In this document: piece after piece, positions 1 to 64,000 of the stretch
Layout of the letters: the number at the start of each line of letters is the position of its first letter
How positions within the stretch are numbered: position 1 is the stretch's first letter
From: Candidatus Poribacteria bacterium
Lineage (GTDB): Bacteria; Poribacteria; WGA-4E; PCPOR2b
DNA: 64,000 nt
Direction of reading: 5' to 3'
Assembly: GCA_028819845.1 (NCBI GenBank)
Contig: JAPPKS010000031.1
Span: 62,001-126,000, forward strand
Notes under the pieces: model-generated
Told to the model about the DNA's origin: nothing
The model's database searches: none
What the model saw: the letters and a program-made list of their open reading frames with translations, nothing else
Made by a program: the position numbers and the translations under genes

Positions 1-451
1 CTCGCTTGCTGCCCTCAAAATCAAATGGTCGCGTCATGACGCCGATAGTCAATGCCCCGCTTTCCTTGGCTAGGCTTGCAATCACGGGGGCTGCACCCGT
101 TCCAGTTCCGCCTCCCATGCCGGCAGTCACAAAAACCATGTCTGCCCCTTCAACGATGCTTTTCAGTTTATCTTTATCCTCTTCCGCAGCTTTACGTCCT
201 TTTTCGGGATCAGCGCCTGCGCCAAGTCCGCTCGTCGTGTTAATGCCTACTTGCACCCTTGTTGTGTTATGGCATGTTCGCAGTGCTTGTAAATCTGTAT
301 TGACCACATAAAACTCTACGCCAGTCAATTCTGCTTCAATCATGCGCTTTACTGCGTTACTTCCTCCACCGCCAACGCCAATAACTTTAATTTTCGCTAA
401 ATCTTCAAATTCATCCTGTTCAAATTCAATCATGTTAATTTCGATTACCAT
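1..451 (-). CDS. ftsZ: Cell division protein FtsZ, N-terminal 150 residues (cut by window edge)
   Basis: FtsZ is the tubulin-like GTPase that forms the cytokinetic ring. The reverse-strand reading frame from the ATG at 451 gives 150 residues. It shows the glycine-rich T1 loop [10 protein letters not shown] near residues 25-34, the NTDLQAL segment at 51-57, [11 protein letters not shown] at 75-85, and the tubulin signature [11 protein letters not shown] at 113-123. The C-terminal part lies beyond base 1. A second in-frame ATG lies at 433. The best Shine-Dalgarno-like stretch (AAGGAGGA, near 474-481) is about 20 bases upstream of 451, which is long, so the exact start is uncertain. A near-consensus promoter at 665-693 would give a leader of about 200 bases. 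Confidence 0.95.
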
Positions 452-664
452 TTATCAATTTCAGTAATCTAATTCCTCCTTTGTCTTGCACCGCACGAGA
501 TTAATAAGACTTGTAAACATGCCGGATAATGTAAATTGGCAAACAATAAGCTGTCGGAGTTTAAGAAATCATGCAGGCTTGAGGTCATTCCAGCCATGAT
601 TGGGTGAAAATCAGCGACTATCCCACAACTAGACTGCTCCCTATCATACGGGAATACACTAGAG

Positions 665-693
665 ATTATAAATTACTACTCAGTTAAAGTCAA
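665..693 (-). promoter_or_regulatory. Sigma-70-type promoter reading toward ftsZ
   Basis: On the minus strand, TTGACT (693-688) is followed by 17 bases and then a perfect TATAAT (670-665). Transcription would start near 658, giving a 5' leader of about 207 bases before the ftsZ ATG at 451. The leader has no recognisable riboswitch. The promoter lies just downstream of the neighbouring dehydrogenase stop codon at 714, so ftsZ is probably transcribed independently of it. Confidence 0.65.
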
Positions 694-713
694 TGTTTTT
701 TTTGATAATATGA

Positions 714-1604
714 CTAAGTTTTATTTTCCTTAAGGGGATTGGCTAATGTTTGGATTATATCAGTAAGGTCGTAAAAAGAACTTCGACTATCCGCAGCGTG
801 ATTCGCAGGGAGGTTTTCGTCAACAAAGCGGTATATGTCCGCAGCCCCAGCCAAAATTTTAGGGGTTAAACCGACCTGTGCGAATGTCGCCGAAATTTCC
901 TCCATCTCAGCAATCCAACGATGAGATTTCGGCGGCATCATCGGTACGTTTCGTTCCATGCGTTCAAAAAGCATAGATTGGCTCATTTTAAGTTCGGTCT
1001 TGAGCGGATCTAAGACGCCCATGGCTTCCGCCGCGGTTAATAGTTCCGTGCAAAGTGCGGTCAACCCCTTGGTCAGTGATGCGTAGCACATCTTGATTGC
1101 CGAGGCTAGCCCGATTTCTTCGCCGAGAAGAATGACATCTAATCCGTACCGATTTAACGATTCAATGATGCGGGCGTCACGTCCTGATGCATAAAAACGT
1201 GTCGCACCAGACGTTCTGGGCGGAGGTCCGATAATTGATGCATCGACAAATCCCCCTCCCGCGTTTGTAATAATGCCCCCAATTCTGTGAACGGTCTCAG
1301 GGGAAACCGCATTGCAGTCGGCATAGACGAGATTCGTGTCGGTTTCGGCAAGTGCATTTGCGACTTTATTTGCAGCATTTACTGCCTGGCCAGGGGGGAG
1401 AATCGACAATATGACATCAGCGCCGCAAATAAGCGCGTGATATGTTGGCACATCAACGATACCCGCGCGCGCAGAAAAGGTTCGCGTGCGTTTTCTCCTG
1501 CCCTGCAAACATGTAATCACATTCAAACCATGTGAACCTAATACACGCCCCACGATATGCCCCATATCGCCAGGACTCAGAATTCCTATGGTTTTCAACA
1601 ACAT
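714..1604 (-). CDS. NAD(P)-binding dehydrogenase of the 6PGDH/3-hydroxyisobutyrate dehydrogenase superfamily with DUF1932-like C-terminus
   Basis: The 296-residue protein begins with a Rossmann fold. The dinucleotide motif GILSPGDMG at about residues 7-15 is a variant of GxGxxG. The C-terminal half resembles the DUF1932 all-helical domain, with a lysine-containing helix (SAIKMCYASLTKG). Relatives reduce or oxidise beta-hydroxyacids or imines, and the substrate cannot be told from the sequence. The start ATG at 1604 has a good ribosome site (GAGGAGA, 7 bases upstream). The upstream M32 peptidase gene ends 62 bases away on the same strand, so co-transcription is possible. Confidence 0.8.
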   Translation of the reverse strand: MLLKTIGILSPGDMGHIVGRVLGSHGLNVITCLQGRRKRTRTFSARAGIVDVPTYHALICGADVILSILPPGQAVNAANKVANALAETDTNLVYADCNAVSPETVHRIGGIITNAGGGFVDASIIGPPPRTSGATRFYASGRDARIIESLNRYGLDVILLGEEIGLASAIKMCYASLTKGLTALCTELLTAAEAMGVLDPLKTELKMSQSMLFERMERNVPMMPPKSHRWIAEMEEISATFAQVGLTPKILAGAADIYRFVDENLPANHAADSRSSFYDLTDIIQTLANPLKENKT

Positions 1605-1665
1605 TAATCAATCTCCTCGTTCAATGTATTTCATTCCGCTGGACAATTTGCCTTCTCGACGTTTT

Positions 1666-3171
1666 CTACAAATTGTATAGCTCTCCGTACTTTGTCCGCA
1701 GATAGCGAATATACGGCGCAATACTCAACGTTCTGCCGGTAACTCGTTCGATAAGTTCAGGTGCGGCGTATTTTCGTCCGTGTTGGTATATGTTATCCCT
1801 AAGCCAACCATACAGGGTGCCAAACTCCGCAGCTTCGATTTGGTTCGTAATTTGCGGATGCGCATTCAAGGCGGTTTCGAAAAACTGCGCACCCAGTATG
1901 TTTCCGAGTGTGTAACCTTGGAAATTACCGCCAATGACATCACAGAACCAATGTACATCTTGCAGCACGCCATCTCGGTCATCGGGTGGAACAATGCCCA
2001 GGTCAGCTTTGAATCGCTCTCGCCACGCCTCAGGGAGATCGCGCACTTTCAGATTTCCCTCAAGTAAATCTAGCTCAAGGTCGAAGCGCATCATGACATG
2101 TAGGTTGTAGGTTACCTCGTCGGCATCTGTGCGGATAAGCGATCGCGTAACCTTGTTAATTGCACGGTAAAACGTCTCTAACGGCGTATGGTTGAGTTGT
2201 TGCGGGTATATTAGTTGAAGTTTGGGATAGAAAAACTTCCAGAAGTTTCTGCTGCGCCCAACGATATTCTCCCAAAGGCGAGATTGGCTTTCATGCACGC
2301 TTGCAGATGTTCCTCGCGCAAGCGGCGTACCTTCAAGTTCCATTCCGATGCCTTGTTCATATAGAGCATGTCCCGCCTCGTGCATCGTGCTGAAAAGTGC
2401 TTCGCTCAGGTCATTTTCTCGAACCCTAGTCGTAATGCGGACATCACCTAGCGAGAATTTAGTCATAAATGGATGATGGGTTTTGTCTTGCCGTCCACGA
2501 TTGAAGTCATATCCAAGTCGTTTGATGACCTCAACGCCGAAATCTATTTGCTGCGGTTCAGGGTAGATTTGGCGCAAGCATGAATCATCTGCAGCAGGTT
2601 GACTCGTAATCGCCGTTACCATGGGTACAAGCTCCGCTCGCAACTCTGCAAATATGGTACGCACAATTGAAGCTTTCATGCCGCTATCTGCAAAGTCGAT
2701 TAATGGGTCGGAGATGTGCTCGTACCCAGGGAAAAAGTCAGCCAATTGGCGGCTTAAATCCAGTGTTTTTTCAAGGTATGGTTGCACCGCGGTGAAATCA
2801 TTTGCTGGTCTAGCCTTGGTCCATGCCTGATAAGATTCAGACCCGTGGCTTGAGAGTTCAGCCACGAACGTCGGCGGTACTTTTATCGCTCGCTCATAGT
2901 CACACCGGGTAACGCGGATGAGACTTGCATCGTCCGAATCATACGGTAAACTGTTTTCGGAGGACTGCAACTCTTCTAGTAATTGCCCTATTTTTGGGTC
3001 AATGAACTTCTCGTGTGCAAGGCGGCCAAGTGTAGCAATCTGGCGGGCTCGAGCATCGTCGCCGCGCGGCGGCATATAGGTTGATTGATCCCAATGAAGC
3101 AACGCGGCGGCAGAATTAAGATCGTTAATTTCTGTAAGGTGGCATTTGAGTTTTTGTAGCTTGGATTCCAA
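1666..3171 (-). CDS. Carboxypeptidase Taq (M32 family metallopeptidase)
   Basis: This cytoplasmic zinc carboxypeptidase removes C-terminal residues from peptides. The 501 residues match the usual M32 length. The zinc motif HEAGH lies at about residues 264-268. The family-typical IRTDADEVTYNLH segment follows in the C-terminal half, and DPLIDFADSGM lies near 155. The start codon is TTG at 3171, chosen because GAGGAG lies 9 bases upstream and the N-terminus (ESKLQKLK) then aligns with the family start. Nothing in the neighbourhood suggests a specific peptide substrate. Confidence 0.93.
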   Translation of the reverse strand: MESKLQKLKCHLTEINDLNSAAALLHWDQSTYMPPRGDDARARQIATLGRLAHEKFIDPKIGQLLEELQSSENSLPYDSDDASLIRVTRCDYERAIKVPPTFVAELSSHGSESYQAWTKARPANDFTAVQPYLEKTLDLSRQLADFFPGYEHISDPLIDFADSGMKASIVRTIFAELRAELVPMVTAITSQPAADDSCLRQIYPEPQQIDFGVEVIKRLGYDFNRGRQDKTHHPFMTKFSLGDVRITTRVRENDLSEALFSTMHEAGHALYEQGIGMELEGTPLARGTSASVHESQSRLWENIVGRSRNFWKFFYPKLQLIYPQQLNHTPLETFYRAINKVTRSLIRTDADEVTYNLHVMMRFDLELDLLEGNLKVRDLPEAWRERFKADLGIVPPDDRDGVLQDVHWFCDVIGGNFQGYTLGNILGAQFFETALNAHPQITNQIEAAEFGTLYGWLRDNIYQHGRKYAAPELIERVTGRTLSIAPYIRYLRTKYGELYNL

Positions 3172-3218
3172 GAATTTTGCTCCTCGCTAGGTAAGCGTTG
3201 TTGGGCTTCGGAGGATAT

Positions 3219-4034
3219 TCAACCGATTCGTTCCGGGCAGCTATAAACTGTCATGTTTTTATCACGCATAAAACCGATTAACATCATTCCACTCCCTCTC
3301 GCCAAGTCAACCGCCAAACTTGACGCTGCAGAAACCGCCGTGATTACTGGAATGCGGGCAAACAACGCTTTCTGGATAATCTCGAAACTTGCGCGGCCGC
3401 TCACCATAAGGATGTGCCTATCTAAAGGGATGTGTTCGCTCAACAACGCTTGCCCAATTACCTTGTCTACTGCATTATGTCGACCAATATCTTCACGCGC
3501 AATTTGAAGCTCTCCTTGTGAATTAAACAGACCAGCAGCATGGAGCCCTCCCGTTTCAGCAAAAACAGTTTGGGCAGATTTGAGTTGTTCATTCAGTTTG
3601 TACAAGACAGCCCGTTCTATCTGAAACGATGATTTAATCGGTGGAATTTCTTGCCAAACCGATTCTATAGTCATTTTGCCGCACAATCCGCAACTAGCGT
3701 TTGCATGAAAGTTGCGCTGCCAACTAGCCTCCTCGTCGAATACTTTCCCATCAACAAGATGTATATTTATGACGTTCCCCAGATTCGTCGCACCCACATC
3801 CTCGCAGTATGCCATTGCCCCGATATCATCGGCAGACTGGATTAGCCCTTCTGTGAATAAGAAACCTGCGCCCAGTTCGAAGTCATGCCCCGGCGTACGC
3901 ATTACGACAATTAAGCTTTGATTCGCAACGCGAATCTCAAGAGGTTCCTCTACGACCAATTGATCGTTGACCGAATCAGATTGAGAGTTGCGCCAGCGTG
4001 TGACCAGTTCCGTTGTCGTTGGTTGTTGGCTCAT
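3219..4034 (-). CDS. fdhD: Formate dehydrogenase accessory sulfurtransferase FdhD
   Basis: FdhD transfers sulfur from a cysteine desulfurase to the bis-MGD cofactor of formate dehydrogenase. The 271 residues include the sulfur-carrying CGLC motif in ASCGLCGK, the ETGGLHAA segment, the highly conserved REDIGRHNAVDK and the SGRASFEI motif, all in family order. No formate dehydrogenase gene lies in this window. The only other molybdopterin genes here are moaD/moaE near 21 kb and the CinA-like gene, so its client is elsewhere. The start is ATG at 4034, with only a weak ribosome site. Confidence 0.95.
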   Translation of the reverse strand: MSQQPTTTELVTRWRNSQSDSVNDQLVVEEPLEIRVANQSLIVVMRTPGHDFELGAGFLFTEGLIQSADDIGAMAYCEDVGATNLGNVINIHLVDGKVFDEEASWQRNFHANASCGLCGKMTIESVWQEIPPIKSSFQIERAVLYKLNEQLKSAQTVFAETGGLHAAGLFNSQGELQIAREDIGRHNAVDKVIGQALLSEHIPLDRHILMVSGRASFEIIQKALFARIPVITAVSAASSLAVDLARGSGMMLIGFMRDKNMTVYSCPERIG

Positions 4035-4254
4035 GAATGGATTATTTCGGATTGGACAAGTGCCAATTGGCTAAACCTGAGCGGCTGTTTTACGGTGTTA
4101 ATTTACATATATCCATCTAAATCAACGGACACATTCACTGTACACGTTGAAAACGCGGGAGGACTGCCAAAGCACTGTACCCTAAACGTACCGGCCTATT
4201 CTAGCACAACATTAATTTCCCGTCAACGGCGTATGTCTTCGATATGAAATGGAC

Positions 4255-4283
4255 TTGACAGGCAAATGCTCGCTTCATATAAT
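4255..4283 (+). promoter_or_regulatory. Perfect-consensus sigma-70 promoter for lpdA
   Basis: TTGACA at 4255-4260, a 17-base spacer and TATAAT at 4278-4283 match the bacterial housekeeping promoter consensus at all twelve positions. The predicted start of transcription is about 4290, some 37 bases before the lpdA ATG at 4327. The ribosome site GGGAGGGAAGG lies at 4315-4325. Confidence 0.8.
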
Positions 4284-4326
4284 AACCGATGCGTAGCGAA
4301 TTTTATCTTCTCAATGGGAGGGAAGG

Positions 4327-5712
4327 ATGTCTTCGTATAATGTTGCAATAATTGGCGGCGGCCCTGGAGGCTATGTTGCGGCAATCAAAGCGGCCCAACT
4401 AGGGGCAAAGGTTTGTCTGATTGAGAAGGGAGAGTTAGGCGGTACCTGTTTAAATCGAGGATGTATTCCAACCAAAACATTATTCGCTGTTGCGAATTTA
4501 GCAACGCATGTACGGGGCGCTGCCGGATTTGGCCTTAATATTCAAAGTGCAGAGGTCGATTATACGCAAGTATTAGTGCACAAAAACACCACAGTCAAGC
4601 AATTGGCGGAAGGCATCTCAAAATTACTAAAAGGTAACGATGTTCATACAATCAATGGAATAGGGTCGCTCACTAGCAGGAATACGATTGAAGTGGTAAA
4701 GTCGGACGGTACACGGATTGAGATTGTGGCGGAGAAAATTATCATTGCTACAGGCTCGGAGCCCGCAAATTTCCCAGTGTTTGAGATTGATGAACGGCAA
4801 GTATTTACCACAACAGGAGGGCTTGAACTCAATGAGCTCCCCTCCAGCATAATTATCATAGGCGGCGGCGTGTCCGGCTGTGAATTCGCGTCAATTTTCA
4901 ACGGACTTGGCTGTAAAGTAACTATTCTTGAGCTGCTGCCGACTATCCTGGCAACCGAAGATAAACAGGTTGTACGACAACTTCGAGTTTTCATGAAACG
5001 GAAGGGTATCGACATTCATACAGATGCTAATGTGACGAGAGTAGAAAAATGTGAAAATGGGGTTACGGCAACGATGGAGTCGGGAGAGAAGATTAGCGCG
5101 CAAAGAATGCTAGTTTCAATTGGTAGAACGCTCAACTCGGACAGTATCGGATTGGAAGCGGTGGGGATTCGTAAAAGTGCTGCGGGAAAGATTATTGTCA
5201 ACGAAAAGATGGAAACGAACGTGCCCGGTATTTATGCGGTTGGCGATGTCGCAAGCCGGTATCTTTTGGCACACGTCGCATCGGCGGAAGGCATCGTTGC
5301 AGCGCAGAATTGCATGGGTGAGAACGTTAGGATGGATTACAGTACCGTGCCGTGGTGTGTTTTCACCATACCTGAACTTGCTAGAGTAGGTATGACGGAG
5401 GAAGAGGCGGTCGGCGAGGGTTATAAAATCAAAATCGGAAGATTTCCATATGCGGCAAGCGGGAAAGCGTTGGGCATGCGAGAAACAGAGGGATTCGTCA
5501 AAGTCATTTCCGATTCAGAATCCGGCGACATACTTGGCGTACACATACTTGGGGCAAATGCTTCAGACCTAATCCATGAAGCGGTTGTTGCTATTCGGCT
5601 AGGTGCATCAGTTGCGGACCTCGCTCACACAATTCACGCACATCCGACCCTTGCCGAAGCCGTAATGGAATCGGCTGAAGCCGCACACAATCGTGCAATT
5701 CACATGTTGTAA
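4327..5712 (+). CDS. lpdA: Dihydrolipoyl dehydrogenase (E3)
   Basis: This FAD flavoprotein reoxidises lipoyl groups of 2-oxoacid dehydrogenase complexes or the glycine cleavage system. It has 461 residues. The FAD-binding GGGPGG is at 10-15 and the redox disulfide GGTCLNRGC has cysteines at 41 and 46. The NAD motif GGGVSG is near residue 180, the second FAD site YAVGDV near 305, and the C-terminal HAHPTLAEAVMESA supplies the catalytic His-Glu. It stands alone, with no E1 or E2 gene nearby, so it may serve several complexes. It has its own perfect-consensus promoter and a strong purine-rich ribosome site. Confidence 0.96.
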   Translation: MSSYNVAIIGGGPGGYVAAIKAAQLGAKVCLIEKGELGGTCLNRGCIPTKTLFAVANLATHVRGAAGFGLNIQSAEVDYTQVLVHKNTTVKQLAEGISKLLKGNDVHTINGIGSLTSRNTIEVVKSDGTRIEIVAEKIIIATGSEPANFPVFEIDERQVFTTTGGLELNELPSSIIIIGGGVSGCEFASIFNGLGCKVTILELLPTILATEDKQVVRQLRVFMKRKGIDIHTDANVTRVEKCENGVTATMESGEKISAQRMLVSIGRTLNSDSIGLEAVGIRKSAAGKIIVNEKMETNVPGIYAVGDVASRYLLAHVASAEGIVAAQNCMGENVRMDYSTVPWCVFTIPELARVGMTEEEAVGEGYKIKIGRFPYAASGKALGMRETEGFVKVISDSESGDILGVHILGANASDLIHEAVVAIRLGASVADLAHTIHAHPTLAEAVMESAEAAHNRAIHML

Positions 5713-5813
5713 ATGGCGATTTTAAACTCGCGGCAGATGAACCGGCTTTAGTTTCCTCGAATTTCCGAAAAATAATGCGGCCGCAACTAACTCATTTTCC
5801 AATTCCAATTGTG

Positions 5814-6221
5814 ATGGAAATTGTCAGAGCAGAGCTCACCGATGTCGAAATACTCGCTGAACTAAACAAACGTCTTATTAAGGACGAACATCACCCAAAT
5901 TCAATGAGCATAATTCAGCTTATTCAACGAATGAAAACATGGTTAGAGGAGGAATACGTTTGCTATTTGGCGAAAGAAAATGGAAGCATTATAGCGTACT
6001 GCATGTATAAAGATGAAGGCAAATATTACTACATGAGGCAGTTGTTCGTAGACAGAGAACATCGCCGAAAAGGAATCGCTACTAGGTTTCTCAATTGGTT
6101 GTACGAAAATATTTGGACGGATAAGAAAGTCAGACTGGACGTATTAGCTCACAACGAAGATGCTGTAGCATTCTACAAAAAATATGGTTTTAGAATCGGT
6201 GTTTTCAGAATGGAAAAATGA
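5814..6221 (+). CDS. GNAT family N-acetyltransferase
   Basis: The 135-residue protein (from the ATG at 5814) has the GNAT fold. Motif A reads REHRRKGIATRFLNWL, with the acetyl-CoA pyrophosphate loop at RRKGIA, and motif B ends in NEDAVAFYKKYGF. An upstream in-frame ATG at 5775 would add 13 residues but has no ribosome site and gives an atypical N-terminus. The later start aligns with the usual family start, but it also lacks a clear Shine-Dalgarno. The gene is more A+T-rich than its neighbours, which could reflect transfer. The substrate is unknown. Confidence 0.82.
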   Translation: MEIVRAELTDVEILAELNKRLIKDEHHPNSMSIIQLIQRMKTWLEEEYVCYLAKENGSIIAYCMYKDEGKYYYMRQLFVDREHRRKGIATRFLNWLYENIWTDKKVRLDVLAHNEDAVAFYKKYGFRIGVFRMEK

Positions 6222-6528
6222 GGTGTGGAAAATCAGAAATGCTGCATTAACTAAGCGGCGATTTGCAAAATTTGATTACAATAGACATCTTTCCAAAATA
6301 ATTTCACCCCCCGATGGCCCCAGCGGGGCGGCAGGTGTAAAAAGACTACCCTCAAATTGGGCTAATACGCTGTAGGGGCAAGCCTTGTGATTGCCCTTAA
6401 CGCTTCGGTTTTGTCATCCACATTGAGTAAATTAAGAAAGATGTCTAATGGGATGAATTATACCTCTAAACCGCGGTAAAAATCGTCATTGGGATTTATT
6501 ATCTACGATCGGAAGGGACCAATATCAA
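6222..6528. other. Intergenic region with two repeat-like elements
   Basis: No gene is seen here. The region contains copy 1 of a short dispersed repeat (6281-6317), immediately followed by a small GC hairpin (GCCCC-AGC-GGGGC around 6316-6329). A second palindrome-like element lies at 6371-6397 (GGGCAA/TTGCCC arms). The run GTAGGGGCAAGCCTTGTGATT in it resembles small palindromic repeats common in bacteria with repeat-rich genomes. The queC ribosome site lies at the right end. Confidence 0.5.
6281..6317 (+). repeat. Short dispersed repeat, copy 1 of 3
   Basis: The copy starts ATAGACATCTTTCCAAAATA and ends in CCCGATGGCCCCA. It matches copy 2 at 38075-38115 over nearly its whole length and copy 3 at 38179-38211 more loosely. 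All three lie outside the cores of coding regions. Confidence 0.6.
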
Positions 6529-7218
6529 TTGAATAAAAAGGCTGTAGTCCTGTTGAGCGGCGGGGTAGATTCAACCACGACGCTCGCCATTGCTCAATCC
6601 CAAGGTTACGAAGTGTGGGCTATGAGTTTTCGTTATGGCCAACGGCACGCCCTAGAACTTGACCGGGCGCGGGATATCGCTGCATCGATGAAGGCGAAAA
6701 AACACATCATTGTAGATATCGATCTGCGGGCATTTGGCGGTTCCGCTTTGACCGATGAGATTGATGTACCGAAGGACCGATTCGAAGACGAAATCGGCGA
6801 CGGAATTCCTATCACATACGTTCCCGGTAGAAACACAATATTTTTGTCGTTTGCAATGGCGTGGGCAGAGACTTTGGAAATTGATACCATTTTCATTGGC
6901 GTTAATGCCCTCGACTACTCGGGATACCCAGATTGCCGGCCGGAGTTCATTGAAGCCTATCAGCGAATGGCAAACATGGCGACAAAGGCTGGGGTCGAGG
7001 GCAAAACGGAACTTAAGATTCTGACGCCCTTAATTTCAATGACGAAAGCGGAGATTATACAAAAGGGATCTGAATTGGGCGTTGACTACGGATTAACCCT
7101 TAGCTGTTACGATCCAGATGATTTTGGCAGAGCATGCGGATTGTGTGACAGTTGTTTTTTAAGGAAAAAGGGATTTGCTGAAGCCGGGGTTATTGATGGA
7201 ATTACATATCTGTCATAA
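6529..7218 (+). CDS. queC: 7-cyano-7-deazaguanine synthase QueC
   Basis: QueC converts 7-carboxy-7-deazaguanine to preQ0 with ATP and ammonia, a step in queuosine/deazapurine synthesis. The 229-residue protein has the PP-loop [10 protein letters not shown] at residues 8-17, the FRYGQRH segment, YVPGRN and [16 protein letters not shown]. The C-terminal zinc-site cysteines are in [18 protein letters not shown]. It starts at TTG 6529, with GGAAGGGA about 10 bases upstream. No queD, queE, queF or tgt is nearby, so it is a lone member of the pathway in this window. Confidence 0.96.
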
Positions 7219-7328
7219 ACCGGTTATGCATTGTTTTCGGCAAGTTGTTTGAATGTTGGGATAGTGCGTGGGAGATGTCGCCTTTCTAAACAATCTTTGA
7301 CTAGGGCGTGTGCATCAATTAGATTACT

Positions 7329-8744
7329 TCAGCAGGTATTACTTTTGTCGATGTACGCTCTTAAACGTGCAATCGCACGTCCGCTGTCGATTGCTTCCTT
7401 GGTTTGTTCAATTGCTTCCTGAGGGTCGGGGAAAAACCCCAGCAGATAGTCTGCAATCGCTGAATTGAGCAAAATTCGGTCGTACACATGTCCCTTCTGA
7501 CCGGATAAAGCTGCTACTCCAGCTTCGGCAAACGCTTCGGCGCTCACTGATTCCAATCTAGGGTTTTTTTCGTAATGGAACCCGTATGATTCCGGATTTA
7601 TGTCCAGTGCAAATTCCTGCTTGCCGCCGTCTACACGCTTAAAACCCTGCGTATAATTAATCGCTTTCCGGTCTGCAACAGAGGGTTTGCCAAGGCGCAT
7701 TGCGTAATGGCTTGTGCCCTCCTCTCCCTTTGTCACCAGTCCGGAATTGAACCCGCGTTCCCGCATCAACTGGAGCAGAGGTTCCTCGTAACCGGGATGG
7801 TAATAGCCAACAATCATATGGTTTGAGTTTGCGGTAAATAACTGTTGCGCTTTTTCGGTCGCCGCCCAAGGCGGGCGTTTTTTGATGTGCATACGCAATT
7901 CACGAATAGCGTAAGCTCCGGGCGAATATTCCCTCTGACTAACATAAGCAAACCCAACCGCTGAATCTTCAATTAAATTTGCAGCTTTCTCAAGTGGGAG
8001 ATTTGTGCGAGCGCCGAGCGTCTTCAGTATTTGCTCTTCCGTTATCCCGAGTTTCGGGGGCATTTCATCTACCCCGTGCAGAATTGACGCTTCGCCAAGC
8101 GCGGCACGCACGGCTGCAATAAACACTGTTGGTCTAAAATACCGCGTGGAACCATCATACGGCTCGCCAAAATGCGTCAGTGAATTGACGGAGACATGAC
8201 GGACCTGCTCAGGGGCGAAGACTGAATCCATATAACCGCGCACTTCGTCGTAGGTTTCACGGTTCATACGTTGGCCGATAAGGGCAGCGCCTTTTAATGC
8301 CGCTTTTACTTGCCCGTTCAAAATCGCTTCGCCCATTGACCGCGTTTCTTCCGAGGTCAGATGTTCACCCCTCAAAATTTTGTCAAGGGATTTTTTGACA
8401 ATTTCCTCTTGCGGGTTTGCGGCTCGATATCCGAGATTTGGATCCAAGATAAACCTAATATCGGGGGGAAGGCAGGAATAGAGGTCTGTCTGGAATTTCT
8501 CAAATGCTGAGACTTCTGCTTCACTCCATTGCGTTTCCTTTGGAAAGTAGTTTCGGATTGTCATTGCAGCAAAAAAAGCGCCCATTTGAGCTTCTGAAAC
8601 CATATCTTCCCGAGAAATCTCTCCCCGCACAGATTTCAAAATCGTACCAAATGTCATTTCGGGCTGGATTGAATCCGTCGCACTTATTCCTAGAGGACGA
8701 GTCTGGTGAGGCCCGGTGCATACTCGCGCTTGCGCTTCTAACAC
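7329..8744 (-). CDS. Anthranilate phosphoribosyltransferase-like protein (TrpD-family paralogue)
   Basis: The protein resembles glycosyl-transferase family 3 enzymes related to TrpD. An N-terminal helical segment contains SREDMVSEAQMGAFFAAMTI. A second helical repeat (EHLTSEETRSMGEAILNG) precedes a Rossmann-like domain with SILHGVDEMPPKLG and the phosphate-binding KGEEGTSHYAMRLG. At about 470 residues it is longer than true TrpD (about 340), and no other trp gene is adjacent, so it is probably a paralogue of unknown substrate. The start is uncertain. The frame is open to a TTG at 8813. I chose GTG 8744 because the family-like QARVCTGPHQTRPLG follows it closely; the first ATG (8657) would remove that segment. 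Confidence 0.72.
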   Translation of the reverse strand: MLEAQARVCTGPHQTRPLGISATDSIQPEMTFGTILKSVRGEISREDMVSEAQMGAFFAAMTIRNYFPKETQWSEAEVSAFEKFQTDLYSCLPPDIRFILDPNLGYRAANPQEEIVKKSLDKILRGEHLTSEETRSMGEAILNGQVKAALKGAALIGQRMNRETYDEVRGYMDSVFAPEQVRHVSVNSLTHFGEPYDGSTRYFRPTVFIAAVRAALGEASILHGVDEMPPKLGITEEQILKTLGARTNLPLEKAANLIEDSAVGFAYVSQREYSPGAYAIRELRMHIKKRPPWAATEKAQQLFTANSNHMIVGYYHPGYEEPLLQLMRERGFNSGLVTKGEEGTSHYAMRLGKPSVADRKAINYTQGFKRVDGGKQEFALDINPESYGFHYEKNPRLESVSAEAFAEAGVAALSGQKGHVYDRILLNSAIADYLLGFFPDPQEAIEQTKEAIDSGRAIARLRAYIDKSNTC

Positions 8745-8965
8745 ATCTTTATTGGGGCCCGGATATTGCCTTTGATGCACGTTTTCTCTCCGTTCGCCAT
8801 GAAAGCCGGGCAAGATGCTCGGTTAACAATGATTGCTGAGTCGGAAAATTCCGTTTGTGTTCTTGAGAATCGGTCAACCACAATTTGCGGCGCATAGGGG
8901 CTGAGTAAGATTCACCGGGGATTTTAGGTTAATTCACAGCGGCTATAACGGGCATGGGCGCCTAA

Positions 8966-9004
8966 CGAAATAAAAGCCCTACACCTTCGGTCTGGCGTAG
9001 GGCT
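8966..9004 (-). terminator. Intrinsic terminator after the beta-barrel gene
   Basis: On the minus strand a perfect 8-bp stem (AGCCCTAC/GTAGGGCT; arms 9004-8997 and 8982-8975) with a 14-base loop is followed by CTTTTATTT. It lies 30 bases past the stop of the gene ending at 9034 and would end the envelope operon. Confidence 0.8.
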
Positions 9005-9033
9005 AATTATCGGAACGCATAGAAAACCACAGT

Positions 9034-10026
9034 TTAAAACAAGAGATCGTCGCCAGTTTCTGGGGTTTCCGGGGCAATTATAGCTTGTTTTTTGCCGCCG
9101 ACAGTCAGATAGAATTGGAACCCGGGTTCATTCACAAAACCAACATAAAAGGCAGATGTATTAGAGAGTTGGTAGCGCAATCCGAGGCTGAGCAAGTTAG
9201 TGATTGTGACGCCGCTAAGTGGCAAAGCCCGCGAAAAGTCGCCTGCCAACCATAAGTCCTCAGAAAATGCCAACTCACCGCCCAATTGCCATATCAAAGT
9301 GAACGAATCCGTAGTCTTGAGTGACTTCGATGAAAGATATGCCCCCAAGGCGCTGTGTGCGTTTAGGTATTCATTGAACTTCTGTGTACCTACCAGATAG
9401 GTGTCGATTCCAACAAACGGAAAACTATCGTGAGGGGTTCGGTCGAGAAACTCATTGTCCGTATTTAGCCTATTGTCGGCGGTATACCCAATCTGAATGT
9501 CTCCACCCACCGATAAGCTAGGCAGCCCATCATGCACCTCAGGTTTGATGTTATATTTGAGTCCAATAACGGTGTCGAACAGCGCTTGATTGTAGACACG
9601 CCTGTTTTCTACCGGGTCGAGTGGCAATGCATCTTTATCCGCGTCGTGGACTCGATAAAAATCAGGGATAATCTTGCGGACGCCGCCAGTGGCGAAGGTG
9701 CCGCCCAAGGTAAAATCTAATCTATCGCTGAGACCATAGGTGAATCGTATCGGCGCCAAAAAAGTCTCAATCTCCAGTTCGACAAGATGAAATTCTTCAA
9801 AACCTCCAACAACCACGCGTTGCCTGTTTTCAGGGATTCGCCTTTCTTTCTCGAATTGGAAAAGCCCAAAGTTAGTCGTGTAACCTCCTTTACCAAGCGT
9901 ATCAGCCGTTTGCATCACGCCAAGTTGGGGTGCTGACGCTTTTCCAACCGTAGGGATTATGGCTACGGCGATAACAGTGGAGATTATTAGAAGACATCGG
10001 CCTCGCGGTAATGGAAGAATTTGCAT
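9034..10026 (-). CDS. Outer-membrane beta-barrel protein (unassigned family)
   Basis: A signal peptide (MQILPLPRGRCLLIISTVIA, cleavage near KASA) is followed by about 300 residues. These have the alternating hydrophobic and polar pattern and aromatic-rich strands of a porin-like or transport barrel. Segments such as LAPIRFTYGLSDRLDFTLGG and LSLGLRYQLSNTSAFYVGF are typical strands. The start is ATG 10026, with AAGGAGA 4 bases upstream; the frame extends to 10080 but without a ribosome site. It is the last gene of a minus-strand group with an Fn3 lipoprotein, a small secreted protein and a VanZ-like protein. The function is not recognised. Confidence 0.75.
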   Translation of the reverse strand: MQILPLPRGRCLLIISTVIAVAIIPTVGKASAPQLGVMQTADTLGKGGYTTNFGLFQFEKERRIPENRQRVVVGGFEEFHLVELEIETFLAPIRFTYGLSDRLDFTLGGTFATGGVRKIIPDFYRVHDADKDALPLDPVENRRVYNQALFDTVIGLKYNIKPEVHDGLPSLSVGGDIQIGYTADNRLNTDNEFLDRTPHDSFPFVGIDTYLVGTQKFNEYLNAHSALGAYLSSKSLKTTDSFTLIWQLGGELAFSEDLWLAGDFSRALPLSGVTITNLLSLGLRYQLSNTSAFYVGFVNEPGFQFYLTVGGKKQAIIAPETPETGDDLLF

Positions 10027-10138
10027 GGATCTCCTTACACTAGAAATTTTGAGTATTGCCAACTCTATGAGTAGGTACAAGCCCTAATCTCGTTGCAATA
10101 GTTGAATTTAACCGTGTGAAGTGAAAAATCGGCGGCTT

Positions 10139-11287
10139 TCAATTGAAAGGCACCCGCTCGCTTTCATCCAAACTGCCGTCGGGCCTCGACGTGTCATCAA
10201 ACGCCGAAATGAAATATTTACGCGGTACACGCCGTTGCCCGTCGAGGAGCAGCGGCTCCGATTCGTATGTGACTTGCGTCTCTTTTGGCTTAAATTTTGC
10301 CCGAAAAACCAAATCATCCCCTAAAACCAACGGCCCGCCAACTCTCGTTGTCGCGTAGATATGATAGCCGGCGAGGTCGCGTTCGGTGTTTCGAGCCCAA
10401 GAAAGAGTAACGACATATTTGCCGGTCCACGGGTCTACCCATCCTACTGCCGCGACGTTCCGTGGTGAAGCTGGCGGCAAATGCGGTGAAGTGGCATTGA
10501 ATTTTGTTTCTGCTTCAACACCGAATTGGTCTACAGCGATGACTCGATAGACTTTGGTAATCCCGTCATGGTCGAAGCTAGTATCGAAGAAGTAGATGGG
10601 TTCATTTCCAAAGCGCTGGCCTTCCGTAAGTTCGTTAAACGAAATTTCACCAAGCAGTTTAAATAGCGGAAGGTCTCCGGACGATGAGGTTTTACCGGCG
10701 AGCACGCGAAAGGTTTTAAAATCATCAGGGAAGTGATAATCTTCCCAAAATAGTTTGACAGTTAAATCATCCACTTGATCGCCAATGTGGACGATTGGAT
10801 CGGGGGGCGGGACGCTCGGCGTGACGCGTGCATTTGGCCAAATTCGAAGCGGGACATCGTTGTCATCTAGCAGCTCATTCGGATCGGGAGTTTCAACACC
10901 GTTTTTGTCTACATAGGAGATTCGGTAGACGTAGTAAAGTTGTCTGCCTTGCGTGAGATCAAACGCATCGTTGACGAGACCTTCATCAATAAAAACCGAA
11001 GTCGCGGCATCAACCTCCCCAACAAGTTCAAACGGAGAATCGGTGTCGCCCGTAAACCATCGATAAATCCGATAATTGACAATTCCCTCAAATCCGGTAT
11101 TCTGCCACGAAACTGTTACTTGTGCATCGCCGGCATGCAGCTCTAAGCCAGGAGGTGAACCTGCGGTGCGTAAGTTCTCTGGATCAAATGGATTGACGTA
11201 ATCTCTATCGTTGGTACATCCGTCCAGCAACAGAGCAAAACTGAGAATTGCAACAGGGATTAATGATTCGATACTGAAAAGTCTCAT
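10139..11287 (-). CDS. Fibronectin type III-domain lipoprotein
   Basis: The 382-residue protein has a lipoprotein signal peptide ending in the lipobox LLDGC at about residues 20-24, so it is probably anchored in the outer membrane. The body contains at least three Fn3-like modules. Recurring features are VTVSWQNTGFEGIVNYRIYR, VKLFWEDYHFPDDFKTFRV and VVTLSWARNTERDLAGYHIY, each a W-x-Y/F strand pair. This suggests an extracytoplasmic binding or scaffold role. It lies 14 bases downstream of the small secreted protein gene and 112 bases upstream of the beta-barrel gene on the same strand. Confidence 0.8.
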   Translation of the reverse strand: MRLFSIESLIPVAILSFALLLDGCTNDRDYVNPFDPENLRTAGSPPGLELHAGDAQVTVSWQNTGFEGIVNYRIYRWFTGDTDSPFELVGEVDAATSVFIDEGLVNDAFDLTQGRQLYYVYRISYVDKNGVETPDPNELLDDNDVPLRIWPNARVTPSVPPPDPIVHIGDQVDDLTVKLFWEDYHFPDDFKTFRVLAGKTSSSGDLPLFKLLGEISFNELTEGQRFGNEPIYFFDTSFDHDGITKVYRVIAVDQFGVEAETKFNATSPHLPPASPRNVAAVGWVDPWTGKYVVTLSWARNTERDLAGYHIYATTRVGGPLVLGDDLVFRAKFKPKETQVTYESEPLLLDGQRRVPRKYFISAFDDTSRPDGSLDESERVPFN

Positions 11288-11301
11288 GCTGCCATTTCCC
11301 T

Positions 11302-11745
11302 TCAGAATCGGTGTTGAAACAAAACCTTGGCTTCCTGAGTTTCCACGTTGTAGCTCGGCGTTAGTCCCATCCTGGGTAACGAAGTCGCAGATGAATTTGA
11401 AATCAAATTCAGGTTATCGAAGAATGAAATCATCGCAGCCAACCCAACAAATCCCATCCCTATCCCAGACATTAACGCACTAGAATCACGTTTATTTGTA
11501 TAGTCTGCCCTTTGTTTAACAATGTCGCCTTGTACGGCTGCATTTAAGTATAAATCAAAGGAATCGTCGGCAGATTTATCGACGATGACGCTCCCAAATT
11601 TTAATCCCATACCAGAGGCAAACAGAGCAATCGTTAGCAGGCGCGTACCATCCGCAGCTTGTGAGGAAGGGATTCGAATTGAAAAATACAACATGCAGCA
11701 TGCAATGACAAAGACTGCAACCCTCCTAATCCTAGGTAGCTTCAT
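11302..11745 (-). CDS. Small secreted or membrane protein of unknown function
   Basis: The 147-residue protein has an N-terminal signal peptide or anchor (VAVFVIACCMLYF, then SSQAADG) and a second hydrophobic stretch near residues 93-107 (SGIGMGFVGLAAMISFF). I do not recognise the family. The start is ATG 11745, with GGAGG 7 bases upstream; the extra codon at 11748 is TTG. The ATG overlaps the stop TGA of the VanZ-like gene by one base, which implies translational coupling. Location in the envelope operon suggests a cell-surface role. Confidence 0.68.
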   Translation of the reverse strand: MKLPRIRRVAVFVIACCMLYFSIRIPSSQAADGTRLLTIALFASGMGLKFGSVIVDKSADDSFDLYLNAAVQGDIVKQRADYTNKRDSSALMSGIGMGFVGLAAMISFFDNLNLISNSSATSLPRMGLTPSYNVETQEAKVLFQHRF

Positions 11746-12299
11746 CAAGAATCCTCCACAGATAGACCTCGCATCTTAATCGATGCTTTTGAAAATCGAC
11801 ACCAGAGGTACATCGAAACCACACCCAAGAAACCGCCTAAGCAGTCGGCGGTCCAATCCAGAATGCTAACAACTCTGCCAGGTACAAAAGACTGGTGCCA
11901 TTCGTCGCTTGCCCCATAAAGGATTACGAACAGGAATGAGAAAAGCCAAGGAGCGCGGCGAATAACGTTAATAGAAACATTCACGAATGCATGCGCAACC
12001 AAAATTCCTAGGACAGTGTACTCTAGAACGTGATATAATTTATCAAGGATATGCCAATCTACATTGGGGATATGCGGTTTGGATAGTGAAGAAAAATAAA
12101 AAATTATCGCCATGCAACCTAGCGGCGGTAACCAATATTTTAAAAATCGTAGGATGTAATCCCCTCCAATAAATCGTGTTACTTTTTTTTGCGCTTCGTA
12201 AGGGGCAATTATACCTAATATGATTTTTCGTTGCAAGGTTTTTTGCTTTGTGCGTAACGAAAATTCACAGTCTCTAGAGTGCGCTCTGTCGAAAATCAC
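11745..12299 (-). CDS. VanZ-like family membrane protein
   Basis: The 184-residue protein has about four membrane segments (WLPPLGCMAIIFYFSSL, YTVLGILVAHAFV, WLFSFLFVILYGASDEWHQ, LGGFLGVVSMYLW). The VanZ-family signatures are present: DKLYHVLEY, then ASDEWHQSFVPGR, then a D in LDWTADCLGG. VanZ-like proteins are widespread in envelope contexts but their biochemistry is poorly known. The GTG start at 12299 gives a long basic N-terminus of about 50 residues, and the real start may be internal. It is the first gene of the minus-strand envelope group and is coupled to the next gene by a one-base stop/start overlap. Confidence 0.82.
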   Translation of the reverse strand: MIFDRAHSRDCEFSLRTKQKTLQRKIILGIIAPYEAQKKVTRFIGGDYILRFLKYWLPPLGCMAIIFYFSSLSKPHIPNVDWHILDKLYHVLEYTVLGILVAHAFVNVSINVIRRAPWLFSFLFVILYGASDEWHQSFVPGRVVSILDWTADCLGGFLGVVSMYLWCRFSKASIKMRGLSVEDS

Positions 12300-12383
12300 A
12301 TGGTCTATTTGGGCATATTGAAATCAATAAAATAAGTCACCCGAACAAATTGAATGTCGGTTTATGGGATGGTGGGAGATGTG

Positions 12384-13043
12384 ATGATGCGATTTCAATG
12401 TCTGTTTTGGTTGAGTCTCTGTGTTATAGGATTGACATCTCTTGGCTGCAGTGATAGCTCGGTTATGGATAAAACAGAAAATGACTCTCAAGAAACAACC
12501 ATCCCGCGCGACAGCGTTTCAATCATGGGAAGGATTTTGCCAGCCGGGATAATGCCGTTAATTATTGTGCAGAGAAATGGGATAGACTTCAAGAACACTG
12601 TCGCCGACGAAGAAGGTAATTTTACTGTTCCAAACCTTCCCGTTGGAGAATACAGTGTACGCGTGATTGCGAGCGGCTTTTTTACAGATATATCAATGAA
12701 CCATTTGGAACTGAAGGTAGGAGAAACTTACGTCGCAGAACCGGTAACCCTGATTGCAAGATCGGAGGCGGCGACCCTGCTTGGGCTGGTGGTTGACAAA
12801 GCGGACAACACCCCAATATCCGATGCCGTGGTTCATGTTGAGTGTTCTACGGGGGTGTGCGCTCTATTGAGCGCCGCATCGGACCAGAATGGAAAATTCA
12901 CAATAAAAATTTGGTCTGGCTTAAGTTCAATTTTTAATGTGCAGAAACTAGGATATCAAATGTCGTCTTTCCAAGTGGAAGCCTTGAAACCCAACGAGAA
13001 ACACGATTTGGGCAAGATAATTATGGAGCGCATAAAACTGTGA
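12384..13043 (+). CDS. Lipoprotein with carboxypeptidase-regulatory-like beta-sandwich domains
   Basis: The 219-residue protein has a signal peptide with lipobox TSLGC near residues 18-22. Two CarboxypepD_reg-like (prealbumin-like) modules follow. The first runs about residues 40-125 (DEEGNFTVPNLPVGEYSVRV) and the second 128-200 (GLVVDKADNTPISDAVVHVE, then DQNGKFTIKI). The start was chosen at ATG 12384, where GGGAG lies 6-7 bases upstream; the frame is open from 12354. It is divergent from the VanZ-led operon, with 84 bases between. It probably acts on the cell surface, but the specific function is unknown. Confidence 0.78.
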   Translation: MMRFQCLFWLSLCVIGLTSLGCSDSSVMDKTENDSQETTIPRDSVSIMGRILPAGIMPLIIVQRNGIDFKNTVADEEGNFTVPNLPVGEYSVRVIASGFFTDISMNHLELKVGETYVAEPVTLIARSEAATLLGLVVDKADNTPISDAVVHVECSTGVCALLSAASDQNGKFTIKIWSGLSSIFNVQKLGYQMSSFQVEALKPNEKHDLGKIIMERIKL

Positions 13044-13146
13044 CCTCGTTTTAACTCCAACAAAAATTCTGCTCGCAGTTAGTGATTCAAATATCTGTTT
13101 AGTCTGATTTTCCGAAATTCGTTGGATTCATTCACGAGGTACAAAC

Positions 13147-13190
13147 AGGCGCGAATATTCTGCTGTTCATAAAGACACGCGCCTATTTTC
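13147..13190. terminator. Possible bidirectional terminator between convergent genes
   Basis: Perfect 7-bp arms AGGCGCG (13147-13153) and CGCGCCT (13178-13184) enclose a 24-base loop, followed on the plus strand by ATTTTCT. It sits between the lipoprotein gene ending at 13043 and infA ending at 13220. The loop is long and the T-run short, so this is tentative. Confidence 0.4.
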
Positions 13191-13219
13191 TGGCCATATC
13201 ATGATTAGCTCGTCGCGCG

Positions 13220-13573
13220 CTACTTTCTCCGCCAGATAATACGCCCTCGAGTCAAATCGTACGGCGATAGTTCAACACTCACCTTGTCACCCGGTAGGAT
13301 TCTGATGTAGTTTTTCCTCAACTTTCCAGCGATGTGAGCCAAGATCAAGTGCTTGTTGTCCAACTCGACACGGAACATGGCATTCGGCAGCGTTTCCAAG
13401 ACGGTACCTTCCACCTGAATTGCGTTGTCCTTCGCTTTAACGTCTGACCGAACTGGATCATCAGATACGTTGTCGCTCTTGGACTGCATGTTCCCCTTTT
13501 GGTTCTTCTTCTTCTGTTTCTTTTTGAACTGGTACTGTCCAGCGCGTCTTTGCGCGGGTTTGCTCTTTTTCAC
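13220..13573 (-). CDS. infA: Translation initiation factor IF-1 with basic N-terminal extension
   Basis: IF-1 binds the ribosomal A site during initiation. Residues about 50-117 are a clear OB-fold IF-1 domain: [40 protein letters not shown], and a C-terminal RIIWRRK. Standard IF-1 is about 72 residues; this frame gives 117, with a roughly 45-residue Lys/Gln-rich extension. The GTG at 13573 has AAGGAGA 9 bases upstream, supporting the long form. An internal ATG at 13489 with AAGGGG just upstream could give an 89-residue form. It lies downstream of cinA on the same strand, with a 122-base gap. Confidence 0.92.
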
Positions 13574-13695
13574 GCGTCTTCGTCTCCTTCTTGGAGGTTA
13601 GAAGTTAATCTAACACTAATTCGCTAGGCGAATCAGGCGCTGCATGTTGTGCGTCAATTGGCGTTCGCAGGTAGCTGTCAGTATTACGTCCAATT

Positions 13696-14499
13696 TCACG
13701 CATCGTCTAGACTGAGAATCTTGTTTTTTTCGATTACAAGCTGACGAAAATAGTTAACAGCTTCTTGTAGTTGTGATTCAGCCTCCGCTGCGTCAATACC
13801 CGTGGAAACTAGATCGACAGGCATGTACTCACTATCAGTACGCCGTAAGGCAATGTACGCTTTCAAATAAACGCGCGGATGCGAGTTCATCACAACTTGT
13901 AACAGCGGCGAAACTTCCGATTCGAACATATTCACATAAACGCGCAATGCCGCCGCTTTCGCGCGATAGCGTTCAGCAATTAGAAGTGCAACATGGCTGT
14001 CAAATATTGCCTTCATCTCTTCCGGCGGTCCTGGCATCATGAGAATCGTGGACAGATTTATCCTGACGCTGGAGCAAGGTGCCCAACCGACAGGATTCTG
14101 AAAGATGTGAGCAGTTTCAGGGACTGTTGCCATTTTAATCATGGCAGGGCTGACATCAGTACGACTCGACAATTCACGTCTATCCATAAAGCCCGCTAAG
14201 GTCTCCTCGTGCACAATCGTTGGTTTACCGATAATCTTAGCGACAGCCTCGACAGTCATATCATCGGGTGTTGGCCCAAGACCTCCGGTTGTCAAAATAA
14301 GGTCTGTTCCTCTCCAAATTGAACTCTCTATTGCATCTTTCATCTCATCAAAATCATCGCGAACCATCGTTATCCGGCGTAGTCTACCTCCCAACTCAAG
14401 CATTCGTTGCGCCATCCAAAATGCATTTGTATCCTGTATTTGGCCCAAAATTAACTCGGTCCCAATCGAAAACAACTCAATGACAGGTACCTTTTCCAC
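13696..14499 (-). CDS. CinA-like molybdopterin-binding domain protein (COG1058 type)
   Basis: The 267-residue protein corresponds to the N-terminal part of CinA. It has the MoaB/MogA-like fold with SIGTELILGQIQDTNA at residues 11-26, TTGGLGPTPDD near residue 69 and the MMPGPPEEM segment. The C-terminal nicotinamide-nucleotide amidase domain (PncC) of full CinA is absent. COG1058 proteins are associated with hydrolysis of ADP-ribose or NAD-derived nucleotides. The ATG at 14499 lies in the same direction as infA. With the nicotinate phosphoribosyltransferase at 21.7 kb, a pyridine-nucleotide role is plausible but inferred. Confidence 0.85.
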   Translation of the reverse strand: MEKVPVIELFSIGTELILGQIQDTNAFWMAQRMLELGGRLRRITMVRDDFDEMKDAIESSIWRGTDLILTTGGLGPTPDDMTVEAVAKIIGKPTIVHEETLAGFMDRRELSSRTDVSPAMIKMATVPETAHIFQNPVGWAPCSSVRINLSTILMMPGPPEEMKAIFDSHVALLIAERYRAKAAALRVYVNMFESEVSPLLQVVMNSHPRVYLKAYIALRRTDSEYMPVDLVSTGIDAAEAESQLQEAVNYFRQLVIEKNKILSLDDA

Positions 14500-14612
14500 T
14501 TAGACTTCCTCGCGGCCTCGGCCGAGCAACTCCGGTATTGCGCTCCAACTTAATCTATACCTTATCACGAATGGAATAAAGTCCCAATCGGTCTGCTTGT
14601 CCCAGCATGCCT

Positions 14613-15914
14613 TCATGAATTTAACAAATTGAAAACTAAGCCGGTTGCCATCTTTGGGTAAAAATAGGTGGATTTCTGCGGCATGGTTTTGTTGTCTGTT
14701 GCGGCTTCATTGACTTGGGAGACTAGCGTGGGATTCATCAGCAGCGCGACACGTCCTTCGCCGTCCTTGACATAGCGGATAGCTTCATGAGTATTCACTG
14801 TGTAGCTAACCTGTGTCTGATGGCTAGGTATTGTTGTATCTATTCCAAATCCATTTTTTATCAAGCGGGCGTGCAGCAGTGTAACATCGAGCCGCTTTGA
14901 AACTGGTGGTTTTGTTTCATCGCTGACTCGCGGCACAAGGAGGCGGTAATTTCCATCGCCGGTATACATGCCAAATGCAGTGCATGTACCGGCAAGCGCA
15001 TGAAGATTTTCGAGAAGTGCACGCTGGTTTGCGTGAATGGTCACGTCGAACGATTCCGGTAGCTGCTTAATTGCTTGTGTAATACGGTCAGCGCTCAATC
15101 CGCTGAGCAGCCGGTGGATGGCGAGGACTACCAACCCCGGTGATTCCATTCTAACCAGGTTCATCATCATATAATTATAATCTTCCTCTCCCGTCCATTC
15201 TAAAGCCTGCTCGCGAAGTTCATCACGAAAGGCAAGGGCGGTCTCATAGCGGTGATGTCCATCTGCAATGACCAGCGATTTATCTTCAAACGCCGAGCGA
15301 ATTTCGCGAATCGCAGCTGCATCATCTAACCGCCACAGTTGGTGGGTGCTTCCAAAAACCTCCTGTACATCAATAAGAGGCCGAACTGATGAGGTAAAAT
15401 GCACTATCGATTTCTCGATTTCTCCCGATGGATCGGAATACAGGAGGAAAATTGGACTCAAATTGGCGTGACACGCGCGCAAAAGGTTAAGCCGGTCTGC
15501 CTTTGGTGCAGCAAGCGTCTTTTCGTGTGGAAAAACCATTCCCGCCCCAAAAGGATGTAATTTCCCGACACCTACCAATGCCCGCCGCGTAAACGCTTGT
15601 CCATCAGGCGTGGTGAACGATTGATCGTAGACGTAGTAGTTCGGCGACGCATCTTGTATTAGAACTCGCTCGGAAATCCAATTTCTCAAATTTTCCGCCG
15701 TACGGGTGTATTGATTGTGGGTGTCCGTATCTTTTTCGTATGGCTGGCTCAAAATCAGTCGTACGACATTGTTTGCATGCTGACGTTCCAAAGTAACCCG
15801 CTGTTCATCTTTAATGACATCATAAGGCGGGGCAATCACTTGTCCGATACAGCTTATTTTTTGGGGGTTGTAACGCAACCCGCGAAAAGGTAAGATTTCC
15901 ACGTTTAATCCCAC
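14613..15914 (-). CDS. DUF1015 family protein (possible serine kinase)
   Basis: The 433-residue protein has the DUF1015 hallmarks. They are the N-terminal FRGLRYNPQK with VIAPPYDVI near residue 30, the central IADGHHRYETALAFR near residue 215, and the MMMNLV segment. From memory, some DUF1015 proteins have been reported as pyrophosphate-dependent serine kinases making O-phosphoserine. That would fit here, because the GTG start at 15914 lies inside the end of the cysteine synthase gene (10-base overlap). The kinase activity is inferred from family and context, not from residues I could verify. Confidence 0.85.
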   Translation of the reverse strand: MGLNVEILPFRGLRYNPQKISCIGQVIAPPYDVIKDEQRVTLERQHANNVVRLILSQPYEKDTDTHNQYTRTAENLRNWISERVLIQDASPNYYVYDQSFTTPDGQAFTRRALVGVGKLHPFGAGMVFPHEKTLAAPKADRLNLLRACHANLSPIFLLYSDPSGEIEKSIVHFTSSVRPLIDVQEVFGSTHQLWRLDDAAAIREIRSAFEDKSLVIADGHHRYETALAFRDELREQALEWTGEEDYNYMMMNLVRMESPGLVVLAIHRLLSGLSADRITQAIKQLPESFDVTIHANQRALLENLHALAGTCTAFGMYTGDGNYRLLVPRVSDETKPPVSKRLDVTLLHARLIKNGFGIDTTIPSHQTQVSYTVNTHEAIRYVKDGEGRVALLMNPTLVSQVNEAATDNKTMPQKSTYFYPKMATGLVFNLLNS

Positions 15915-16834
15915 AACCTCGTGCTGAAATACCGTTCTCCGAGGTCGTTGAAAATGGTGACAATTGTGCCATTTCGAATCTGTTTAGCGACTTCGTAGGC
16001 GCCCTGCAGATATCCTCCCGAAGATTGCCCAACGAACCAACCGCGTTTTGCGAGCCGGCCGCACATTTCATACGCTTGATCAATGGTGACAGGTATCTTG
16101 CAATCGATAATGTTTTCATCAAGAATCTCTGGTACAATGTTCCCAGGCTTTCCTAGCGGTTTTAGGCCCTCGATTCCGGGAAACTCGTCTGGCGCTATGC
16201 AACATATTTGGATGTCTGGGTCGTATTGCTTAAATCGCCTTCCAATGCCTGTTATAGTCCCGCCTGTACCCACTCCGGCGACAAAATGGGTCACTTTACC
16301 GCCGGTCTGCTCCCAAATTTCGATCGCCGTTGTATCATAATGCCCACGCCAGTTGTTTTCGTTTCCGTATTGATCTGCCATATAATATTTCTCAGGAGTC
16401 GCCTCATAGCGGCGAATCGCTTCGCGCAACGCTTCGTCGTATCCGTGAATTGCATCGGTGTAAATGATTTTCGCGCCATGCGCTTGAATTCGCTTTTTCC
16501 GTTCCTCACTGGCATTGCTAGGCATTACAAGCTCAACCGGATAACCTAAAACGCCTCCAATCATGGCATAGGCAATCCCCGCGTTTCCTGAAGTCGAATC
16601 TAGGATAGTTTTTCCCGGTGTTAATTTTCCGGCTGTAACTGCTTCAGTCAACATTCTGAGGACCGGGCGATCCTTAATTGAGTAACCGGGATTATACATC
16701 TCGGCTTTCGCATAAATGTTGACTCCAGGAAACTCATCGGTAAAAAGATCGATTTTGACAAGGGGGGTATTTCCAATTTGTTGAAGGAGTGGATAGCTCG
16801 AAAGATTAAAAGAACTAGCGGACCGTCTACTCAT
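15905..16834 (-). CDS. PLP-dependent cysteine synthase (CysK/CysM family)
   Basis: The 309-residue fold-type II PLP enzyme makes cysteine from an activated serine and sulfide. It shows GNTPLVKI at 21-28, the PLP-lysine region NPGYSIKDRP, the substrate loop STSGNAGIAYA, the phosphate-binding GTGGTITG and the C-terminal FVGQSSGG. The ending GERYFSTRLWD resembles CysM more than CysK. The usual NPxGSxKDR has Tyr in place of the second Gly. The 10-base overlap with DUF1015 implies coupled expression and raises the possibility that O-phosphoserine is the substrate. Confidence 0.92.
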   Translation of the reverse strand: MSRRSASSFNLSSYPLLQQIGNTPLVKIDLFTDEFPGVNIYAKAEMYNPGYSIKDRPVLRMLTEAVTAGKLTPGKTILDSTSGNAGIAYAMIGGVLGYPVELVMPSNASEERKKRIQAHGAKIIYTDAIHGYDEALREAIRRYEATPEKYYMADQYGNENNWRGHYDTTAIEIWEQTGGKVTHFVAGVGTGGTITGIGRRFKQYDPDIQICCIAPDEFPGIEGLKPLGKPGNIVPEILDENIIDCKIPVTIDQAYEMCGRLAKRGWFVGQSSGGYLQGAYEVAKQIRNGTIVTIFNDLGERYFSTRLWD

Positions 16835-16989
16835 TAATATTACGCATTCCTTCTTTAGCCACTCTCCCGGCAGTTTATCGTTAAGGCGAACAGATCAAAT
16901 AAAAATCGGTCAGGCGTACCGAACAGTAATCAATGAAGTCGCGGAAAGAAAGCAATGGCAGGAAAATAATCTGAATCTCCGTGGAAACA

Positions 16990-17772
16990 TCACTCAAGAG
17001 GATTATCAAATGTTCCTATCAAACTTGCTAGATAATCGCGATCTCTTTGCAAGGCTTCTAGCTTATCATCCCCATGAACAAACTCAACTTCGAGGTAACC
17101 CTCATACTTGTGAGCGTTTAAGATTTCAATAACTCTAGCGTAATCCACAACGCCCTCCGTGATCGGACAACCCTTTCCATTCGCATCAGCATTTTGGGCA
17201 TGCACATTGACTATATAGGGAGCGAGTTTTTCCGCCGCGTCGTACGGGTCATCCTCACCTGACCCGAACAAGGGCTGGTAGTAGGTTTTCAGGGCGGGCA
17301 ATTCTACATTTTCAACAAGTTCAAGGGTAGTAGCGATGCTGTCCGTAAAATTGTTGCTATGCATTTCCAGACCTAATGTGAGTTGGCGAAATTGCGCCCA
17401 CTGGGTGAGACTCGTCAATCGGAAGTTAATCATGCGTTTGTCTTCAGGGTTAACGGTTTTGGAAGGGCCGCCTCCCGACCAAATTCGCACAAGATTGGTG
17501 CGCAGCCCCTGCGCGATTTTAAAGGCTTCTTCCAAATGCTGCTGATACCAAGGCATGAGCGGGTTTACATAAGAACCAAGAGCTGAGACTGCCAATCCTT
17601 TTTCCATTACCATGTCTCTTACCTTTTGCACGTGTTCCGCATCGTAAGTTGGCGGCATGTGCGGCTCTTTTCCCCAAATCTCGATTCCATCAAAACCGTA
17701 ATCCGCCGCAATATTTATAACCTCCTCAAGAGGTTTCTCACGAAAAGCAATTGAGCACAAACCTAACTTCAT
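16990..17772 (-). CDS. Sugar phosphate isomerase/epimerase (xylose isomerase-like TIM barrel)
   Basis: The 260-residue protein begins MKLGLCSIAFREKPLEEVI and follows the AP-endonuclease-2/xylose-isomerase TIM-barrel pattern. It has YGFDGIEIWG on strand 2, a mid-barrel LGLEMHSNNF, IVNVHAQNAD and the late YLEVEFVHGDD, which supply candidate metal ligands (Glu and His). The start at ATG 17772 was preferred to the upstream frame start at 17811 because the strand-1 motif should be N-terminal and AAGGCGGG lies upstream. The substrate is unknown; such genes are often expanded in marine sugar-degrading bacteria. It is monocistronic by its spacing. Confidence 0.83.
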   Translation of the reverse strand: MKLGLCSIAFREKPLEEVINIAADYGFDGIEIWGKEPHMPPTYDAEHVQKVRDMVMEKGLAVSALGSYVNPLMPWYQQHLEEAFKIAQGLRTNLVRIWSGGGPSKTVNPEDKRMINFRLTSLTQWAQFRQLTLGLEMHSNNFTDSIATTLELVENVELPALKTYYQPLFGSGEDDPYDAAEKLAPYIVNVHAQNADANGKGCPITEGVVDYARVIEILNAHKYEGYLEVEFVHGDDKLEALQRDRDYLASLIGTFDNPLE

Positions 17773-17986
17773 CTCAAACCCGCCTTCCCTATGTTGGTTA
17801 TACGTTGGCACATATCAGTATCCAAAAGCATACCATAAACAGAATTATCTTTCAACCGAATCTTAGCGAATTTGGTTTCACGGTTTTTCATATCCCAATA
17901 CGTAAACTTGGCATTAATTGAATTTTAAGGATTTTTCATCGTCTCGGCACTTTTTTATTAGTACGGAATACGGTATGTACGGATTT

Positions 17987-19132
17987 TCAAACGCCCGCTG
18001 GATAGAAAGTCGCCGTTTGTGTGTTTCCATACTGGGAGGCTTTACGTAAAGTAATCCCTTGATTTCCGTAGACTGTCCTAAGTTGACCGCAAGCAGCAGT
18101 GATATCTTTGCCTTTGCTGAAACGAATTGGTGCGACATAGCACTTTTTCGACACGATACGGCGAAACTGTTCAATCCGATTTGTCTCGGGGCGGCGAAAC
18201 TCGCAATCTTCGATTTCATTGAAGGGGATTATATTCAGCTTACACCGTAAGCGGCTCATGAGTTTACAGATGCGATGGGCGTCTTCAACCCCATCATTCA
18301 CGTCTCGAATTAGGACATACTCCAGCGTGACAGAGTTTCCGGACGCTAGAGTCCACTCCCGCGCCGCGTCGAGCACATCTGCGATTGGGTATCGTGTATT
18401 GATTGGCATGAGTCGCGTGCGGACTTTATCCGTTGTTGCGTTAAGTGAGAGTGCTAGCTGGCATTTCAACCCTTCTCTGGCAAATTGTCGCATGCGAGGG
18501 GCTAGCCCGACAGTGGATACCGTGATTCTCCTCTCGGGTAAAGCCAAGCCTTCGACACAAGTCATAAGACGCACTGCATTCAAGGTTTGATCGTAGTTAG
18601 CAAGCGGTTCTCCCATACCCATGAACACAACATGGGTTACGTTTTTGCCGCCTTCCAACTCGCGCTGGATGGCGATTACTTGATCCACGATTTCAGCGGA
18701 GGACAGATTGCGGAAAAATCCCATTTTCCCCGTTGCACAAAAATCGCATGCCATTGCACAGCCTACTTGCGATGAGACGCATACAGTAATGCGATTTCGG
18801 TCCGGCATCAGCACGCTTTCGATACGGCTCCCATCGTTAAGTTCAAACAGATATTTGACAGCCGAATCCTTATCGGACACGGCGCGGGCGCAAACCCTGA
18901 TATCGCTGATGCAAGCCGCATCAGACAATTTCCGCCTAAATGATTTGGGCAGATTCGTCATCATTTGGAAATCTGTTTCGCAGTGATGGTACAGCCATGA
19001 CATCAGTTGTTTTGCGCGAAATTTTGGCTCTCCCCACCCTTCAACCAATTCCTCCAGCTCCAGAAGTGACAAACCCATCAAGTTAACCTTGCTCATGGGT
19101 AATTCTGTATGTGTCATGCCGTCCTCATCCAT
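17987..19132 (-). CDS. rlmN: 23S rRNA (adenine2503-C2)-methyltransferase RlmN
   Basis: This radical-SAM enzyme methylates A2503 of 23S rRNA and A37 of some tRNAs. The 381 residues include the RlmN-type cluster motif GCAMACDFC (C125, C129, C132). MGMGEPLANY follows, then the ITVSTVGLAP segment, and the C-terminal catalytic-cysteine region ITAACGQL. The ATG at 19132 lies within the end of gatB (8-base overlap), indicating a coupled gatB-rlmN transcript. Confidence 0.96.
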   Translation of the reverse strand: MDEDGMTHTELPMSKVNLMGLSLLELEELVEGWGEPKFRAKQLMSWLYHHCETDFQMMTNLPKSFRRKLSDAACISDIRVCARAVSDKDSAVKYLFELNDGSRIESVLMPDRNRITVCVSSQVGCAMACDFCATGKMGFFRNLSSAEIVDQVIAIQRELEGGKNVTHVVFMGMGEPLANYDQTLNAVRLMTCVEGLALPERRITVSTVGLAPRMRQFAREGLKCQLALSLNATTDKVRTRLMPINTRYPIADVLDAAREWTLASGNSVTLEYVLIRDVNDGVEDAHRICKLMSRLRCKLNIIPFNEIEDCEFRRPETNRIEQFRRIVSKKCYVAPIRFSKGKDITAACGQLRTVYGNQGITLRKASQYGNTQTATFYPAGV

Positions 19133-20570
19133 CTAGTTTACGCGTCAAAAGTTGATTTACCAGTTGCGGATTTGCCTTGCCTTTTGTCGCTTTCATTACT
19201 TGACCGACGAGGAAGCCAAGTGCTTTCTTTGTACCGTTTCGGTAATCTTGGACGGGACCCGAATGCGCCTCAACTACTTGATTGACAATCGCGTCAATCT
19301 CGGATTCGTCAGTAATTTGCGAAAGCCCTTTTTGCTTGACAATTTCTTCTGGCGATTTGCCAGTTTTAAAGACATCGGCAATCACCTGCTTAGCAATTTT
19401 TCCGCTGATAGTTTTATCATTAATCAGCATTATTAATTTACTGAGCTGGACAGGCGTAATTCTGGAATCCTGTATCTCGATTCCTTCACTGTTTAGCAAC
19501 CCCGTTAGATCGCCGATAATCCAGTTGCTACTCGCTTTCGGATCGCCGCATAGGCGTGTAGTCTCATCAAATAAGTCCGCCATGTACCGGGTTTCGGTGA
19601 GAATGATAGCGTCGGAAGCGGAAATGCCGTAATCTTTAACAAAGCGTTTGCGTCGATCGAACGGCGCCTCCGGTAACAATGATTTGATTTGTTCAATCTC
19701 TTCAACATTTGCCTCAAACGGTACAAGATCTGGCTCGGGGAAATAGCGGTAATCGTGAGCCTCCTCCTTGCTCCGCATAGGAGATGTCTTGCCAGTATTC
19801 AAATCAAACAATATTGTGTTTTGCTCGACCTGTCCCCCTTCATCAAGGATCATGGCTTGCCGTTTTTGTTCGAATTTTAAGGCGGTCATTACATGCTGGA
19901 ATGAATTCTTGTTTTTCAATTCTGTCCGAGTTCCCAATTCTTCGCTGTCAACCATACGCAATGAGAGGTTCGCATCGCAGCGAAAGTTTCCTTCTTCCAT
20001 ATTGCAATCGCTAACATCAATGTATTCCAGGATTTCCTTCACGCTGCGCCAATAGGCGACTGCCTCCTCTGGTGAATTCAAATCCGGTTCACTTACAATT
20101 TCCAACAACGGTACGCCCGCGCGGTTAAAATCGACATAGCTTTGACTAGGATTCCCCGTCACGTCCGCGTGAACGAGTTTTGCAGCTTCTTCCTCTAAGT
20201 GTATTTGATGAATATGTACGCGATGAATTGTCCCCGAAAATTCAAAATCCACATAGCCATTTTTGGCTAGAGGATAGTGCTTCTGTGAAATTTGGTATCC
20301 TTTTGGCAAATCCGGATAAAAATAGTTCTTGCGGTCAAACTTACTGAAAGTTGCAATCTCGCAATTCATCGCTAAAGCCGCGCGAATTGCAAATGAGATT
20401 GCCCTCTCATTTAACACCGGCAGTACACCGGGCATACCTAAACAGATTGGGCAGGTTTGTGCGTTTGGGGCGGTTCCAAACATCACTTCACAGTCGCAGA
20501 ATAGCTTACTTTTTGTGGACAATTCGGCATGGATCTCCAGACCGATTACGGATTCATATCTGTTTCCCAT
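19125..20570 (-). CDS. gatB: Asp-tRNA(Asn)/Glu-tRNA(Gln) amidotransferase subunit B
   Basis: GatB binds the misacylated tRNA and carries the transamidation kinase site of the GatCAB complex. The 481 residues show GLEIHAELST, KLFCDC, PNAQTCPICLGMPGVLPVLN, then YPDLPKGYQISQ and RAGVPLLEIVSEPD, followed by the helical/YqeY-like tail ending KGKANPQLVNQLL. The ATG at 20570 has GGAG 6 bases upstream. gatA and gatC are not in this window. The gene overlaps rlmN at its 3' end. Confidence 0.97.
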   Translation of the reverse strand: MGNRYESVIGLEIHAELSTKSKLFCDCEVMFGTAPNAQTCPICLGMPGVLPVLNERAISFAIRAALAMNCEIATFSKFDRKNYFYPDLPKGYQISQKHYPLAKNGYVDFEFSGTIHRVHIHQIHLEEEAAKLVHADVTGNPSQSYVDFNRAGVPLLEIVSEPDLNSPEEAVAYWRSVKEILEYIDVSDCNMEEGNFRCDANLSLRMVDSEELGTRTELKNKNSFQHVMTALKFEQKRQAMILDEGGQVEQNTILFDLNTGKTSPMRSKEEAHDYRYFPEPDLVPFEANVEEIEQIKSLLPEAPFDRRKRFVKDYGISASDAIILTETRYMADLFDETTRLCGDPKASSNWIIGDLTGLLNSEGIEIQDSRITPVQLSKLIMLINDKTISGKIAKQVIADVFKTGKSPEEIVKQKGLSQITDESEIDAIVNQVVEAHSGPVQDYRNGTKKALGFLVGQVMKATKGKANPQLVNQLLTRKLDG

Positions 20571-20697
20571 GATTTACTCCAAATCGTGCGAGATGCACCC
20601 AACGTAATATAGGTAACTTACTACCTCTCCCTAACGCGTCCTCGGTTTGGCAAATACAAGAATGTGGACGGTCATAACCTGCCTTCTGGTTTTGAGT

Positions 20698-21138
20698 TCA
20701 AGTTGCGGTTTTCTGGTTGAAGTAGACTGGATCGGGTTTAACCCACGTTTCTCCGCCGTCTTCCCAAACCTCGCGTTTCCAAATGGGTACTATTTGTTTC
20801 AGGCGGTCCATCGCGTATTTGCACGCTTCAAATCCGTCTTTGCGGTGCGGTGCCGCAATGGCTACCGCAACACTAATTTCACCAATTTTAAGGCGCCCGA
20901 TACGGTGAATCATAGCCACTCGATCCAATCCCCATTTTTCGAAAATCTCACGGGCGATTTCACCCATCTTCATTTCCGCCATTTGCGGATAGGCTTCGTA
21001 TTCGAGGTAGGAAACTTTGCGTCCGCCAGTATTGTCGCGCACAATACCCAAAAATGGCACAATTGCGCCAGCATTTTCTGCTTTGACCGCATGGATTACG
21101 TCTTCGGGAGCAATAGGCTGGTTGGTAATTTTAAACAT
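20698..21138 (-). CDS. moaE: Molybdopterin synthase catalytic subunit MoaE
   Basis: MoaE converts cyclic pyranopterin monophosphate to molybdopterin using MoaD thiocarboxylate. The 146 residues contain GAIVPFLGIVRDNTGG, LEYEAYPQMAEMKM, IHRIGRLKIGE and the catalytic stretch ending VPIWKRE, with its conserved lysine. The ATG at 21138 overlaps the moaD stop by 8 bases (ATGTTTAA arrangement). Its ribosome site GGGAGGG lies inside the moaD codons for the terminal Gly-Gly. Confidence 0.96.
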   Translation of the reverse strand: MFKITNQPIAPEDVIHAVKAENAGAIVPFLGIVRDNTGGRKVSYLEYEAYPQMAEMKMGEIAREIFEKWGLDRVAMIHRIGRLKIGEISVAVAIAAPHRKDGFEACKYAMDRLKQIVPIWKREVWEDGGETWVKPDPVYFNQKTAT

Positions 21139-21385
21139 CGATCCCTCCCGTAACAGGTGGAATCAACGCGACTTCGTCACCGTCTGAAAGTTCGGTCTGT
21201 TCCGTAGCATACTCCCAATTTACAGACATCTGCATCACCTCGTAATATTCTGGAATTTCGGGCCACTCCCTTTCGAGGCGCTTCAGGACATCCATTAAGA
21301 CGGCTCCGTCTGGCAGTTCCATCTCCTCCTCGTCTCGATTGAACATTTCTCGGCACACCGCAAAGTATTTGACTTTCACTTTCAT
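21131..21385 (-). CDS. moaD: MoaD-like sulfur-carrier subunit with C-terminal extension
   Basis: The 84-residue beta-grasp protein begins MKVKVKYFAVCREM and ends VALIPPVTGGIDV. MoaD must end in Gly-Gly for adenylation and thiocarboxylation, but here three residues (Ile-Asp-Val) follow the GG pair. It is located directly upstream of moaE and overlaps it. The ATG at 21385 fits the family start; the frame runs to 21415. Either the tail is trimmed by a protease, as in some sulfur carriers, or the carrier is non-canonical. Confidence 0.88.
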   Translation of the reverse strand: MKVKVKYFAVCREMFNRDEEEMELPDGAVLMDVLKRLEREWPEIPEYYEVMQMSVNWEYATEQTELSDGDEVALIPPVTGGIDV

Positions 21386-21541
21386 TATTTTCCTCATCCA
21401 TCGAGCGAATTGCAATCAATATCCGATATTCAATTCACGCGTTCAGCATATCTTTAGGTAGACGCGCAAAATGACCAAAACATTATACCTCAAGGCGCAT
21501 TCTGAATACAAAGCAAAAACCGACCTTAACTCAAATTGCCG

Positions 21542-21570
21542 TTGACATGGATTGAACGCTTTGATACAAT
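21542..21570 (+). promoter_or_regulatory. Sigma-70-type promoter for pncB
   Basis: TTGACA (21542-21547), a 17-base spacer and TACAAT (21565-21570) differ from consensus at one position. Transcription would begin near 21577. This rules out the in-frame TTG at 21552 as the pncB start and leaves a leader of about 125 bases before the ATG at 21702. Confidence 0.75.
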
Positions 21571-21701
21571 TTATTTCACATCTGTTTCATTCCGTATTAC
21601 ATTGTCCGACCCATGAAAGAAACAACTGTACCAGTTCCTGCAATTGGACAGTCCCGCGAAAAATTAGAGATGTTTTGAGAGATGCCCCCAATAATCTTTG
21701 T

Positions 21702-23180
21702 ATGTCTGAGCAAACGTCTGGAATCCGCTCAATTATGAGAGAACCTCGGTCCGCCCTCCTCACTGAATCAAATATGGCGCTGTTCCTAGACTATTACGAA
21801 CTCACTATGGGCAAAGCCAATTTTGACAGCGAAAACAACACAATTTGCAGTGAAAACTACTTCGTTCGTGCTATCCCGCAGGGTGAGTACCTGATTGCAT
21901 CAGGCCTGGAACAGATTATCCACTATATTCTCAATCTCCGGTTTACCGATTCCGATTTAAAGTGGTTAAAGGCAAGTAAAGATACGCCGGAGATGAGCGG
22001 CGAATTTCTCGATTATCTTCGTAACTTCAAATTCGATGGGGATGTCTACGCCGTACGTGAAGGAACACCCGTCTTTGCAAACCAGCCGCTAATCAATGTT
22101 ACCGGCAGATCCATTGACGTGCAAATCTTCGAAACTTACCTCCTCAACGTAATGAATTTCCAGACGTTAATTGCAACCAAAACAGCGCGAATTGTTCATG
22201 CCGCACGCAATCGAAATTGCTTCGATTTTGGCGCACGCCGGGCGCACGGGAGAGACGCTGGCATTCTGGCAGCTCGAGCGGCATTTATCGGCGGCGCATC
22301 TGGAACCTCCCTTGTGGTCGCAGGACAGAAGTTTAACATCCCTTACGTCGGGACAATGGCACACAAATTCATTCAGGATTTTCCTTCCGAGCTAGAAGCC
22401 TTTCGCACCTATGCCCAATCGTTCCCAAATAACACCACACTGCTAATTGATACTTATGACACTATTCAGGGCGCAAAGCATGCGTGTATCGTTGGGGCAG
22501 AAATGAAGGCGAAAGGACAAAATTTGATGGCGGTTCGGTTAGACAGCGGTGATACACTGAAACTTAGCAAGTCGGTCAGAAAGATTTTCGATGACGCCGG
22601 ACTAAAAGATGTGCTAATTTTTGCAAGCAATGACCTTGATGAATTTCAGATTGACAATCTAGTCCGAAATGACGCGCCAATAGATGGATTTGGCGTTGGT
22701 ACGCGGCTGGCAACAGGTGCTAACTTTAATCCGTTGACGAATGAAGGCGGCCCGTCGGCATTGCCTGGTGTTTACAAGCACGTTGAACGCATGGTGGATA
22801 ATAGGGTCATTCCAACCATGAAATTCAGTGATGATTCGGGTAAATCCACCCTTCCCGGTAGAAAACAGATTTACCGGATTTACGACTCCCACGGAAATTA
22901 TGTGGAGGATGTGGTTAGTCTCTGGGATGAAAACATACAAATGGTCGAATCTCAATCCGAACTATACACGATGCATCCGTTACTAACTCCAATTGTTCTC
23001 CAGGGAGCATTGGTTTATTCATTTCCGGATTTGATAGAGGTGCAAAACCTTGCTAAATCCGAACTGTCCAAACTTCCTGAACCCTACAGAAGGTTGACTG
23101 GAGCCGAGAAGTATCCTGTGGTTTTGAGTAAAGGATTGAAAAACTTACACAAGGAATTATCCGAATCCAAAATCCGATGA
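21702..23180 (+). CDS. pncB: Nicotinate phosphoribosyltransferase
   Basis: This enzyme makes nicotinate mononucleotide from nicotinate and PRPP in NAD salvage. The family pattern is ALLTESNMALFLDYYELTMG near the N-terminus, then FDFGARRAHGRDAG, GTMAHKFIQDFPSE, LLIDTYDTIQG, AVRLDSGD and the phosphate-binding FGVGTRLATG. The frame is open from 21552, but a promoter overlaps that region, so I chose ATG 21702 (492 residues, normal family length). ATG 21735 is an alternative. Neither has a strong ribosome site. Confidence 0.92.
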   Translation: MSEQTSGIRSIMREPRSALLTESNMALFLDYYELTMGKANFDSENNTICSENYFVRAIPQGEYLIASGLEQIIHYILNLRFTDSDLKWLKASKDTPEMSGEFLDYLRNFKFDGDVYAVREGTPVFANQPLINVTGRSIDVQIFETYLLNVMNFQTLIATKTARIVHAARNRNCFDFGARRAHGRDAGILAARAAFIGGASGTSLVVAGQKFNIPYVGTMAHKFIQDFPSELEAFRTYAQSFPNNTTLLIDTYDTIQGAKHACIVGAEMKAKGQNLMAVRLDSGDTLKLSKSVRKIFDDAGLKDVLIFASNDLDEFQIDNLVRNDAPIDGFGVGTRLATGANFNPLTNEGGPSALPGVYKHVERMVDNRVIPTMKFSDDSGKSTLPGRKQIYRIYDSHGNYVEDVVSLWDENIQMVESQSELYTMHPLLTPIVLQGALVYSFPDLIEVQNLAKSELSKLPEPYRRLTGAEKYPVVLSKGLKNLHKELSESKIR

Positions 23181-23273
23181 ATGGCAACAGAATGGTTCAT
23201 TAAAATTTTGGATTGAAACAGCGCTATCGTTACTAAAATTTTGTTTTGTTGACACGTAAACACGGAGGCTAAC

Positions 23274-24143
23274 ATGAAACTCGGCGTTGTCGGCATGGTG
23301 TCTGGAGATTTCAGGGCATTTACATCGGAACAGATGGCGTCAGTAAGGGCGTTGCAATTCACGGGAATTGGATTTCATATTGAGATAGATGGGTTCTTGG
23401 AAATTACGGACGAAGTGTGCTCGCAGTTTAACCGGTTTATGGCATCGGAAAATCTAGATGTGGTTCAGTTCGGTATTTTGTACGAAGAATGCCTTTTTGA
23501 CCCGGACGATGGGGTTACGGAGAGCGTCACGGCGAAGATTAATCGTGGATTGGAGATTGGGCGCCAGATTGATGCGCATGTCTGTCTCATCCGCGCCGGT
23601 AGTCTAAACCCTGACGGGCCGTGGACGCCGCATCGGGACAATTACTTGCCAGGAAACATTGAACGCCTGATTGGGACGTTGAAACCAATTGCGCGAAAGG
23701 CCGAATCAGAAGGTGTGACCGTCGTGATGGAGACACACACAATCTCGATACTAGATACGCCAGAGACATGCAGAAAAGTCGTTGATGCGGTGGGAAGTAA
23801 GAATTTGGGGCTTGTTATGGACGCTGTCAACCAATTCCAAACGCATCGACAAGTCTACAATAGTGCGGATCGGTTAAACCATATCTTCGATGTGATGGGT
23901 AGAGTTGCGCCTGTAGCGCACATCAAGGATATCAAGGTAGACCAAGAATTGGTTGTCCATTTTGATGAAACAGTTCCTGGCGAGGGCGAGCTGGATATTG
24001 GGTTGATGCTTAGAAGATTTGATGCTTTTCACCCCGAGGGGTATGGACTGATCGAACACTTACCGATGTCGGAAATTCCGCTTGCAGCGCAGAATGTCCG
24101 CCGAATCGCTGCTGAGAACGGAGTCAGCATTCACAGGAGGTAA
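23274..24143 (+). CDS. TIM-barrel sugar phosphate isomerase/epimerase
   Basis: The 289-residue protein is of the AP-endonuclease-2/xylose-isomerase-like family. It starts MKLGVVGMVSGDF; later strands carry VTVVMETHTISIL, GLVMDAVNQFQTH, VAHIKDIKVD and GYGLIEHLP, giving the usual Glu/Asp/His metal ligands. The ribosome site GGAGG lies 6 bases upstream of the ATG. The SDR gene starts two bases after the stop, so the two are almost certainly one operon. Together they suggest an isomerase-dehydrogenase pair acting on a sugar or polyol whose identity is unknown. Confidence 0.86.
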   Translation: MKLGVVGMVSGDFRAFTSEQMASVRALQFTGIGFHIEIDGFLEITDEVCSQFNRFMASENLDVVQFGILYEECLFDPDDGVTESVTAKINRGLEIGRQIDAHVCLIRAGSLNPDGPWTPHRDNYLPGNIERLIGTLKPIARKAESEGVTVVMETHTISILDTPETCRKVVDAVGSKNLGLVMDAVNQFQTHRQVYNSADRLNHIFDVMGRVAPVAHIKDIKVDQELVVHFDETVPGEGELDIGLMLRRFDAFHPEGYGLIEHLPMSEIPLAAQNVRRIAAENGVSIHRR

Positions 24144-24145
24144 TC

Positions 24146-24892
24146 GTGAAGTTAACGAACAGAGTTGCCGTGATTACAGGTGGTGCGACCGGGATTGGCG
24201 CGGCGACAGCCATCTGTTTTGCCCGTGCTGGCGCACGAGTGGTGGTTGGTGATATTAACCTCGAAGATGGCAAAAAGACTGTTGCATTTATCCAATCCGA
24301 CGGCGGCACCGCGAGATTCGTTCGCACAGACGTTACGGTAGAATCCGAAATCGCAAATCTGATCGCAACCACTGTTCAAGCATTCGGGCGGCTGGATGTG
24401 TTGTTGACGTGCGCCGGTATACTGTGGAACCCCGACATTCGAGTTGATGCATTGGATGAAACTGCTTTTGAATCTGTAATCGACGTGAATCTTAAAGGCA
24501 CATTTCTTGCGGTTAAACACGTTGTACCAGTTATGGAGCGCACTGGCGGCGGCGTTGTGTTATGTGTTGCCTCCGGCGCAGGCATTACGGGTGGAAGCTC
24601 ATCGGTGTCGTACGGTTCCAGCAAAGGCGGGGTGCACGGTCTGGTACTTACAATCACCCCACAATTGGCACCGCTGAATATTAGGGTGCACACTGTCTGC
24701 CCAGGCGGCATCAAGACCCCCCTAAAACTTGGCCAAATTATTGCATCTGCTGAGCGGGCAGGCGAATCCCCGGATGCTGCCGTTGAGGGCGCCCGCCCAT
24801 CATTAGGCGAACCGTCCGGTGTTGCACGCGTACTCGCCTTTTTAGCGTCTGATGATGCCTCGTATGTGAGAGGCACAATTCATACGCGATAA
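24146..24892 (+). CDS. SDR family oxidoreductase with truncated C-terminus
   Basis: The 248-residue classical short-chain dehydrogenase has the cofactor motif TGGATGIG at 11-18. The NAG-equivalent region reads LTCAGILWN, and the catalytic site is SYGSSKGG (Tyr-x3-Lys). The PG motif reads VCPGGIKTP. It ends YVRGTIHTR and lacks the usual VDGG tail. The 6-10 missing residues point to a late truncation or frameshift. The GTG start at 24146 has CAGGAGG upstream and follows the TIM-barrel gene by two bases. A following out-of-frame stretch of about 30 sense codons (to about 24980) may be unrelated. Confidence 0.87.
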   Translation: MKLTNRVAVITGGATGIGAATAICFARAGARVVVGDINLEDGKKTVAFIQSDGGTARFVRTDVTVESEIANLIATTVQAFGRLDVLLTCAGILWNPDIRVDALDETAFESVIDVNLKGTFLAVKHVVPVMERTGGGVVLCVASGAGITGGSSSVSYGSSKGGVHGLVLTITPQLAPLNIRVHTVCPGGIKTPLKLGQIIASAERAGESPDAAVEGARPSLGEPSGVARVLAFLASDDASYVRGTIHTR

Positions 24893-25157
24893 AAACCGTG
24901 CCGCATGAAGTTGTTGTACCCCCATTACTTCCAGTCGCTGCGCTTCTAATTGAAATCTCGAATCGCCTGTACATCCAGTAGTTTACTCTGTTTTTAACCA
25001 CGGCAGATGAATAATCCGTAAATAATTAGGCGATTAGTTCAAAAATTGCATTTTAAGCCGCCGGAGTGAAACCAGATTGGTGACTAATCGTATAAGAAAT
25101 TAAAGGGAAGAATATACCCGCTGTATTGAATTAAAATCTAACTAGGAGGAAAATTTA

Positions 25158-25361
25158 ATGTTCAACGGTATTGAACTCTTTTTGGGCGTAATTTGCTCAC
25201 TGATGGGAATTGCCGTAGGGTATGTGTTTCTTGTTACCTTCTTTGCAGGTCTCCAGTTATTCTCCAAGCGTCAGTCAGAGAGCATAGCGAATGAAGATTC
25301 TCCATACTTGTTAAACATAGTGGATAGGTTCGCAAAATACATCCGGAAGCAGAAATCATAG
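25158..25361 (+). CDS. Small single-span membrane protein
   Basis: The 67-residue protein has one hydrophobic segment (about residues 7-33, LFLGVICSLMGIAVGYVFLV) and a charged C-terminal tail ending KYIRKQKS. I do not recognise a family. The ATG has a strong ribosome site (AGGAGG, 9 bases upstream), which supports real translation despite the short length. It stands alone between the SDR and nfi genes. Confidence 0.6.
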   Translation: MFNGIELFLGVICSLMGIAVGYVFLVTFFAGLQLFSKRQSESIANEDSPYLLNIVDRFAKYIRKQKS

Positions 25362-25403
25362 ACGGCTTAATTCCTATAATTACTATTAGGACAGACTAGA
25401 GTC

Positions 25404-25431
25404 TTGACACTTGCAATAGTCTTTTGATAAT
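25404..25431 (+). promoter_or_regulatory. Sigma-70-type promoter upstream of nfi
   Basis: TTGACA at 25404-25409 is followed after 16 bases by GATAAT (25426-25431); an alternative -10 is TAATAT two bases later. It would start transcription about 85 bases before the nfi ATG at 25523. Confidence 0.6.
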
Positions 25432-25522
25432 ATGTATTCAATAAAGTCTCTGCTATCAGATGGTATGAAGACTAGATTTGTGGCGTTAATTTTTCGTCCT
25501 CCTTTTTTGCTCGCGATGACGC

Positions 25523-26209
25523 ATGCGTTATAAGCAACTTCATCGTTGGGATATCAGCCCCGAGGAGGCTCGCCGCATCCAGAATGAGCTGCGAAATCGG
25601 GTCGTTCGCGAAGATAGATTTGGCGAAATCCGCTGGGTTGCAGGAGTAGATCTCGGTTTTAAACAAGATGTTGCAAGCGCGTCCGTTGTTGTGCTAAACT
25701 TTCCAGATCTTCAACCGGTTGATGGTGTTGTTGCCGAGAGCCAAGTTCAATTCCCTTACATCCCGGGTCTATTGTCCTATCGCGAAACCCCTCCGTTGTT
25801 AAAAGCCTTTGATCAGTTGACTACGGAACCGGATCTCATCATTGCGGACGGACAAGGCTTTGCGCATCCGAGACGATTTGGGATAGCATCACATCTTGGC
25901 GTAATCTTGGACAAACCGACGATTGGATGTGCAAAATCACGATTGTTGGGACAGTACGGTGCGCTGCAAAGTGAAGCGGGATCGGTAGCGTATCTGCATG
26001 ACAAGGATGAAATCATTGGCGCAGCAGTTCGCACCAGGGCTAACGTCAAGGAGGTTTACGTTTCGATTGGACATCGAGTCTCCTTGGAATCCGCAATCAA
26101 CTTGACTTTAGCGTGCTGCCGGAAATACAGACTGCCGGAAACAACGCGATTCGCGCATAACGCAGCGTCTGGGAAAATTCGAATTCAGAAAAGAGACTCA
26201 ACGCCCTAG
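25523..26209 (+). CDS. nfi: Endonuclease V (deoxyinosine 3'-endonuclease)
   Basis: This repair nuclease cuts near deoxyinosine. The 228 residues show the catalytic VAGVDLGF (Asp43), IPGLLSYRE, the metal-site IIADGQGFAHPRRFGIASHLG region (Asp and His), GCAKSRLLG and the late VSIGHRVSLE. These are all in family order, and length is typical. Between this and the aminotransferase there are 53 bases, so co-transcription is possible but there is no functional link. Confidence 0.95.
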   Translation: MRYKQLHRWDISPEEARRIQNELRNRVVREDRFGEIRWVAGVDLGFKQDVASASVVVLNFPDLQPVDGVVAESQVQFPYIPGLLSYRETPPLLKAFDQLTTEPDLIIADGQGFAHPRRFGIASHLGVILDKPTIGCAKSRLLGQYGALQSEAGSVAYLHDKDEIIGAAVRTRANVKEVYVSIGHRVSLESAINLTLACCRKYRLPETTRFAHNAASGKIRIQKRDSTP

Positions 26210-26262
26210 CAAATGTGCTCGTTAAATTATTCTAAAGAGTGTTCGGCGAATTGGACAAGTAA

Positions 26263-27438
26263 ATGAACATTTTTTCACAGCGTTTGCATCGGTTGCCGCC
26301 GTACATGTTTGGCAAACTCAAACAATTGACCCATGAAAGGCGGCAGCAGGGGGTTGACATCATTGATTTAGGGATGGGCAACCCGAACCAGCCAACACCG
26401 CAGCACATCGTAGACAAACTTTGCGAGGCAGCGCAGGAACCGCGTCACCATCGTTACTCCTCTTCACGCGGGATATTTAATTTGCGGCGTGAGATTTCTT
26501 GGCATTATGACCGGCGGTTTGGAGTCCAAATTGACCCGGATCAAGAGGCAATTGCGGTGATTGGTACCAAAGAGGGATTTGCCCATCTTGCCTTAGCATT
26601 GATAGATGAAGGCGACCTTGCACTAGTTCCCAATCCGACCTTTCCCATCCACATTTATAGCATTGTCCTAGCCGGCGGCAGCGTTGTTAGCCTTCCGCTG
26701 CGTGAAGAAAACCAGTTCGTGCCCAGCCTTGATGAGATTGCTAGAGACATCTGGCCGAGACCAAAGGTATTAATCTTGAGTTTTCCTCATAATCCAACAG
26801 GAGCGGTCGTAGACCTCGCCTTTTTTGAGGAAATCGTTGACTTTGCCAAGAGGCAAGACATTATCGTAATACACGATCTCGCGTATGCCGACATCGTCTT
26901 TGACGGCTATGAAGCCCCGAGTTTTCTTCAAGCCAAAGGGGCGAAGGACGTTGGCGTTGAATTTGTATCCTTGTCGAAATCTTACAATATGGCGGGGTGG
27001 CGCTGTGGATTTGCGGTCGGCAATCAGGAGATTATTGGCGCATTGGCGAGGATTAAAGGGTATTATGATTACGGAATTTTCGCGCCTATTCAAGTCGCGG
27101 GAATCATGGCATTGCGAACGCCTATGGATTTTTTGGCAGAGAATGCCGAAACGTACCGAGCGCGGCGTGATGTTCTGGTAGAAGGGTTAAATCGAATTGG
27201 CTGGAGAATGCAAAAACCGAAAGCGACCATGTTCGTCTGGGCGCCGATTCCTGAACGGTTTCGCCACCTCAGTTCCATGGACTTTGCAATGAAACTCCTT
27301 GATGAGGCTGAAGTATGTGTGTCGCCGGGTGCGGGATTCGGGCAGAACGGGGAAGGATATGTCAGAATTGCGCTGGTTGAAAATGAAGATCGCATCCGTC
27401 AAGCGGTTCGACAGATTCGCCGCAGTCTATTCAAATGA
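26263..27438 (+). CDS. alaC: Alanine transaminase-type aminotransferase (AlaC-like)
   Basis: This PLP fold-type I aminotransferase closely follows the E. coli AlaC pattern. It has RLPPYMFGKL at residues 10-19, DLGMGNPNQPTPQHIVDKL, HRYSSSRGI, LVPNPTFPIHIY, LSFPHNPTG, VIHDLAYADIVFDGY and the PLP-lysine site SLSKSYNMAGWR. It ends with VCVSPGAGFG and the substrate Arg region YVRIAL. At 391 residues the length is normal. It would interconvert pyruvate and alanine with glutamate; a diaminopimelate-type activity is a less likely alternative. Confidence 0.9.
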   Translation: MNIFSQRLHRLPPYMFGKLKQLTHERRQQGVDIIDLGMGNPNQPTPQHIVDKLCEAAQEPRHHRYSSSRGIFNLRREISWHYDRRFGVQIDPDQEAIAVIGTKEGFAHLALALIDEGDLALVPNPTFPIHIYSIVLAGGSVVSLPLREENQFVPSLDEIARDIWPRPKVLILSFPHNPTGAVVDLAFFEEIVDFAKRQDIIVIHDLAYADIVFDGYEAPSFLQAKGAKDVGVEFVSLSKSYNMAGWRCGFAVGNQEIIGALARIKGYYDYGIFAPIQVAGIMALRTPMDFLAENAETYRARRDVLVEGLNRIGWRMQKPKATMFVWAPIPERFRHLSSMDFAMKLLDEAEVCVSPGAGFGQNGEGYVRIALVENEDRIRQAVRQIRRSLFK

Positions 27439-27564
27439 CGCCGTAATTGCAAGTCGGTGTTGATAGAGGCATAGCAACAGTAGTATATCGTAGCGATTTG
27501 TCAAGCAAGGTCGTGCGAAGCGTTGGGACATGAGATTAAGTAACCATCGGGATGTTAACCCACC

Positions 27565-28647
27565 TCAAAAAAGCCCTGAGATTGAAATCCTCTGCGAATC
27601 GCCAAGGTCATGGGCGTTGAAGGCATAATCCGCAAATAATTTCGCTTCCCCCAAAGGAATTTGAAGTCCGGCTCCCGCGGCGAGTTTATCCCCTTCGGCA
27701 CCAATACGCAGCGCAACTACGTTGAACATCCAGTATTCCACACCGTAACGGAATATCAAATTGCCCCTGGAATCCTCATCATCCTCGAGGTTCCGGCGGT
27801 TTGTTTCCAAATCTGCACCGAATGTCGCCGTGCCGATGAAAGGGAGCGCGATTTGGTATGAGGTGCCAATCCGCAGTCGCGGATCGCGTGTGAAACTTGG
27901 GCGAGTCAATGTGTCCCAACGAATCTGAGTGCCGGTGGCGTCCACTATTGTTACGCCGAGCCGAAGACCACGATACGGACCAAACAATAACCCGAGATCT
28001 ACCCCGAAACCGTTTCCCGTGTTTTCAAATATCGACTGTCTTAGTAGCTTTAGATTCGCGCCAAGTGCCATGCGTTGACCGACTTGGCGTGCGTAGGAAA
28101 TTAACACGGCGTTGTCCGTATTGCTGAACGTGCCCGCAATGATTGGGAGGTCGATGTATATTTCACCCGCTTCTTTAATTTTGTTATTGTTCCTGTCGTC
28201 AAAATCTCCCAAAATTCCATTGCCATTTTTGTCGACAAATGTGGTAAGTGGGATGTCGTCAACGCCGAGTCGAATCCAAGAAATCCCAATTGTCCCGATG
28301 TTTTCAATCTGCTGAACGTAATTTACAAAGTTATACTGCACCAATCCTTTGCTGAGGAATCTTCCGCCGTCAATACCAAACGATTCAGAATACATTGCGG
28401 AAAATGCGTGTTTTTCGATTTGGGCGAGTCCTGCGGGATTCCAGTATGTTGCGTTCGCATCATCGGCGATTGAAACGAACATACCGCCCATCCCCAATGC
28501 ACGGGCGCCAACGCCATGACTGAGAAACTCCGCCGCATGACTTCCTTCCTCCGCCGCATCTACACTTTTTGATGCTATCAGATTCCCGAACAATAGTGTG
28601 AACAACAAGTAAACTAGGTGCTTTTGATACCAAGGTAAGATGCGCAT
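27565..28647 (-). CDS. PorV/PorQ-family outer membrane protein
   Basis: The 360-residue protein has a signal peptide (LVYLLFTLLFGNLIASKSVDA). The PorV/UPF0164 signature GVGARALGMGGMFVSIADDANATYWNPAGLA-type run starts near residue 46, seen as GARALGMGG and WNPAGLA. FadL-like barrel strands follow to a C-terminal Phe (SISGLF). PorV homologues deliver proteins for type IX-like secretion, which fits the secreted proteins with NYPNPFNP tails elsewhere in the window. An Asp/Asn-rich calcium-like insertion (DKNGNGILGDFDDRNNN) lies near residue 140. A direct link to those proteins is inferred. Confidence 0.88.
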   Translation of the reverse strand: MRILPWYQKHLVYLLFTLLFGNLIASKSVDAAEEGSHAAEFLSHGVGARALGMGGMFVSIADDANATYWNPAGLAQIEKHAFSAMYSESFGIDGGRFLSKGLVQYNFVNYVQQIENIGTIGISWIRLGVDDIPLTTFVDKNGNGILGDFDDRNNNKIKEAGEIYIDLPIIAGTFSNTDNAVLISYARQVGQRMALGANLKLLRQSIFENTGNGFGVDLGLLFGPYRGLRLGVTIVDATGTQIRWDTLTRPSFTRDPRLRIGTSYQIALPFIGTATFGADLETNRRNLEDDEDSRGNLIFRYGVEYWMFNVVALRIGAEGDKLAAGAGLQIPLGEAKLFADYAFNAHDLGDSQRISISGLF

Positions 28648-28701
28648 GGTTTTTTTTGTGCCCTGTCAAAGTAATCGGCGTATCAGGTGTGTTTCAATCC
28701 T

Positions 28702-28713
28702 CAACTATAGTTG
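28702..28713. repeat. Perfect 12-base palindrome
   Basis: CAACTATAGTTG lies between the PorV-like gene (starting at 28647) and the end of the GHMP kinase gene. Its position 55 bases upstream of the PorV-like start would suit an operator, but no promoter elements are clear. Confidence 0.35.
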
Positions 28714-28790
28714 CCGAAGATGAGTTGAATCTTCATATATTAAAATAAGCCGCGATGCCATTTTTGCTTTTAGTCCCAAGCTCGCCGCAT

Positions 28791-30275
28791 TCAACTGAGT
28801 TTCAGAACAATATGTCCAAACTCAAATGCGCCGGGTGAAGAGCCGTTGAACACTTTAGCTTCGAGTCCCCAAGCAATTTTGTAAGCGGCAAGAATCTGGA
28901 CAAGCGAATTAGAAACGTCACCGTACGAAAGTACCGCAACGGTCCCACCTCCCCCGCCGGCAGTAATTCTAGCGCCGTATAATCCACCTGATATCCCGAT
29001 TTTTCGAACCGATTGCACAATCTGTTCAACTTCAGGGGATCCCAGTCCCACTCGCGACCGGTAACTCCAGTTCGAATCGTACATGAGTTTTCCGGCTTGC
29101 TTCAAACACGCTTGAGTTGTTGTGGGAAATTCATTTGATTTTTTCAGATGGGCGATAAATTTCTTTACACGTGCGTGTTCATAAATCGGATGTTCGACGC
29201 GGCTTCTAATTCGATAACTCTTTTTCGCATCTACACGCGTCATATTGTCAACAGTTTCGCCGTACCGGTTGAGGAATTCTTTGCCTTTCATCTCTGTCGG
29301 GAGGATTTTCCAACCCTTCTTCCGAAAATTCTCCACAGACAGTCTGCATAAATAGTTTTCTCGCAGCTCCTTCAGTTTCAACTTCTTTTGAAGAATTGTC
29401 AATCCCATAAACGCCGCGGTTCGTGCATCAATATACGCCAAACTTGACGTACTCCGCTTTGACCTGCTGTGAATGCCAATCAATTTTACGTTTGGAGGAA
29501 GCGGTACAGATTCGAGAACCTGGTCGGGCTGGCAGACAATAGAAAGAACCTTGTCTTTTCGCCCTGATGCAGCCGAGATTCCAACGGCAATGCTGCGCGG
29601 CGTTCCAACAATCTGGTTTTCTACAATCTGTCCAAGACGCGCAATTTCGTGGGCATTGAGATTTAGTCCATACAAATGGTTAATCGCGCACAGCACAGCA
29701 ACTTTAATGGCAGCAGACGATCCCATCCCAGCGCCGACTGGAATGTTGCTTCGGACAACCACGGTAGCACCGTGGGGAAAAGCGTCGACTTTCTTCTCTT
29801 TAAGAAGCACAAAAAAGCTGCTGAGAACATATCCTGCCCACGGTGCATCGGGATTGCGCGCAAAGAGTTGGTGTGCCTCAATATAGGATTTGAGCGTTCC
29901 ATTTGTGTAAAAGTCGTCAAGAGAGATTTGAAAGCTACGATAATGATTGGATCCTTCAGTGACATACGTCAGTGACTTCAGTAACCTATCTTTTCTCGCC
30001 TGACAACCCGCTACCACAGCAGGTTCAATCGTCGCTTGAAAAACGTTAGCTCCGCAATAGTCAGCGATGCCCCCCATCACATCGAGTCGCCCCGGTGCTC
30101 TAGCGATATGAATTGTCCCCGACTTTTCAAAACCAAATTCACCATAAATCTGGTGGTCCTCGTGGCGAAGCATTGATTCAAATTCAAGCACATCATTGGG
30201 TTTGTTTCTTGGACCAAAAGTCTGCTCGATTTCGATCGGCTTCCTAATCTCTTTCGGATCCGGGTAGACATCCAT
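28791..30275 (-). CDS. GHMP kinase related to L-arabinokinase/galactokinase
   Basis: The 494-residue kinase has the sugar-binding motif ARAPGRLDVMGGIADYCG near residue 60, which is closer to the L-arabinokinase form than to galactokinase. It also has the ATP motif PVGAGMGSSAAIKVA and the C-terminal GARITAGGGGGTVAVL. It probably phosphorylates a sugar at C1. The start is uncertain: ATG 30275 (MDVYPDPKEI) was chosen over a TTG at 30296, but neither has a strong ribosome site. A hairpin at 30315-30337 lies about 40 bases upstream. Separated by about 115 bases from the efflux adaptor, it may share a transcript with it. Confidence 0.87.
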   Translation of the reverse strand: MDVYPDPKEIRKPIEIEQTFGPRNKPNDVLEFESMLRHEDHQIYGEFGFEKSGTIHIARAPGRLDVMGGIADYCGANVFQATIEPAVVAGCQARKDRLLKSLTYVTEGSNHYRSFQISLDDFYTNGTLKSYIEAHQLFARNPDAPWAGYVLSSFFVLLKEKKVDAFPHGATVVVRSNIPVGAGMGSSAAIKVAVLCAINHLYGLNLNAHEIARLGQIVENQIVGTPRSIAVGISAASGRKDKVLSIVCQPDQVLESVPLPPNVKLIGIHSRSKRSTSSLAYIDARTAAFMGLTILQKKLKLKELRENYLCRLSVENFRKKGWKILPTEMKGKEFLNRYGETVDNMTRVDAKKSYRIRSRVEHPIYEHARVKKFIAHLKKSNEFPTTTQACLKQAGKLMYDSNWSYRSRVGLGSPEVEQIVQSVRKIGISGGLYGARITAGGGGGTVAVLSYGDVSNSLVQILAAYKIAWGLEAKVFNGSSPGAFEFGHIVLKLS

Positions 30276-30314
30276 AAGATATAAGTAACATTTCAACCAC
30301 TGTAGTATCGGAAA

Positions 30315-30337
30315 TTTCGATTGGATTAAAATCGAAA
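30315..30337 (-). repeat. Hairpin element upstream of the GHMP kinase gene
   Basis: Perfect 8-base arms TTTCGATT and AATCGAAA enclose a 7-base loop (GGATTAA). The core CGATTGGATTAAAATCG matches the hairpin at 33661-33679 (CAATTGGATTAGAATTG). The differences keep base-pairing, and both lie about 40 bases before a minus-strand start codon. Confidence 0.5.
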
Positions 30338-30390
30338 AGTAGATCTTTGAAAAATTCCATTGCAGCGTTCAAAACTCGGCGTGACTCACG

Positions 30391-31995
30391 CTATGGATTT
30401 ACCACTTTGACAGTTTCTCCATCTTTGAGAGAATGCTGGCCAGCAATAACGACTTGTTCTGCTTCGGAGAGTCCGGTAGCGATTTCAATAATGGGACCTT
30501 GGGATAAACCAAATTCAACCTGCCTGCGTTCACTGAATCCGTCATCAACGATAAAGACGCTGCGGGCGTTCTTCGCGCTATCCTCAATAACAGCGGATCT
30601 GGGGATTAGGATTGCGTTTTCATGCACGGCAACGGTTATAGTGACCTTTGCGAACATACCCGGCTTAAGCTCCATCGTCGAGTTATCAATCGTAAACTCA
30701 ATTCGCGCTGAACGACTGCTCGGTTCCAGTGTTGGGCTAATGAATGAAACATTCCCAATCACCGGGTTGGAAAGGGCCTCGACCTGAACCCAGCCTTGGC
30801 CGTTAGGGTCCAGCTTGTTCAAGTCCGATTCAATTACGCTAATCACCGCCTTCACGGTATCAATATCAACAATATCAAAAATTGGCGCGTTCAGTGTAGC
30901 CATTCCGCCGAGATTGAGGTAGCGGTTCGACACCGTTCCTGAGATTGGCGCTGAAATTGTCGCATCATCAAGACGCACGTTGGCAAGATCAAGCGTAGCC
31001 TTTGCCTGTATCATTGCGGTTTCTACGGCGATAATCTCAGCTTCCCAACTTTTTGCGGTTTCTAGTGCTTCTGCGCTCGCAAGTGCGGCTTTCGCCGCTT
31101 CCACTTGCGATTCCGCTAGCGCTTTATCTTTCTCCCATGATTTCGTTTCCGCTTGCGCGCGTGCAACCTTGAGCAAGGCTTCCGCTCCCTCGACTTGAGC
31201 TTCCATGGAACGGATGTCCTCCTCGCGCGCACCATTTTCGATAAGCCGCATCTGTTCAACGGCGACATCATACTGCGCATTTGCAACATCTAGTTGTGTT
31301 TGTGAACTCTCAAAGGACTGTGCACTGATTGCGCCCGTTTCAAAGAGTCTTTTCATGCGATTAAAATTACTTTTGGCGTTTGCGAGGTTTGCGTCAGCTT
31401 GATTGACCGATGCTTGCGCTTGATTTCGATCTTCATCACGTGCCCCGCGCTTAATCTTCTCAAGATTTGCTTGTAGAGATGCTAAACCGGCTTCCGCTTG
31501 TTCAGTTTGCGACATGGTGCGCATTTGAGCGAGATCTAAAACCTGTTGAAGAGAAGTTTCTGCGCCCGCGAGCTGAGCCCGTGCTTGAGCAACTTGCGAA
31601 TCAACCCTAACTTTGGCAAGTTTTTTCACTTGGTCATACGCGGTTTCGGCCGCCTGGTAAGCGGCCTCCGCTTGGCGAAATTGGAGCTTGAGTGTTTCAT
31701 GTTCAATGATAGCTAAGGTATCTCCTTTCCTCACTCGGCTGCCTTCGTCGACACGCATCACAACAACTTTGCCAGCGACTTCTGGAAAGACCGTCACGTT
31801 CGAATTAGCTTCTATCGTTCCTGATAACTTCAACTCCTGTCGTATCTCCCCACGCCTTGCTCTTATGACCTCAACCGGTTTAGCGGACGAAGCGGCTACT
31901 TCGCTAGGTTGTGCACGCTTATTGATGACGAATCTTAGCGTAATTGCCACAAAGAAAACCAAAATAATGGACGCGATGATCAAAACTCTTCTCAA
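30391..31995 (-). CDS. Efflux periplasmic adaptor protein (HlyD/RND membrane-fusion family)
   Basis: The 534-residue protein has an N-terminal membrane anchor (VLIIASIILVFFVAITL) and a first lipoyl half (GTIEANSNVTVFPEVAGKVV). A very long Ala/Glu/Gln-rich coiled coil (about residues 90-330) follows, then the second lipoyl half (ATISAPISGTVSNRYLNLGG) and beta-barrel/MP domains. It would bridge an inner-membrane pump and the TolC protein encoded 233 bases upstream. The hairpin is roughly twice the usual length for RND adaptors. The TTG start at 31995 has GGAG 9 bases upstream. No pump gene is adjacent. Confidence 0.9.
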   Translation of the reverse strand: MRRVLIIASIILVFFVAITLRFVINKRAQPSEVAASSAKPVEVIRARRGEIRQELKLSGTIEANSNVTVFPEVAGKVVVMRVDEGSRVRKGDTLAIIEHETLKLQFRQAEAAYQAAETAYDQVKKLAKVRVDSQVAQARAQLAGAETSLQQVLDLAQMRTMSQTEQAEAGLASLQANLEKIKRGARDEDRNQAQASVNQADANLANAKSNFNRMKRLFETGAISAQSFESSQTQLDVANAQYDVAVEQMRLIENGAREEDIRSMEAQVEGAEALLKVARAQAETKSWEKDKALAESQVEAAKAALASAEALETAKSWEAEIIAVETAMIQAKATLDLANVRLDDATISAPISGTVSNRYLNLGGMATLNAPIFDIVDIDTVKAVISVIESDLNKLDPNGQGWVQVEALSNPVIGNVSFISPTLEPSSRSARIEFTIDNSTMELKPGMFAKVTITVAVHENAILIPRSAVIEDSAKNARSVFIVDDGFSERRQVEFGLSQGPIIEIATGLSEAEQVVIAGQHSLKDGETVKVVNP

Positions 31996-32228
31996 CTTGG
32001 TATCTCCGTCAAAGTAATGGGTTAACTGTCACACAAAATTGCGTTCAATGTCTGTTAGTCCCGTGATTTTTCAAAAAAAACACAACTCGGATGCCTAAAA
32101 CCTGAGCATCGCAGATGGAAATTGGATTTGTAATGGAGCAATCCCGTCAAAAGCGGATTTTCGCGAATTTCTACAAACACACATGCGAAATTCACATCAA
32201 CATTGGACTTCTGAGTTGCAACTAACAC

Positions 32229-33617
32229 CTAACCATCCAATTTTTGCCCGGTAGCCTTTTCCAATTTTTTTAGCCCCACCACATAATCATACATTGATTG
32301 GAGGCGATTGACCTCGGCCTGAGTCAGGGCAAGCTGAGCATCGGTGAATTCAACGCTCGTGATTATGCCGTTTTCGTAGCGTAAGTTAGCAATTCGCAAA
32401 CTTTCCCGCGCCTGCTCAACTGTGTTCTTCTGCACTTCAATTAACGCTTTTGCTTCAACTAAGTTCAGGTAGGCCGATCTAACCTCAAACTCAATGGCGT
32501 CAATCAGTTGGTGCTTGCCAAGCCGCGTCTGCCTCAATGCTGCCTCGGATTCCTGAACCGCGGCTTTGGTTGCAAAGCCATCAAAGATAGGCAAGTTTAG
32601 CGAGAAACCCAAATTCCAGATGCGGTTCATCTCCCTCAATCTCTCATTATCATCCACCTGATAGTTGGCAAAAAAGGAGATATCGGGTCGGCTGCCTGTT
32701 TTTGCAACTGCAACACGTTTCTGATTTGCCTGTTCAGTGAATCCAAATTGGTGAATCTCGGGTCGGTTTGTTTTCGCCGCTAGTATTAGTGTTTCAAGGT
32801 CGAGTTCTACCTCTGGTGCATTGAAATCACCTTTTACGTTTACATTATCAGTGAGATTGATGTTCAGGATGTTTTTATATGCATTCTTCGCGGTTCTTGC
32901 TGTGTTTTGCGTACGTATTAACTGAGACTTTGCGTTAGCCAGCTGCACCTCTGCGCGCAGGACGTCAAATTTTGTTGCAGCCCCTGAATCGAACAGATTT
33001 CGCGCAATTTGAAGCTGTTTCTCCACTAAATCGACAGTCTGTTGAGATACCTTTACAAATTCTACGGCAAGGAGAACGCCGTAAAAGGCTTCAGAAACGT
33101 CCAGTGCAAGTTGATTGTGTGCAGCTTCTAGCTCTTTTCTCACGCCGAACAAATTGAACTTTGCACTCTGGTAGTTGTAATAGTATCGACCCCAGGCGAA
33201 AACCGGTTGTCTTAAGGCAGCTTCGCCGCGAAAATTTTGGTGGGCTCCAAACTCCAACTCAAATACATCTGATGCATCGTCGTTTTCTTCAACACTCGGC
33301 GATGGCAGGAAATTTTCCGCACCCGGAGGACCAAAACCACCGGTTTGAATTACAGATTTAGCAAGATTTGGGGTATATGTGTAACTACTAGTAATTGCGA
33401 CGTTTGGCAACATGCCTGCGCGAGCGGTCCGCACTATCGCCTCGGCGGCTTTTACACGTTCCTGAACGGATTGGCTTGAGAGGTTCGACTGTTTTGCGAG
33501 TTCAATACTCTCTTCTAAAGTCAAAATTTTCTCCGCTTCGACTTGCGAGATGGAGCTGTACATAATCAGCAGAGCAATTCCTAAGTTAACACTCAGCCGG
33601 CGTTTTGAAAAATACAT
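32229..33617 (-). CDS. TolC-family outer membrane efflux protein
   Basis: The 462-residue protein has a signal peptide (LSVNLGIALLIMYSSISQVEA) and two repeats of the outer-membrane-factor fold. The first begins LTLEESIELAKQSN; later segments are FDSGAATKFDVLRAEVQLANA and RYENGIITSVEFTDAQLALTQAEV, the classic paired helices of TolC. The ATG at 33617 has GGAG 8 bases upstream. It is the first gene of the adaptor-TolC pair. Two inverted repeats just upstream (33638-33654 and 33661-33679) may be regulatory. Confidence 0.92.
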   Translation of the reverse strand: MYFSKRRLSVNLGIALLIMYSSISQVEAEKILTLEESIELAKQSNLSSQSVQERVKAAEAIVRTARAGMLPNVAITSSYTYTPNLAKSVIQTGGFGPPGAENFLPSPSVEENDDASDVFELEFGAHQNFRGEAALRQPVFAWGRYYYNYQSAKFNLFGVRKELEAAHNQLALDVSEAFYGVLLAVEFVKVSQQTVDLVEKQLQIARNLFDSGAATKFDVLRAEVQLANAKSQLIRTQNTARTAKNAYKNILNINLTDNVNVKGDFNAPEVELDLETLILAAKTNRPEIHQFGFTEQANQKRVAVAKTGSRPDISFFANYQVDDNERLREMNRIWNLGFSLNLPIFDGFATKAAVQESEAALRQTRLGKHQLIDAIEFEVRSAYLNLVEAKALIEVQKNTVEQARESLRIANLRYENGIITSVEFTDAQLALTQAEVNRLQSMYDYVVGLKKLEKATGQKLDG

Positions 33618-33660
33618 TCAAATTCTCCGATAAATATGTACCGCATCACGGTACGCGGCT

Positions 33661-33679
33661 TCAATTGGATTAGAATTGA
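33661..33679 (-). repeat. Hairpin element upstream of the TolC-family gene
   Basis: TCAATT, a 7-base loop GGATTAG and AATTGA form a perfect inverted repeat, 44 bases upstream of the ATG at 33617. It matches the hairpin at 30315-30337 with a compensatory A-T/G-C change in the stem. Confidence 0.5.
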
Positions 33680-33828
33680 GTAACAGAACTATGCCCACGG
33701 CTTGCTCTGAAGATTTAATCTCTTTGTTAGATTACGGGTTAAAATTGCTGGGGACACCGTTGAAAATGATCACATTCCTTTCGTGAATCAAACAATACGG
33801 AAATTACTTGTAAACTGCCGTTAGATAG

Positions 33829-34005
33829 CGTCCAATTGAAGCGTTTGGTTACCAAAACGATGCCGCGGTGATAAACCTTGGGGTCGGTTTTAGTTCAGAG
33901 GAGGCTATCGAGCTGGAGTTTGTAATAGGCGGTTTTATGACGATGCTCATCGGTCGGACAGAACATAATCCGCCGCCGGTAGGCGCTTTTACAGATATCA
34001 GATAA
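33829..34005 (+). pseudogene. Possible gene remnant (58 sense codons)
   Basis: Between a TAG at 33826 and a TAA at 34003 lies an open stretch whose translation looks protein-like, for example AFGYQNDAAVINLGVGFSSE and EFVIGGFMTMLIG. There is no good ribosome site. It may be the 3' end of a lost gene. The family is not recognised, and chance openness cannot be excluded. Confidence 0.25.
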
Positions 34006-34221
34006 TTTTGCGAATTACTTTACGCGCATTGCACAGTCAATCCGTCCGAAGGAATGCACGCTGTCGCGGGTGAGCGAAATTTGCTTTTTCGATAGGGCAA
34101 TTTTTTAAGCAGGACAACTGCTCATTTATCTTCCTTCCAATTTCGTTTGCATTGTAGACGCGGCGGACGAATGCTGGCTCATTAAGGCGTTCCCGCGGTT
34201 GAGATTCAGATAAATTTGGAA

Positions 34222-36117
34222 TTAATATTTCAGGATTGTTCCCCATTCGCCAACAGCCCAGAGCGATCCGTTCTTGGATTGCGTAATATCAGTAAGATTA
34301 GTTTTTGTATTACTCGCTTGGGCAAGCCAAGTTACGCCGCCGTCAACTGTATGCAAGATTGTCCCCTTGTCCCCGACAGCCCAACCCTCCATTTCGTTAA
34401 TGAAACAGATCCCGTTCAAGTTTTCGCTTGTTGGCGTAATCTGCTGTGACCAGGTTATACCGCCATCTTTCGTGCCGTATACCGCGCCTTGGGAACCACA
34501 GATCCACGCCGTATTTGAATTAAGCGCGAAAACCGATTTTAATTCATCCGGCCCTGCCCTTTGAACAGTCCACTTCTGGCCGCCGTCATCGGTCTTGATT
34601 ATGGTCCCCGCCGCCCCGACCGCCCAGCCGGAATTTGCGTCAACGAAATAGACGCCAAACAGGTTATTGAAACCGACCGACATGTCCCCGGAGTCCTGAC
34701 CGATCCATGTGTCGCCGCCATCGTCCGTACGCATAATCTTGCCTATTTCCCCAACTCCCCAGCCGTGCGTTGAGGTTGAAAAGTGCAAATCATAAAAACC
34801 GAGGGCGCCTTTCCATGACATCGATTGATCGAACTGAATTCGCTGCACTGTGCCGTGGCCTTCATCACGCGGATCACTGAAGCCCTCCCAAGTCTCACCG
34901 CCGTTGACGGTCTCGATTAGCGTGGCATTACTGCCAACAATATAGCCTTTGTTCGCATTAGCGAAACCGATGCCAAACAATTCAAAGACATTATTGCTAG
35001 ATTGTTCCTTCCAAACGGTTCCGCCGTCTTGAGTGTGCAATACCGCTCCTCCTAAACCAACAGCCCATCCTAATTTATCATCGAAGAAATGGACTGTGGT
35101 GAGGTGGTTATTGCTTGCAACGACTTGCCAAGATGCGCCGCCGTCTCGGCTATGGATGATAGTGCCGAATGCGCCGACAGCCCATGCGTCTTGAGGGGAA
35201 ACGAGTTGGATCGCGTTGATTCGGTTAGGCACAGGCCTCGGTTCAAGCGGCGTCCACTCCTTCCCGCCATCCGTAGTCCTCAAAATAACGCCAAACTCCG
35301 CTGACGCCAGTCCGTGGTGGGCGTCAATAAAATGGACTCCCCAAATTGGTTCGGGCATTCCGTTCGAGTGCGGCACGCGGCTTTCCTGTGCGGTCCAAGT
35401 GGTTCCACCGTTGTTCGTGTGTACAAGTGCGCCATTCCCGCCGGAAGCCCAGCCTTCTTCATCGCTGCGCATAAATATGGCATCAAGCGGTGAAGCTGTC
35501 CGGCTATTCTGGGGTTTCCACGTCTGCCCGGCATCCATAGTATGAATGAGAGTACCGCCATCGCCCGCTGCCCATCCCATTTGAGCGTTCGTAAAGTGGA
35601 TGCCCTTTATAGCGTTATTTGTGCCAGATTTTTGTCGCGACCAAGTGGTGCCGCCATCCTCGGTATGAATGACAAGTCCTCCATCACCGCCCGCCCAACC
35701 GAATTTATCATCAACGAAAGAGACGGCTGACAACGCGGCGCGCGTGCCGCTGTTAAGCTTCATCCATGTCGCACCGCCGTCGGTTGTTTTCAGTACGGTG
35801 CCGGCGTCACCAACGATCCAACCCGTTTGGGGATTGATAAACCTCACTTTGTAGAAATCCACCTTGAAGGGAAGCCGCTGGCTCGGTTGTTTTTCCCACG
35901 ACGTTCCACCATTAGTCGTATGGAGGATTGTCGAATTTGAACCAACAATCCAACCGTGTTGAGAATCAACAAAGTAGATGTCCGTGAACGTAGCTCGCCA
36001 CTCCGCCGTGCGGACAGATGTCCAACCTTTCTCCTGTGCCGAGTTATTTGCGGCATATATCAATAGTAACGCTAGCATTGTTGAAACTACTTGAATACAT
36101 CGCTTTTTGGTTATCAT
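34222..36117 (-). CDS. Secreted Ycf48/BNR-repeat protein with 14 propeller repeats
   Basis: The 631-residue protein has a signal peptide (QVVSTMLALLLIYAANNSAQ) and then 13 full plus one terminal repeat of the form GWAVG-x-GTILHT-x-DGGxTW. Ycf48/photosystem-assembly-factor-like repeats form seven-bladed propellers, so 14 repeats predict two tandem propellers. In non-photosynthetic bacteria such proteins are surface or periplasmic and of unknown partner. No FlgD/Por tail is present; the last residues are a half-blade (GEWGTILKY). The ATG at 36117 has AAGGAGA 6 bases upstream. Confidence 0.9.
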   Translation of the reverse strand: MITKKRCIQVVSTMLALLLIYAANNSAQEKGWTSVRTAEWRATFTDIYFVDSQHGWIVGSNSTILHTTNGGTSWEKQPSQRLPFKVDFYKVRFINPQTGWIVGDAGTVLKTTDGGATWMKLNSGTRAALSAVSFVDDKFGWAGGDGGLVIHTEDGGTTWSRQKSGTNNAIKGIHFTNAQMGWAAGDGGTLIHTMDAGQTWKPQNSRTASPLDAIFMRSDEEGWASGGNGALVHTNNGGTTWTAQESRVPHSNGMPEPIWGVHFIDAHHGLASAEFGVILRTTDGGKEWTPLEPRPVPNRINAIQLVSPQDAWAVGAFGTIIHSRDGGASWQVVASNNHLTTVHFFDDKLGWAVGLGGAVLHTQDGGTVWKEQSSNNVFELFGIGFANANKGYIVGSNATLIETVNGGETWEGFSDPRDEGHGTVQRIQFDQSMSWKGALGFYDLHFSTSTHGWGVGEIGKIMRTDDGGDTWIGQDSGDMSVGFNNLFGVYFVDANSGWAVGAAGTIIKTDDGGQKWTVQRAGPDELKSVFALNSNTAWICGSQGAVYGTKDGGITWSQQITPTSENLNGICFINEMEGWAVGDKGTILHTVDGGVTWLAQASNTKTNLTDITQSKNGSLWAVGEWGTILKY

Positions 36118-36178
36118 GTTTGTCTCCTTAAGAAGGCAGTAATCGTTTTCAAAGTCTTGTCAGATTTTCCGTTTGCCC

Positions 36179-36679
36179 CTAAATTCCCATTCGCAGGGCG
36201 ACTGCCGCAAGCAATATTAAAAGCGAGAACACGCCGATGAGGCTTGACACCACTGTCATCCAATGACGCATCTTTTCAATGTGTTGGGGCAATTCTTCTG
36301 TACCCGCTTCGAGTGCATCAACGGCTTGCGAAATCCTCGGACCGATAACAAATGAGTGAATCGCCGTCAAAACAATCAAGATAACGAAGAATAGGAGCTT
36401 GATGAGGAGCGTACGCAGGAACACATCCGCCAATCCCGCCAAATTCGTGAAACTGAGAAAGATATTAACTAACCCGGAAAAGAACAGTACCAGCACACAT
36501 CCCCACACAATGGGTTCAAACCGTCTACCAATCTGCGACAATATTTGGATGCGTTCTACGGGCGTCACTGACCGCTTGAAGTAGGGTACTACAACCATCG
36601 CCATCATGAGATTGCCGCCGATCCAAATTACAGCGGCAATAATGTGTAACCAGCGAACCAGCAAACCAATTGTTTCCAT
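36179..36679 (-). CDS. CopD-like four-helix membrane protein
   Basis: The 166-residue protein has four hydrophobic segments. The first contains LVRWLHIIAAVIWIGGNLMM, with the His and WIGG pattern typical of CopD-type proteins. Later segments are VWGCVLVLFFSGLVNIF, LLIKLLFFVILIVLTAIHSFV and VSSLIGVFSLLILLAAVAL. CopD relatives handle copper or heme-linked functions, but the role here is unproved. The ATG has a strong GGGAGG ribosome site. It is just upstream of the Ycf48-like gene (61-base gap), so the two may be co-transcribed. Confidence 0.78.
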   Translation of the reverse strand: METIGLLVRWLHIIAAVIWIGGNLMMAMVVVPYFKRSVTPVERIQILSQIGRRFEPIVWGCVLVLFFSGLVNIFLSFTNLAGLADVFLRTLLIKLLFFVILIVLTAIHSFVIGPRISQAVDALEAGTEELPQHIEKMRHWMTVVSSLIGVFSLLILLAAVALRMGI

Positions 36680-37008
36680 GGAGCCTCCCGGGTTTAGTGC
36701 GTTGATTTAGAGAATTTGCTGCAAAGTAAGAATGAGCTGTACGAAAAAACCCCGTATGAGTACCAACGTATAGAATCTGAGAATTACAGTCTCAAAGGTT
36801 TTAATGAGAGAATTGGATGTTGGTACCCGCCGCGCCTTTTTGCGCATGGCTTTCTCTTGACTATCTTTATCGTAGGGACGTATAATCTGTTCAATTGCGC
36901 CGTTCCTCATTTTACCAGATTCTTAAAGTTGATTCAAGTGAAAGTTCCATACAGGATTTCTATTTCGGAAAAATTCTCGGTTGGCGGCACCACCATTCAG
37001 GTTGAGCG
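36680..37008. other. Intergenic region with the promoter of the GT9 gene
   Basis: The region separates divergent genes. A frame of 98 codons (36716-37012) is open on the plus strand, but it spans the promoter at 36857-36886 and its translation shows no recognisable domain, so I do not call it a gene. Confidence 0.5.
36857..36886 (+). promoter_or_regulatory. Sigma-70-type promoter for the GT9 gene
   Basis: TTGACT (36857-36862), an 18-base spacer and a perfect TATAAT (36881-36886) lie about 120 bases before the TTG start at 37009. Confidence 0.65.
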
Positions 37009-38028
37009 TTGAGAGATAAAATCCTTATTACACAAACCGGGGGTTGGGTTGGCGATATGGTGCTGCTAACTCCGGCTCTGAGAGCATTGAAACGCGCTTA
37101 TCCACAATCCCGCATGGATTTGTTGTTGCGCCCGCTCGTTGCAGAGTTAATGGCGAAGCACCCTTACGTTGATGAAGTAATAGTCGATTCCAAAGAACAA
37201 CACCGGAGTCGTTTGAAATCGCTCCAGCAGGTGACACGTTCTGTTCAGCAGGCTGAATTCGACCTTGCCGTTGTGTTACACCCCACCTCCTTTCGAAACG
37301 CATTGATTCCTTTTCTAGCGCGTGTTCCTGAACGGATTGGTGCAAACATAAACGGCCGTGGAATTTTGCTGACAGAGACGTGTTCGAATCGGCGAGATTG
37401 TCATGAAGTTCACCGTTATCTACAGGTTTTAGAGTTGCTTGGCATTGATACGAAAGACACGAGTCTGGAGTTCTGGCATACAGATGTGGATCGGCAAGCC
37501 GTGCGCCAAATGCTCACTGAAAACGGTATCGCACCCAACGAACGTCATATCGGCGTAAACCTAGGCACTACTTGGCAGACTAAGCGGTGGGAGGTCGAGA
37601 AATTTGCCGCCGCGTTAACGCAGGTGCAGAGTATCATCAATGTGCCAATTGTATTAACTGGTCATACGTCCGATACCGCGCTTGGCGAAGCGCTGCAGCG
37701 TAAGGTTAAGGCAAGTGTTATCAATTTAATTGGGGCAACTACGCTCACGCAACTCGGAGCGCTTATCGAAAATTGTAGTCTTTATTTGACCTGCGACAGC
37801 GGTCCAATGCACATCGCCGCCGCAGTTGGCACACCGACAATTGCCTTGTTCGGCCCAACATGCCCGGCGCGTCATCGTCCTTACGCGGAGGGGCACTGCG
37901 TCATTGAGAAACGCGTGCCCTGCCGGCCGTGCTACAAACCCACATGTAAACTTAAGAAATCTCCGAACCTTTGTATGACAGAAATTAAACCCGAGGACGT
38001 CGTTGAGACCATCATTCAGGCATTTTGA
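37009..38028 (+). CDS. Glycosyltransferase family 9 (heptosyltransferase-like)
   Basis: The 339-residue protein resembles ADP-heptose:LPS heptosyltransferases. It has ILITQTGGWVGDMVLLTPALRALK at the N-terminus (the acceptor-side GxGD-type motif), DLAVVLHPTSFRNAL in the middle, and the donor-site region IGVNLGTTWQTKRW with CDSGPMHIAAAVGTPTIALFGPT. A Cys-rich tail (CRPCYKPTCKL) is typical of WaaF-type enzymes. It points to lipopolysaccharide or surface-glycan synthesis. The TTG start at 37009 has a weak ribosome site. A hairpin with a T-run follows at 38123-38154. Confidence 0.9.
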   Translation: MRDKILITQTGGWVGDMVLLTPALRALKRAYPQSRMDLLLRPLVAELMAKHPYVDEVIVDSKEQHRSRLKSLQQVTRSVQQAEFDLAVVLHPTSFRNALIPFLARVPERIGANINGRGILLTETCSNRRDCHEVHRYLQVLELLGIDTKDTSLEFWHTDVDRQAVRQMLTENGIAPNERHIGVNLGTTWQTKRWEVEKFAAALTQVQSIINVPIVLTGHTSDTALGEALQRKVKASVINLIGATTLTQLGALIENCSLYLTCDSGPMHIAAAVGTPTIALFGPTCPARHRPYAEGHCVIEKRVPCRPCYKPTCKLKKSPNLCMTEIKPEDVVETIIQAF

Positions 38029-38074
38029 TTCGGCGTGCTTGTGTTCAAAACTTTCCCGGCTTACCACATTACCT

Positions 38075-38115
38075 ATAGACATCTTTCCAAAATAATTCCA
38101 CCGCCCGATGACCCC
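38075..38115 (+). repeat. Short dispersed repeat, copy 2 of 3
   Basis: The copy begins ATAGACATCTTTCCAAAATA and continues to GCCCGATGACCCCA. It matches copy 1 at 6281-6317 almost base for base, apart from a few substitutions and short indels. Confidence 0.6.
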
Positions 38116-38122
38116 AGACGGG

Positions 38123-38155
38123 ATCTTCGATCGTCAAATCGAAGATAGTTTTTTC
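38123..38155 (+). terminator. Hairpin plus T-run after the GT9 gene
   Basis: Perfect 9-bp arms ATCTTCGAT (38123-38131) and ATCGAAGAT (38138-38146) with a 6-base loop are followed by AGTTTTTTC. It lies 95 bases after the GT9 stop, directly downstream of repeat copy 2, and may be part of that element. Confidence 0.65.
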
Positions 38156-38178
38156 AGTCGTGGTTAGAAAACACATTT

Positions 38179-38211
38179 GACAACTTTGCAAAATAATTCC
38201 AGAGCCCGATG
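38179..38211 (+). repeat. Short dispersed repeat, copy 3 of 3
   Basis: GACAACTTTGCAAAATAATT followed by CCAGAGCCCGATG resembles copies 1 and 2. Its last bases contain the ATG at 38209, which opens an N-terminally extended frame of the following oxidoreductase. Confidence 0.5.
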
Positions 38212-38250
38212 TCGCTTCAGTATTGTCAACCACTCGAAGATAAGGGGGAA

Positions 38251-39264
38251 ATGATGAGGACATACAAAGTTGGAGTGATTGGATGCGGTGTAATCGGCGG
38301 CCATCATGCGTCAGGACTTGTTGGTCTGCCTAACGCAACGTTAGCGGCTGCGTGCGATGTGATACCGGGCACGTTAAACGCCTTCAAGCAGCGTTGGAAC
38401 GATTCATGGCCGAATATTTCCATGTACACGGATCATCGCGAAATGTTGAAGAAGGAGGATTTGGACATTGTAACGGTGGCGACCTCCGATCATTTGCACG
38501 CGGATTTAGTGGTGAACGCCTCCAATGCGGGTGTAAAAGGCATTTTCTGCGAGAAGCCGTTGGCGACAAATCTAGCTGATGCCGACCGTATGATTGAAGC
38601 AGTCGAGCGGAATAATACAATTCTGTCGATTGACCATACACGCAGATGGGTGCCGTTATGGCGGTATACCAAAGAAGAAGTGGTGGGAAAGAATGCGATA
38701 GGGCGCGTGCAGTGTATCCTCGGTTTTTTAACTGGCGGGCGCGCTATGTTGTTCCGGAACGGAACACATATCATTGACATGATCTGTTACTTCGCGGATT
38801 CCGCCCCAGAATGGGTTTCGGCGGAACTGGAAACTGGATATGAGGACTACTGGGAATATCGCGGTGATGGCGGGCACGACCCGGCGACAGAACCCGCCGC
38901 TCACGGGTACATCCACTTCGCCAACGGTGTACGCGGGTTTTACGTTGGCGGTCCCAAAACCACACGCAGAATGCTCCGCCTTGAGATTATTGGTACGAAG
39001 GGATTTATCTTCATTGAAGATGCCTTCACCGAACCGAGGGCGCAGATTAGAACTAGTGATAAATATGAAGATATCCAAATTCCGACGTGGGATGTTGTTG
39101 GCATCCCTGCTGGTGTCCAAGAACTGGTTAGCATCGTCGATGAAGGCGGAGAGCCCGTATCGCCGGGAAGAGCGGGACGCGAAGTTGTTGAAATCATCCT
39201 TGGATTTCTAGATTCCAATCGCCATAACAATGCGAAAGTTAAAATCCCTCTCCCGCGCGATTAA
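38251..39264 (+). CDS. Gfo/Idh/MocA family oxidoreductase
   Basis: The 337-residue NAD(P)-dependent sugar or inositol dehydrogenase-like protein starts MMRTYKVGVIGCGVIGGHHA, with the GxGxxG cofactor motif. VTVATSDHLHADLVV and the catalytic-lysine motif CEKPLATN near residue 110 follow, then the C-terminal alpha/beta domain. The start at 38251 (or 38254) was chosen for AAGGGGG just upstream. The frame extends to 38209, inside repeat copy 3. The specific substrate is unknown. The many TIM-barrel and Gfo/Idh genes in this window fit carbohydrate catabolism. Confidence 0.92.
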   Translation: MMRTYKVGVIGCGVIGGHHASGLVGLPNATLAAACDVIPGTLNAFKQRWNDSWPNISMYTDHREMLKKEDLDIVTVATSDHLHADLVVNASNAGVKGIFCEKPLATNLADADRMIEAVERNNTILSIDHTRRWVPLWRYTKEEVVGKNAIGRVQCILGFLTGGRAMLFRNGTHIIDMICYFADSAPEWVSAELETGYEDYWEYRGDGGHDPATEPAAHGYIHFANGVRGFYVGGPKTTRRMLRLEIIGTKGFIFIEDAFTEPRAQIRTSDKYEDIQIPTWDVVGIPAGVQELVSIVDEGGEPVSPGRAGREVVEIILGFLDSNRHNNAKVKIPLPRD

Positions 39265-39500
39265 TCCACTATCACATCTGATTGACATTATTGAATATAA
39301 GGCGGCGGTAAAAACCTTCAGATTAGGTCGGTTTTTGCTGGTAGCTTCGCCGCTTCTAGTGTATAATATTGTAAATTAAATTGGCACAGGCATCACTGTT
39401 AAACGAGATGTTCATCATAACTCAGAAATTCAGCCGGATTGCTTGGATCAAGCTTGTCTTATTCGATAATTCGATTGGCGGCTTGAATGGAGTCATTGCC

Positions 39501-42068
39501 ATGATAGGGCGGTGCAATTTCACGATTTTTGTCGCGGCGATATTGCTGATGCTATGGGGGCCGCATGTGGTAGACGCTATTGAGCCTGATCAGGCGGTTC
39601 AAGATGAGCAATATGCGTTCTTTGAAGCAAAAATACGTCCGGTTTTAGTGAAAACCTGTTTCCAATGTCACGGGGGGGAGCAGACCAACAATGGTTTACG
39701 CGTAGATTCCCGGGAAGCACTGCTTGAAGGCGGCATTTATGGGCCAGCAATTGTACCGAACGAGCCCGATGCGAGTTTGATGATTGAAGCCATACGGCAC
39801 AATGAGACAGCATACGTATCGATGCCGCCCGACGAAAAATTGCCCGACCATGTTGTAAGGGATTTCGAGGCTTGGGTGAGGACGGGCGCAATTTGGCCGC
39901 CGGAAACCGATTGGCAGACTAATGACACGGTGAAAGCGGACGAACATTGGGCATTTTTACCGGTAAAAGCAGTTGAGCCGCCGACCGATTTCTCGAATTG
40001 GTCTGATCATCCAATCGATCGGTTCATCAGCGTGCAGCGGGTCGAGCGGGGTTTAAATCCAAATCCGCCGGCGGAAAAGGGTACGCTCATGCGCCGCGTC
40101 TACTTTGATCTCGTAGGATTACCGCCGACACCGGAAGAAGTGTCCGCATTTTTGACGGACACGTCGCCGCATGCGTTAGAACGTCTCGTCGAACGCTTGC
40201 TGGCCTCACCGCGGTATGGCGAGCGTTGGGGGCGGCACTGGATGGATGTGGTACGTTACGCCGATACTGCCGGCGATAACGCTGATTACCCTATACCGGA
40301 AGCGCACCTTTACCGTGACTACATCATTGATTCGTTCAACGCGGACAAACCGTACGACCAGTTTGTTCAGGAACAGCTAGCCGGTGATTTTCTCGCCAAC
40401 AATGCACCGCCTCAGCAATACGCCGAAAACATAATTGCTACGGGATTCATCGCTTTATCTCGCCGGTTCGGCACCGGACCGCTCCAATTGAAGCATCTAA
40501 TCATTGAAGACTCGATTGACACAACGGGACGCGCATTCTTAGGATTGACCATGCGCTGCGCTCGCTGTCATGACCACAAGTTCGAGCCGATTACCATGCA
40601 AGATTACTATGCCATGTACGGCATCTTCGACAGCACAACCTATCCGTACCCCGGCTCCGAGTCATTTCAAACTGATCGAAATCCACGTACAAATTTTGTG
40701 CCGCTGCAACCTCCTGAGCAAGTTCAACCGCAAATTGACGCTTATCAAGCGGAGTTGAGTCAGCGCCGAAAAGAGATTGAACAGCTGGAACATGAAGGCG
40801 AGTTAGCGGAAAAACGAAATTCAATCAAACAACAAATTGAATCGTTGCGAGAACAGATTAAGACGCTGAAGTCGGATGGAGGAGATACTAAAGACCTCGA
40901 ATTGCAGTTACCTGAGCTGTCGACGCAGCAAAACGAACTCAGGGACAAAATTAACCACCAAAAAGGCGATTTGAAGCGAAAATTACCGCGTTCTGATCTA
41001 CCGGCCGACATGCCTCAAGCTTATGCCGTTAAAGATGGAGAAGCGAAAGATGCGCCACTTCACCGACGCGGCGACCCAGCGCAGTCGGGGCCTGCTATAA
41101 GGCGGGATGTGCCGAAATTCCTTAACAACGGTAAGACGCTTGAAATTCCGGAAGGTCAAAGCGGACGCTTGCAACTGGCGCAGTGGCTTACGAACCCGGC
41201 GAACCCGTTGACGGCGCGGGTAATGGTTAATCGAATTTGGCAATATCACTTTGGGAAAGGAATCGTTTCTACCCCGTCAAATTTTGGTCGTAACGGCGCT
41301 CAGCCGACACACCCGCTTTTGATTGACTATTTGGCAACGCGCTTTATCGAAAGCGGTTGGTCGGTAAAGGCGATGCACCGACTAATTCTTTCATCGAAGA
41401 CTTACCAACTGGCGAGCAGCGGCAACGTACAGAACGCCGTTGTCGACCCGTCTAACGATTACTATTGGCGATTCGATCGGCGACGGCTTGACGCAGAAGC
41501 CTTACGCGATGCCGTGATGAACATCAGCGGTTTACTGGATTTAAACCGGCCGGGAGCGCATCCGTTTCCGCCAATAGAAAAATGGTTCTGGTCGCAGCAC
41601 GTGCCGTTTCCTTACGATAACGTAACTGGCCGCTTCGTACCAACGCCGTATCCCTCGAACCACCGCACCGTTTATCTGATGACGCAGCGGCTTCAATACC
41701 ATCCGTTTCTCGGACTATTTGACGGACCTGATACGAACACGACTACTGGAGTACGCACAAGTTCTACGGTACCCCAGCAATCTCTATATCTCATGAACAA
41801 TCCGTGGGCTTACGCGCAAGCCCAAGAATTTAGTAAACGCTTGATTGCGTTTTCACAGGATCCTGTAGAACGCATTAACCGCGCACATTTACTCGCTTAT
41901 GGCCGCGACGCAACCACCGAAGAAATGCAGCTTGCTGAAGCGTATATTAAACGTGTAGTTGAAAACCTTCAAACCAACGAATTCACTCCCGAACAATGGG
42001 AGATGGAAGCGTGGAACAGTTACGCACAGGTGTTGTTAAGATCTAATGAATTACTTTACATTGACTAA
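39501..42068 (+). CDS. DUF1549/DUF1553 protein with planctomycete-type cytochrome c domain (PSCyt1)
   Basis: The 855-residue secreted protein has a signal peptide (FTIFVAAILLMLWGPHVVDA). A PSCyt1 domain follows with heme motif CFQCH (C53, C56, H57). The DUF1549 part contains a second motif CARCHDHKFEP (from C353). A charged coiled coil spans about residues 415-500. The C-terminal DUF1553 part includes NPLTARVMVNRIWQYHFGKG and YPSNHRTVYLMTQR. The ATG at 39501 has GGAG 9 bases upstream; the frame is open from 39381. It is followed after 25 bases by a DUF1501 gene, the usual partner. The enzymatic role of such pairs is unknown; electron transfer at the cell surface is suspected. Confidence 0.92.
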   Translation: MIGRCNFTIFVAAILLMLWGPHVVDAIEPDQAVQDEQYAFFEAKIRPVLVKTCFQCHGGEQTNNGLRVDSREALLEGGIYGPAIVPNEPDASLMIEAIRHNETAYVSMPPDEKLPDHVVRDFEAWVRTGAIWPPETDWQTNDTVKADEHWAFLPVKAVEPPTDFSNWSDHPIDRFISVQRVERGLNPNPPAEKGTLMRRVYFDLVGLPPTPEEVSAFLTDTSPHALERLVERLLASPRYGERWGRHWMDVVRYADTAGDNADYPIPEAHLYRDYIIDSFNADKPYDQFVQEQLAGDFLANNAPPQQYAENIIATGFIALSRRFGTGPLQLKHLIIEDSIDTTGRAFLGLTMRCARCHDHKFEPITMQDYYAMYGIFDSTTYPYPGSESFQTDRNPRTNFVPLQPPEQVQPQIDAYQAELSQRRKEIEQLEHEGELAEKRNSIKQQIESLREQIKTLKSDGGDTKDLELQLPELSTQQNELRDKINHQKGDLKRKLPRSDLPADMPQAYAVKDGEAKDAPLHRRGDPAQSGPAIRRDVPKFLNNGKTLEIPEGQSGRLQLAQWLTNPANPLTARVMVNRIWQYHFGKGIVSTPSNFGRNGAQPTHPLLIDYLATRFIESGWSVKAMHRLILSSKTYQLASSGNVQNAVVDPSNDYYWRFDRRRLDAEALRDAVMNISGLLDLNRPGAHPFPPIEKWFWSQHVPFPYDNVTGRFVPTPYPSNHRTVYLMTQRLQYHPFLGLFDGPDTNTTTGVRTSSTVPQQSLYLMNNPWAYAQAQEFSKRLIAFSQDPVERINRAHLLAYGRDATTEEMQLAEAYIKRVVENLQTNEFTPEQWEMEAWNSYAQVLLRSNELLYID

Positions 42069-42093
42069 CTTTAATCGACGCTAGGAGTGAACC

Positions 42094-43473
42094 ATGAGCA
42101 ACCAAAACCAAGTCAACCGTCGCCAATTTTTGAGTTGTGCGTTCGCCGGATGTCTGACAAGTGTGCTTGGTCCCTTTGCAAAATTGTCTCTTGCGGCAGA
42201 ACTCTTTGCAGGTCACCCGTTGGCACCCAAATTGACGCATCATCCCGCGAAAGCCAAAAATCTAATCTTCGTTTTTCTAACTGGCGGATTCGCTCATGTC
42301 GACACTTTTGACTATAAACCGAAGCTGCAGAGCGATCACGGCAAGGAAATTCCGGCCTGGGGCACCCAAAAACCGCTTATGGGATCGCCGTTTGAATTCC
42401 AGCCATACGGTGAGTCAGGGCTGATGATTAGCGAACTATTCCCGCATCTGGGAGGTATGGCAGACGAACTATGCATCATCAAAAGCCTGCACACCGATAT
42501 CGTTGAGCATTTTCAAGCGACCCTTGCCATGCACACAGGATCGGCGACCATACCGATGCCTAGTATCGGAGCTTGGCTAAGTTACGGTTTGGGCACGCAA
42601 AATCAGAACCTGCCGTCGTACATGGTTTTGTGCGAAAACATTCCCTATGCGGGGTCGCAGGTATGGGATAATCATTTTCTTCCGCCGCTGCATCAAGGTG
42701 TGCGTATCCAACCTGGCGATGAGCCGGTGGCAAACCTGAAGTCGAAATCTCAAGCGGTAACGCTTAAAGAACTCGAGCGCATCATGCTGCGAGACATCAA
42801 TAAAATCCACGTCCGTGAGCGTCCTGGAGATTTAGAACTGCTCGCCCGAATGAACGCCAACGACACCGCAGTTGGAATGATGCAAACCGCTCCAATGGTG
42901 TTCGATCTCACCCGAGAGAACGATGCCACATTCGATTTGTATGGGTTGACGCGCGGAGACAACAGCTCATTCGCGTGGCAGTGCCTCGTTGCACGCCGCT
43001 TGGTGGAAAACGGGGTCCGCGTCGTGGAGCTCATCGACACCGGAGCCACTAACAACTGGGATGCGCACGGGAATATGCAAGATCACCGTCCGAAGGCGGA
43101 ACGCGTAGATCGCCCGCTCGCCGCGTTAATCAGGGATTTGAAGGATCGTGGAATGCTTGATGAAACGCTTATCGCTATTTGCACGGAATTCGGACGCACC
43201 CCGTTTTCAAATAATATGGCAGGACGCGAACATCATGCTAGCGCCTTCTCATGTCTGCTCGCGGGTGCCGGCGTCCAGGGCGGAACAACTTACGGCGAAT
43301 CAGATGACTACGGCGTTGAGATTGCTTCTCAACCCTGTCACGTCCACGACTACCACGCCACCATCCTGCACCTGATGGGCATTGACCACACAAAACTGAC
43401 CTACCGTTATGCGGGTCGAGATTTCCGCCTAACAGATGTGAGCGGAAATGTACTCCAAGAAGTTCTGGCATGA
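42094..43473 (+). CDS. DUF1501 family secreted protein (sulfatase-fold relative)
   Basis: The 459-residue protein has a Tat-like N-terminus (NRRQFLSCAFAGCLTS). It follows the DUF1501 pattern NLIFVFLTGGFAHVDTFDYKP, then VELIDTGATNNWDAHG, LIAICTEFGRTPF and the C-terminal YHATILHLMGIDHTKLTYRY. It lacks the classic sulfatase Cys/Ser signature but shares the alkaline-phosphatase-like fold, as the family does. The ATG has AGGAG 8 bases upstream, and the gene follows the DUF1549/1553 gene by 25 bases, the conserved two-gene arrangement. Confidence 0.92.
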   Translation: MSNQNQVNRRQFLSCAFAGCLTSVLGPFAKLSLAAELFAGHPLAPKLTHHPAKAKNLIFVFLTGGFAHVDTFDYKPKLQSDHGKEIPAWGTQKPLMGSPFEFQPYGESGLMISELFPHLGGMADELCIIKSLHTDIVEHFQATLAMHTGSATIPMPSIGAWLSYGLGTQNQNLPSYMVLCENIPYAGSQVWDNHFLPPLHQGVRIQPGDEPVANLKSKSQAVTLKELERIMLRDINKIHVRERPGDLELLARMNANDTAVGMMQTAPMVFDLTRENDATFDLYGLTRGDNSSFAWQCLVARRLVENGVRVVELIDTGATNNWDAHGNMQDHRPKAERVDRPLAALIRDLKDRGMLDETLIAICTEFGRTPFSNNMAGREHHASAFSCLLAGAGVQGGTTYGESDDYGVEIASQPCHVHDYHATILHLMGIDHTKLTYRYAGRDFRLTDVSGNVLQEVLA

Positions 43474-43527
43474 TTTCGGGTGTAGTTGCAGCCGCCTTAA
43501 TCGCCTGTTTGCGTTCCGCTGCACGTG

Positions 43528-44928
43528 CTACGCAAACTGGCGAAAGACGGTATAACTAGCCAGAGCGACCATGATGAGAAAGCATATCCAAAGTACGGAG
43601 TCGGCCTTCCACGTTGGTCTGATATGTCGGTTTACGTGGGCATAGCGCAGGTAGATGGTGCTGCCGGCAACGATTGGCATCATTATTGCCGCAATTGTGC
43701 CGCTTATGGTGAGCATCCAGACAGGGTTTTCAATAAAGAAATAACACAACGCCATAATCATGGGGGAAACTACAGCCCAGATTCGCATGACCCGCACACG
43801 GCCCCGATAGTCATCGGGATTAACCACGCCCAATACACCCATCGCGTCAGCAACCATGCGTGTACCCCCTGCTAGCGCTGAAACCACGGTCGAGAACAAT
43901 ACAAAGAATGCCCCCAATAGGAATAACCACGCCGCCCATTCACCCAACGTTTGAGTGTACACGCGGGATAAGATGCTGATCGTGTCGAGGCCATTAGGTA
44001 CGGTTTCCATTTGATGCAACACACCCGCACCCAACATATAGAAAGGCACTGTCGCACACGTCAACACTCCCAATGTCAGCAATACATCAGCCTGCATGAC
44101 CCGTATCCAGCCGCGCGCGCGGCGAATCCATTCCGGACTATCATCAGTAGGCCCTGCGAAACGGGCGTAACCCTTCTCGACGCACCAATACGTATAGGAC
44201 ATTGACTCCCCCGCAGTCACCCCGGTGGCGCCGTATGCTCCCAGCGCGGCAGCCACTGCGTAAGCTGGGAACTGAAATTGTAAGCCAGCACCCACATCGC
44301 CCCAGGTAATCGCATATGGCGTGAATTGCAGCATGACAGCGCACGCCAGTGTGAGAAAAGTAAAAGTTGCAACCATAAAGGTCATCAACTTTTCTAGGAA
44401 GCGATAGGTACCGCTCAGAATCAGAACCACCGCTAGTGCGGCAAAGATTATCGTCCACCATTTCGATGCGAGAAATGGAAACGCCATGTGAACCGCCTGC
44501 CCAACGCCGCCGTAGACGCCGCCGCCGCCTAAATGCGCCGGGATTTGCTGGAACATCCATAACCAGATAAACCATGAAATCGTCTTTCGAGGTCCCGGTA
44601 GTTTGCCCGGCAATCGATTAAAGGCGTGCAGCACCGTCTCGCCGGAAGAAACCGTATAACGCCCCAGCTCTGCCTGCACAATACTCTTTCCCCAACTGCT
44701 TACCAGCATCCACCAGAACATCACGAATCCAACGGTTGCGCCGAGTGTCGTTGTCATGATAATCTCACCGGAGCCAACTACGGTGCCTACCAAGATTAAC
44801 CCCGGTCCGAGAAACTTCAGCGTATTCCATAACCCGGCGGGCGGTTCTCTAACGTCTTCATGATGGCGAGTATAAGGATCTATGTTGAGATTCTGCCTTG
44901 ATGGTTTAAGTTCATCATTTTGTGGCAT
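43528..44928 (-). CDS. Divergent Nramp-family transporter lacking the DPGN motif
   Basis: The 466-residue protein has about 11 membrane segments. The N-terminal FLGPGLILVGTVVGSGEIIMTT occupies the helix 1 position, where true Nramp metal transporters have DPGN. Here the corresponding residues read GSGE. The helix 6 region reads GATGVTAGESMSYTYW in place of the MPH motif. Such DPGN-less Nramp-like proteins are probably not Mn/Fe carriers. The stop lies 54 bases from the convergent DUF1501 gene. The ATG at 44928 has only a weak ribosome site. Confidence 0.85.
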   Translation of the reverse strand: MPQNDELKPSRQNLNIDPYTRHHEDVREPPAGLWNTLKFLGPGLILVGTVVGSGEIIMTTTLGATVGFVMFWWMLVSSWGKSIVQAELGRYTVSSGETVLHAFNRLPGKLPGPRKTISWFIWLWMFQQIPAHLGGGGVYGGVGQAVHMAFPFLASKWWTIIFAALAVVLILSGTYRFLEKLMTFMVATFTFLTLACAVMLQFTPYAITWGDVGAGLQFQFPAYAVAAALGAYGATGVTAGESMSYTYWCVEKGYARFAGPTDDSPEWIRRARGWIRVMQADVLLTLGVLTCATVPFYMLGAGVLHQMETVPNGLDTISILSRVYTQTLGEWAAWLFLLGAFFVLFSTVVSALAGGTRMVADAMGVLGVVNPDDYRGRVRVMRIWAVVSPMIMALCYFFIENPVWMLTISGTIAAIMMPIVAGSTIYLRYAHVNRHIRPTWKADSVLWICFLIMVALASYTVFRQFA

Positions 44929-45015
44929 TTGCCAGTACCCCAGTTGGTAAGTTCTGTGATTTACGTCTATTGGATAAAAAGTATATGCAAACGTGAGGTT
45001 TCAATCTTCACCAAC

Positions 45016-47607
45016 TTATCCCATAGACGCCAATTCCGACTGATCCTTCCATAAAATTTGCAACATTGCTTTTAATGCTTGGTGCTCTGCGCTCTTCAGT
45101 GTCGGATCGGACTTTGTGAGTAACGCCGCCTCGGATTTTGCAAGCTCAAGAAGTGGGGCATCTCTGATAATATTGGCAATTTTGAAATCCGGAAGTCCGG
45201 ATTGCCGTGTCCCAAAAAATTCACCCGGCCCCCGAATTCGCAGGTCTTCCTCTGCAAGCTCAAATCCGTCGTTGGTCAGTGTCATTGCTTTGATGCGGCT
45301 CACACTATCTTCACCTTTCGGATTGGCAATGAGGTAACAGGAGGATTTGTGTTTGCCGCGTCCAACCCGGCCGCGCAACTGATGCAATTGCGCTAAACCG
45401 AACCGTTCAGCATTTTCAATCACCATTATCGTGGCGTTAGGGCAATCGATTCCGACTTCAATGACCGTTGTTGACACCAAAACATCAATTTGCCGATGCT
45501 TCAGGTGAAACATCACCTCCTGTTTCTCGGCTGATTTCATCCGTCCGTGTAAAAGCCCGACTCGTAGGTGAGGGAAGACGTTGTTTTGGAAGTGTTCCGC
45601 CATTTCCGTAGCAGCTTTTGTATCTTCAAGTTTGTCTGACTCTTCAACGAGCGGATACACGATGTAAGCCTGCCTCCCGCGCCGAATTTCGGTCTCGATT
45701 TGCGCGTACAGTTGGCTGCGGTTTTTCTCTTTCACCCATTTCGTGGCAATCTCACGCCGTCCAGGCGGCATTTCATCTATTACCGAGACGTTTAAGTCGC
45801 CATAGACTGTCAATGCAAGCGTTCGCGGAATGGGCGTGGCTGTCATAACAAGTACATCGGGAGTATTTCCTTTGTCCCGCAGCGTCGCCCGCTGCAAAAC
45901 GCCGAAGCGGTGCTGCTCATCTATGATGACGAGGCCTAGATGGTGAAATTTAACACCCTCTTGGATTAGGGCGTGCGTTCCAACTACGATATGCGCTGAA
46001 CCATCCGCGGTGGCAGCGAGGACCGCTTCACGTTCTTTCTTGGGAAGTTCGCTTTTGAGCAACACGACGTTTAAGTTCATGGGTTTGAGTAGTTCGGTTA
46101 AGTTGTATGCGTGTTGCTCGGCTAGAATCTCCGTAGGTACCATGATTGTACCTTGGTACCCGCTCTGGATGGCGCACAGCAGCGCCATAACGGCAACGAT
46201 GGTCTTACCGGACCCGACATCTCCTTGGAGCAACCGATTCATAGCTTGAGCAATGCTCATGTCGCTTTTGATTTCCGCAATGACTCGTTCTTGCGCTTGA
46301 GTCAATTGGAACGGAAGAGAATCGAAAAATTTTCGAATGAGGTCACCTTCAACTTGGAAGGCAATCCCTTTTTCTTTCGTCTCCCATCGCCGCTTTTTTA
46401 GTTCAAGCCCTACTTCCAGCAGTAAGAATTCCTCAAAAACAAGCCGTCTTCGCGCAGCTTTGAGTGATGGTTCCGAGGTCGGAAAATGGATTTCACCAAT
46501 CGCGGGACGCCGATCCAACAACCTATGTTTCCGGCGGAGGTCTAATGGGAGAATTTCGGGACACCGCTCTAAGTTTTCATCAAGTACGCTTTTAACCCAT
46601 TGGCGGAGCATGCGTTGAGTGAGATTAGCCGTTAGCGGGTATTTCGGCACGATTCGACCGGTGTGAATCAGGTCGGCATCCGCATCGTCAAGTATTTCGA
46701 CATCAAAGTCGGTCGTCTGAATCTCATTGTTTCGACGAGCGAATTTCCCGCTCACGACCACCCGAGTACCGATTTTCAACATGTGCTTGAGATAAGTAAT
46801 TCGACGCCCAAAACCCACAAGCATCGCCACTCCCGTATTATCGTAGACGGCAAATTTACCGACCGGCTTTGCGCCGCGTCGGCGCGGGGTAAATTGTGTC
46901 CGATTGACAACTTTCCCTTGAATTGTCTCGTGTCCATCCGCCCGCCCAACATCATAGATTGACCGAAACTGACTCCGATTCAGATAGGCCCTTGGGTAGT
47001 GTTGCAATAAATCCCCAACCGTATGAATATCGAGTTCTGATGCGAGTTTCGCTGCGCGCCGCGGGCCGATGCCCTTTGAGCACTCAATTGATGTCCGTAG
47101 AAAATTTAGTGAAGAAGAGTCGGTCGAAGCGGGTGCATCTGCAATCGTGGCTTCTAAAGTAGAGAATTCTGCCTGAATCTCAGCGCTCGCCGCTGGTGAA
47201 GAAACGTCTGAAATATCAAAAAGTGGATTTGGAATTTTGGACGGTTCTTCATCTGCTGATTGGAGCAGTTCGGCAGCTTGAGGGCTAGATTGCAACAAGG
47301 CGTAATCTTCGGCCAAGGACGTTGCCGCCGGCGTTTCGCCCAGCATCTTGTTTATTTGCTGTGTAGCGTTATGGATTACGTCAAGCCGCTCTGCCGGTGA
47401 CAACACCGCATAATCCGCAAACATATTCTCCATCGCGTTTAGTGACTTCTCTTGAGCCGGATTAAGCGTCAAGGTGCGGGCTTTTTCCACCCAAATGGAC
47501 ACATAATTTCCAAGACCGTTAACCGCCGCGTCATTCTTACACCCGTTGCGGTTTTCCTGTTGGAATGGGCGGCAAATTGTCCTTAGTATTTCGGCAAGTT
47601 CATTCAT
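45016..47607 (-). CDS. recG: ATP-dependent DNA helicase RecG
   Basis: RecG remodels stalled replication forks and Holliday junctions. The 863 residues include a wedge/OB domain (about 170-330, with IGPRRAAKLASELDIHTVGD before it). Helicase motif I is LLQGDVGSGKTIVAVMAL, motif II is DEQHRFG, and motif III is MTATPIPRTLAL. The C-terminal part holds VSTTVIEVGIDCPNATIMVIE and QLHQLRGRVGRG. An N-terminal extension of about 160 residues before the HhH-like segment is longer than in E. coli RecG (about 690 residues in total). The ATG at 47607 is without a clear Shine-Dalgarno. Confidence 0.96.
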   Translation of the reverse strand: MNELAEILRTICRPFQQENRNGCKNDAAVNGLGNYVSIWVEKARTLTLNPAQEKSLNAMENMFADYAVLSPAERLDVIHNATQQINKMLGETPAATSLAEDYALLQSSPQAAELLQSADEEPSKIPNPLFDISDVSSPAASAEIQAEFSTLEATIADAPASTDSSSLNFLRTSIECSKGIGPRRAAKLASELDIHTVGDLLQHYPRAYLNRSQFRSIYDVGRADGHETIQGKVVNRTQFTPRRRGAKPVGKFAVYDNTGVAMLVGFGRRITYLKHMLKIGTRVVVSGKFARRNNEIQTTDFDVEILDDADADLIHTGRIVPKYPLTANLTQRMLRQWVKSVLDENLERCPEILPLDLRRKHRLLDRRPAIGEIHFPTSEPSLKAARRRLVFEEFLLLEVGLELKKRRWETKEKGIAFQVEGDLIRKFFDSLPFQLTQAQERVIAEIKSDMSIAQAMNRLLQGDVGSGKTIVAVMALLCAIQSGYQGTIMVPTEILAEQHAYNLTELLKPMNLNVVLLKSELPKKEREAVLAATADGSAHIVVGTHALIQEGVKFHHLGLVIIDEQHRFGVLQRATLRDKGNTPDVLVMTATPIPRTLALTVYGDLNVSVIDEMPPGRREIATKWVKEKNRSQLYAQIETEIRRGRQAYIVYPLVEESDKLEDTKAATEMAEHFQNNVFPHLRVGLLHGRMKSAEKQEVMFHLKHRQIDVLVSTTVIEVGIDCPNATIMVIENAERFGLAQLHQLRGRVGRGKHKSSCYLIANPKGEDSVSRIKAMTLTNDGFELAEEDLRIRGPGEFFGTRQSGLPDFKIANIIRDAPLLELAKSEAALLTKSDPTLKSAEHQALKAMLQILWKDQSELASMG

Positions 47608-48004
47608 ATTGTTTGGATCACGGTTGCAAGTTTGGACAAATCAATTGGGTGGATACTACGGGTTGGTTTCACACACCCCTATTTCTTAGCAAACAAGCGG
47701 CTGTTAACATTTTGTAGTTTAATTGATAATAGCGATTCGCTTGCATTATACACCAATGTGTACTCAACTCAACAAGCATAATCAGGTAGAACGAGGGTGA
47801 ACAGTGTTTACCTCGCGGTGATAATCCGCCGTTACGAACTGAAGCGCAGCGGTTTTTCAAGTATTTCAAAAATACAGATGATAATTTCTTCCCAATTTTG
47901 GAAAACTATTATATACTATCATTATTTCTTGATGTACCAAAAAATCTATCGCCTGTTTTTGTGCTTAATTTTTATTATTGCTTGTTTCATTAGGAGAAAA
48001 TACT
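47608..48004. other. AT-rich divergent intergenic region (397 bases)
   Basis: This separates recG from the first HAF-like gene. It contains a candidate recG promoter (47745-47772) and the inverted repeat TACAC-CAAT-GTGTA (47749-47762) overlapping it. On the right side is the ribosome site AGGAG (47992-47996). No gene or RNA is recognised. Confidence 0.5.
47745..47772 (-). promoter_or_regulatory. Candidate recG promoter
   Basis: On the minus strand TTGAGT (47772-47767), a 16-base spacer and a perfect TATAAT (47750-47745) precede recG by about 135 bases. The repeat TACAC-CAAT-GTGTA overlaps the -10 edge and spacer. Confidence 0.45.
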
Positions 48005-49201
48005 ATGCGTGAGAGTTACACAAGACACAATGGGACCAAAACTACAACTTCGTTTTTCATGTTTGCCCTTTTAATATGCCTAAATTCCTTTTTTCTGTGG
48101 AACACCGATGCGCAAGTCAACCTTGAACCAATTGCCGCACCGGATGGCTCCAAATATACTTTTGAGCGTATTAGCGTCGAGGGTGTAGATTTCTTGGCGC
48201 TGGCGGCGAGCAGCGACTTTGAAGATTTCGCCGGCTACACGAAAAGTGATGACGGCGAAAAAAACGTAGCCTTTACACTCATTGACGGCGTTTTTAAGAA
48301 GTACGACTTCCCCGGCGCGAAAAACACCTATTTCTTCGCACTCGGAAATAATGGGATTGCCGCGGGGCACTACGAAGATAGCGGCGGGCTTTTCCACGGG
48401 GTTATCTTAGAGAATGGCGAGTGGCAGGAATACGACTTCCCGAATTCTGTTCAAACGGAGATTTATGGATATAGTGATTCAACGGGCGCACTGACGGGTA
48501 ATTTTACGGACGAGTCTGGTGTTCGCCGTGGATTCTCTGGAGAGACTATTGTTGAGTTCCCGGGGGCTTTGGAAACGTACGCCGATTTTGTAAGCGGACT
48601 AGGCAATATCGTGGGCAGCTACGTAGATACTGAAGGCGAATATCATGCGTACCTGCGCGGCCCTGGAGGTAGTTTTGCAACGCTGGATACGCCAGAAGTC
48701 CCAAACCAGGAATACTTTTATCTGCACGGTATCAACGATTCACTGGTTGCCGTTGGCAGAGCGAAATCGGAGGATGGCGTCCCGCTCACCTTTGTCGGCA
48801 ACCCCGTCGCACTGCAAGGATTTGGGGTTCCGGGCGCCGTTAGCACGGAAGGTTGGAACATCAATCAGGATAGTTCTGTCGTCGGACACTATGACTCCGC
48901 CGATGGACGCCGACACGGCTTTATCGCCAGACCCTTACAGCCGACCGCTGTGCGGCCGCCGCCTGACCTGAACTATACGTTTGAAAGCATTGATGTTCCC
49001 GGTGTAGAGTTTTTGGCGGTTACGGCGAGTAGCGACTTTGGAGATTACGCCGGCAACTTTCGGAGAGCTGTTGATGGAAAAGATGTCGGCTTTACACTCA
49101 TCAAGGGGGAATTTAAAGACTATGATTTCCCCGACTCGCAGGGCACCTATTTCTATGCACTCGGTAATGATGGGACCGCTGCCGGACACTACGCAAGATA
49201 G
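48005..49201 (+). pseudogene. HAF-like repeat surface protein 1, 5' part (frameshifted)
   Basis: The ATG at 48005 follows AGGAG by 8 bases and opens a signal peptide (FFMFALLICLNSFFLWNTDA). The first 280-residue module consists of repeats of the form GNFTDxxGxxxGF and GSYVDxxGxYHAY, as in HAF-type extracellular repeat proteins. A second module begins at YTFESIDVPGVEFLAV. The frame ends at GTAAGHYAR, where paralogues continue QDSDGLYHG. One extra G at 49193 moves the rest of the module into the frame continuing to 50699. Confidence 0.85.
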
Positions 49202-50699
49202 TGAGGGACTGTACCACGGAGTGGTATTGGAAAATGGGGAACTTCGAGAATGGCGTTTTCAGGATGCCGTTCAAACGGAGATATACGGTTTCAGTGATAG
49301 AACCAAGGCACTGACTGGTAGTTTTGTAGATGCTTCCGGTGTTCGCCGCGGGTTTTCAGGAGATATAGTCGTCGAACGCCCAGGGTCATCGGCAACATAC
49401 GCCGATTTTGTGAGTTGGACGGGAAATATCGTGGGCAGCTACGTGGATACAAAAGGCGTGTATCATGCATACATGCGTAGTCCGGTGGGCAGATTTCTAT
49501 CTATTGACCTTCCAAACGCACTAAATCTGGAATACTTTTTTCTCCACGGTCTAAACAGGGCAAGGACTGTTGTTGGCAGAGCCAAAGCGGTGGGTGATGT
49601 CCCGCGTACCTATGTTGGCAGCCCGCTCAATCTACAGGAATTGCATTTTCCGGGCAGCGTTAGCACGGAAGGGTGGAATATTAACGAGGATGGTTCAGTC
49701 GTTGGGCACTATGACTCGGCCGATGGGCGTAGACACGGATTTGTCGCAAGACTCGGCACTAAGGAAGAGAGCGATTATTTCAGCAATACGTATAATGTCA
49801 CGCTAACTACAGGGTTGAACATGATTTCAGTTCCGTTGGCACCCACTGCGGCGATGAACGCAAAGTCGCTTGCCGCGCTGACTGGTTCGACAATCGTCAT
49901 TACTATTGACGCAACGAACCAGCGTTTCGTCGCATGGACGCAAAGCGCACCGGACGACGGTTTTTCGATTGAAGGCGGAGGCGGATATATCGTCAATGTT
50001 CCGCAATCCCGCAGCTTCGCCTTCGTCGGCGCACCCTGGACAAGTCAACCGGAGTTGACAGCGGCGCCGCCTGCCATTTCCGTTAATTCGACCCAGCATA
50101 AGCAGGCATGGGCGTTCGTCGTTAACGGGCACCTCGAAGGTGTGCCGTCGTTTGACGGCTATCAGGTGTCCGTCCGCAACCTGAGAACAAACAGCACTAT
50201 AACTACGCCAGTGCAAGGCAATTACTTCGCTGCTGCCACCGCGGATTTGGCGCGCCAAAGCGTTGTCCAAGTCGGAGATGTGGTGGAAGTTCACGTCATC
50301 GGTCCGAGTGGCAATGTTGAGTCACCGACCCTCGACTACAGAGTAACCCCTGAGCACTTGGCAGACGCCGTAATGTCTGTGAGGCTCGACAGCATTGGCA
50401 GACCGAAGCTAACCCAGCTATTGCAGAACTACCCGAATCCGTTCAACCCGGAGACGTGGATTCCGTATCAACTCGCGGAAGACAGTACCGTGACGGTATC
50501 CATTTATGATACAACGGGTACGTTAATTCGCAGCCTTCCACTCGGTTTGCAGCCAGCGGGATTCTACAATAGCCGGCACCGCGCCGCTTACTGGGATGGA
50601 CGAAATGCCCTTGGGGAACGCGTTGCGAGCGGTACGTATTTGTACCAGTTGACGACGCCATCCTACCATCAAACACGGCGGCTGGTTATAATAAAGTAA
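49194..50699 (+). pseudogene. HAF-like repeat surface protein 1, 3' part (frameshifted) with FlgD/Por-type tail
   Basis: This continues module 2 in the +1 frame (QDSEGLYHGVVLENGELREW onward). Next is a beta-rich C-terminal region (GLNMISVPLAP, AWAFVVNGHLEGVPSFDGYQ), and finally the tail LLQNYPNPFNPETWIPYQL with SIYDTTGTLIRSL and ATYLYQLTTP-like strands ending RRLVIIK. The tail resembles FlgD-Ig/type IX sorting domains. Joined to the 5' part it would give about 898 residues. No independent start or ribosome site is evident at the junction. Confidence 0.85.
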
Positions 50700-50809
50700 G
50701 GTCTTTCCGATACCAGCGAGCGTCACAGCCGTGAAATCTTCGCAGCCGTAATATGCCGTTAGGCGTAGAAACACGCCTACACTCTACGTACGTTATAATG
50801 AGGATAACT

Positions 50810-52645
50810 ATGGATCACCACAAAAAAGCGATTCCAACCTTGTTCATATTTTTAACGGTCTGTGTTTTGGGATTTGGCGTTGCACGGGTCCATGCAGAAA
50901 TTCCGATAGCAGATTATTTCTTTGAAACTATAGAAGTCCCGGGTGTCGATTTTTTGGAAGTGGCTGCTAGCAACGATTTCGGGGATTATGCAGGCAACAC
51001 CCGCAGCCCCGATGGCGAGAAAATCGTCGGTTTCACATTGATTGACGGTGTTTTTAAAAGGTACCAGTTTCTAGGTGCTCTCAATACCTTCTTCTATGCA
51101 CTCGACAACACCGGAAAAGCAGCCGGGCACTACAAAGATATAGATGGACTCTATCACGGCGTTATCTTAGAAGGTGGCGAACTGCGCCAATACGATTTTC
51201 CCGGTGCCGCTGAAACCCACATCTACGGCATCAGCGATGAAACGGGGGCTTTGAGCGGTAACATCGTAGATGAAGCAGGCACCACCCACGCTTTCTCGGG
51301 GGAACTGACCATTACATTCCCCGGTGCAGTCAACACCTATGGAGACTTTGTTAACGCCGCAGGGGCTGTGGTCGGCAGTTACATCGATGCAGATGGCATG
51401 TTTCATGGATTCATACGCCACCCGGACGGCAGTTTCACCACTATTGACCTTCCAACAATGCCGAATCTTAGATACCTATTCGTTAATACCATCACCGATT
51501 TCGGGGTTATCGGTTTCAGAGCCAAAGCTGCAAACGACATACTGCGTTCCTATATCCTCTTACCAGATGGCACCCTCTATGAAGTGCGCATCCCAGGTAG
51601 TGTTATCACTGTCGTCCGAAATGTTAATCAGGATGGAAGTATTGTCGGGTATTATGACTTAGCGGATGGACGTAGACTCGGTTTCCTCGGTAGACCAAAT
51701 ACACAACCAGCCAGCGAAAGTTTCGGCAATATTTTTTCTATACACCTCTCTCAAGGTTTGAACATGCTGTCTGTGCCGCTGAAACCGACTGTCCACATGA
51801 CAGCGCGCACGCTTGCAGTAAAGACAAACGCGACCACGGTCATTACACTTGATGCGGAAAACCAACAATTCGTCGGGTGGACCCTAGATGCACCGGACGA
51901 CGGATTTTCCATCGAAGGGGGTAATGGGTACATCGTCAATCTACCAATGGCGCGCGACATAGTCTTCACGGGGACAGCGTGGACAAATCTAGCGGAGGCT
52001 GCACCTGCCATTCCCCCCTTGATAAGGGGGGACAGGGGGGTTGTCCAGGAAGCATGGGCGTTCGTTGTAACCGGGCATTTGAACGGTAAACCGGCGTTTG
52101 ACGGCTATCAGGTAATAGTCCGGAACCTCAGAACAAACAGCGCGATAACCGCATCGGTGCGGGGCAGCTACTTCGCCGCTGCAACCGCCGACTTGTCGCG
52201 GCGAAGCGTTGTGCAAATTGGAGATGAAATTGAAGTTCATGTCGTCGGTCCGGGCGGAGTTGTTGAATCTCAAACCCTAAGATATAAAGTTACCCGTGAA
52301 CACTTGGCAAACGCCGTGATGTCTGTCAAACTTGACGGAATTGGTAAACCCAAACTGACGCGGTTATTGCAGAACTATCCCAATCCGTTCAACCCGGAAA
52401 CGTGGATTCCGTATCAACTTTCGGAAGACAGTCCTGTGACGGTATCAATTTATGATACAACAGGTAAGTTAATTCGCAATCTTCCACTCGGTATTCAATC
52501 AGCGGGGTTTTACAATAGTCGAGACCGCGCCGCATATTGGGATGGACGTAATGCCGAGGGCGAAGGCGTCGCGAGCGGCGCCTATTTCTACCAATTGACT
52601 ACGCCGTCTTTCCATCAAACGCGTCAGCTTGTCATTATAAAATAG
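50810..52645 (+). CDS. HAF-like repeat surface protein 2 with FlgD/Por-type tail (intact paralogue)
   Basis: The 611-residue protein has a signal peptide (TLFIFLTVCVLGFGVARVHA). It has one HAF-like module (about residues 30-310), the shared GLNMLSVPLKP/AWAFVVTGHLNGKPAFDGYQ region, and the tail NYPNPFNPETWIPYQLSEDS. It differs from the neighbouring paralogues by an in-frame GC palindrome (52011-52042) that encodes PPLIRGDRG before VQEAWAF. The ATG at 50810 has GAGGA 6-7 bases upstream; the frame is open from 50753. Probably exported and surface-attached; ligand unknown. Confidence 0.88.
   Translation: MDHHKKAIPTLFIFLTVCVLGFGVARVHAEIPIADYFFETIEVPGVDFLEVAASNDFGDYAGNTRSPDGEKIVGFTLIDGVFKRYQFLGALNTFFYALDNTGKAAGHYKDIDGLYHGVILEGGELRQYDFPGAAETHIYGISDETGALSGNIVDEAGTTHAFSGELTITFPGAVNTYGDFVNAAGAVVGSYIDADGMFHGFIRHPDGSFTTIDLPTMPNLRYLFVNTITDFGVIGFRAKAANDILRSYILLPDGTLYEVRIPGSVITVVRNVNQDGSIVGYYDLADGRRLGFLGRPNTQPASESFGNIFSIHLSQGLNMLSVPLKPTVHMTARTLAVKTNATTVITLDAENQQFVGWTLDAPDDGFSIEGGNGYIVNLPMARDIVFTGTAWTNLAEAAPAIPPLIRGDRGVVQEAWAFVVTGHLNGKPAFDGYQVIVRNLRTNSAITASVRGSYFAAATADLSRRSVVQIGDEIEVHVVGPGGVVESQTLRYKVTREHLANAVMSVKLDGIGKPKLTRLLQNYPNPFNPETWIPYQLSEDSPVTVSIYDTTGKLIRNLPLGIQSAGFYNSRDRAAYWDGRNAEGEGVASGAYFYQLTTPSFHQTRQLVIIK
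52011..52042 (+). repeat. GC-rich palindromic repeat inside a coding sequence
   Basis: CCCCCCTT-GAT-AAGGGGGG is a perfect 8-bp inverted repeat with a 3-base loop, followed by ACAGGGGGG. It lies where the other paralogues have the unrelated residues ISAEAVQEHE or ISVNSTQHKQ. It resembles GC-rich intergenic repeats of several bacteria, here captured in frame. Confidence 0.65.
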
Positions 52646-53138
52646 AGTCACTTTTAGTCATTGCAACTAAAAATCATTCATTTGCTCATTGGTTTGTGGG
52701 AGAGGCTTCCTAGCCTTGATTGTCAATCAATCACTCCTTGTGTAAATTTGAACCTAAATGATTATAGTAACCTAAAGGCGTCACGGTTGTGATATCCGTG
52801 TAACTGTGACACCCATTAAAGTTCGAAAACTATTTGATAATCCCAATTTGAAAATTGTTCTCGCATGCTGTAATTGATAATCGGTCTGAATTTAGACTTT
52901 CAAATGTTCAATCTAAGAAACATTCGTAAACAGCGTGGTTTTTCTTCCATTTATTGGTGAAGTGCCATATAATATCAAGAAATCCAAATCTTCGCAGAAA
53001 TGGAACTCTGGTTTTAAAACAAAATTCTGAACTCAACCCTACCATGGTTCAAGAACTAGATTCACCTAACGATCCGTCAGAACGGACACAGTGTCCGTTT
53101 ATCTTTGGAGCAAAATAATCTAAGCGAGGTTTTCTTTA
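52646..53138. other. 493-base intergenic region between paralogues 2 and 3
   Basis: No gene is seen. An AT-rich hairpin (TTTTAGT/ACTAAAA, 52652-52672) follows paralogue 2. A perfect inverted repeat AACGGACAC-A-GTGTCCGTT (53081-53099) lies 40 bases upstream of the paralogue 3 ATG. The remainder is A+T-rich and without recognisable promoters. Confidence 0.5.
53081..53099. promoter_or_regulatory. Perfect inverted repeat 40 bases upstream of paralogue 3
   Basis: AACGGACAC-A-GTGTCCGTT is a 9-base inverted repeat with a single central base, followed by TTATCTTT. It could be an operator or a weak hairpin in the leader. Confidence 0.4.
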
Positions 53139-53852
53139 ATGCAGAATAAGAACAAAAGCGGTTATTTTATTTTCATCTTCACGTTTTTGATGTGCCTTAA
53201 TTCCCTTTTCTTTGGAAACAGTGCCGCACAAGTCAACGATCCATCCGTTGTCGCGACGGGAGGTTCCAACTATACCATTGATTCTATTCGGGTTGAAGGC
53301 GTAGAGTTTTTGGCGGTGACTGCGAGTAGCGACCATGAAGACTACGCGGGTTACACACTGAGCGCTGACGGGGAAAAGACCGTCGCCTTTACACTCATTG
53401 ATGGCGAATTTAAGAGGTATGAATTCGAAAACTCGCAGGACACTCGATTCTATGCGCTCGGTAATGACTTGCGAGCTGCAGGACACTACCAAGACAGCGA
53501 CGGTCTGTACCACGGTGTCATCATGGAAAACGGTGAATTGCAGCGCTATGATTTTCCGGGTGCTGTCCAAACGTTTATTTACGGTATCAGCGATGCGACC
53601 GGGGTGCTTACCGGCAATTGGATTGACGAAGCCGGCGTGCACCGCGGCTTTTCAGGGGATGAAACAGTTGAATTCCCCGGGGCGCGGGAGACGCACGCTC
53701 ATTTTGTGAACGCGAGCGGAGGTATGGTAGGCAGCTACGTTGATGCTGGCGGCGTATACCATGCATACGTGCGGACCCCGGGTGGTAGGTTTATTTCACT
53801 CGACCTGCCGCGTGCAGGAGAACTGGAATACTTTATTTGTGCACGGCATTAA
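53139..53852 (+). pseudogene. HAF-like repeat surface protein 3, 5' part (frameshifted)
   Basis: The ATG at 53139 has GAGG 8 bases upstream and a signal peptide (YFIFIFTFLMCLNSLFFGNS). It encodes most of the first HAF-like module, with GHYQDSDGLYHGVIMENGEL and VGSYVDAGGVYHAYVRTPGG. It ends at GELEYFICARH, where the paralogues continue FLHGIND. One extra T in CTTTATTTG near 53832 shifts the frame; the reading then resumes in the frame running to 55827. Confidence 0.85.
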
Positions 53853-55827
53853 CGATGCAGGATTTGTCGTTGCGCGCGCCAAACCGTCGGGCGAGCTTCC
53901 GCTCACCTATGTCGGTACATTCCAGCAAGGTCTAAAGGAATTTAAAGTTCCGGACAGCGTCAGCACAGAGGGCTGGAATATAAATCAGGACGGTTCTATC
54001 GTCGGCCACTACGAAGCGCCGGATGGGCGATCATACGGCTTTATCGCCAAACCTGCGGAAGAAGTTGACGATGAACCCGTAGCCACCCCCGCCGACCTAA
54101 ATTTTACTTTTGAGAGTATTGATGTTCCAGGTGTAGATTTTTTAGCGTTGGCTGCCAGCAGTGACTTTGAGGATTACGCCGGCTATACGCGGAGTCCTGA
54201 CGGTGGAAAAATTGTAGCATTTACTCTCATTAATGGTGAGTTTGAGACGTATGAATACGAAGACTCGCAGGATACGCGTTTCTTTGCGCTAGGTAACAAT
54301 GGGGATGCCGCCGGACACTACTTGGACAGCGATGGCAATACGCGCGGTGTCGTATTGAGAGGCGGTGTGTTGGAGCCGTTTGATTTCCCGAACAGTATTC
54401 AAACGGAGATTTTCGGTATAAGCGACGCGACGGGTGCATTGACAGGAAATTTTACTGACGCTTCCGGCGTTCGCCGCGGGTTCACAGGAGACACAATCAT
54501 CGAGGTGCCCGAGGCATTGGAAACTTTCGCGGATTTCGTCAGCGCGGGCCGTCTCGTAGGCAGTTACGTAGATGCTGATGGGATTTATCATCCTTATGCG
54601 CGTACACCCGCGGGTAGGTTCATATCCATTGACCTTCCCGGTGCGGCAACTCTGGAGTACATGTTCTTGCACGGCATCAATGATGTAGGGACTATGGTTG
54701 GTAGATCTAAACGGATAGGAGACCTCCCGCGCACTCATGTCGGCACATTCCGGGACGGGCTGCAGCAACTGAGGTTTCCGAATAGCGTTTTCACGGAGGG
54801 CTATAATATCAACCAGGATGGCTCTGTGGTGGGTCACTATCAATCAGCGGATGGGCGCGTACACGGCTTTATCGCAAGGCCCGTTGACAAAGCAGACAGC
54901 GACTATTTTGGAAACGTTTACAATGTCACTCTGGATAAAGGTTTAAATATGATATCCGTGCCCTTGGCGCCGCCAGCGCCAATGAGCGCTAAGTCGCTCG
55001 CTGGACTGACCGGGGCGACAACCGTAATTACGCTCGACGCACCTAACCAGCGTTTTATCGCATGGACGCCGGGCGCGCCCGATGACGGGTTTCCAATTGA
55101 GGGCGGCGGCGGGTATATCGTAAATGTGCCTGAAACTCGCCAATTTGCCTTCGTCGGAGCGCCCTGGACAAATAGAGCGGAGGCTGCCGCTGCGCCGCCT
55201 GCAATATCCGCAGAGGCGGTGCAGGAACATGAAGCGTGGGCATTCGTGGTTAGTGGTCGGTTGCAAGGGGTTCCCCCTCACGATGGCTATCAAGTAACCG
55301 TGCGTAATCTACGAACAGATAACACCATAACCGCGTTTGTGCAGGGTGATTACTTCGCGGCTGCAACCGCCGACTTGTCGCGCCGCAGCGTTGTTCAAGT
55401 CGGTGACGTGGTTGAGTTGCGGGTCATCGGTCCGAGCGGGAATGTCGAATCACCGACCCTCAATTACAAAGTGGCCCCTGAACACCTGGCAGACGCCGTA
55501 ATGTCCGTTAATCTTGACGGCGTCGGAAAACCAAAGCTGACCCAGCTGTTGCAGAACTACCCGAATCCGTTCAACCCGGAGACGTGGATTCCGTATCAAC
55601 TCTCGGAAGACAGCCCTGTATCTTTATCAATTTATGATTCCACCGGTAAGTTGGTTCGTACGCTTTCGCTCGGTTTTCAATCCGCGGGATATTACAATGG
55701 TCGGGACCGCGCTGCATATTGGGATGGAAAATCCGAGACTGGAGAGCGGGTTGCGAGTGGGGTATACTACTATCATCTCAATGCGGGCAGCTTTACAACG
55801 GCAAAACGCATGGTCATCTTGAAGTAG
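53833..55827 (+). pseudogene. HAF-like repeat surface protein 3, 3' part (frameshifted) with FlgD/Por-type tail
   Basis: It resumes with LFVHGINDAGFVVARAKPSG and completes module 1. A second full module follows (from FTFESIDVPGVDFLALAASS), then the GLNMISVPLAP/AWAFVVSGRLQGVPPHDGYQ region, and the tail NYPNPFNPETWIPYQLSEDS, ending AKRMVILK. Joined with the 5' part it would give about 896 residues, matching the two-module plan of paralogue 1. Confidence 0.85.
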
Positions 55828-55891
55828 TTACCCCATTATCAGCTGCGGATTTCGAGATCGTTTACCCGCATTCAATGGGAGACCAAATCCT

Positions 55892-56959
55892 ATGCCTGAA
55901 ATACCCAAACCGATATTGATTCAAAAGGACGAACTTCGTGAATTCGTTGGAACGCTGTATCAGAAGACTGGCGTACCGCAAGATCACGCCAACCTAATGG
56001 CAGATTTACAAGTCGAAACCGATTTGCGAGGCGTGTTTTCGCACGGTACGCGTGCGGTTCCAGGGTACATCGAGAAGCTTCTTGATGGCAAAATAAACCC
56101 GACGCCGCGGTTCGAAATTGTCAAAGAGGCGCCCAGCACCGCTGTCATTGACGGAGACAATGCATTAGGGCATGTCCCCTCCGCGAAGGCGATGGAAATG
56201 GCCATCGAAAAAGCCAAATCTATGGGAATCGGCGCCGTAGGTGTCTGCAACGCTGGGCACTTCGGCGCCGCAGCGTGCTACGGAATGATGGCTGTCCGCG
56301 AAAAAATGATCGGCTTTGCCACAACAAGTACAGCGATGCGGAGCGTCGTCGCACCCGGCGGTGCAACGCCCGTAGTCGGTAACGTGGCGCTCTGCTACGC
56401 CTACCCGTCCCGAACCGAACAACCCGTGGTGCTCGACATGGCGTGCGGCATCTCGGCCTGGAATAGGATTGAAACCATGCGCATGTACAATATCCATATC
56501 CCGATGGACTGGATGTTGGACATAAATGGGAAACCGACCAACGATCCGAGCAAGGGAGAGATGCTCAAACCTGCTGCAGGTCCAAAAGGTTACGGTTTGG
56601 CGATGGCTATGACGGCCCTCGCGGGCCCTCTAATTGGCGGCATGATGGGCTGTCATAAGGACGCTGGTCCATCTGAACACTTTTTCATAGCGTTCAACGT
56701 CTCTAGTTTCACCGACTACGATGATTTCATACGTGAAATGGACAGGTCGGTTCGCACGGTGAAAACTTCAAAGACTGTTGACGGCGTGGACCGGGTTTAC
56801 CTGCCGGGCGAAATTGAATGGGAAAACTACGAACCGTGGAGCGACTACGGGATTCCGCTCCACAAAGACCACTTGAGCGCGCTAGCGGAGACCGCCGAAA
56901 AACTCGGCGTTGATGTGTTTTGGGATGTGGGGGGAATAACCGCAGCGGGAACTCGTTGA
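55892..56959 (+). CDS. Ldh/YiaK-type NAD(P)-dependent 2-oxoacid dehydrogenase
   Basis: The 355-residue protein belongs to the malate/L-lactate dehydrogenase type 2 family, which reduces 2-oxoacids, or imines in relatives. It has TDLRGVFSHGTRAVPGYIEKL near residue 50, GHVPSAKAMEMAIEKAK, VGVCNAGHFGAAACYG with the catalytic His region, and GPKGYGLAMAMTALAGPL. Length is typical. It starts at ATG 55892 and is convergent with a phytanoyl-CoA dioxygenase-like gene 52 bases downstream. The substrate is unknown. Confidence 0.92.
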   Translation: MPEIPKPILIQKDELREFVGTLYQKTGVPQDHANLMADLQVETDLRGVFSHGTRAVPGYIEKLLDGKINPTPRFEIVKEAPSTAVIDGDNALGHVPSAKAMEMAIEKAKSMGIGAVGVCNAGHFGAAACYGMMAVREKMIGFATTSTAMRSVVAPGGATPVVGNVALCYAYPSRTEQPVVLDMACGISAWNRIETMRMYNIHIPMDWMLDINGKPTNDPSKGEMLKPAAGPKGYGLAMAMTALAGPLIGGMMGCHKDAGPSEHFFIAFNVSSFTDYDDFIREMDRSVRTVKTSKTVDGVDRVYLPGEIEWENYEPWSDYGIPLHKDHLSALAETAEKLGVDVFWDVGGITAAGTR

Positions 56960-57011
56960 CTTAGACGAATTCCTCCTTCTTGCCAAGATGAAGGTAAAGG
57001 GGATTTCGTCT

Positions 57012-57821
57012 TCAAACGCCATCCGACACCGAAGGTACGTTATCTTGACAATAGACGGGCCGGAAGAGCGTGCGTCTTTTGAACGGCATTTCGGCAAGGT
57101 GTGCCGGGTGAGGCTCCCACTTGTGCCACTTGTTGCCAATCACGTTGTAGCAGTTGAATATGGCGACCCGGTCGGCAGTATCGTCCTCCCAACGGGCGCC
57201 TGAGTGAGTGATCGCCTCGGTAAAGAACAACACCGACCCTGCCGGGCAAGAATAATCCTCCCACAAGGGGCAATCCCGATTCTCAGTCGTTTTTGGCGGT
57301 GGAAATGCCGCTTTGTGGCTTCCGTTCAAAAACATAGTGCCGCCGCCGCGTTTTTTCACTGGGTTCAGCTCCCATACAACTCGCGTCAAACCACTGTGTA
57401 CCTTGTCCGGATGCATATGATAGGTGTGTGAGTTTCCGGGAAAGTTGTGCATACCGCGTCCGCCATGAGGTCTAAAGTGGTCTTGGCCTTTGGCTCGAAT
57501 CGTCAAAAACGTACCCTCCAAGCGAAAACCGTAGCACTCCTCGTTCGAATAGCCGGACGCGACAAATTCGTTCATGAATCCCAAGACAGCTGGGTGATCT
57601 GTGAGTCTTTCGAGCGGACCGCCGATGGACGAACGGTGAGGCTCTGGAATTGACTCGGGCTCTCTCTGCAGACGGTAACAAAACTCCCGCATCTCGACAA
57701 CCTCATCGTCGTTCAGCACGCCGGGCAGAGCTATCCAGCCCCGTGGGTCGAAGATAAACTTCTGCTCTTCGGTAAACTCAATTGCCGGCGTTCCAACGGC
57801 GTTTGTCGAGGGCATAACCAT
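57012..57821 (-). CDS. Phytanoyl-CoA dioxygenase (PhyH) family protein 1
   Basis: The 269-residue putative Fe(II)/2-oxoglutarate oxygenase has FDPRGWIALPGVLNDDEVVE at the N-terminus. The likely iron motif is HPDKVHSG (H-x-D), preceded by NFPGNSHTYHM, and ELNPVKKRGGGTMFLNGSHK is the conserved strand. A distal His is in AITHSGARWEDD, with the 2-oxoglutarate Arg in DRVAIFNCY. The ATG at 57821 has GGAAGG upstream. The second PhyH gene starts nearby on the same strand; such genes are expanded in Poribacteria-like genomes and their substrates are unknown. Confidence 0.86.
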   Translation of the reverse strand: MVMPSTNAVGTPAIEFTEEQKFIFDPRGWIALPGVLNDDEVVEMREFCYRLQREPESIPEPHRSSIGGPLERLTDHPAVLGFMNEFVASGYSNEECYGFRLEGTFLTIRAKGQDHFRPHGGRGMHNFPGNSHTYHMHPDKVHSGLTRVVWELNPVKKRGGGTMFLNGSHKAAFPPPKTTENRDCPLWEDYSCPAGSVLFFTEAITHSGARWEDDTADRVAIFNCYNVIGNKWHKWEPHPAHLAEMPFKRRTLFRPVYCQDNVPSVSDGV

Positions 57822-57925
57822 AAAAATAGCCTTCCATTTATTTGTGTTTCATTGACGACTTACAATTAGACGAATTACAATTACGGATTAAGGGCGGATG
57901 GCTTTTGTAGCTCGCCTACCTTCAA

Positions 57926-58813
57926 TCATACGCCCCACCGCTTCCGCATCTTCTCCATCGGCACGGTTTCGCCCTGCATCCAAGCATAATGCGCAATCGG
58001 CTCATCTCCGATCCAACGTTCATCAACCGGTTCATCCGCGCGTTGGAAGCGTGTGTCAGCGCTAAGGCGGTAACGGTTCGTTGTGTTGTCCAGCGATCCG
58101 TGCATCGTGAACATGCCGAAAATTAACACATCTCCCATCTTAAATGAACTCGTACCCCACTGCCCGCCGTAACGGTCAACTAATTCGATTGGATCATTCG
58201 AGAACGAGCCGGTCACATTGTCACGATCCACATCCATCTCGCCGTAAGTCTGTTTAATTAAATCAAAACGGTGGGAACCGACAAGAATCGCCAAAGGGCC
58301 CATCTCAAGCGGCAGGTCGCCAATTGGCGTCCAGCAGGTTACGACATGTTGCGTCCCGCGTCCCATGTAAACGATGTCGTAATGTGCACCGGTGAAGCCG
58401 CTCGGCTGTACCACGCGCAGCCATTTATAATCGTACGTGATGACGGGTGCACCGAAGAAATCTACAAAAAAACCCAAAACTTCAGGGGATTCGACCAGAT
58501 TCAAAAATTCCGGTTGGTGGGTGACGGCGCTATTGCCGCCCATAAACATGCCGCGCTTGCCTTCCGCCGGAATCCCGTCTGATACCGGATGCGCACGGTC
58601 GAGTTGCTCGTTCTCGTCCAGCTTCCTGAGCAGAAATCGGCGGGTTGCCTTGACGTTTTCCGGGTCGTACAATCCGCGAATTAACAGATATCCATCAGCC
58701 TTAAACCTAGCATACAGCTCCTCGCGGTCGCCGAGTACGCCATTTGCTTCTCGCAACCATCCAAGGTACTTCCCGCCCATTTCCATCTCTATTTTGTTCA
58801 TCGTGAGAATCAC
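57926..58813 (-). CDS. Phytanoyl-CoA dioxygenase (PhyH) family protein 2
   Basis: The 295-residue protein has FKADGYLLIRGLYDPENVKA near residue 30, the iron motif GAHYDIVYMG (H-x-D), then CWTPIGDLPLEMGPLAILVG and the distal MFTMHGSLDNTTNRYRLSAD with its His and Arg. The GTG start at 58813 has GGAGA 7 bases upstream; an ATG lies at 58801. It is transcribed in the same direction as PhyH 1, with a 104-base gap. It is divergent from the FG-GAP gene at 59030. Confidence 0.9.
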   Translation of the reverse strand: MILTMNKIEMEMGGKYLGWLREANGVLGDREELYARFKADGYLLIRGLYDPENVKATRRFLLRKLDENEQLDRAHPVSDGIPAEGKRGMFMGGNSAVTHQPEFLNLVESPEVLGFFVDFFGAPVITYDYKWLRVVQPSGFTGAHYDIVYMGRGTQHVVTCWTPIGDLPLEMGPLAILVGSHRFDLIKQTYGEMDVDRDNVTGSFSNDPIELVDRYGGQWGTSSFKMGDVLIFGMFTMHGSLDNTTNRYRLSADTRFQRADEPVDERWIGDEPIAHYAWMQGETVPMEKMRKRWGV

Positions 58814-58960
58814 GTCAAATCTCCGTTTTTCTCCGTTAGAAATACGTTAGCCAACCGTTAATCAACCCGTAATTCGTCCGCTAAAAATTTAATGCTGTGA
58901 ACACTTGAAATAGTCAGTGCCATGTCAGAAATTTGCGCGGTTGCTTAATGTAATCAATCA

Positions 58961-58989
58961 TTGACAAATTTCCAAAATTATATTACCAT
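58961..58989 (+). promoter_or_regulatory. Promoter for the FG-GAP/UnbV gene
   Basis: TTGACA (58961-58966), a 17-base spacer and TACCAT (58984-58989) lie about 40 bases upstream of the ATG at 59030. The -35 is perfect, the -10 weaker. Confidence 0.5.
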
Positions 58990-59029
58990 CGAATCATAAA
59001 GCACACAACAAGAAAAAAGGGAAGGCATC

Positions 59030-60820
59030 ATGTATCGCCAGAGGCATCTTGTTATTGTTAACCTGATAATGGTCGTTGTGCTAACGAGTTCCTGCGGCAT
59101 CGGGCGAGTTTTTGAACCCCTTGTATTCAATTCCTATGAGTCTCGGATGCAATCGGTCATTGAGCAAGGCACGGTTGTTAAAAATTACTTGAAAAGCCTT
59201 GAACGTGCGCTTCGGGATGGTGATGACCGCACTATCGCACTATTGGCGCCCGAAGCCATCCGTTCGTTTCCACCCTGTGAGGAAGAAATAGAACGCCGGA
59301 CTGATCTGCCTGGTGTGGAAATTATCCGTTGGGAATCAACGCCGGGAAATGGAGGAGGCAATCCTTGGGTAAACCTAGCAGACCACTGGGGAAGCGGATC
59401 AATAATATCGAAGAGTTCGTTTAACATGATTCACCTCAACATAATCAGCGGCGACATCTGCGAGCCAGAAATCCGCATTAGCATACAGGGCATTGATACC
59501 GCGGGAAGACACCGCCAAGATGTCAGTTATATGCGGCTCAAGGTAGATTTCTCCGGGCACGCCGCTGTCATTCGAGACAGCCTAAAATTTGTTTCCCATT
59601 CGCTTATACGCACCGGAGATACGCTATTTAAAGACGAAACGGAGAAACGGGGACTGGTATTTCAGCCGCCCAACGTTCCATTTCGGGACGACCTAAAATT
59701 TGCGCCCTTTACGGCTACGGGTGGTGGAGTCGCCGTCGCTGATGTAGATGGGGACGGATGGGACGATGTATACCTCATCGGCAGCGCGCCGAACACAAGT
59801 AGATTTTATAAGAATATTGGTGCCGGATACTTTGAGGAGGCGACAGCGAGTTCCGGATTAGCAAACCCCCAAGATATGGCTATGGCTGCTGCCATTGGCG
59901 ACGTTGACCGAGACGCTGATTTGGATATTGTTGTAACGCACGGTTTTGCGCCGCCTACACTCTTCCGTAACCGCGGCGATACGGTGTTCATTCGTGAGCC
60001 GTTCGCGTCTTCAAATGGGCAAACCGAAGAGGGTGCCGCGACGCCCTCGTTGGTTGATGTCGATAACGACGGGGACCTCGACCTGTATGTTGCATACTAC
60101 GGTCCGGTGTCAGAATACGTACCGGACACGATATACATTGGACTTAACGGTGTTCAAGACCGCCTCTACATCAATGATGGCGCAGGGAATTTCACGGAAG
60201 AGGCGCGAAGCCGGGGGATTACCGATTCGCGATGGACATTTCAAGGCGCATTTGCTGATTTCGATGAGGACGGCGATGCCGATCTTTACCAAATTAACGA
60301 TTTTGGACGCAACACGCTCTATCTGAATGACGGGACGGGGAATTTTACGGATTGCACCCGCGACTGGGCGGGAACTGAAGCCTTTGGGTTCGGTATGAGC
60401 GGCAGTTGGGGCGACTTCAATGCGGACGGCAATCTCGATATGTATATCGCCGGCATTGCTTCAGGCGTGCAATGGTTCGCGGAACAGACCGATGTTATGC
60501 GATTTTACCTTCTAAACGCGAAGCGGAGCCGCTACTTGCCGCCCGCGCAAGTTGACCGCATAACAGCGGAACTTGAACCCTATATGATTTCCGCCGATCA
60601 TCTGGGCGATTCCTTGCCCGCAATTCGCCAGCGATACTTCCAAGGAAATGTCTTGCTTCGGCGCAACGGCAACGGATTTGATAACATCAGCCAACCATCC
60701 GGTACAGAATATGGCGAATGGGCATGGGGTTCAGGGTTTGTTGACTTTCAAAACGACGGACTAGTTGACCTTTACACAACCAACGGTTTTATTACGGGCG
60801 AGAAAAAAGACGATCTCTGA
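59030..60820 (+). pseudogene. FG-GAP/VCBS repeat lipoprotein, N-terminal part (stops at an in-frame TGA)
   Basis: The 596-residue product has a lipoprotein signal with lipobox LTSSC near residue 23. A roughly 200-residue N-terminal domain follows, then six FG-GAP calcium-type repeats (DVDGDGWDD, DVDRDADLD, DVDNDGDLD, DFDEDGDAD, DFNADGNLD, DFQNDGLVD). Seven blades are expected; the seventh and the UnbV domain follow in the same frame after the TGA at 60818. The ATG has GGGAAGG 5-6 bases upstream. It is probably surface exposed. Confidence 0.85.
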
Positions 60821-61402
60821 ATGCCATTTTTCGAATCGGCGGTCCGCCGGCCTCTCGATTATTATGAAGGCGCATTTTATTCCGCCGATTTTGTTCGCTC
60901 CAATTCTTGGAACGGACTGGAAAGCAACTTTGCTTATCTCAACCTTGATGGAAGTAACTTCCTTGAACTAGGTTTTGCACTTGGCATTGACAGTACTGCT
61001 GACGGACGAAGTTTCGTCGCTTTTGATTGTGACGGCGACGGGGATCAAGATTTGCTTGTTGCTAATCGGAACGCACCGGCTAAACTATTTGTCAACCGCT
61101 GGGCGGACGCTGCGAATAATAATTGGTTGAAAGTTCGTCTCATCGGTGACAATGATAGAACCGCAGTTGGCGCCGTGGTTAAAGTTCAAACGGGCAATCG
61201 GAAGCAAGCCCAAACGTCCTCCTTGGGCAATAGCTACTTGTCCTGCTACGCCGGACCGCTCCTATTTGGAATTGGTCCCGCAACTCGAGTCGATGCGGTA
61301 GATGTGGTTTGGCCGGGCGGTGAATCTAGCCGAATCACCGGGATTAACGCTAACCAAATGATTGAAGTGCGTTTTCCCGCCGCAGCTCGGACGGACAAAT
61401 GA
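60821..61402 (+). pseudogene. FG-GAP/UnbV lipoprotein, C-terminal part (seventh repeat and ASPIC/UnbV domain)
   Basis: This frame continues directly after the TGA at 60818-60820, and its first codon happens to be ATG (TGA-ATG). It contains the last FG-GAP repeat (DCDGDGDQDLLVANR) and an ASPIC/UnbV domain (WLKVRLIGDND, VDAVDVVWPGGESS). No signal peptide and no new ribosome site are present. Reading through the TGA would give 790 residues, matching the architecture of intact family members. It overlaps the TlpA-like gene by 4 bases. Confidence 0.85.
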
Positions 61403-61932
61403 CGCTAATGACGAAACACCTTGGGAATTTACCCTGGCCGTATCTGCCTTTAGTTCTATCGCTCTCGGTTCTGGCGGGTTGCACTCAGGTTCATCAGACA
61501 ATCGCCGTCGGTGAAATGATTGGCGATATTGATGTTGTTCAACTATCGGGTAAAAGAGAGAAACTTTCCTCTCTGTCCAAAGACCGTATCACTTTAGTGG
61601 TGTTCTGGGCAACTTGGTGCCAACGTTGCCGTGAAGAAGTTCCGGACATCAATGATTTAGCGGCTGATTACGGATCATCATTAGCCGTCATTGGAATTTC
61701 AGCGGGCGAGACCCTCCACACCGTCAAAGCCCATTCCGCAGGACTAGGCATACGCTACCCAGTGGTTGTTACCCAGTTATCCAACCTGGCTGCACTCGGA
61801 ATTGACAGTATTCCGCGGTTGGTGGTTTTAGACTCGAAAGGGAGAATTCAGCGGATTGAAAACGGCGTGAATACGTCTTTACGGGCACGACTCACGCAAC
61901 TCGCTCACGAAAACGAACCAAATCAAAATTGA
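61399..61932 (+). CDS. TlpA-like thioredoxin-fold lipoprotein
   Basis: The 177-residue protein has a lipobox (SVLAGC near residue 28) and a thioredoxin domain with the active site WCQRC in VVFWATWCQRCREEVPDIN. The cis-Pro region is in IDSIPRLVVLDSKG. It likely reduces or isomerises thiols of envelope proteins. The ATG at 61399 overlaps the UnbV stop codon (ATGA), so it is coupled to the FG-GAP/UnbV gene. An ATG at 61408 is an alternative start. Confidence 0.9.
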   Translation: MTLMTKHLGNLPWPYLPLVLSLSVLAGCTQVHQTIAVGEMIGDIDVVQLSGKREKLSSLSKDRITLVVFWATWCQRCREEVPDINDLAADYGSSLAVIGISAGETLHTVKAHSAGLGIRYPVVVTQLSNLAALGIDSIPRLVVLDSKGRIQRIENGVNTSLRARLTQLAHENEPNQN

Positions 61933-62075
61933 TGCGGCGGACAGGTAAAATATCACCGTATCCTATTCCCGCTGTTCTGAACATACGAATCGCTTGCACA
62001 ATACTGAGCGCTCCTGAAAATTTGCGCTCAACCCAACCTATCAGAGCTACAACCCCCCATCAAATCGGCAAATGC

Positions 62076-62207
62076 CTAGCCGCTATTCTCGGTCCGGTTT
62101 GCAAATGTTTTCAAAACTCTGGCAGTATCCAAAGGTGTCCCCATCAGCGCGATTGTGTCCCTTATGACACTCACCTCCATCGGCAATATTTTGGTTGATT
62201 TTGTCAT
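62076..62207 (-). CDS. Hypothetical 43-residue protein (uncertain)
   Basis: The minus-strand frame from ATG 62207 to TAG 62076 reads MTKSTKILPMEVSVIRDTIA and then LMGTPLDTARVLKTFANRTE. The composition looks protein-like with an amphipathic helix, but there is no good ribosome site and no recognised family. It may be a remnant. Confidence 0.25.
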   Translation of the reverse strand: MTKSTKILPMEVSVIRDTIALMGTPLDTARVLKTFANRTENSG

Positions 62208-62289
62208 CTCAGAATGCTAGGGAATCCTGTCACACACTAGCTTTTCGGCATTTCTGGGCGCACGTAGCAATGCGTCGGCTCGAAGTGCC

Positions 62290-62442
62290 CTAAAGTGTCC
62301 TTTTGTGCCCTAAATTCGGATTCACTTTTTGGGACACTTCTGATGCATCGGGTATCATGTCCAGATTGCAGATTTGATTTAATGCCGAGGCGACGGCCGC
62401 CAATGCGGATTCCTCGAAATTAAATATCTGATTTTTGCGCAC
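62290..62442 (-). CDS. Hypothetical 50-residue protein or remnant (uncertain)
   Basis: The minus-strand frame from GTG 62442 to TAG 62290 reads like a helical domain (FNFEESALAAVASALNQICN, then LDMIPDASEVSQKV). It begins directly downstream of the terminator at 62455-62498, so transcription would need another promoter. No family is recognised. Confidence 0.25.
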   Translation of the reverse strand: MRKNQIFNFEESALAAVASALNQICNLDMIPDASEVSQKVNPNLGHKRTL

Positions 62443-62454
62443 GTTCAGGTCACC

Positions 62455-62498
62455 AAAAAAAAAGCGAGGCTGCGACTCTTTCAGCGCCCTCGCCTCGC
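62455..62498 (-). terminator. Strong intrinsic terminator after the coiled-coil gene
   Basis: On the minus strand GCGAGGC (62498-62492) pairs perfectly with GCCTCGC (62470-62464), a 7-bp GC-rich stem, followed by nine T residues. It lies 159 bases beyond the stop of the coiled-coil gene at 62657. Confidence 0.8.
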
Positions 62499-62656
62499 CA
62501 ATGAGAATGTAATCTTTATATTATAAGTGAACCAGTGCCGCCTGTTTTCCTGAATTATAAACGATGTGAAATGCATGTGCCAAGAGGAAAAGCGGTAGGT
62601 ACCCCTTGTAGGTTGGGTTGAGCAGGCTTCCTAAAACCAAGGTCTCCTCTTAATCA

Positions 62657-63145
62657 TTACTCATGACTTCTCAGGTGTTCAATGTGGTTCTGGTTAAGGA
62701 CGCTCATTTCGTCTCGCACGCCGCCGATTTCAGCTCGCACGCCGCTGATTTCAGCTCGTACATCGCTGATTTCGGTTCGTACATCGCTGATTTCGGATTT
62801 AAATTCAATTCGTAGCTTGTCAATCTCGTTCCGCAGGTCGCTAATTTCAGATCGAGTTTCGTTTCGCAGGTCGCTAATTTCAGATCGAATTTCGTTTCGC
62901 AGGTCGCTAATTTCGGAGCGAATTTCGGTTCGCAGGTCGCTAATTTCGGAGCGAATTTCGGTTCTGACTTCATCAATTCGATTCTCTAGGCGTTGTCCTT
63001 GCTGCTGGAAATCGTCGTTTTGCTTGTCCATCCGCTTTTCAAGTTGCGCCGTGCGATAGAACAAGACGGCAATCTGGCCAATAAAACCCACGACGACAAC
63101 AATAATAAGGATTGTGTGCGATGGTGACCACGTGCCGAAGTCCAT
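62657..63145 (-). CDS. Membrane-anchored coiled-coil protein with 11-residue repeats
   Basis: The 162-residue protein has one N-terminal membrane segment (ILIIVVVVGFIGQIAVLFY, about residues 12-30), then a continuous charged coiled coil. The coil includes five near-identical 11-residue repeats (RSEISDLRNEI; about residues 64-118), then roughly four heptads (SDVRAEI). Hendecad periodicity predicts a right-handed coil changing to left-handed. The ATG has AGGAGG 9 bases upstream and a consensus-like promoter with a terminal hairpin. The function is unknown; a structural or tethering role is plausible. Confidence 0.85.
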   Translation of the reverse strand: MDFGTWSPSHTILIIVVVVGFIGQIAVLFYRTAQLEKRMDKQNDDFQQQGQRLENRIDEVRTEIRSEISDLRTEIRSEISDLRNEIRSEISDLRNETRSEISDLRNEIDKLRIEFKSEISDVRTEISDVRAEISGVRAEIGGVRDEMSVLNQNHIEHLRSHE

Positions 63146-63261
63146 TGATTGCGCCTCCTGCCGTACTTCTTTCGCTCAACAAGACATTGGGAATGCGTGT
63201 AAAAGCGTGTTGATTTTCTTAGGGAAATGTGAGCCCGACATGAATCTGTTTTGCGCGGCCG

Positions 63262-63291
63262 TTAGCTTCACGGCGTTTTCCGTTAAGCTAA
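63262..63291 (-). promoter_or_regulatory. Hairpin at the predicted 5' end of the coiled-coil mRNA
   Basis: TTAGCTT pairs with AAGCTAA and, past one mismatch, ACGG pairs with CCGT around a 6-base loop, giving 11 bp in 30 bases. The predicted transcript start is near 63289, so the RNA would begin with this stem. Confidence 0.55.
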
Positions 63292-63295
63292 GTTA

Positions 63296-63324
63296 AGTAT
63301 ATCATAATACCAAACAATAGTCAA
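63296..63324 (-). promoter_or_regulatory. Sigma-70-type promoter for the coiled-coil gene
   Basis: On the minus strand TTGACT (63324-63319), 17 bases and TATACT (63301-63296) form a near-consensus promoter. The leader to the ATG at 63145 is about 145 bases. Confidence 0.65.
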
Positions 63325-63522
63325 CATTTTGCGACGGAGTGTGGCTTTTTTAAGTTGGATTGAGATCGACGGAACGATTAGAGAAGGCTTTAGCGAATAC
63401 ATAACGAGTGAGATATCCTTCTTTAGTTTCTCCCTTTATCAAAACCGCTCAACCAAAGCCGCAATCCAAAAAATACGGCAAAATTTAAACAACAGATAAC
63501 CAACTACTGGTCGCAGACTGCC

Positions 63523-63567
63523 AACGTAAATTTTTACGTTGACGTAACATATAATTACATATATAAT
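63523..63567 (+). promoter_or_regulatory. Promoter with overlapping operator-like inverted repeat
   Basis: A perfect inverted repeat AACGTAAA-TT-TTTACGTT (63523-63540) overlaps the first two bases of the -35 box TTGACG (63539-63544). A 17-base spacer and a perfect TATAAT (63562-63567) follow. The geometry suits repressor or activator control of the gene starting near 63779. Confidence 0.6.
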
Positions 63568-63778
63568 ATTAAGTAATGAGTTATAAGGTAGCGGGTATGC
63601 GTTAAAACCAGGTTACTAGCCGTACCGTATGTGCCACTGTTTCTAGCTAGGCGGCAAATACGAAAATTACGTGGTAAAGCCTGCGATCGAAAATGAAGAA
63701 ATCTTAAAAACACCGAAGAATCGAAGGAGGGTCGCTTTGACGATTAACGCAGTTGGTCGCAATCGTGGAAGGAAAAAA

Positions 63779-64000
63779 ATGCGCATGAATATAAAGTTGT
63801 TTTGTATTATGTTGGCGGTGTCGTCTACTTGGGCTTACGCAAAACCTAAGTTTGAAGATATAAGAGTATTTGAAGCCTCCAGTCGGGGGGCAATTTTTAT
63901 TATTAATGGAAATGAAAAGGCAATCTTGTCGTCCCCTGCAGGAGTGTTCGACATTAAGTGTTTGCAGCAAGGCATACCTCGAGGCGTCTTTTTTATTGGA
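63779..64000 (+). CDS. Secreted protein, N-terminal 74 residues (cut by window edge)
   Basis: From the ATG at 63779 (GGAAGG 6 bases upstream) the frame is open to the window end. It encodes a signal peptide (MNIKLFCIMLAVSSTWAYA) followed by FEDIRVFEASSRGAIFIING and a further beta-rich stretch. An in-frame TTG at 63737, also preceded by a strong GGAGGG, would add 14 basic residues. The family is not recognised from this fragment. A promoter with an operator-like repeat lies upstream. Confidence 0.7.
   Translation, partial: MRMNIKLFCIMLAVSSTWAYAKPKFEDIRVFEASSRGAIFIINGNEKAILSSPAGVFDIKCLQQGIPRGVFFIG

Follow-up and report, generated by a model that had tools for sequence, protein, structure and literature searches.

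LptD and LptE form a pair of an outer-membrane barrel and a lipoprotein. Among 12-stranded barrels, the COG4313 channels (Pput2725, SphA, and TcpY) are implicated in the uptake of hydrophobic molecules; the available part of their description places about 14 residues of the N-terminus inside the lumen and puts forward a lateral opening as a hypothesis (PMC4493636). FapF, the amyloid exporter of Pseudomonas, has a plug helix (PMC5557850, available excerpt). Also, an FCB operon combines VanZ-2, SprA, GcvH, TonB-C, and a Wzi-like barrel, according to the portion of PMC12419801 that we draw on.

We analyzed a locus in a 64,000-nucleotide stretch of a Candidatus Poribacteria genome (the window). 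In the window's list of open reading frames (ORFs), four ORFs span 9034-12299, all on the minus strand, and are followed by a hairpin:

11745..12299, minus strand: VanZ-family membrane protein (PF04892, NF037970)
11302..11745, minus strand: small protein, 147 amino acids from the ATG at 11745 (from the ORF and its homologues)
10139..11287, minus strand: predicted lipoprotein, 382 amino acids, ATG at 11287 (lipobox-type Cys24, Fn3-type repeats)
9034..10026, minus strand: outer-membrane beta-barrel by predicted fold, 330 amino acids, ATG at 10026, stop at 9034
8975..9004, minus strand: intrinsic-terminator-like hairpin (from the stem listing and folding)

As in the FCB operon, a VanZ gene stands together with an outer-membrane barrel, but the other partners named in the available text on that operon are not recognised at this locus. 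(The SprA-like gene of the window's genome is on another contig, G000:C12.) As in LptD/LptE, there is a barrel plus a lipoprotein, but this barrel has 12 predicted strands and lacks an LptD domain.

The stop codon of VanZ (TGA) and the ATG of the small protein at 11745 have one base in common (TGATG). The small protein ends at 11302, 14 bases before the lipoprotein's ATG at 11287, and the lipoprotein ends at 10139, 112 bases before the barrel's ATG at 10026. The ORF coordinates thus agree with an earlier note on this DNA as to strand, overlap, and gaps. The note had also claimed a clear terminator, and the hairpin at 9004-8975 is strong: it starts 29 bases past the barrel's stop codon and has 11 pairs (7 of them G-C) and a T-rich tail. 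The 68-nt stretch that contains it has a folding energy of -23.4 kcal/mol (z = -3.2; equalled by 1 of 200 shuffles), and its stem is the longest among the nine terminator-like sites listed. Between 7000 and 14000, terminator-like sites (9, with 8.0 expected) and promoter-like sites (9, with 10.1 expected) occur at chance level, so only this hairpin stands out among them. The locus is probably transcribed as an operon.

The VanZ label for the first gene is borne out by PF04892 (E = 1.1e-11, 45.9 bits with a cut-off of 30.1) and NF037970 (4e-20, 72.5 bits with a cut-off of 20). Its start is uncertain (GTG at 12299, or the in-frame TTG at 12236 or ATG at 12113). By eye, we read the motifs DKxxH, DExxQ, and DxxxD. 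In VanZ-2 of the Lipocone superfamily, helix 2 carries RKxxH and helix 4 carries DxxxD, and lipid head groups are the predicted target of VanZ proteins (both from the available part of PMC12419801). In the window's protein, DxxxD is DWTAD, and helix 2 has DKLYH, that is, DKxxH in place of RKxxH.

The other three genes form a core whose contiguous order (small protein, lipoprotein, barrel) is kept at 74 of 79 loci across Poribacteria, so gene order, on which the earlier note had staked its proposal, is conserved in relatives. (The 79 loci omit the five genomes that lack a core locus: G008, G050, G063, G067, and G071.) Three of the five exceptions are at contig ends, and the other two, which form family f5, are real splits. 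In one of these (G061), VanZ and the small protein are on one contig and the lipoprotein and the barrel are on another; in the other (G060), about 3.4 kb past VanZ and the small protein contains neither lipoprotein nor barrel.

The barrel is found in 78 of 84 Poribacteria genomes and in 55/55 high-quality genomes. It has a single match per genome except in G002 and G064, where one gene has been split and each half gives its own match; contig ends cut the barrel in these two and at some other loci. When about 85,000 species were scanned with a pattern, all 63 of the 63 confirmed barrel loci were from Poribacteria. Lipoprotein matches occur in 80/84 genomes, and 78 of these are strong and near full length; those in G008 and G060 are weak or paralogous. 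Similarly, the count of 57/58 in a smaller set corresponds to 56 orthologues, as G008 has only a shorter paralogue. Homologues of the small protein (E ≤ 0.001) are in 79/84 genomes, although the match in G050 covers only 36 residues.

The four-gene operon of the earlier note survives only in part, as the three-gene core is kept while VanZ comes and goes. Families f1, f4, f5, f7, f8, and f10 have VanZ immediately upstream of the small protein, but in families f2 and f3 it either sits at another position or was not found. In the six genomes of genus g2, where the core is present, VanZ was not found, save for a remnant in one. In the survey of core order, twelve loci contain VanZ, counting G004, whose VanZ is a broken remnant. 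We conclude that VanZ stood next to the core ancestrally but can be dispensed with; it may also have a role in the module.

Could the core be independent envelope genes that have stayed together because they are transcribed jointly and rearrange slowly, with no functional unit? The inconstant VanZ and the split in family f5 fit this explanation, as does the retention of dtd and a XerC-like gene (named by eye) downstream in several deep branches. Because these two genes are of unrelated function, part of the conservation of gene order is passive. On the other hand, the core has persisted at loci where almost all the other neighbours have changed. As an internal control, we counted ORF families near the core at 56 loci: the core families were at 56, 55, and 54 loci, dtd was next at 44, and the other listed families were at 28 or fewer. 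Furthermore, the core is kept at every deep-branch locus that we read, except in family f5 and where a contig end cuts it. We consider this explanation quite unlikely. The trees of the lipoprotein and the barrel are similar (r = 0.97 across the 59 genomes whose fetched stretch encodes all four proteins; the window's genome, with no dtd on its stretch, is not in this set). The partial correlation given dtd is 0.79, but dtd encodes a short protein and is a weak control that inflates this value, so we take the similarity of the trees only as consistent with a unit.

In the window, none of the three core proteins has a match to a curated family above its cut-off. The protein at 10139..11287 is a predicted lipoprotein: a lipobox-type Cys24 after a hydrophobic stretch is invariant in 31/31 selected alignment rows. 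(Alignments A1-A3 each contain the window's protein and 29 or 30 relatives chosen from the 54-55 in the order, and exclude deep-branch proteins.) From its length, we estimate about three Fn3-type repeats. The earlier note's fibronectin label has a weak basis in sequence: no Pfam family was found for the window's lipoprotein, but PF00041 (fibronectin type III) was found in 4/31 homologues (best E = 2.3e-5), and there are weak Fn3 matches in PDB.

The small protein has a signal-like helix, two long helices, and a C-terminal beta hairpin that ends in Phe. Its AlphaFold2 model has low confidence (pLDDT 59) and was left out of the fold searches, so the predicted arrangement, two helices in a hairpin followed by a C-terminal beta tail, is itself of low confidence. 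All 54 of the relatives' small proteins end in Phe, as do 53/54 of their barrels; the remaining one is truncated at a contig end. A PDB sequence search with the small-protein profile found nothing relevant.

From this layout, we guessed that the small protein might belong to DUF5683 (PF18935), and several tests left this unconfirmed. Like DUF5683, it has two helices and a C-terminal strand that ends in Phe. However, the PGxGQ motif is in 0/54 small proteins, and PF18935 is absent from the Pfam families that 31 homologues matched. With hhalign, the small protein reached a probability of 35% (E = 4e-4) against all ten DUF5683 proteins, 30% against five of them, and 1.2% against four from the paralogue locus. 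Separately, we note that DUF5683 matches adjoin a paralogous Fn3 lipoprotein at 17 of 21 paralogue hits in 30 Poribacteria genomes. (Eight of these 17 are above the curated cut-off. The count excludes G011:C4, which has a DUF5683 match upstream in a different arrangement.)

The barrel's model (pLDDT 81, pTM 0.74) has 12 through-strands, as assigned from the strand list, and predicts a channel-like outer-membrane barrel. The best solved matches by VIA-align are KdgM (Z = 16.8), FapF (16.5), and a COG4313 channel (15.7; 217 residues aligned to 4rl8), which are within about 1 of each other and are followed by autotransporter barrels. The first match by Foldseek is FapF (E = 2e-8). Porins, autotransporters, and exporters have this 12-stranded fold in common, so the match does not show a function, and families outside the match lists could also apply. 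By sequence, neither the window's barrel nor its homologues match a channel family. Across 30 homologues, hmmscan (E up to 0.1) reported seven families, and PF13557, the Phenol_MetA_deg-type or COG4313 channel family, was not among them. A PDB sequence search with the barrel's profile found nothing relevant.

Ahead of strand 1 is a segment of about 16 residues (TADTLGKGG) that is conserved (modal frequency 0.76), where COG4313 channels place about 14 residues in the lumen (PMC4493636, available part). This segment may plug the barrel. The same segment speaks against export of one or more disordered or amyloid-like proteins by a FapF-like mechanism, which the fold matches would otherwise favor: strand 1 follows the signal region after only about 16 residues, with no helix predicted there, which leaves no room for the periplasmic coiled coil of FapF. 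Also, reading by eye the ORFs listed for the window and for the deep-branch loci, we recognised no C39 peptidase (FapD), amyloid-subunit gene, or repeat substrate. We consider such an exporter improbable.

Strands b2, b3, b5, b6, and b8 have one face with many polar residues that is more conserved than the other face. This candidate inward face fits a functional lumen, and so it argues against a purely structural or surface role, with the three proteins as a scaffold, adhesin anchor, or envelope tether that does not transport anything. Nevertheless, the assigned outer loops are as conserved as the strands (0.71 each, in this barrel's alignment only), and the small protein, if its low-confidence model is right, could bridge membranes. 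Also, Fn3 repeats are frequent in adhesive or scaffold proteins. We think that this role is rather unlikely.

Another explanation, which is unlikely, is a COG4313-like channel for the uptake of hydrophobic or amphipathic nutrients, which the sponge host, for instance, could supply; the lipoprotein would then serve as an accessory subunit or capture them. The fold match and the reported involvement of COG4313 in uptake (PMC4493636, available part) fit this explanation. However, PF13557 is absent from the families reported for 30 homologues of the barrel. (The Poribacteria barrel also differs from the COG4313 channels in its ties to the lipoprotein and the small membrane protein.) We recognised no catabolic genes in the common neighbourhood. 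Finally, the barrel is near-universal and single-copy in one phylum, whereas we would expect substrate-specific uptake channels to vary.

We tentatively propose, at somewhat less than even chances, that the core is a Poribacteria-specific outer-membrane channel module with a dedicated lipoprotein, and that it probably handles an endogenous envelope component. The Fn3-type lipoprotein would be the membrane-anchored partner of the barrel and would act in its assembly or gating. The small protein would be a beta-tailed hairpin of helices anchored in a membrane and could connect the channel with the inner membrane; we recognised no ATPase or periplasmic bridge nearby among the neighbour families and the deep-branch ORF lists, whose ORFs were scanned in part. 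The cargo would most likely be a lipid or lipid-linked component that is moved or placed, rather than an imported nutrient, because the core is single-copy, near-universal, not variable, and ancestrally linked to VanZ, a predicted lipid-head-group enzyme. We infer that the proteins form a complex, as well as the direction of movement and the type of substrate. Against a channel module are the core-keeping genus that lacks VanZ (and the displaced or missing VanZ of families f2 and f3), the split unit in both f5 genomes, and a fold that is not diagnostic of function and has no channel family behind it by sequence. As for the earlier note's view that all four products are predicted envelope proteins and may form a surface-assembly or transport unit, the barrel's predicted fold and the invariant cysteine support both an envelope location and the idea of a transport unit, the small protein's predicted topology does so weakly, and the unit comprises three genes.

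A more specific idea is that the core is a machine of Poribacteria that delivers lipid or glycolipid to the outer membrane, as a stand-in for the LptDE end of the Lpt pathway with an unrelated 12-stranded barrel. We consider this a long shot. LptD was found in 0/84 Poribacteria genomes, but the same search matched only 2/14 controls and gave no match even in Bacteroides ihuae, an expected exporter of LPS, which means that it may have overlooked a divergent LptD. The absence of LptD matches does not show that LPS is absent. In the literature on lipid A, LptD, or LpxC, Poribacteria are unmentioned among the matches listed.

We also considered the core as a type IX secretion route that exports proteins with the Por-tail (TIGR04183), and we dropped this idea. 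TIGR04183 is in 84/84 genomes, so its co-occurrence with the core cannot discriminate, and SprA-like matches are in 83/84 genomes (1/84 above the curated cut-off; 0/14 controls). The available part of a 2014 study of Poribacteria reports Por-type C-terminal sorting domains and no Por structural genes (PMC3909097); the SprA-like protein bears on this open question.

Poribacteria are uncultured and sponge-associated, and a near-universal, single-copy envelope module is a possible marker for them as well as a structural target. If the core is indeed a dedicated channel for envelope biogenesis, then this would help explain how a diderm phylum with no recognisable LptD builds its outer membrane.

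Four minus-strand ORFs lie head to tail at 9034-12299, where an earlier note had described a four-gene envelope operon, possibly for surface assembly or transport:

first of four ORFs within 9034-12299, minus strand, VanZ protein (start uncertain)
second of four ORFs within 9034-12299, minus strand, small protein, 147 amino acids
third of four ORFs within 9034-12299, minus strand, lipoprotein, 382 amino acids
last of four ORFs within 9034-12299, minus strand, barrel, 330 amino acids

The spacing and terminator of that description were borne out. The VanZ stop and the small protein's start have one base in common (TGATG), the remaining gaps are 14 and 112 bases, and a terminator-like hairpin lies 3' of the barrel gene (z = -3.2). 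The small-protein gene has a Shine-Dalgarno-like GGAGGA ahead of it, and the barrel gene has AAGGAG. VanZ is the only one of the four window proteins to score above a curated family cut-off.

Using profiles of the four proteins, we read the gene order at 79 loci, 78 of them in relatives and one in the window. The core order was kept in 74 of them, either as small protein-lipoprotein-barrel (62 loci) or with VanZ in front (12 loci, one of which, in genome G004, has a broken VanZ). Three of the five exceptions are cut by contig ends (G031, G032, and G062), and the two others, both in family f5, are genuine splits. The lipoprotein and barrel of G061 are on one contig, and its VanZ and small protein on another; in G060, about 3.4 kb beyond VanZ and the small protein contains neither lipoprotein nor barrel. 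These splits suggest two sub-pairs, VanZ with the small protein and the lipoprotein with the barrel. As an internal control, we counted how often ORF families recur around the core across 56 loci: the core families were present in 56, 55, and 54, dtd in 44, and the other listed neighbors in 28 or fewer. Because the core far outlasts its neighbors, its conservation is not general synteny.

VanZ (PF04892) was detected in 72 of the 84 Poribacteria genomes. Its gene lies immediately before that of the small protein in families f1 (the window's own genome and G002), f4, f5, f7, f8, and f10; the outgroup genome G059 is among these. It is away from the core in G003 (f1), in f2, and in f3, except for G013 and G023. 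Our search of the 84 genomes did not find it in those two, in f6 or f9, or in the six genomes of genus g2, among them G004, which retains the remnant beside the core. The best reading is therefore that the ancestor had all four genes in this order and that the core can do without VanZ.

In profile searches, the barrel was found in 78 of the 84 genomes (55/55 of high quality), the small protein in 79 (54/55 of high quality; one match spans only 36 residues), and the lipoprotein in 80 (78 strong). Within the order (58 genomes), the counts are 56, 55, and 57, respectively, where the 57 include G008, whose match is the shorter paralog only. The barrel has a single match per genome, except that G002 and G064 each have two halves of one gene. 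Among about 85,000 species of bacteria and archaea scanned, there were 120 pattern matches, of which 63 were confirmed loci, all with titles of Candidatus or uncultured Poribacteria; the scan relied on two peptide patterns, so divergent relatives outside the phylum could escape it. The core acts as if it were a single functional unit, kept since the phylum's ancestor.

The AlphaFold2 model of the barrel (30-row alignment; pLDDT 81, pTM 0.74) has a strand list from which we assigned a predicted twelve through-strands. Foldseek ranked the amyloid exporter FapF first (E = 2.2e-8, TM 0.45). VIA-align Z scores for KdgM (16.8), FapF (16.5), and a COG4313 channel (15.7) are all within about 1, with autotransporter barrels next (about 14-15). 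Neither a family scan of the homologs nor a PDB profile search gave a sequence match to any of these four groups. Conservation is 0.71 in both the assigned outer loops and the strands and 0.62 in the periplasmic turns, for this barrel alone. Whether such equality is unusual for a barrel is a judgment from general knowledge. The stretch preceding strand 1, PQLGVMQTADTLGKGG, scores 0.76, which places it with the better conserved parts. According to excerpts of the structural papers, about 14 N-terminal residues of COG4313 channels fold into the lumen (PMC4493636), and FapF has a plug helix (PMC5557850).

The lipobox-type cysteine is invariant in all 31 lipoprotein rows and is followed by a conserved linker, DxxNPxDxxNxxTxGxP. 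Sequence supports the Fn3 identity only weakly (PF00041 in 4/31). Many genomes also encode a shorter Fn3 lipoprotein paralog, and for 17 of 21 paralog matches in 30 genomes a DUF5683 match lies no more than about 1.7 kb away; 8 of these DUF5683 matches pass the curated cut-off and 9 fall short of it. This second locus was seen in stretches L081, L082, L083, L159, and L163, with a DUF5683-like protein next in four of the five. In the loci inspected, the pair is followed by what we take to be a DUF3108-like protein and then a probable Mfd. No DUF5683 gene was seen at the paralog locus of the window's own genome.

The small protein's model, of low confidence (pLDDT 59), starts with a helix, continues with two long ones, and closes with a beta hairpin at the C-terminus; all 54 relatives' proteins have a C-terminal phenylalanine. 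Its layout is similar to that of DUF5683, but it lacks that family's PGxGQ motif and Pfam match, and comparison with the DUF5683 profile gave a probability of 35%, or 1.2% with the closest-context subset.

On contig C12 of the window's genome, 82815-86063 (L190:5439-12005), a 2,188-amino-acid protein has collinear matches to SprA (TIGR04189) and SprA_N (8.7e-5), neither of which reaches its curated cut-off. We found SprA-like matches in 83/84 Poribacteria (over the cut-off only in G063) and 0/14 controls; most of those listed fall in frames of about 2,000-2,300 amino acids. A literature search for Poribacteria and SprA, with subscription journals mostly outside it, gave nothing. Por-type tails (TIGR04183) are in 84/84 genomes, and at 47978-55827 the window has a run of paralogous secreted proteins whose tails look Por-type by eye (LLQNYPNPFNPETWIPYQL...). 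Excerpts of a 2014 paper report Por-type sorting domains in Poribacteria and no Por structural genes (PMC3909097). A FadL/PorV-like outer-membrane protein at 27565-28647 (minus strand; PF03349 5.5e-4, PF19572 1.2e-3, both below cut-off) is a possible PorV-like partner of the SprA-like protein. The divergently oriented neighbor of the four genes (12354-13043, plus strand; PF13620 1.1e-13) encodes a putative lipoprotein with carboxypeptidase-regulatory-like stretches. Translation initiation factor IF-1 is encoded at 13220-13573 (minus strand; TIGR00008 4.7e-36, residues 48-115) and is extended at its N-terminus by about 45 residues, lysine-rich in appearance.

The literature surveyed on Poribacteria outer-membrane and Fn3 proteins and on VanZ-Fn3-barrel sets, with subscription journals mostly outside it, does not describe this gene set in the listed titles or openings of abstracts, and the Lipocone paper's main text mentions neither Poribacteria nor fibronectin (PMC12419801). 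The gene set is real, conserved, and, as far as we searched, uncharacterized; the barrel's fold is already known and the combination of genes is new. Most economically, the core would encode an outer-membrane channel, a lipoprotein dedicated to it, and a helper anchored in a membrane; we infer this mechanism, including the complex, the pore, and its substrate. Near-universality, single copy, and the ancestral VanZ linkage point to the predicted channel handling an endogenous envelope component, not a nutrient. Parts of the Lipocone paper predict lipid head groups as the targets of the VanZ superfamily. We did not find LptD (PF04453) in any of the 84 Poribacteria genomes, and the same search matched only two controls out of 14, E. 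coli and Caulobacter. It missed Bacteroides ihuae, which is expected to have LPS export, so a divergent LptD in Poribacteria could escape too. The LptD result makes a lipid-delivery role for the core worth testing, and Poribacteria may nonetheless have LPS.
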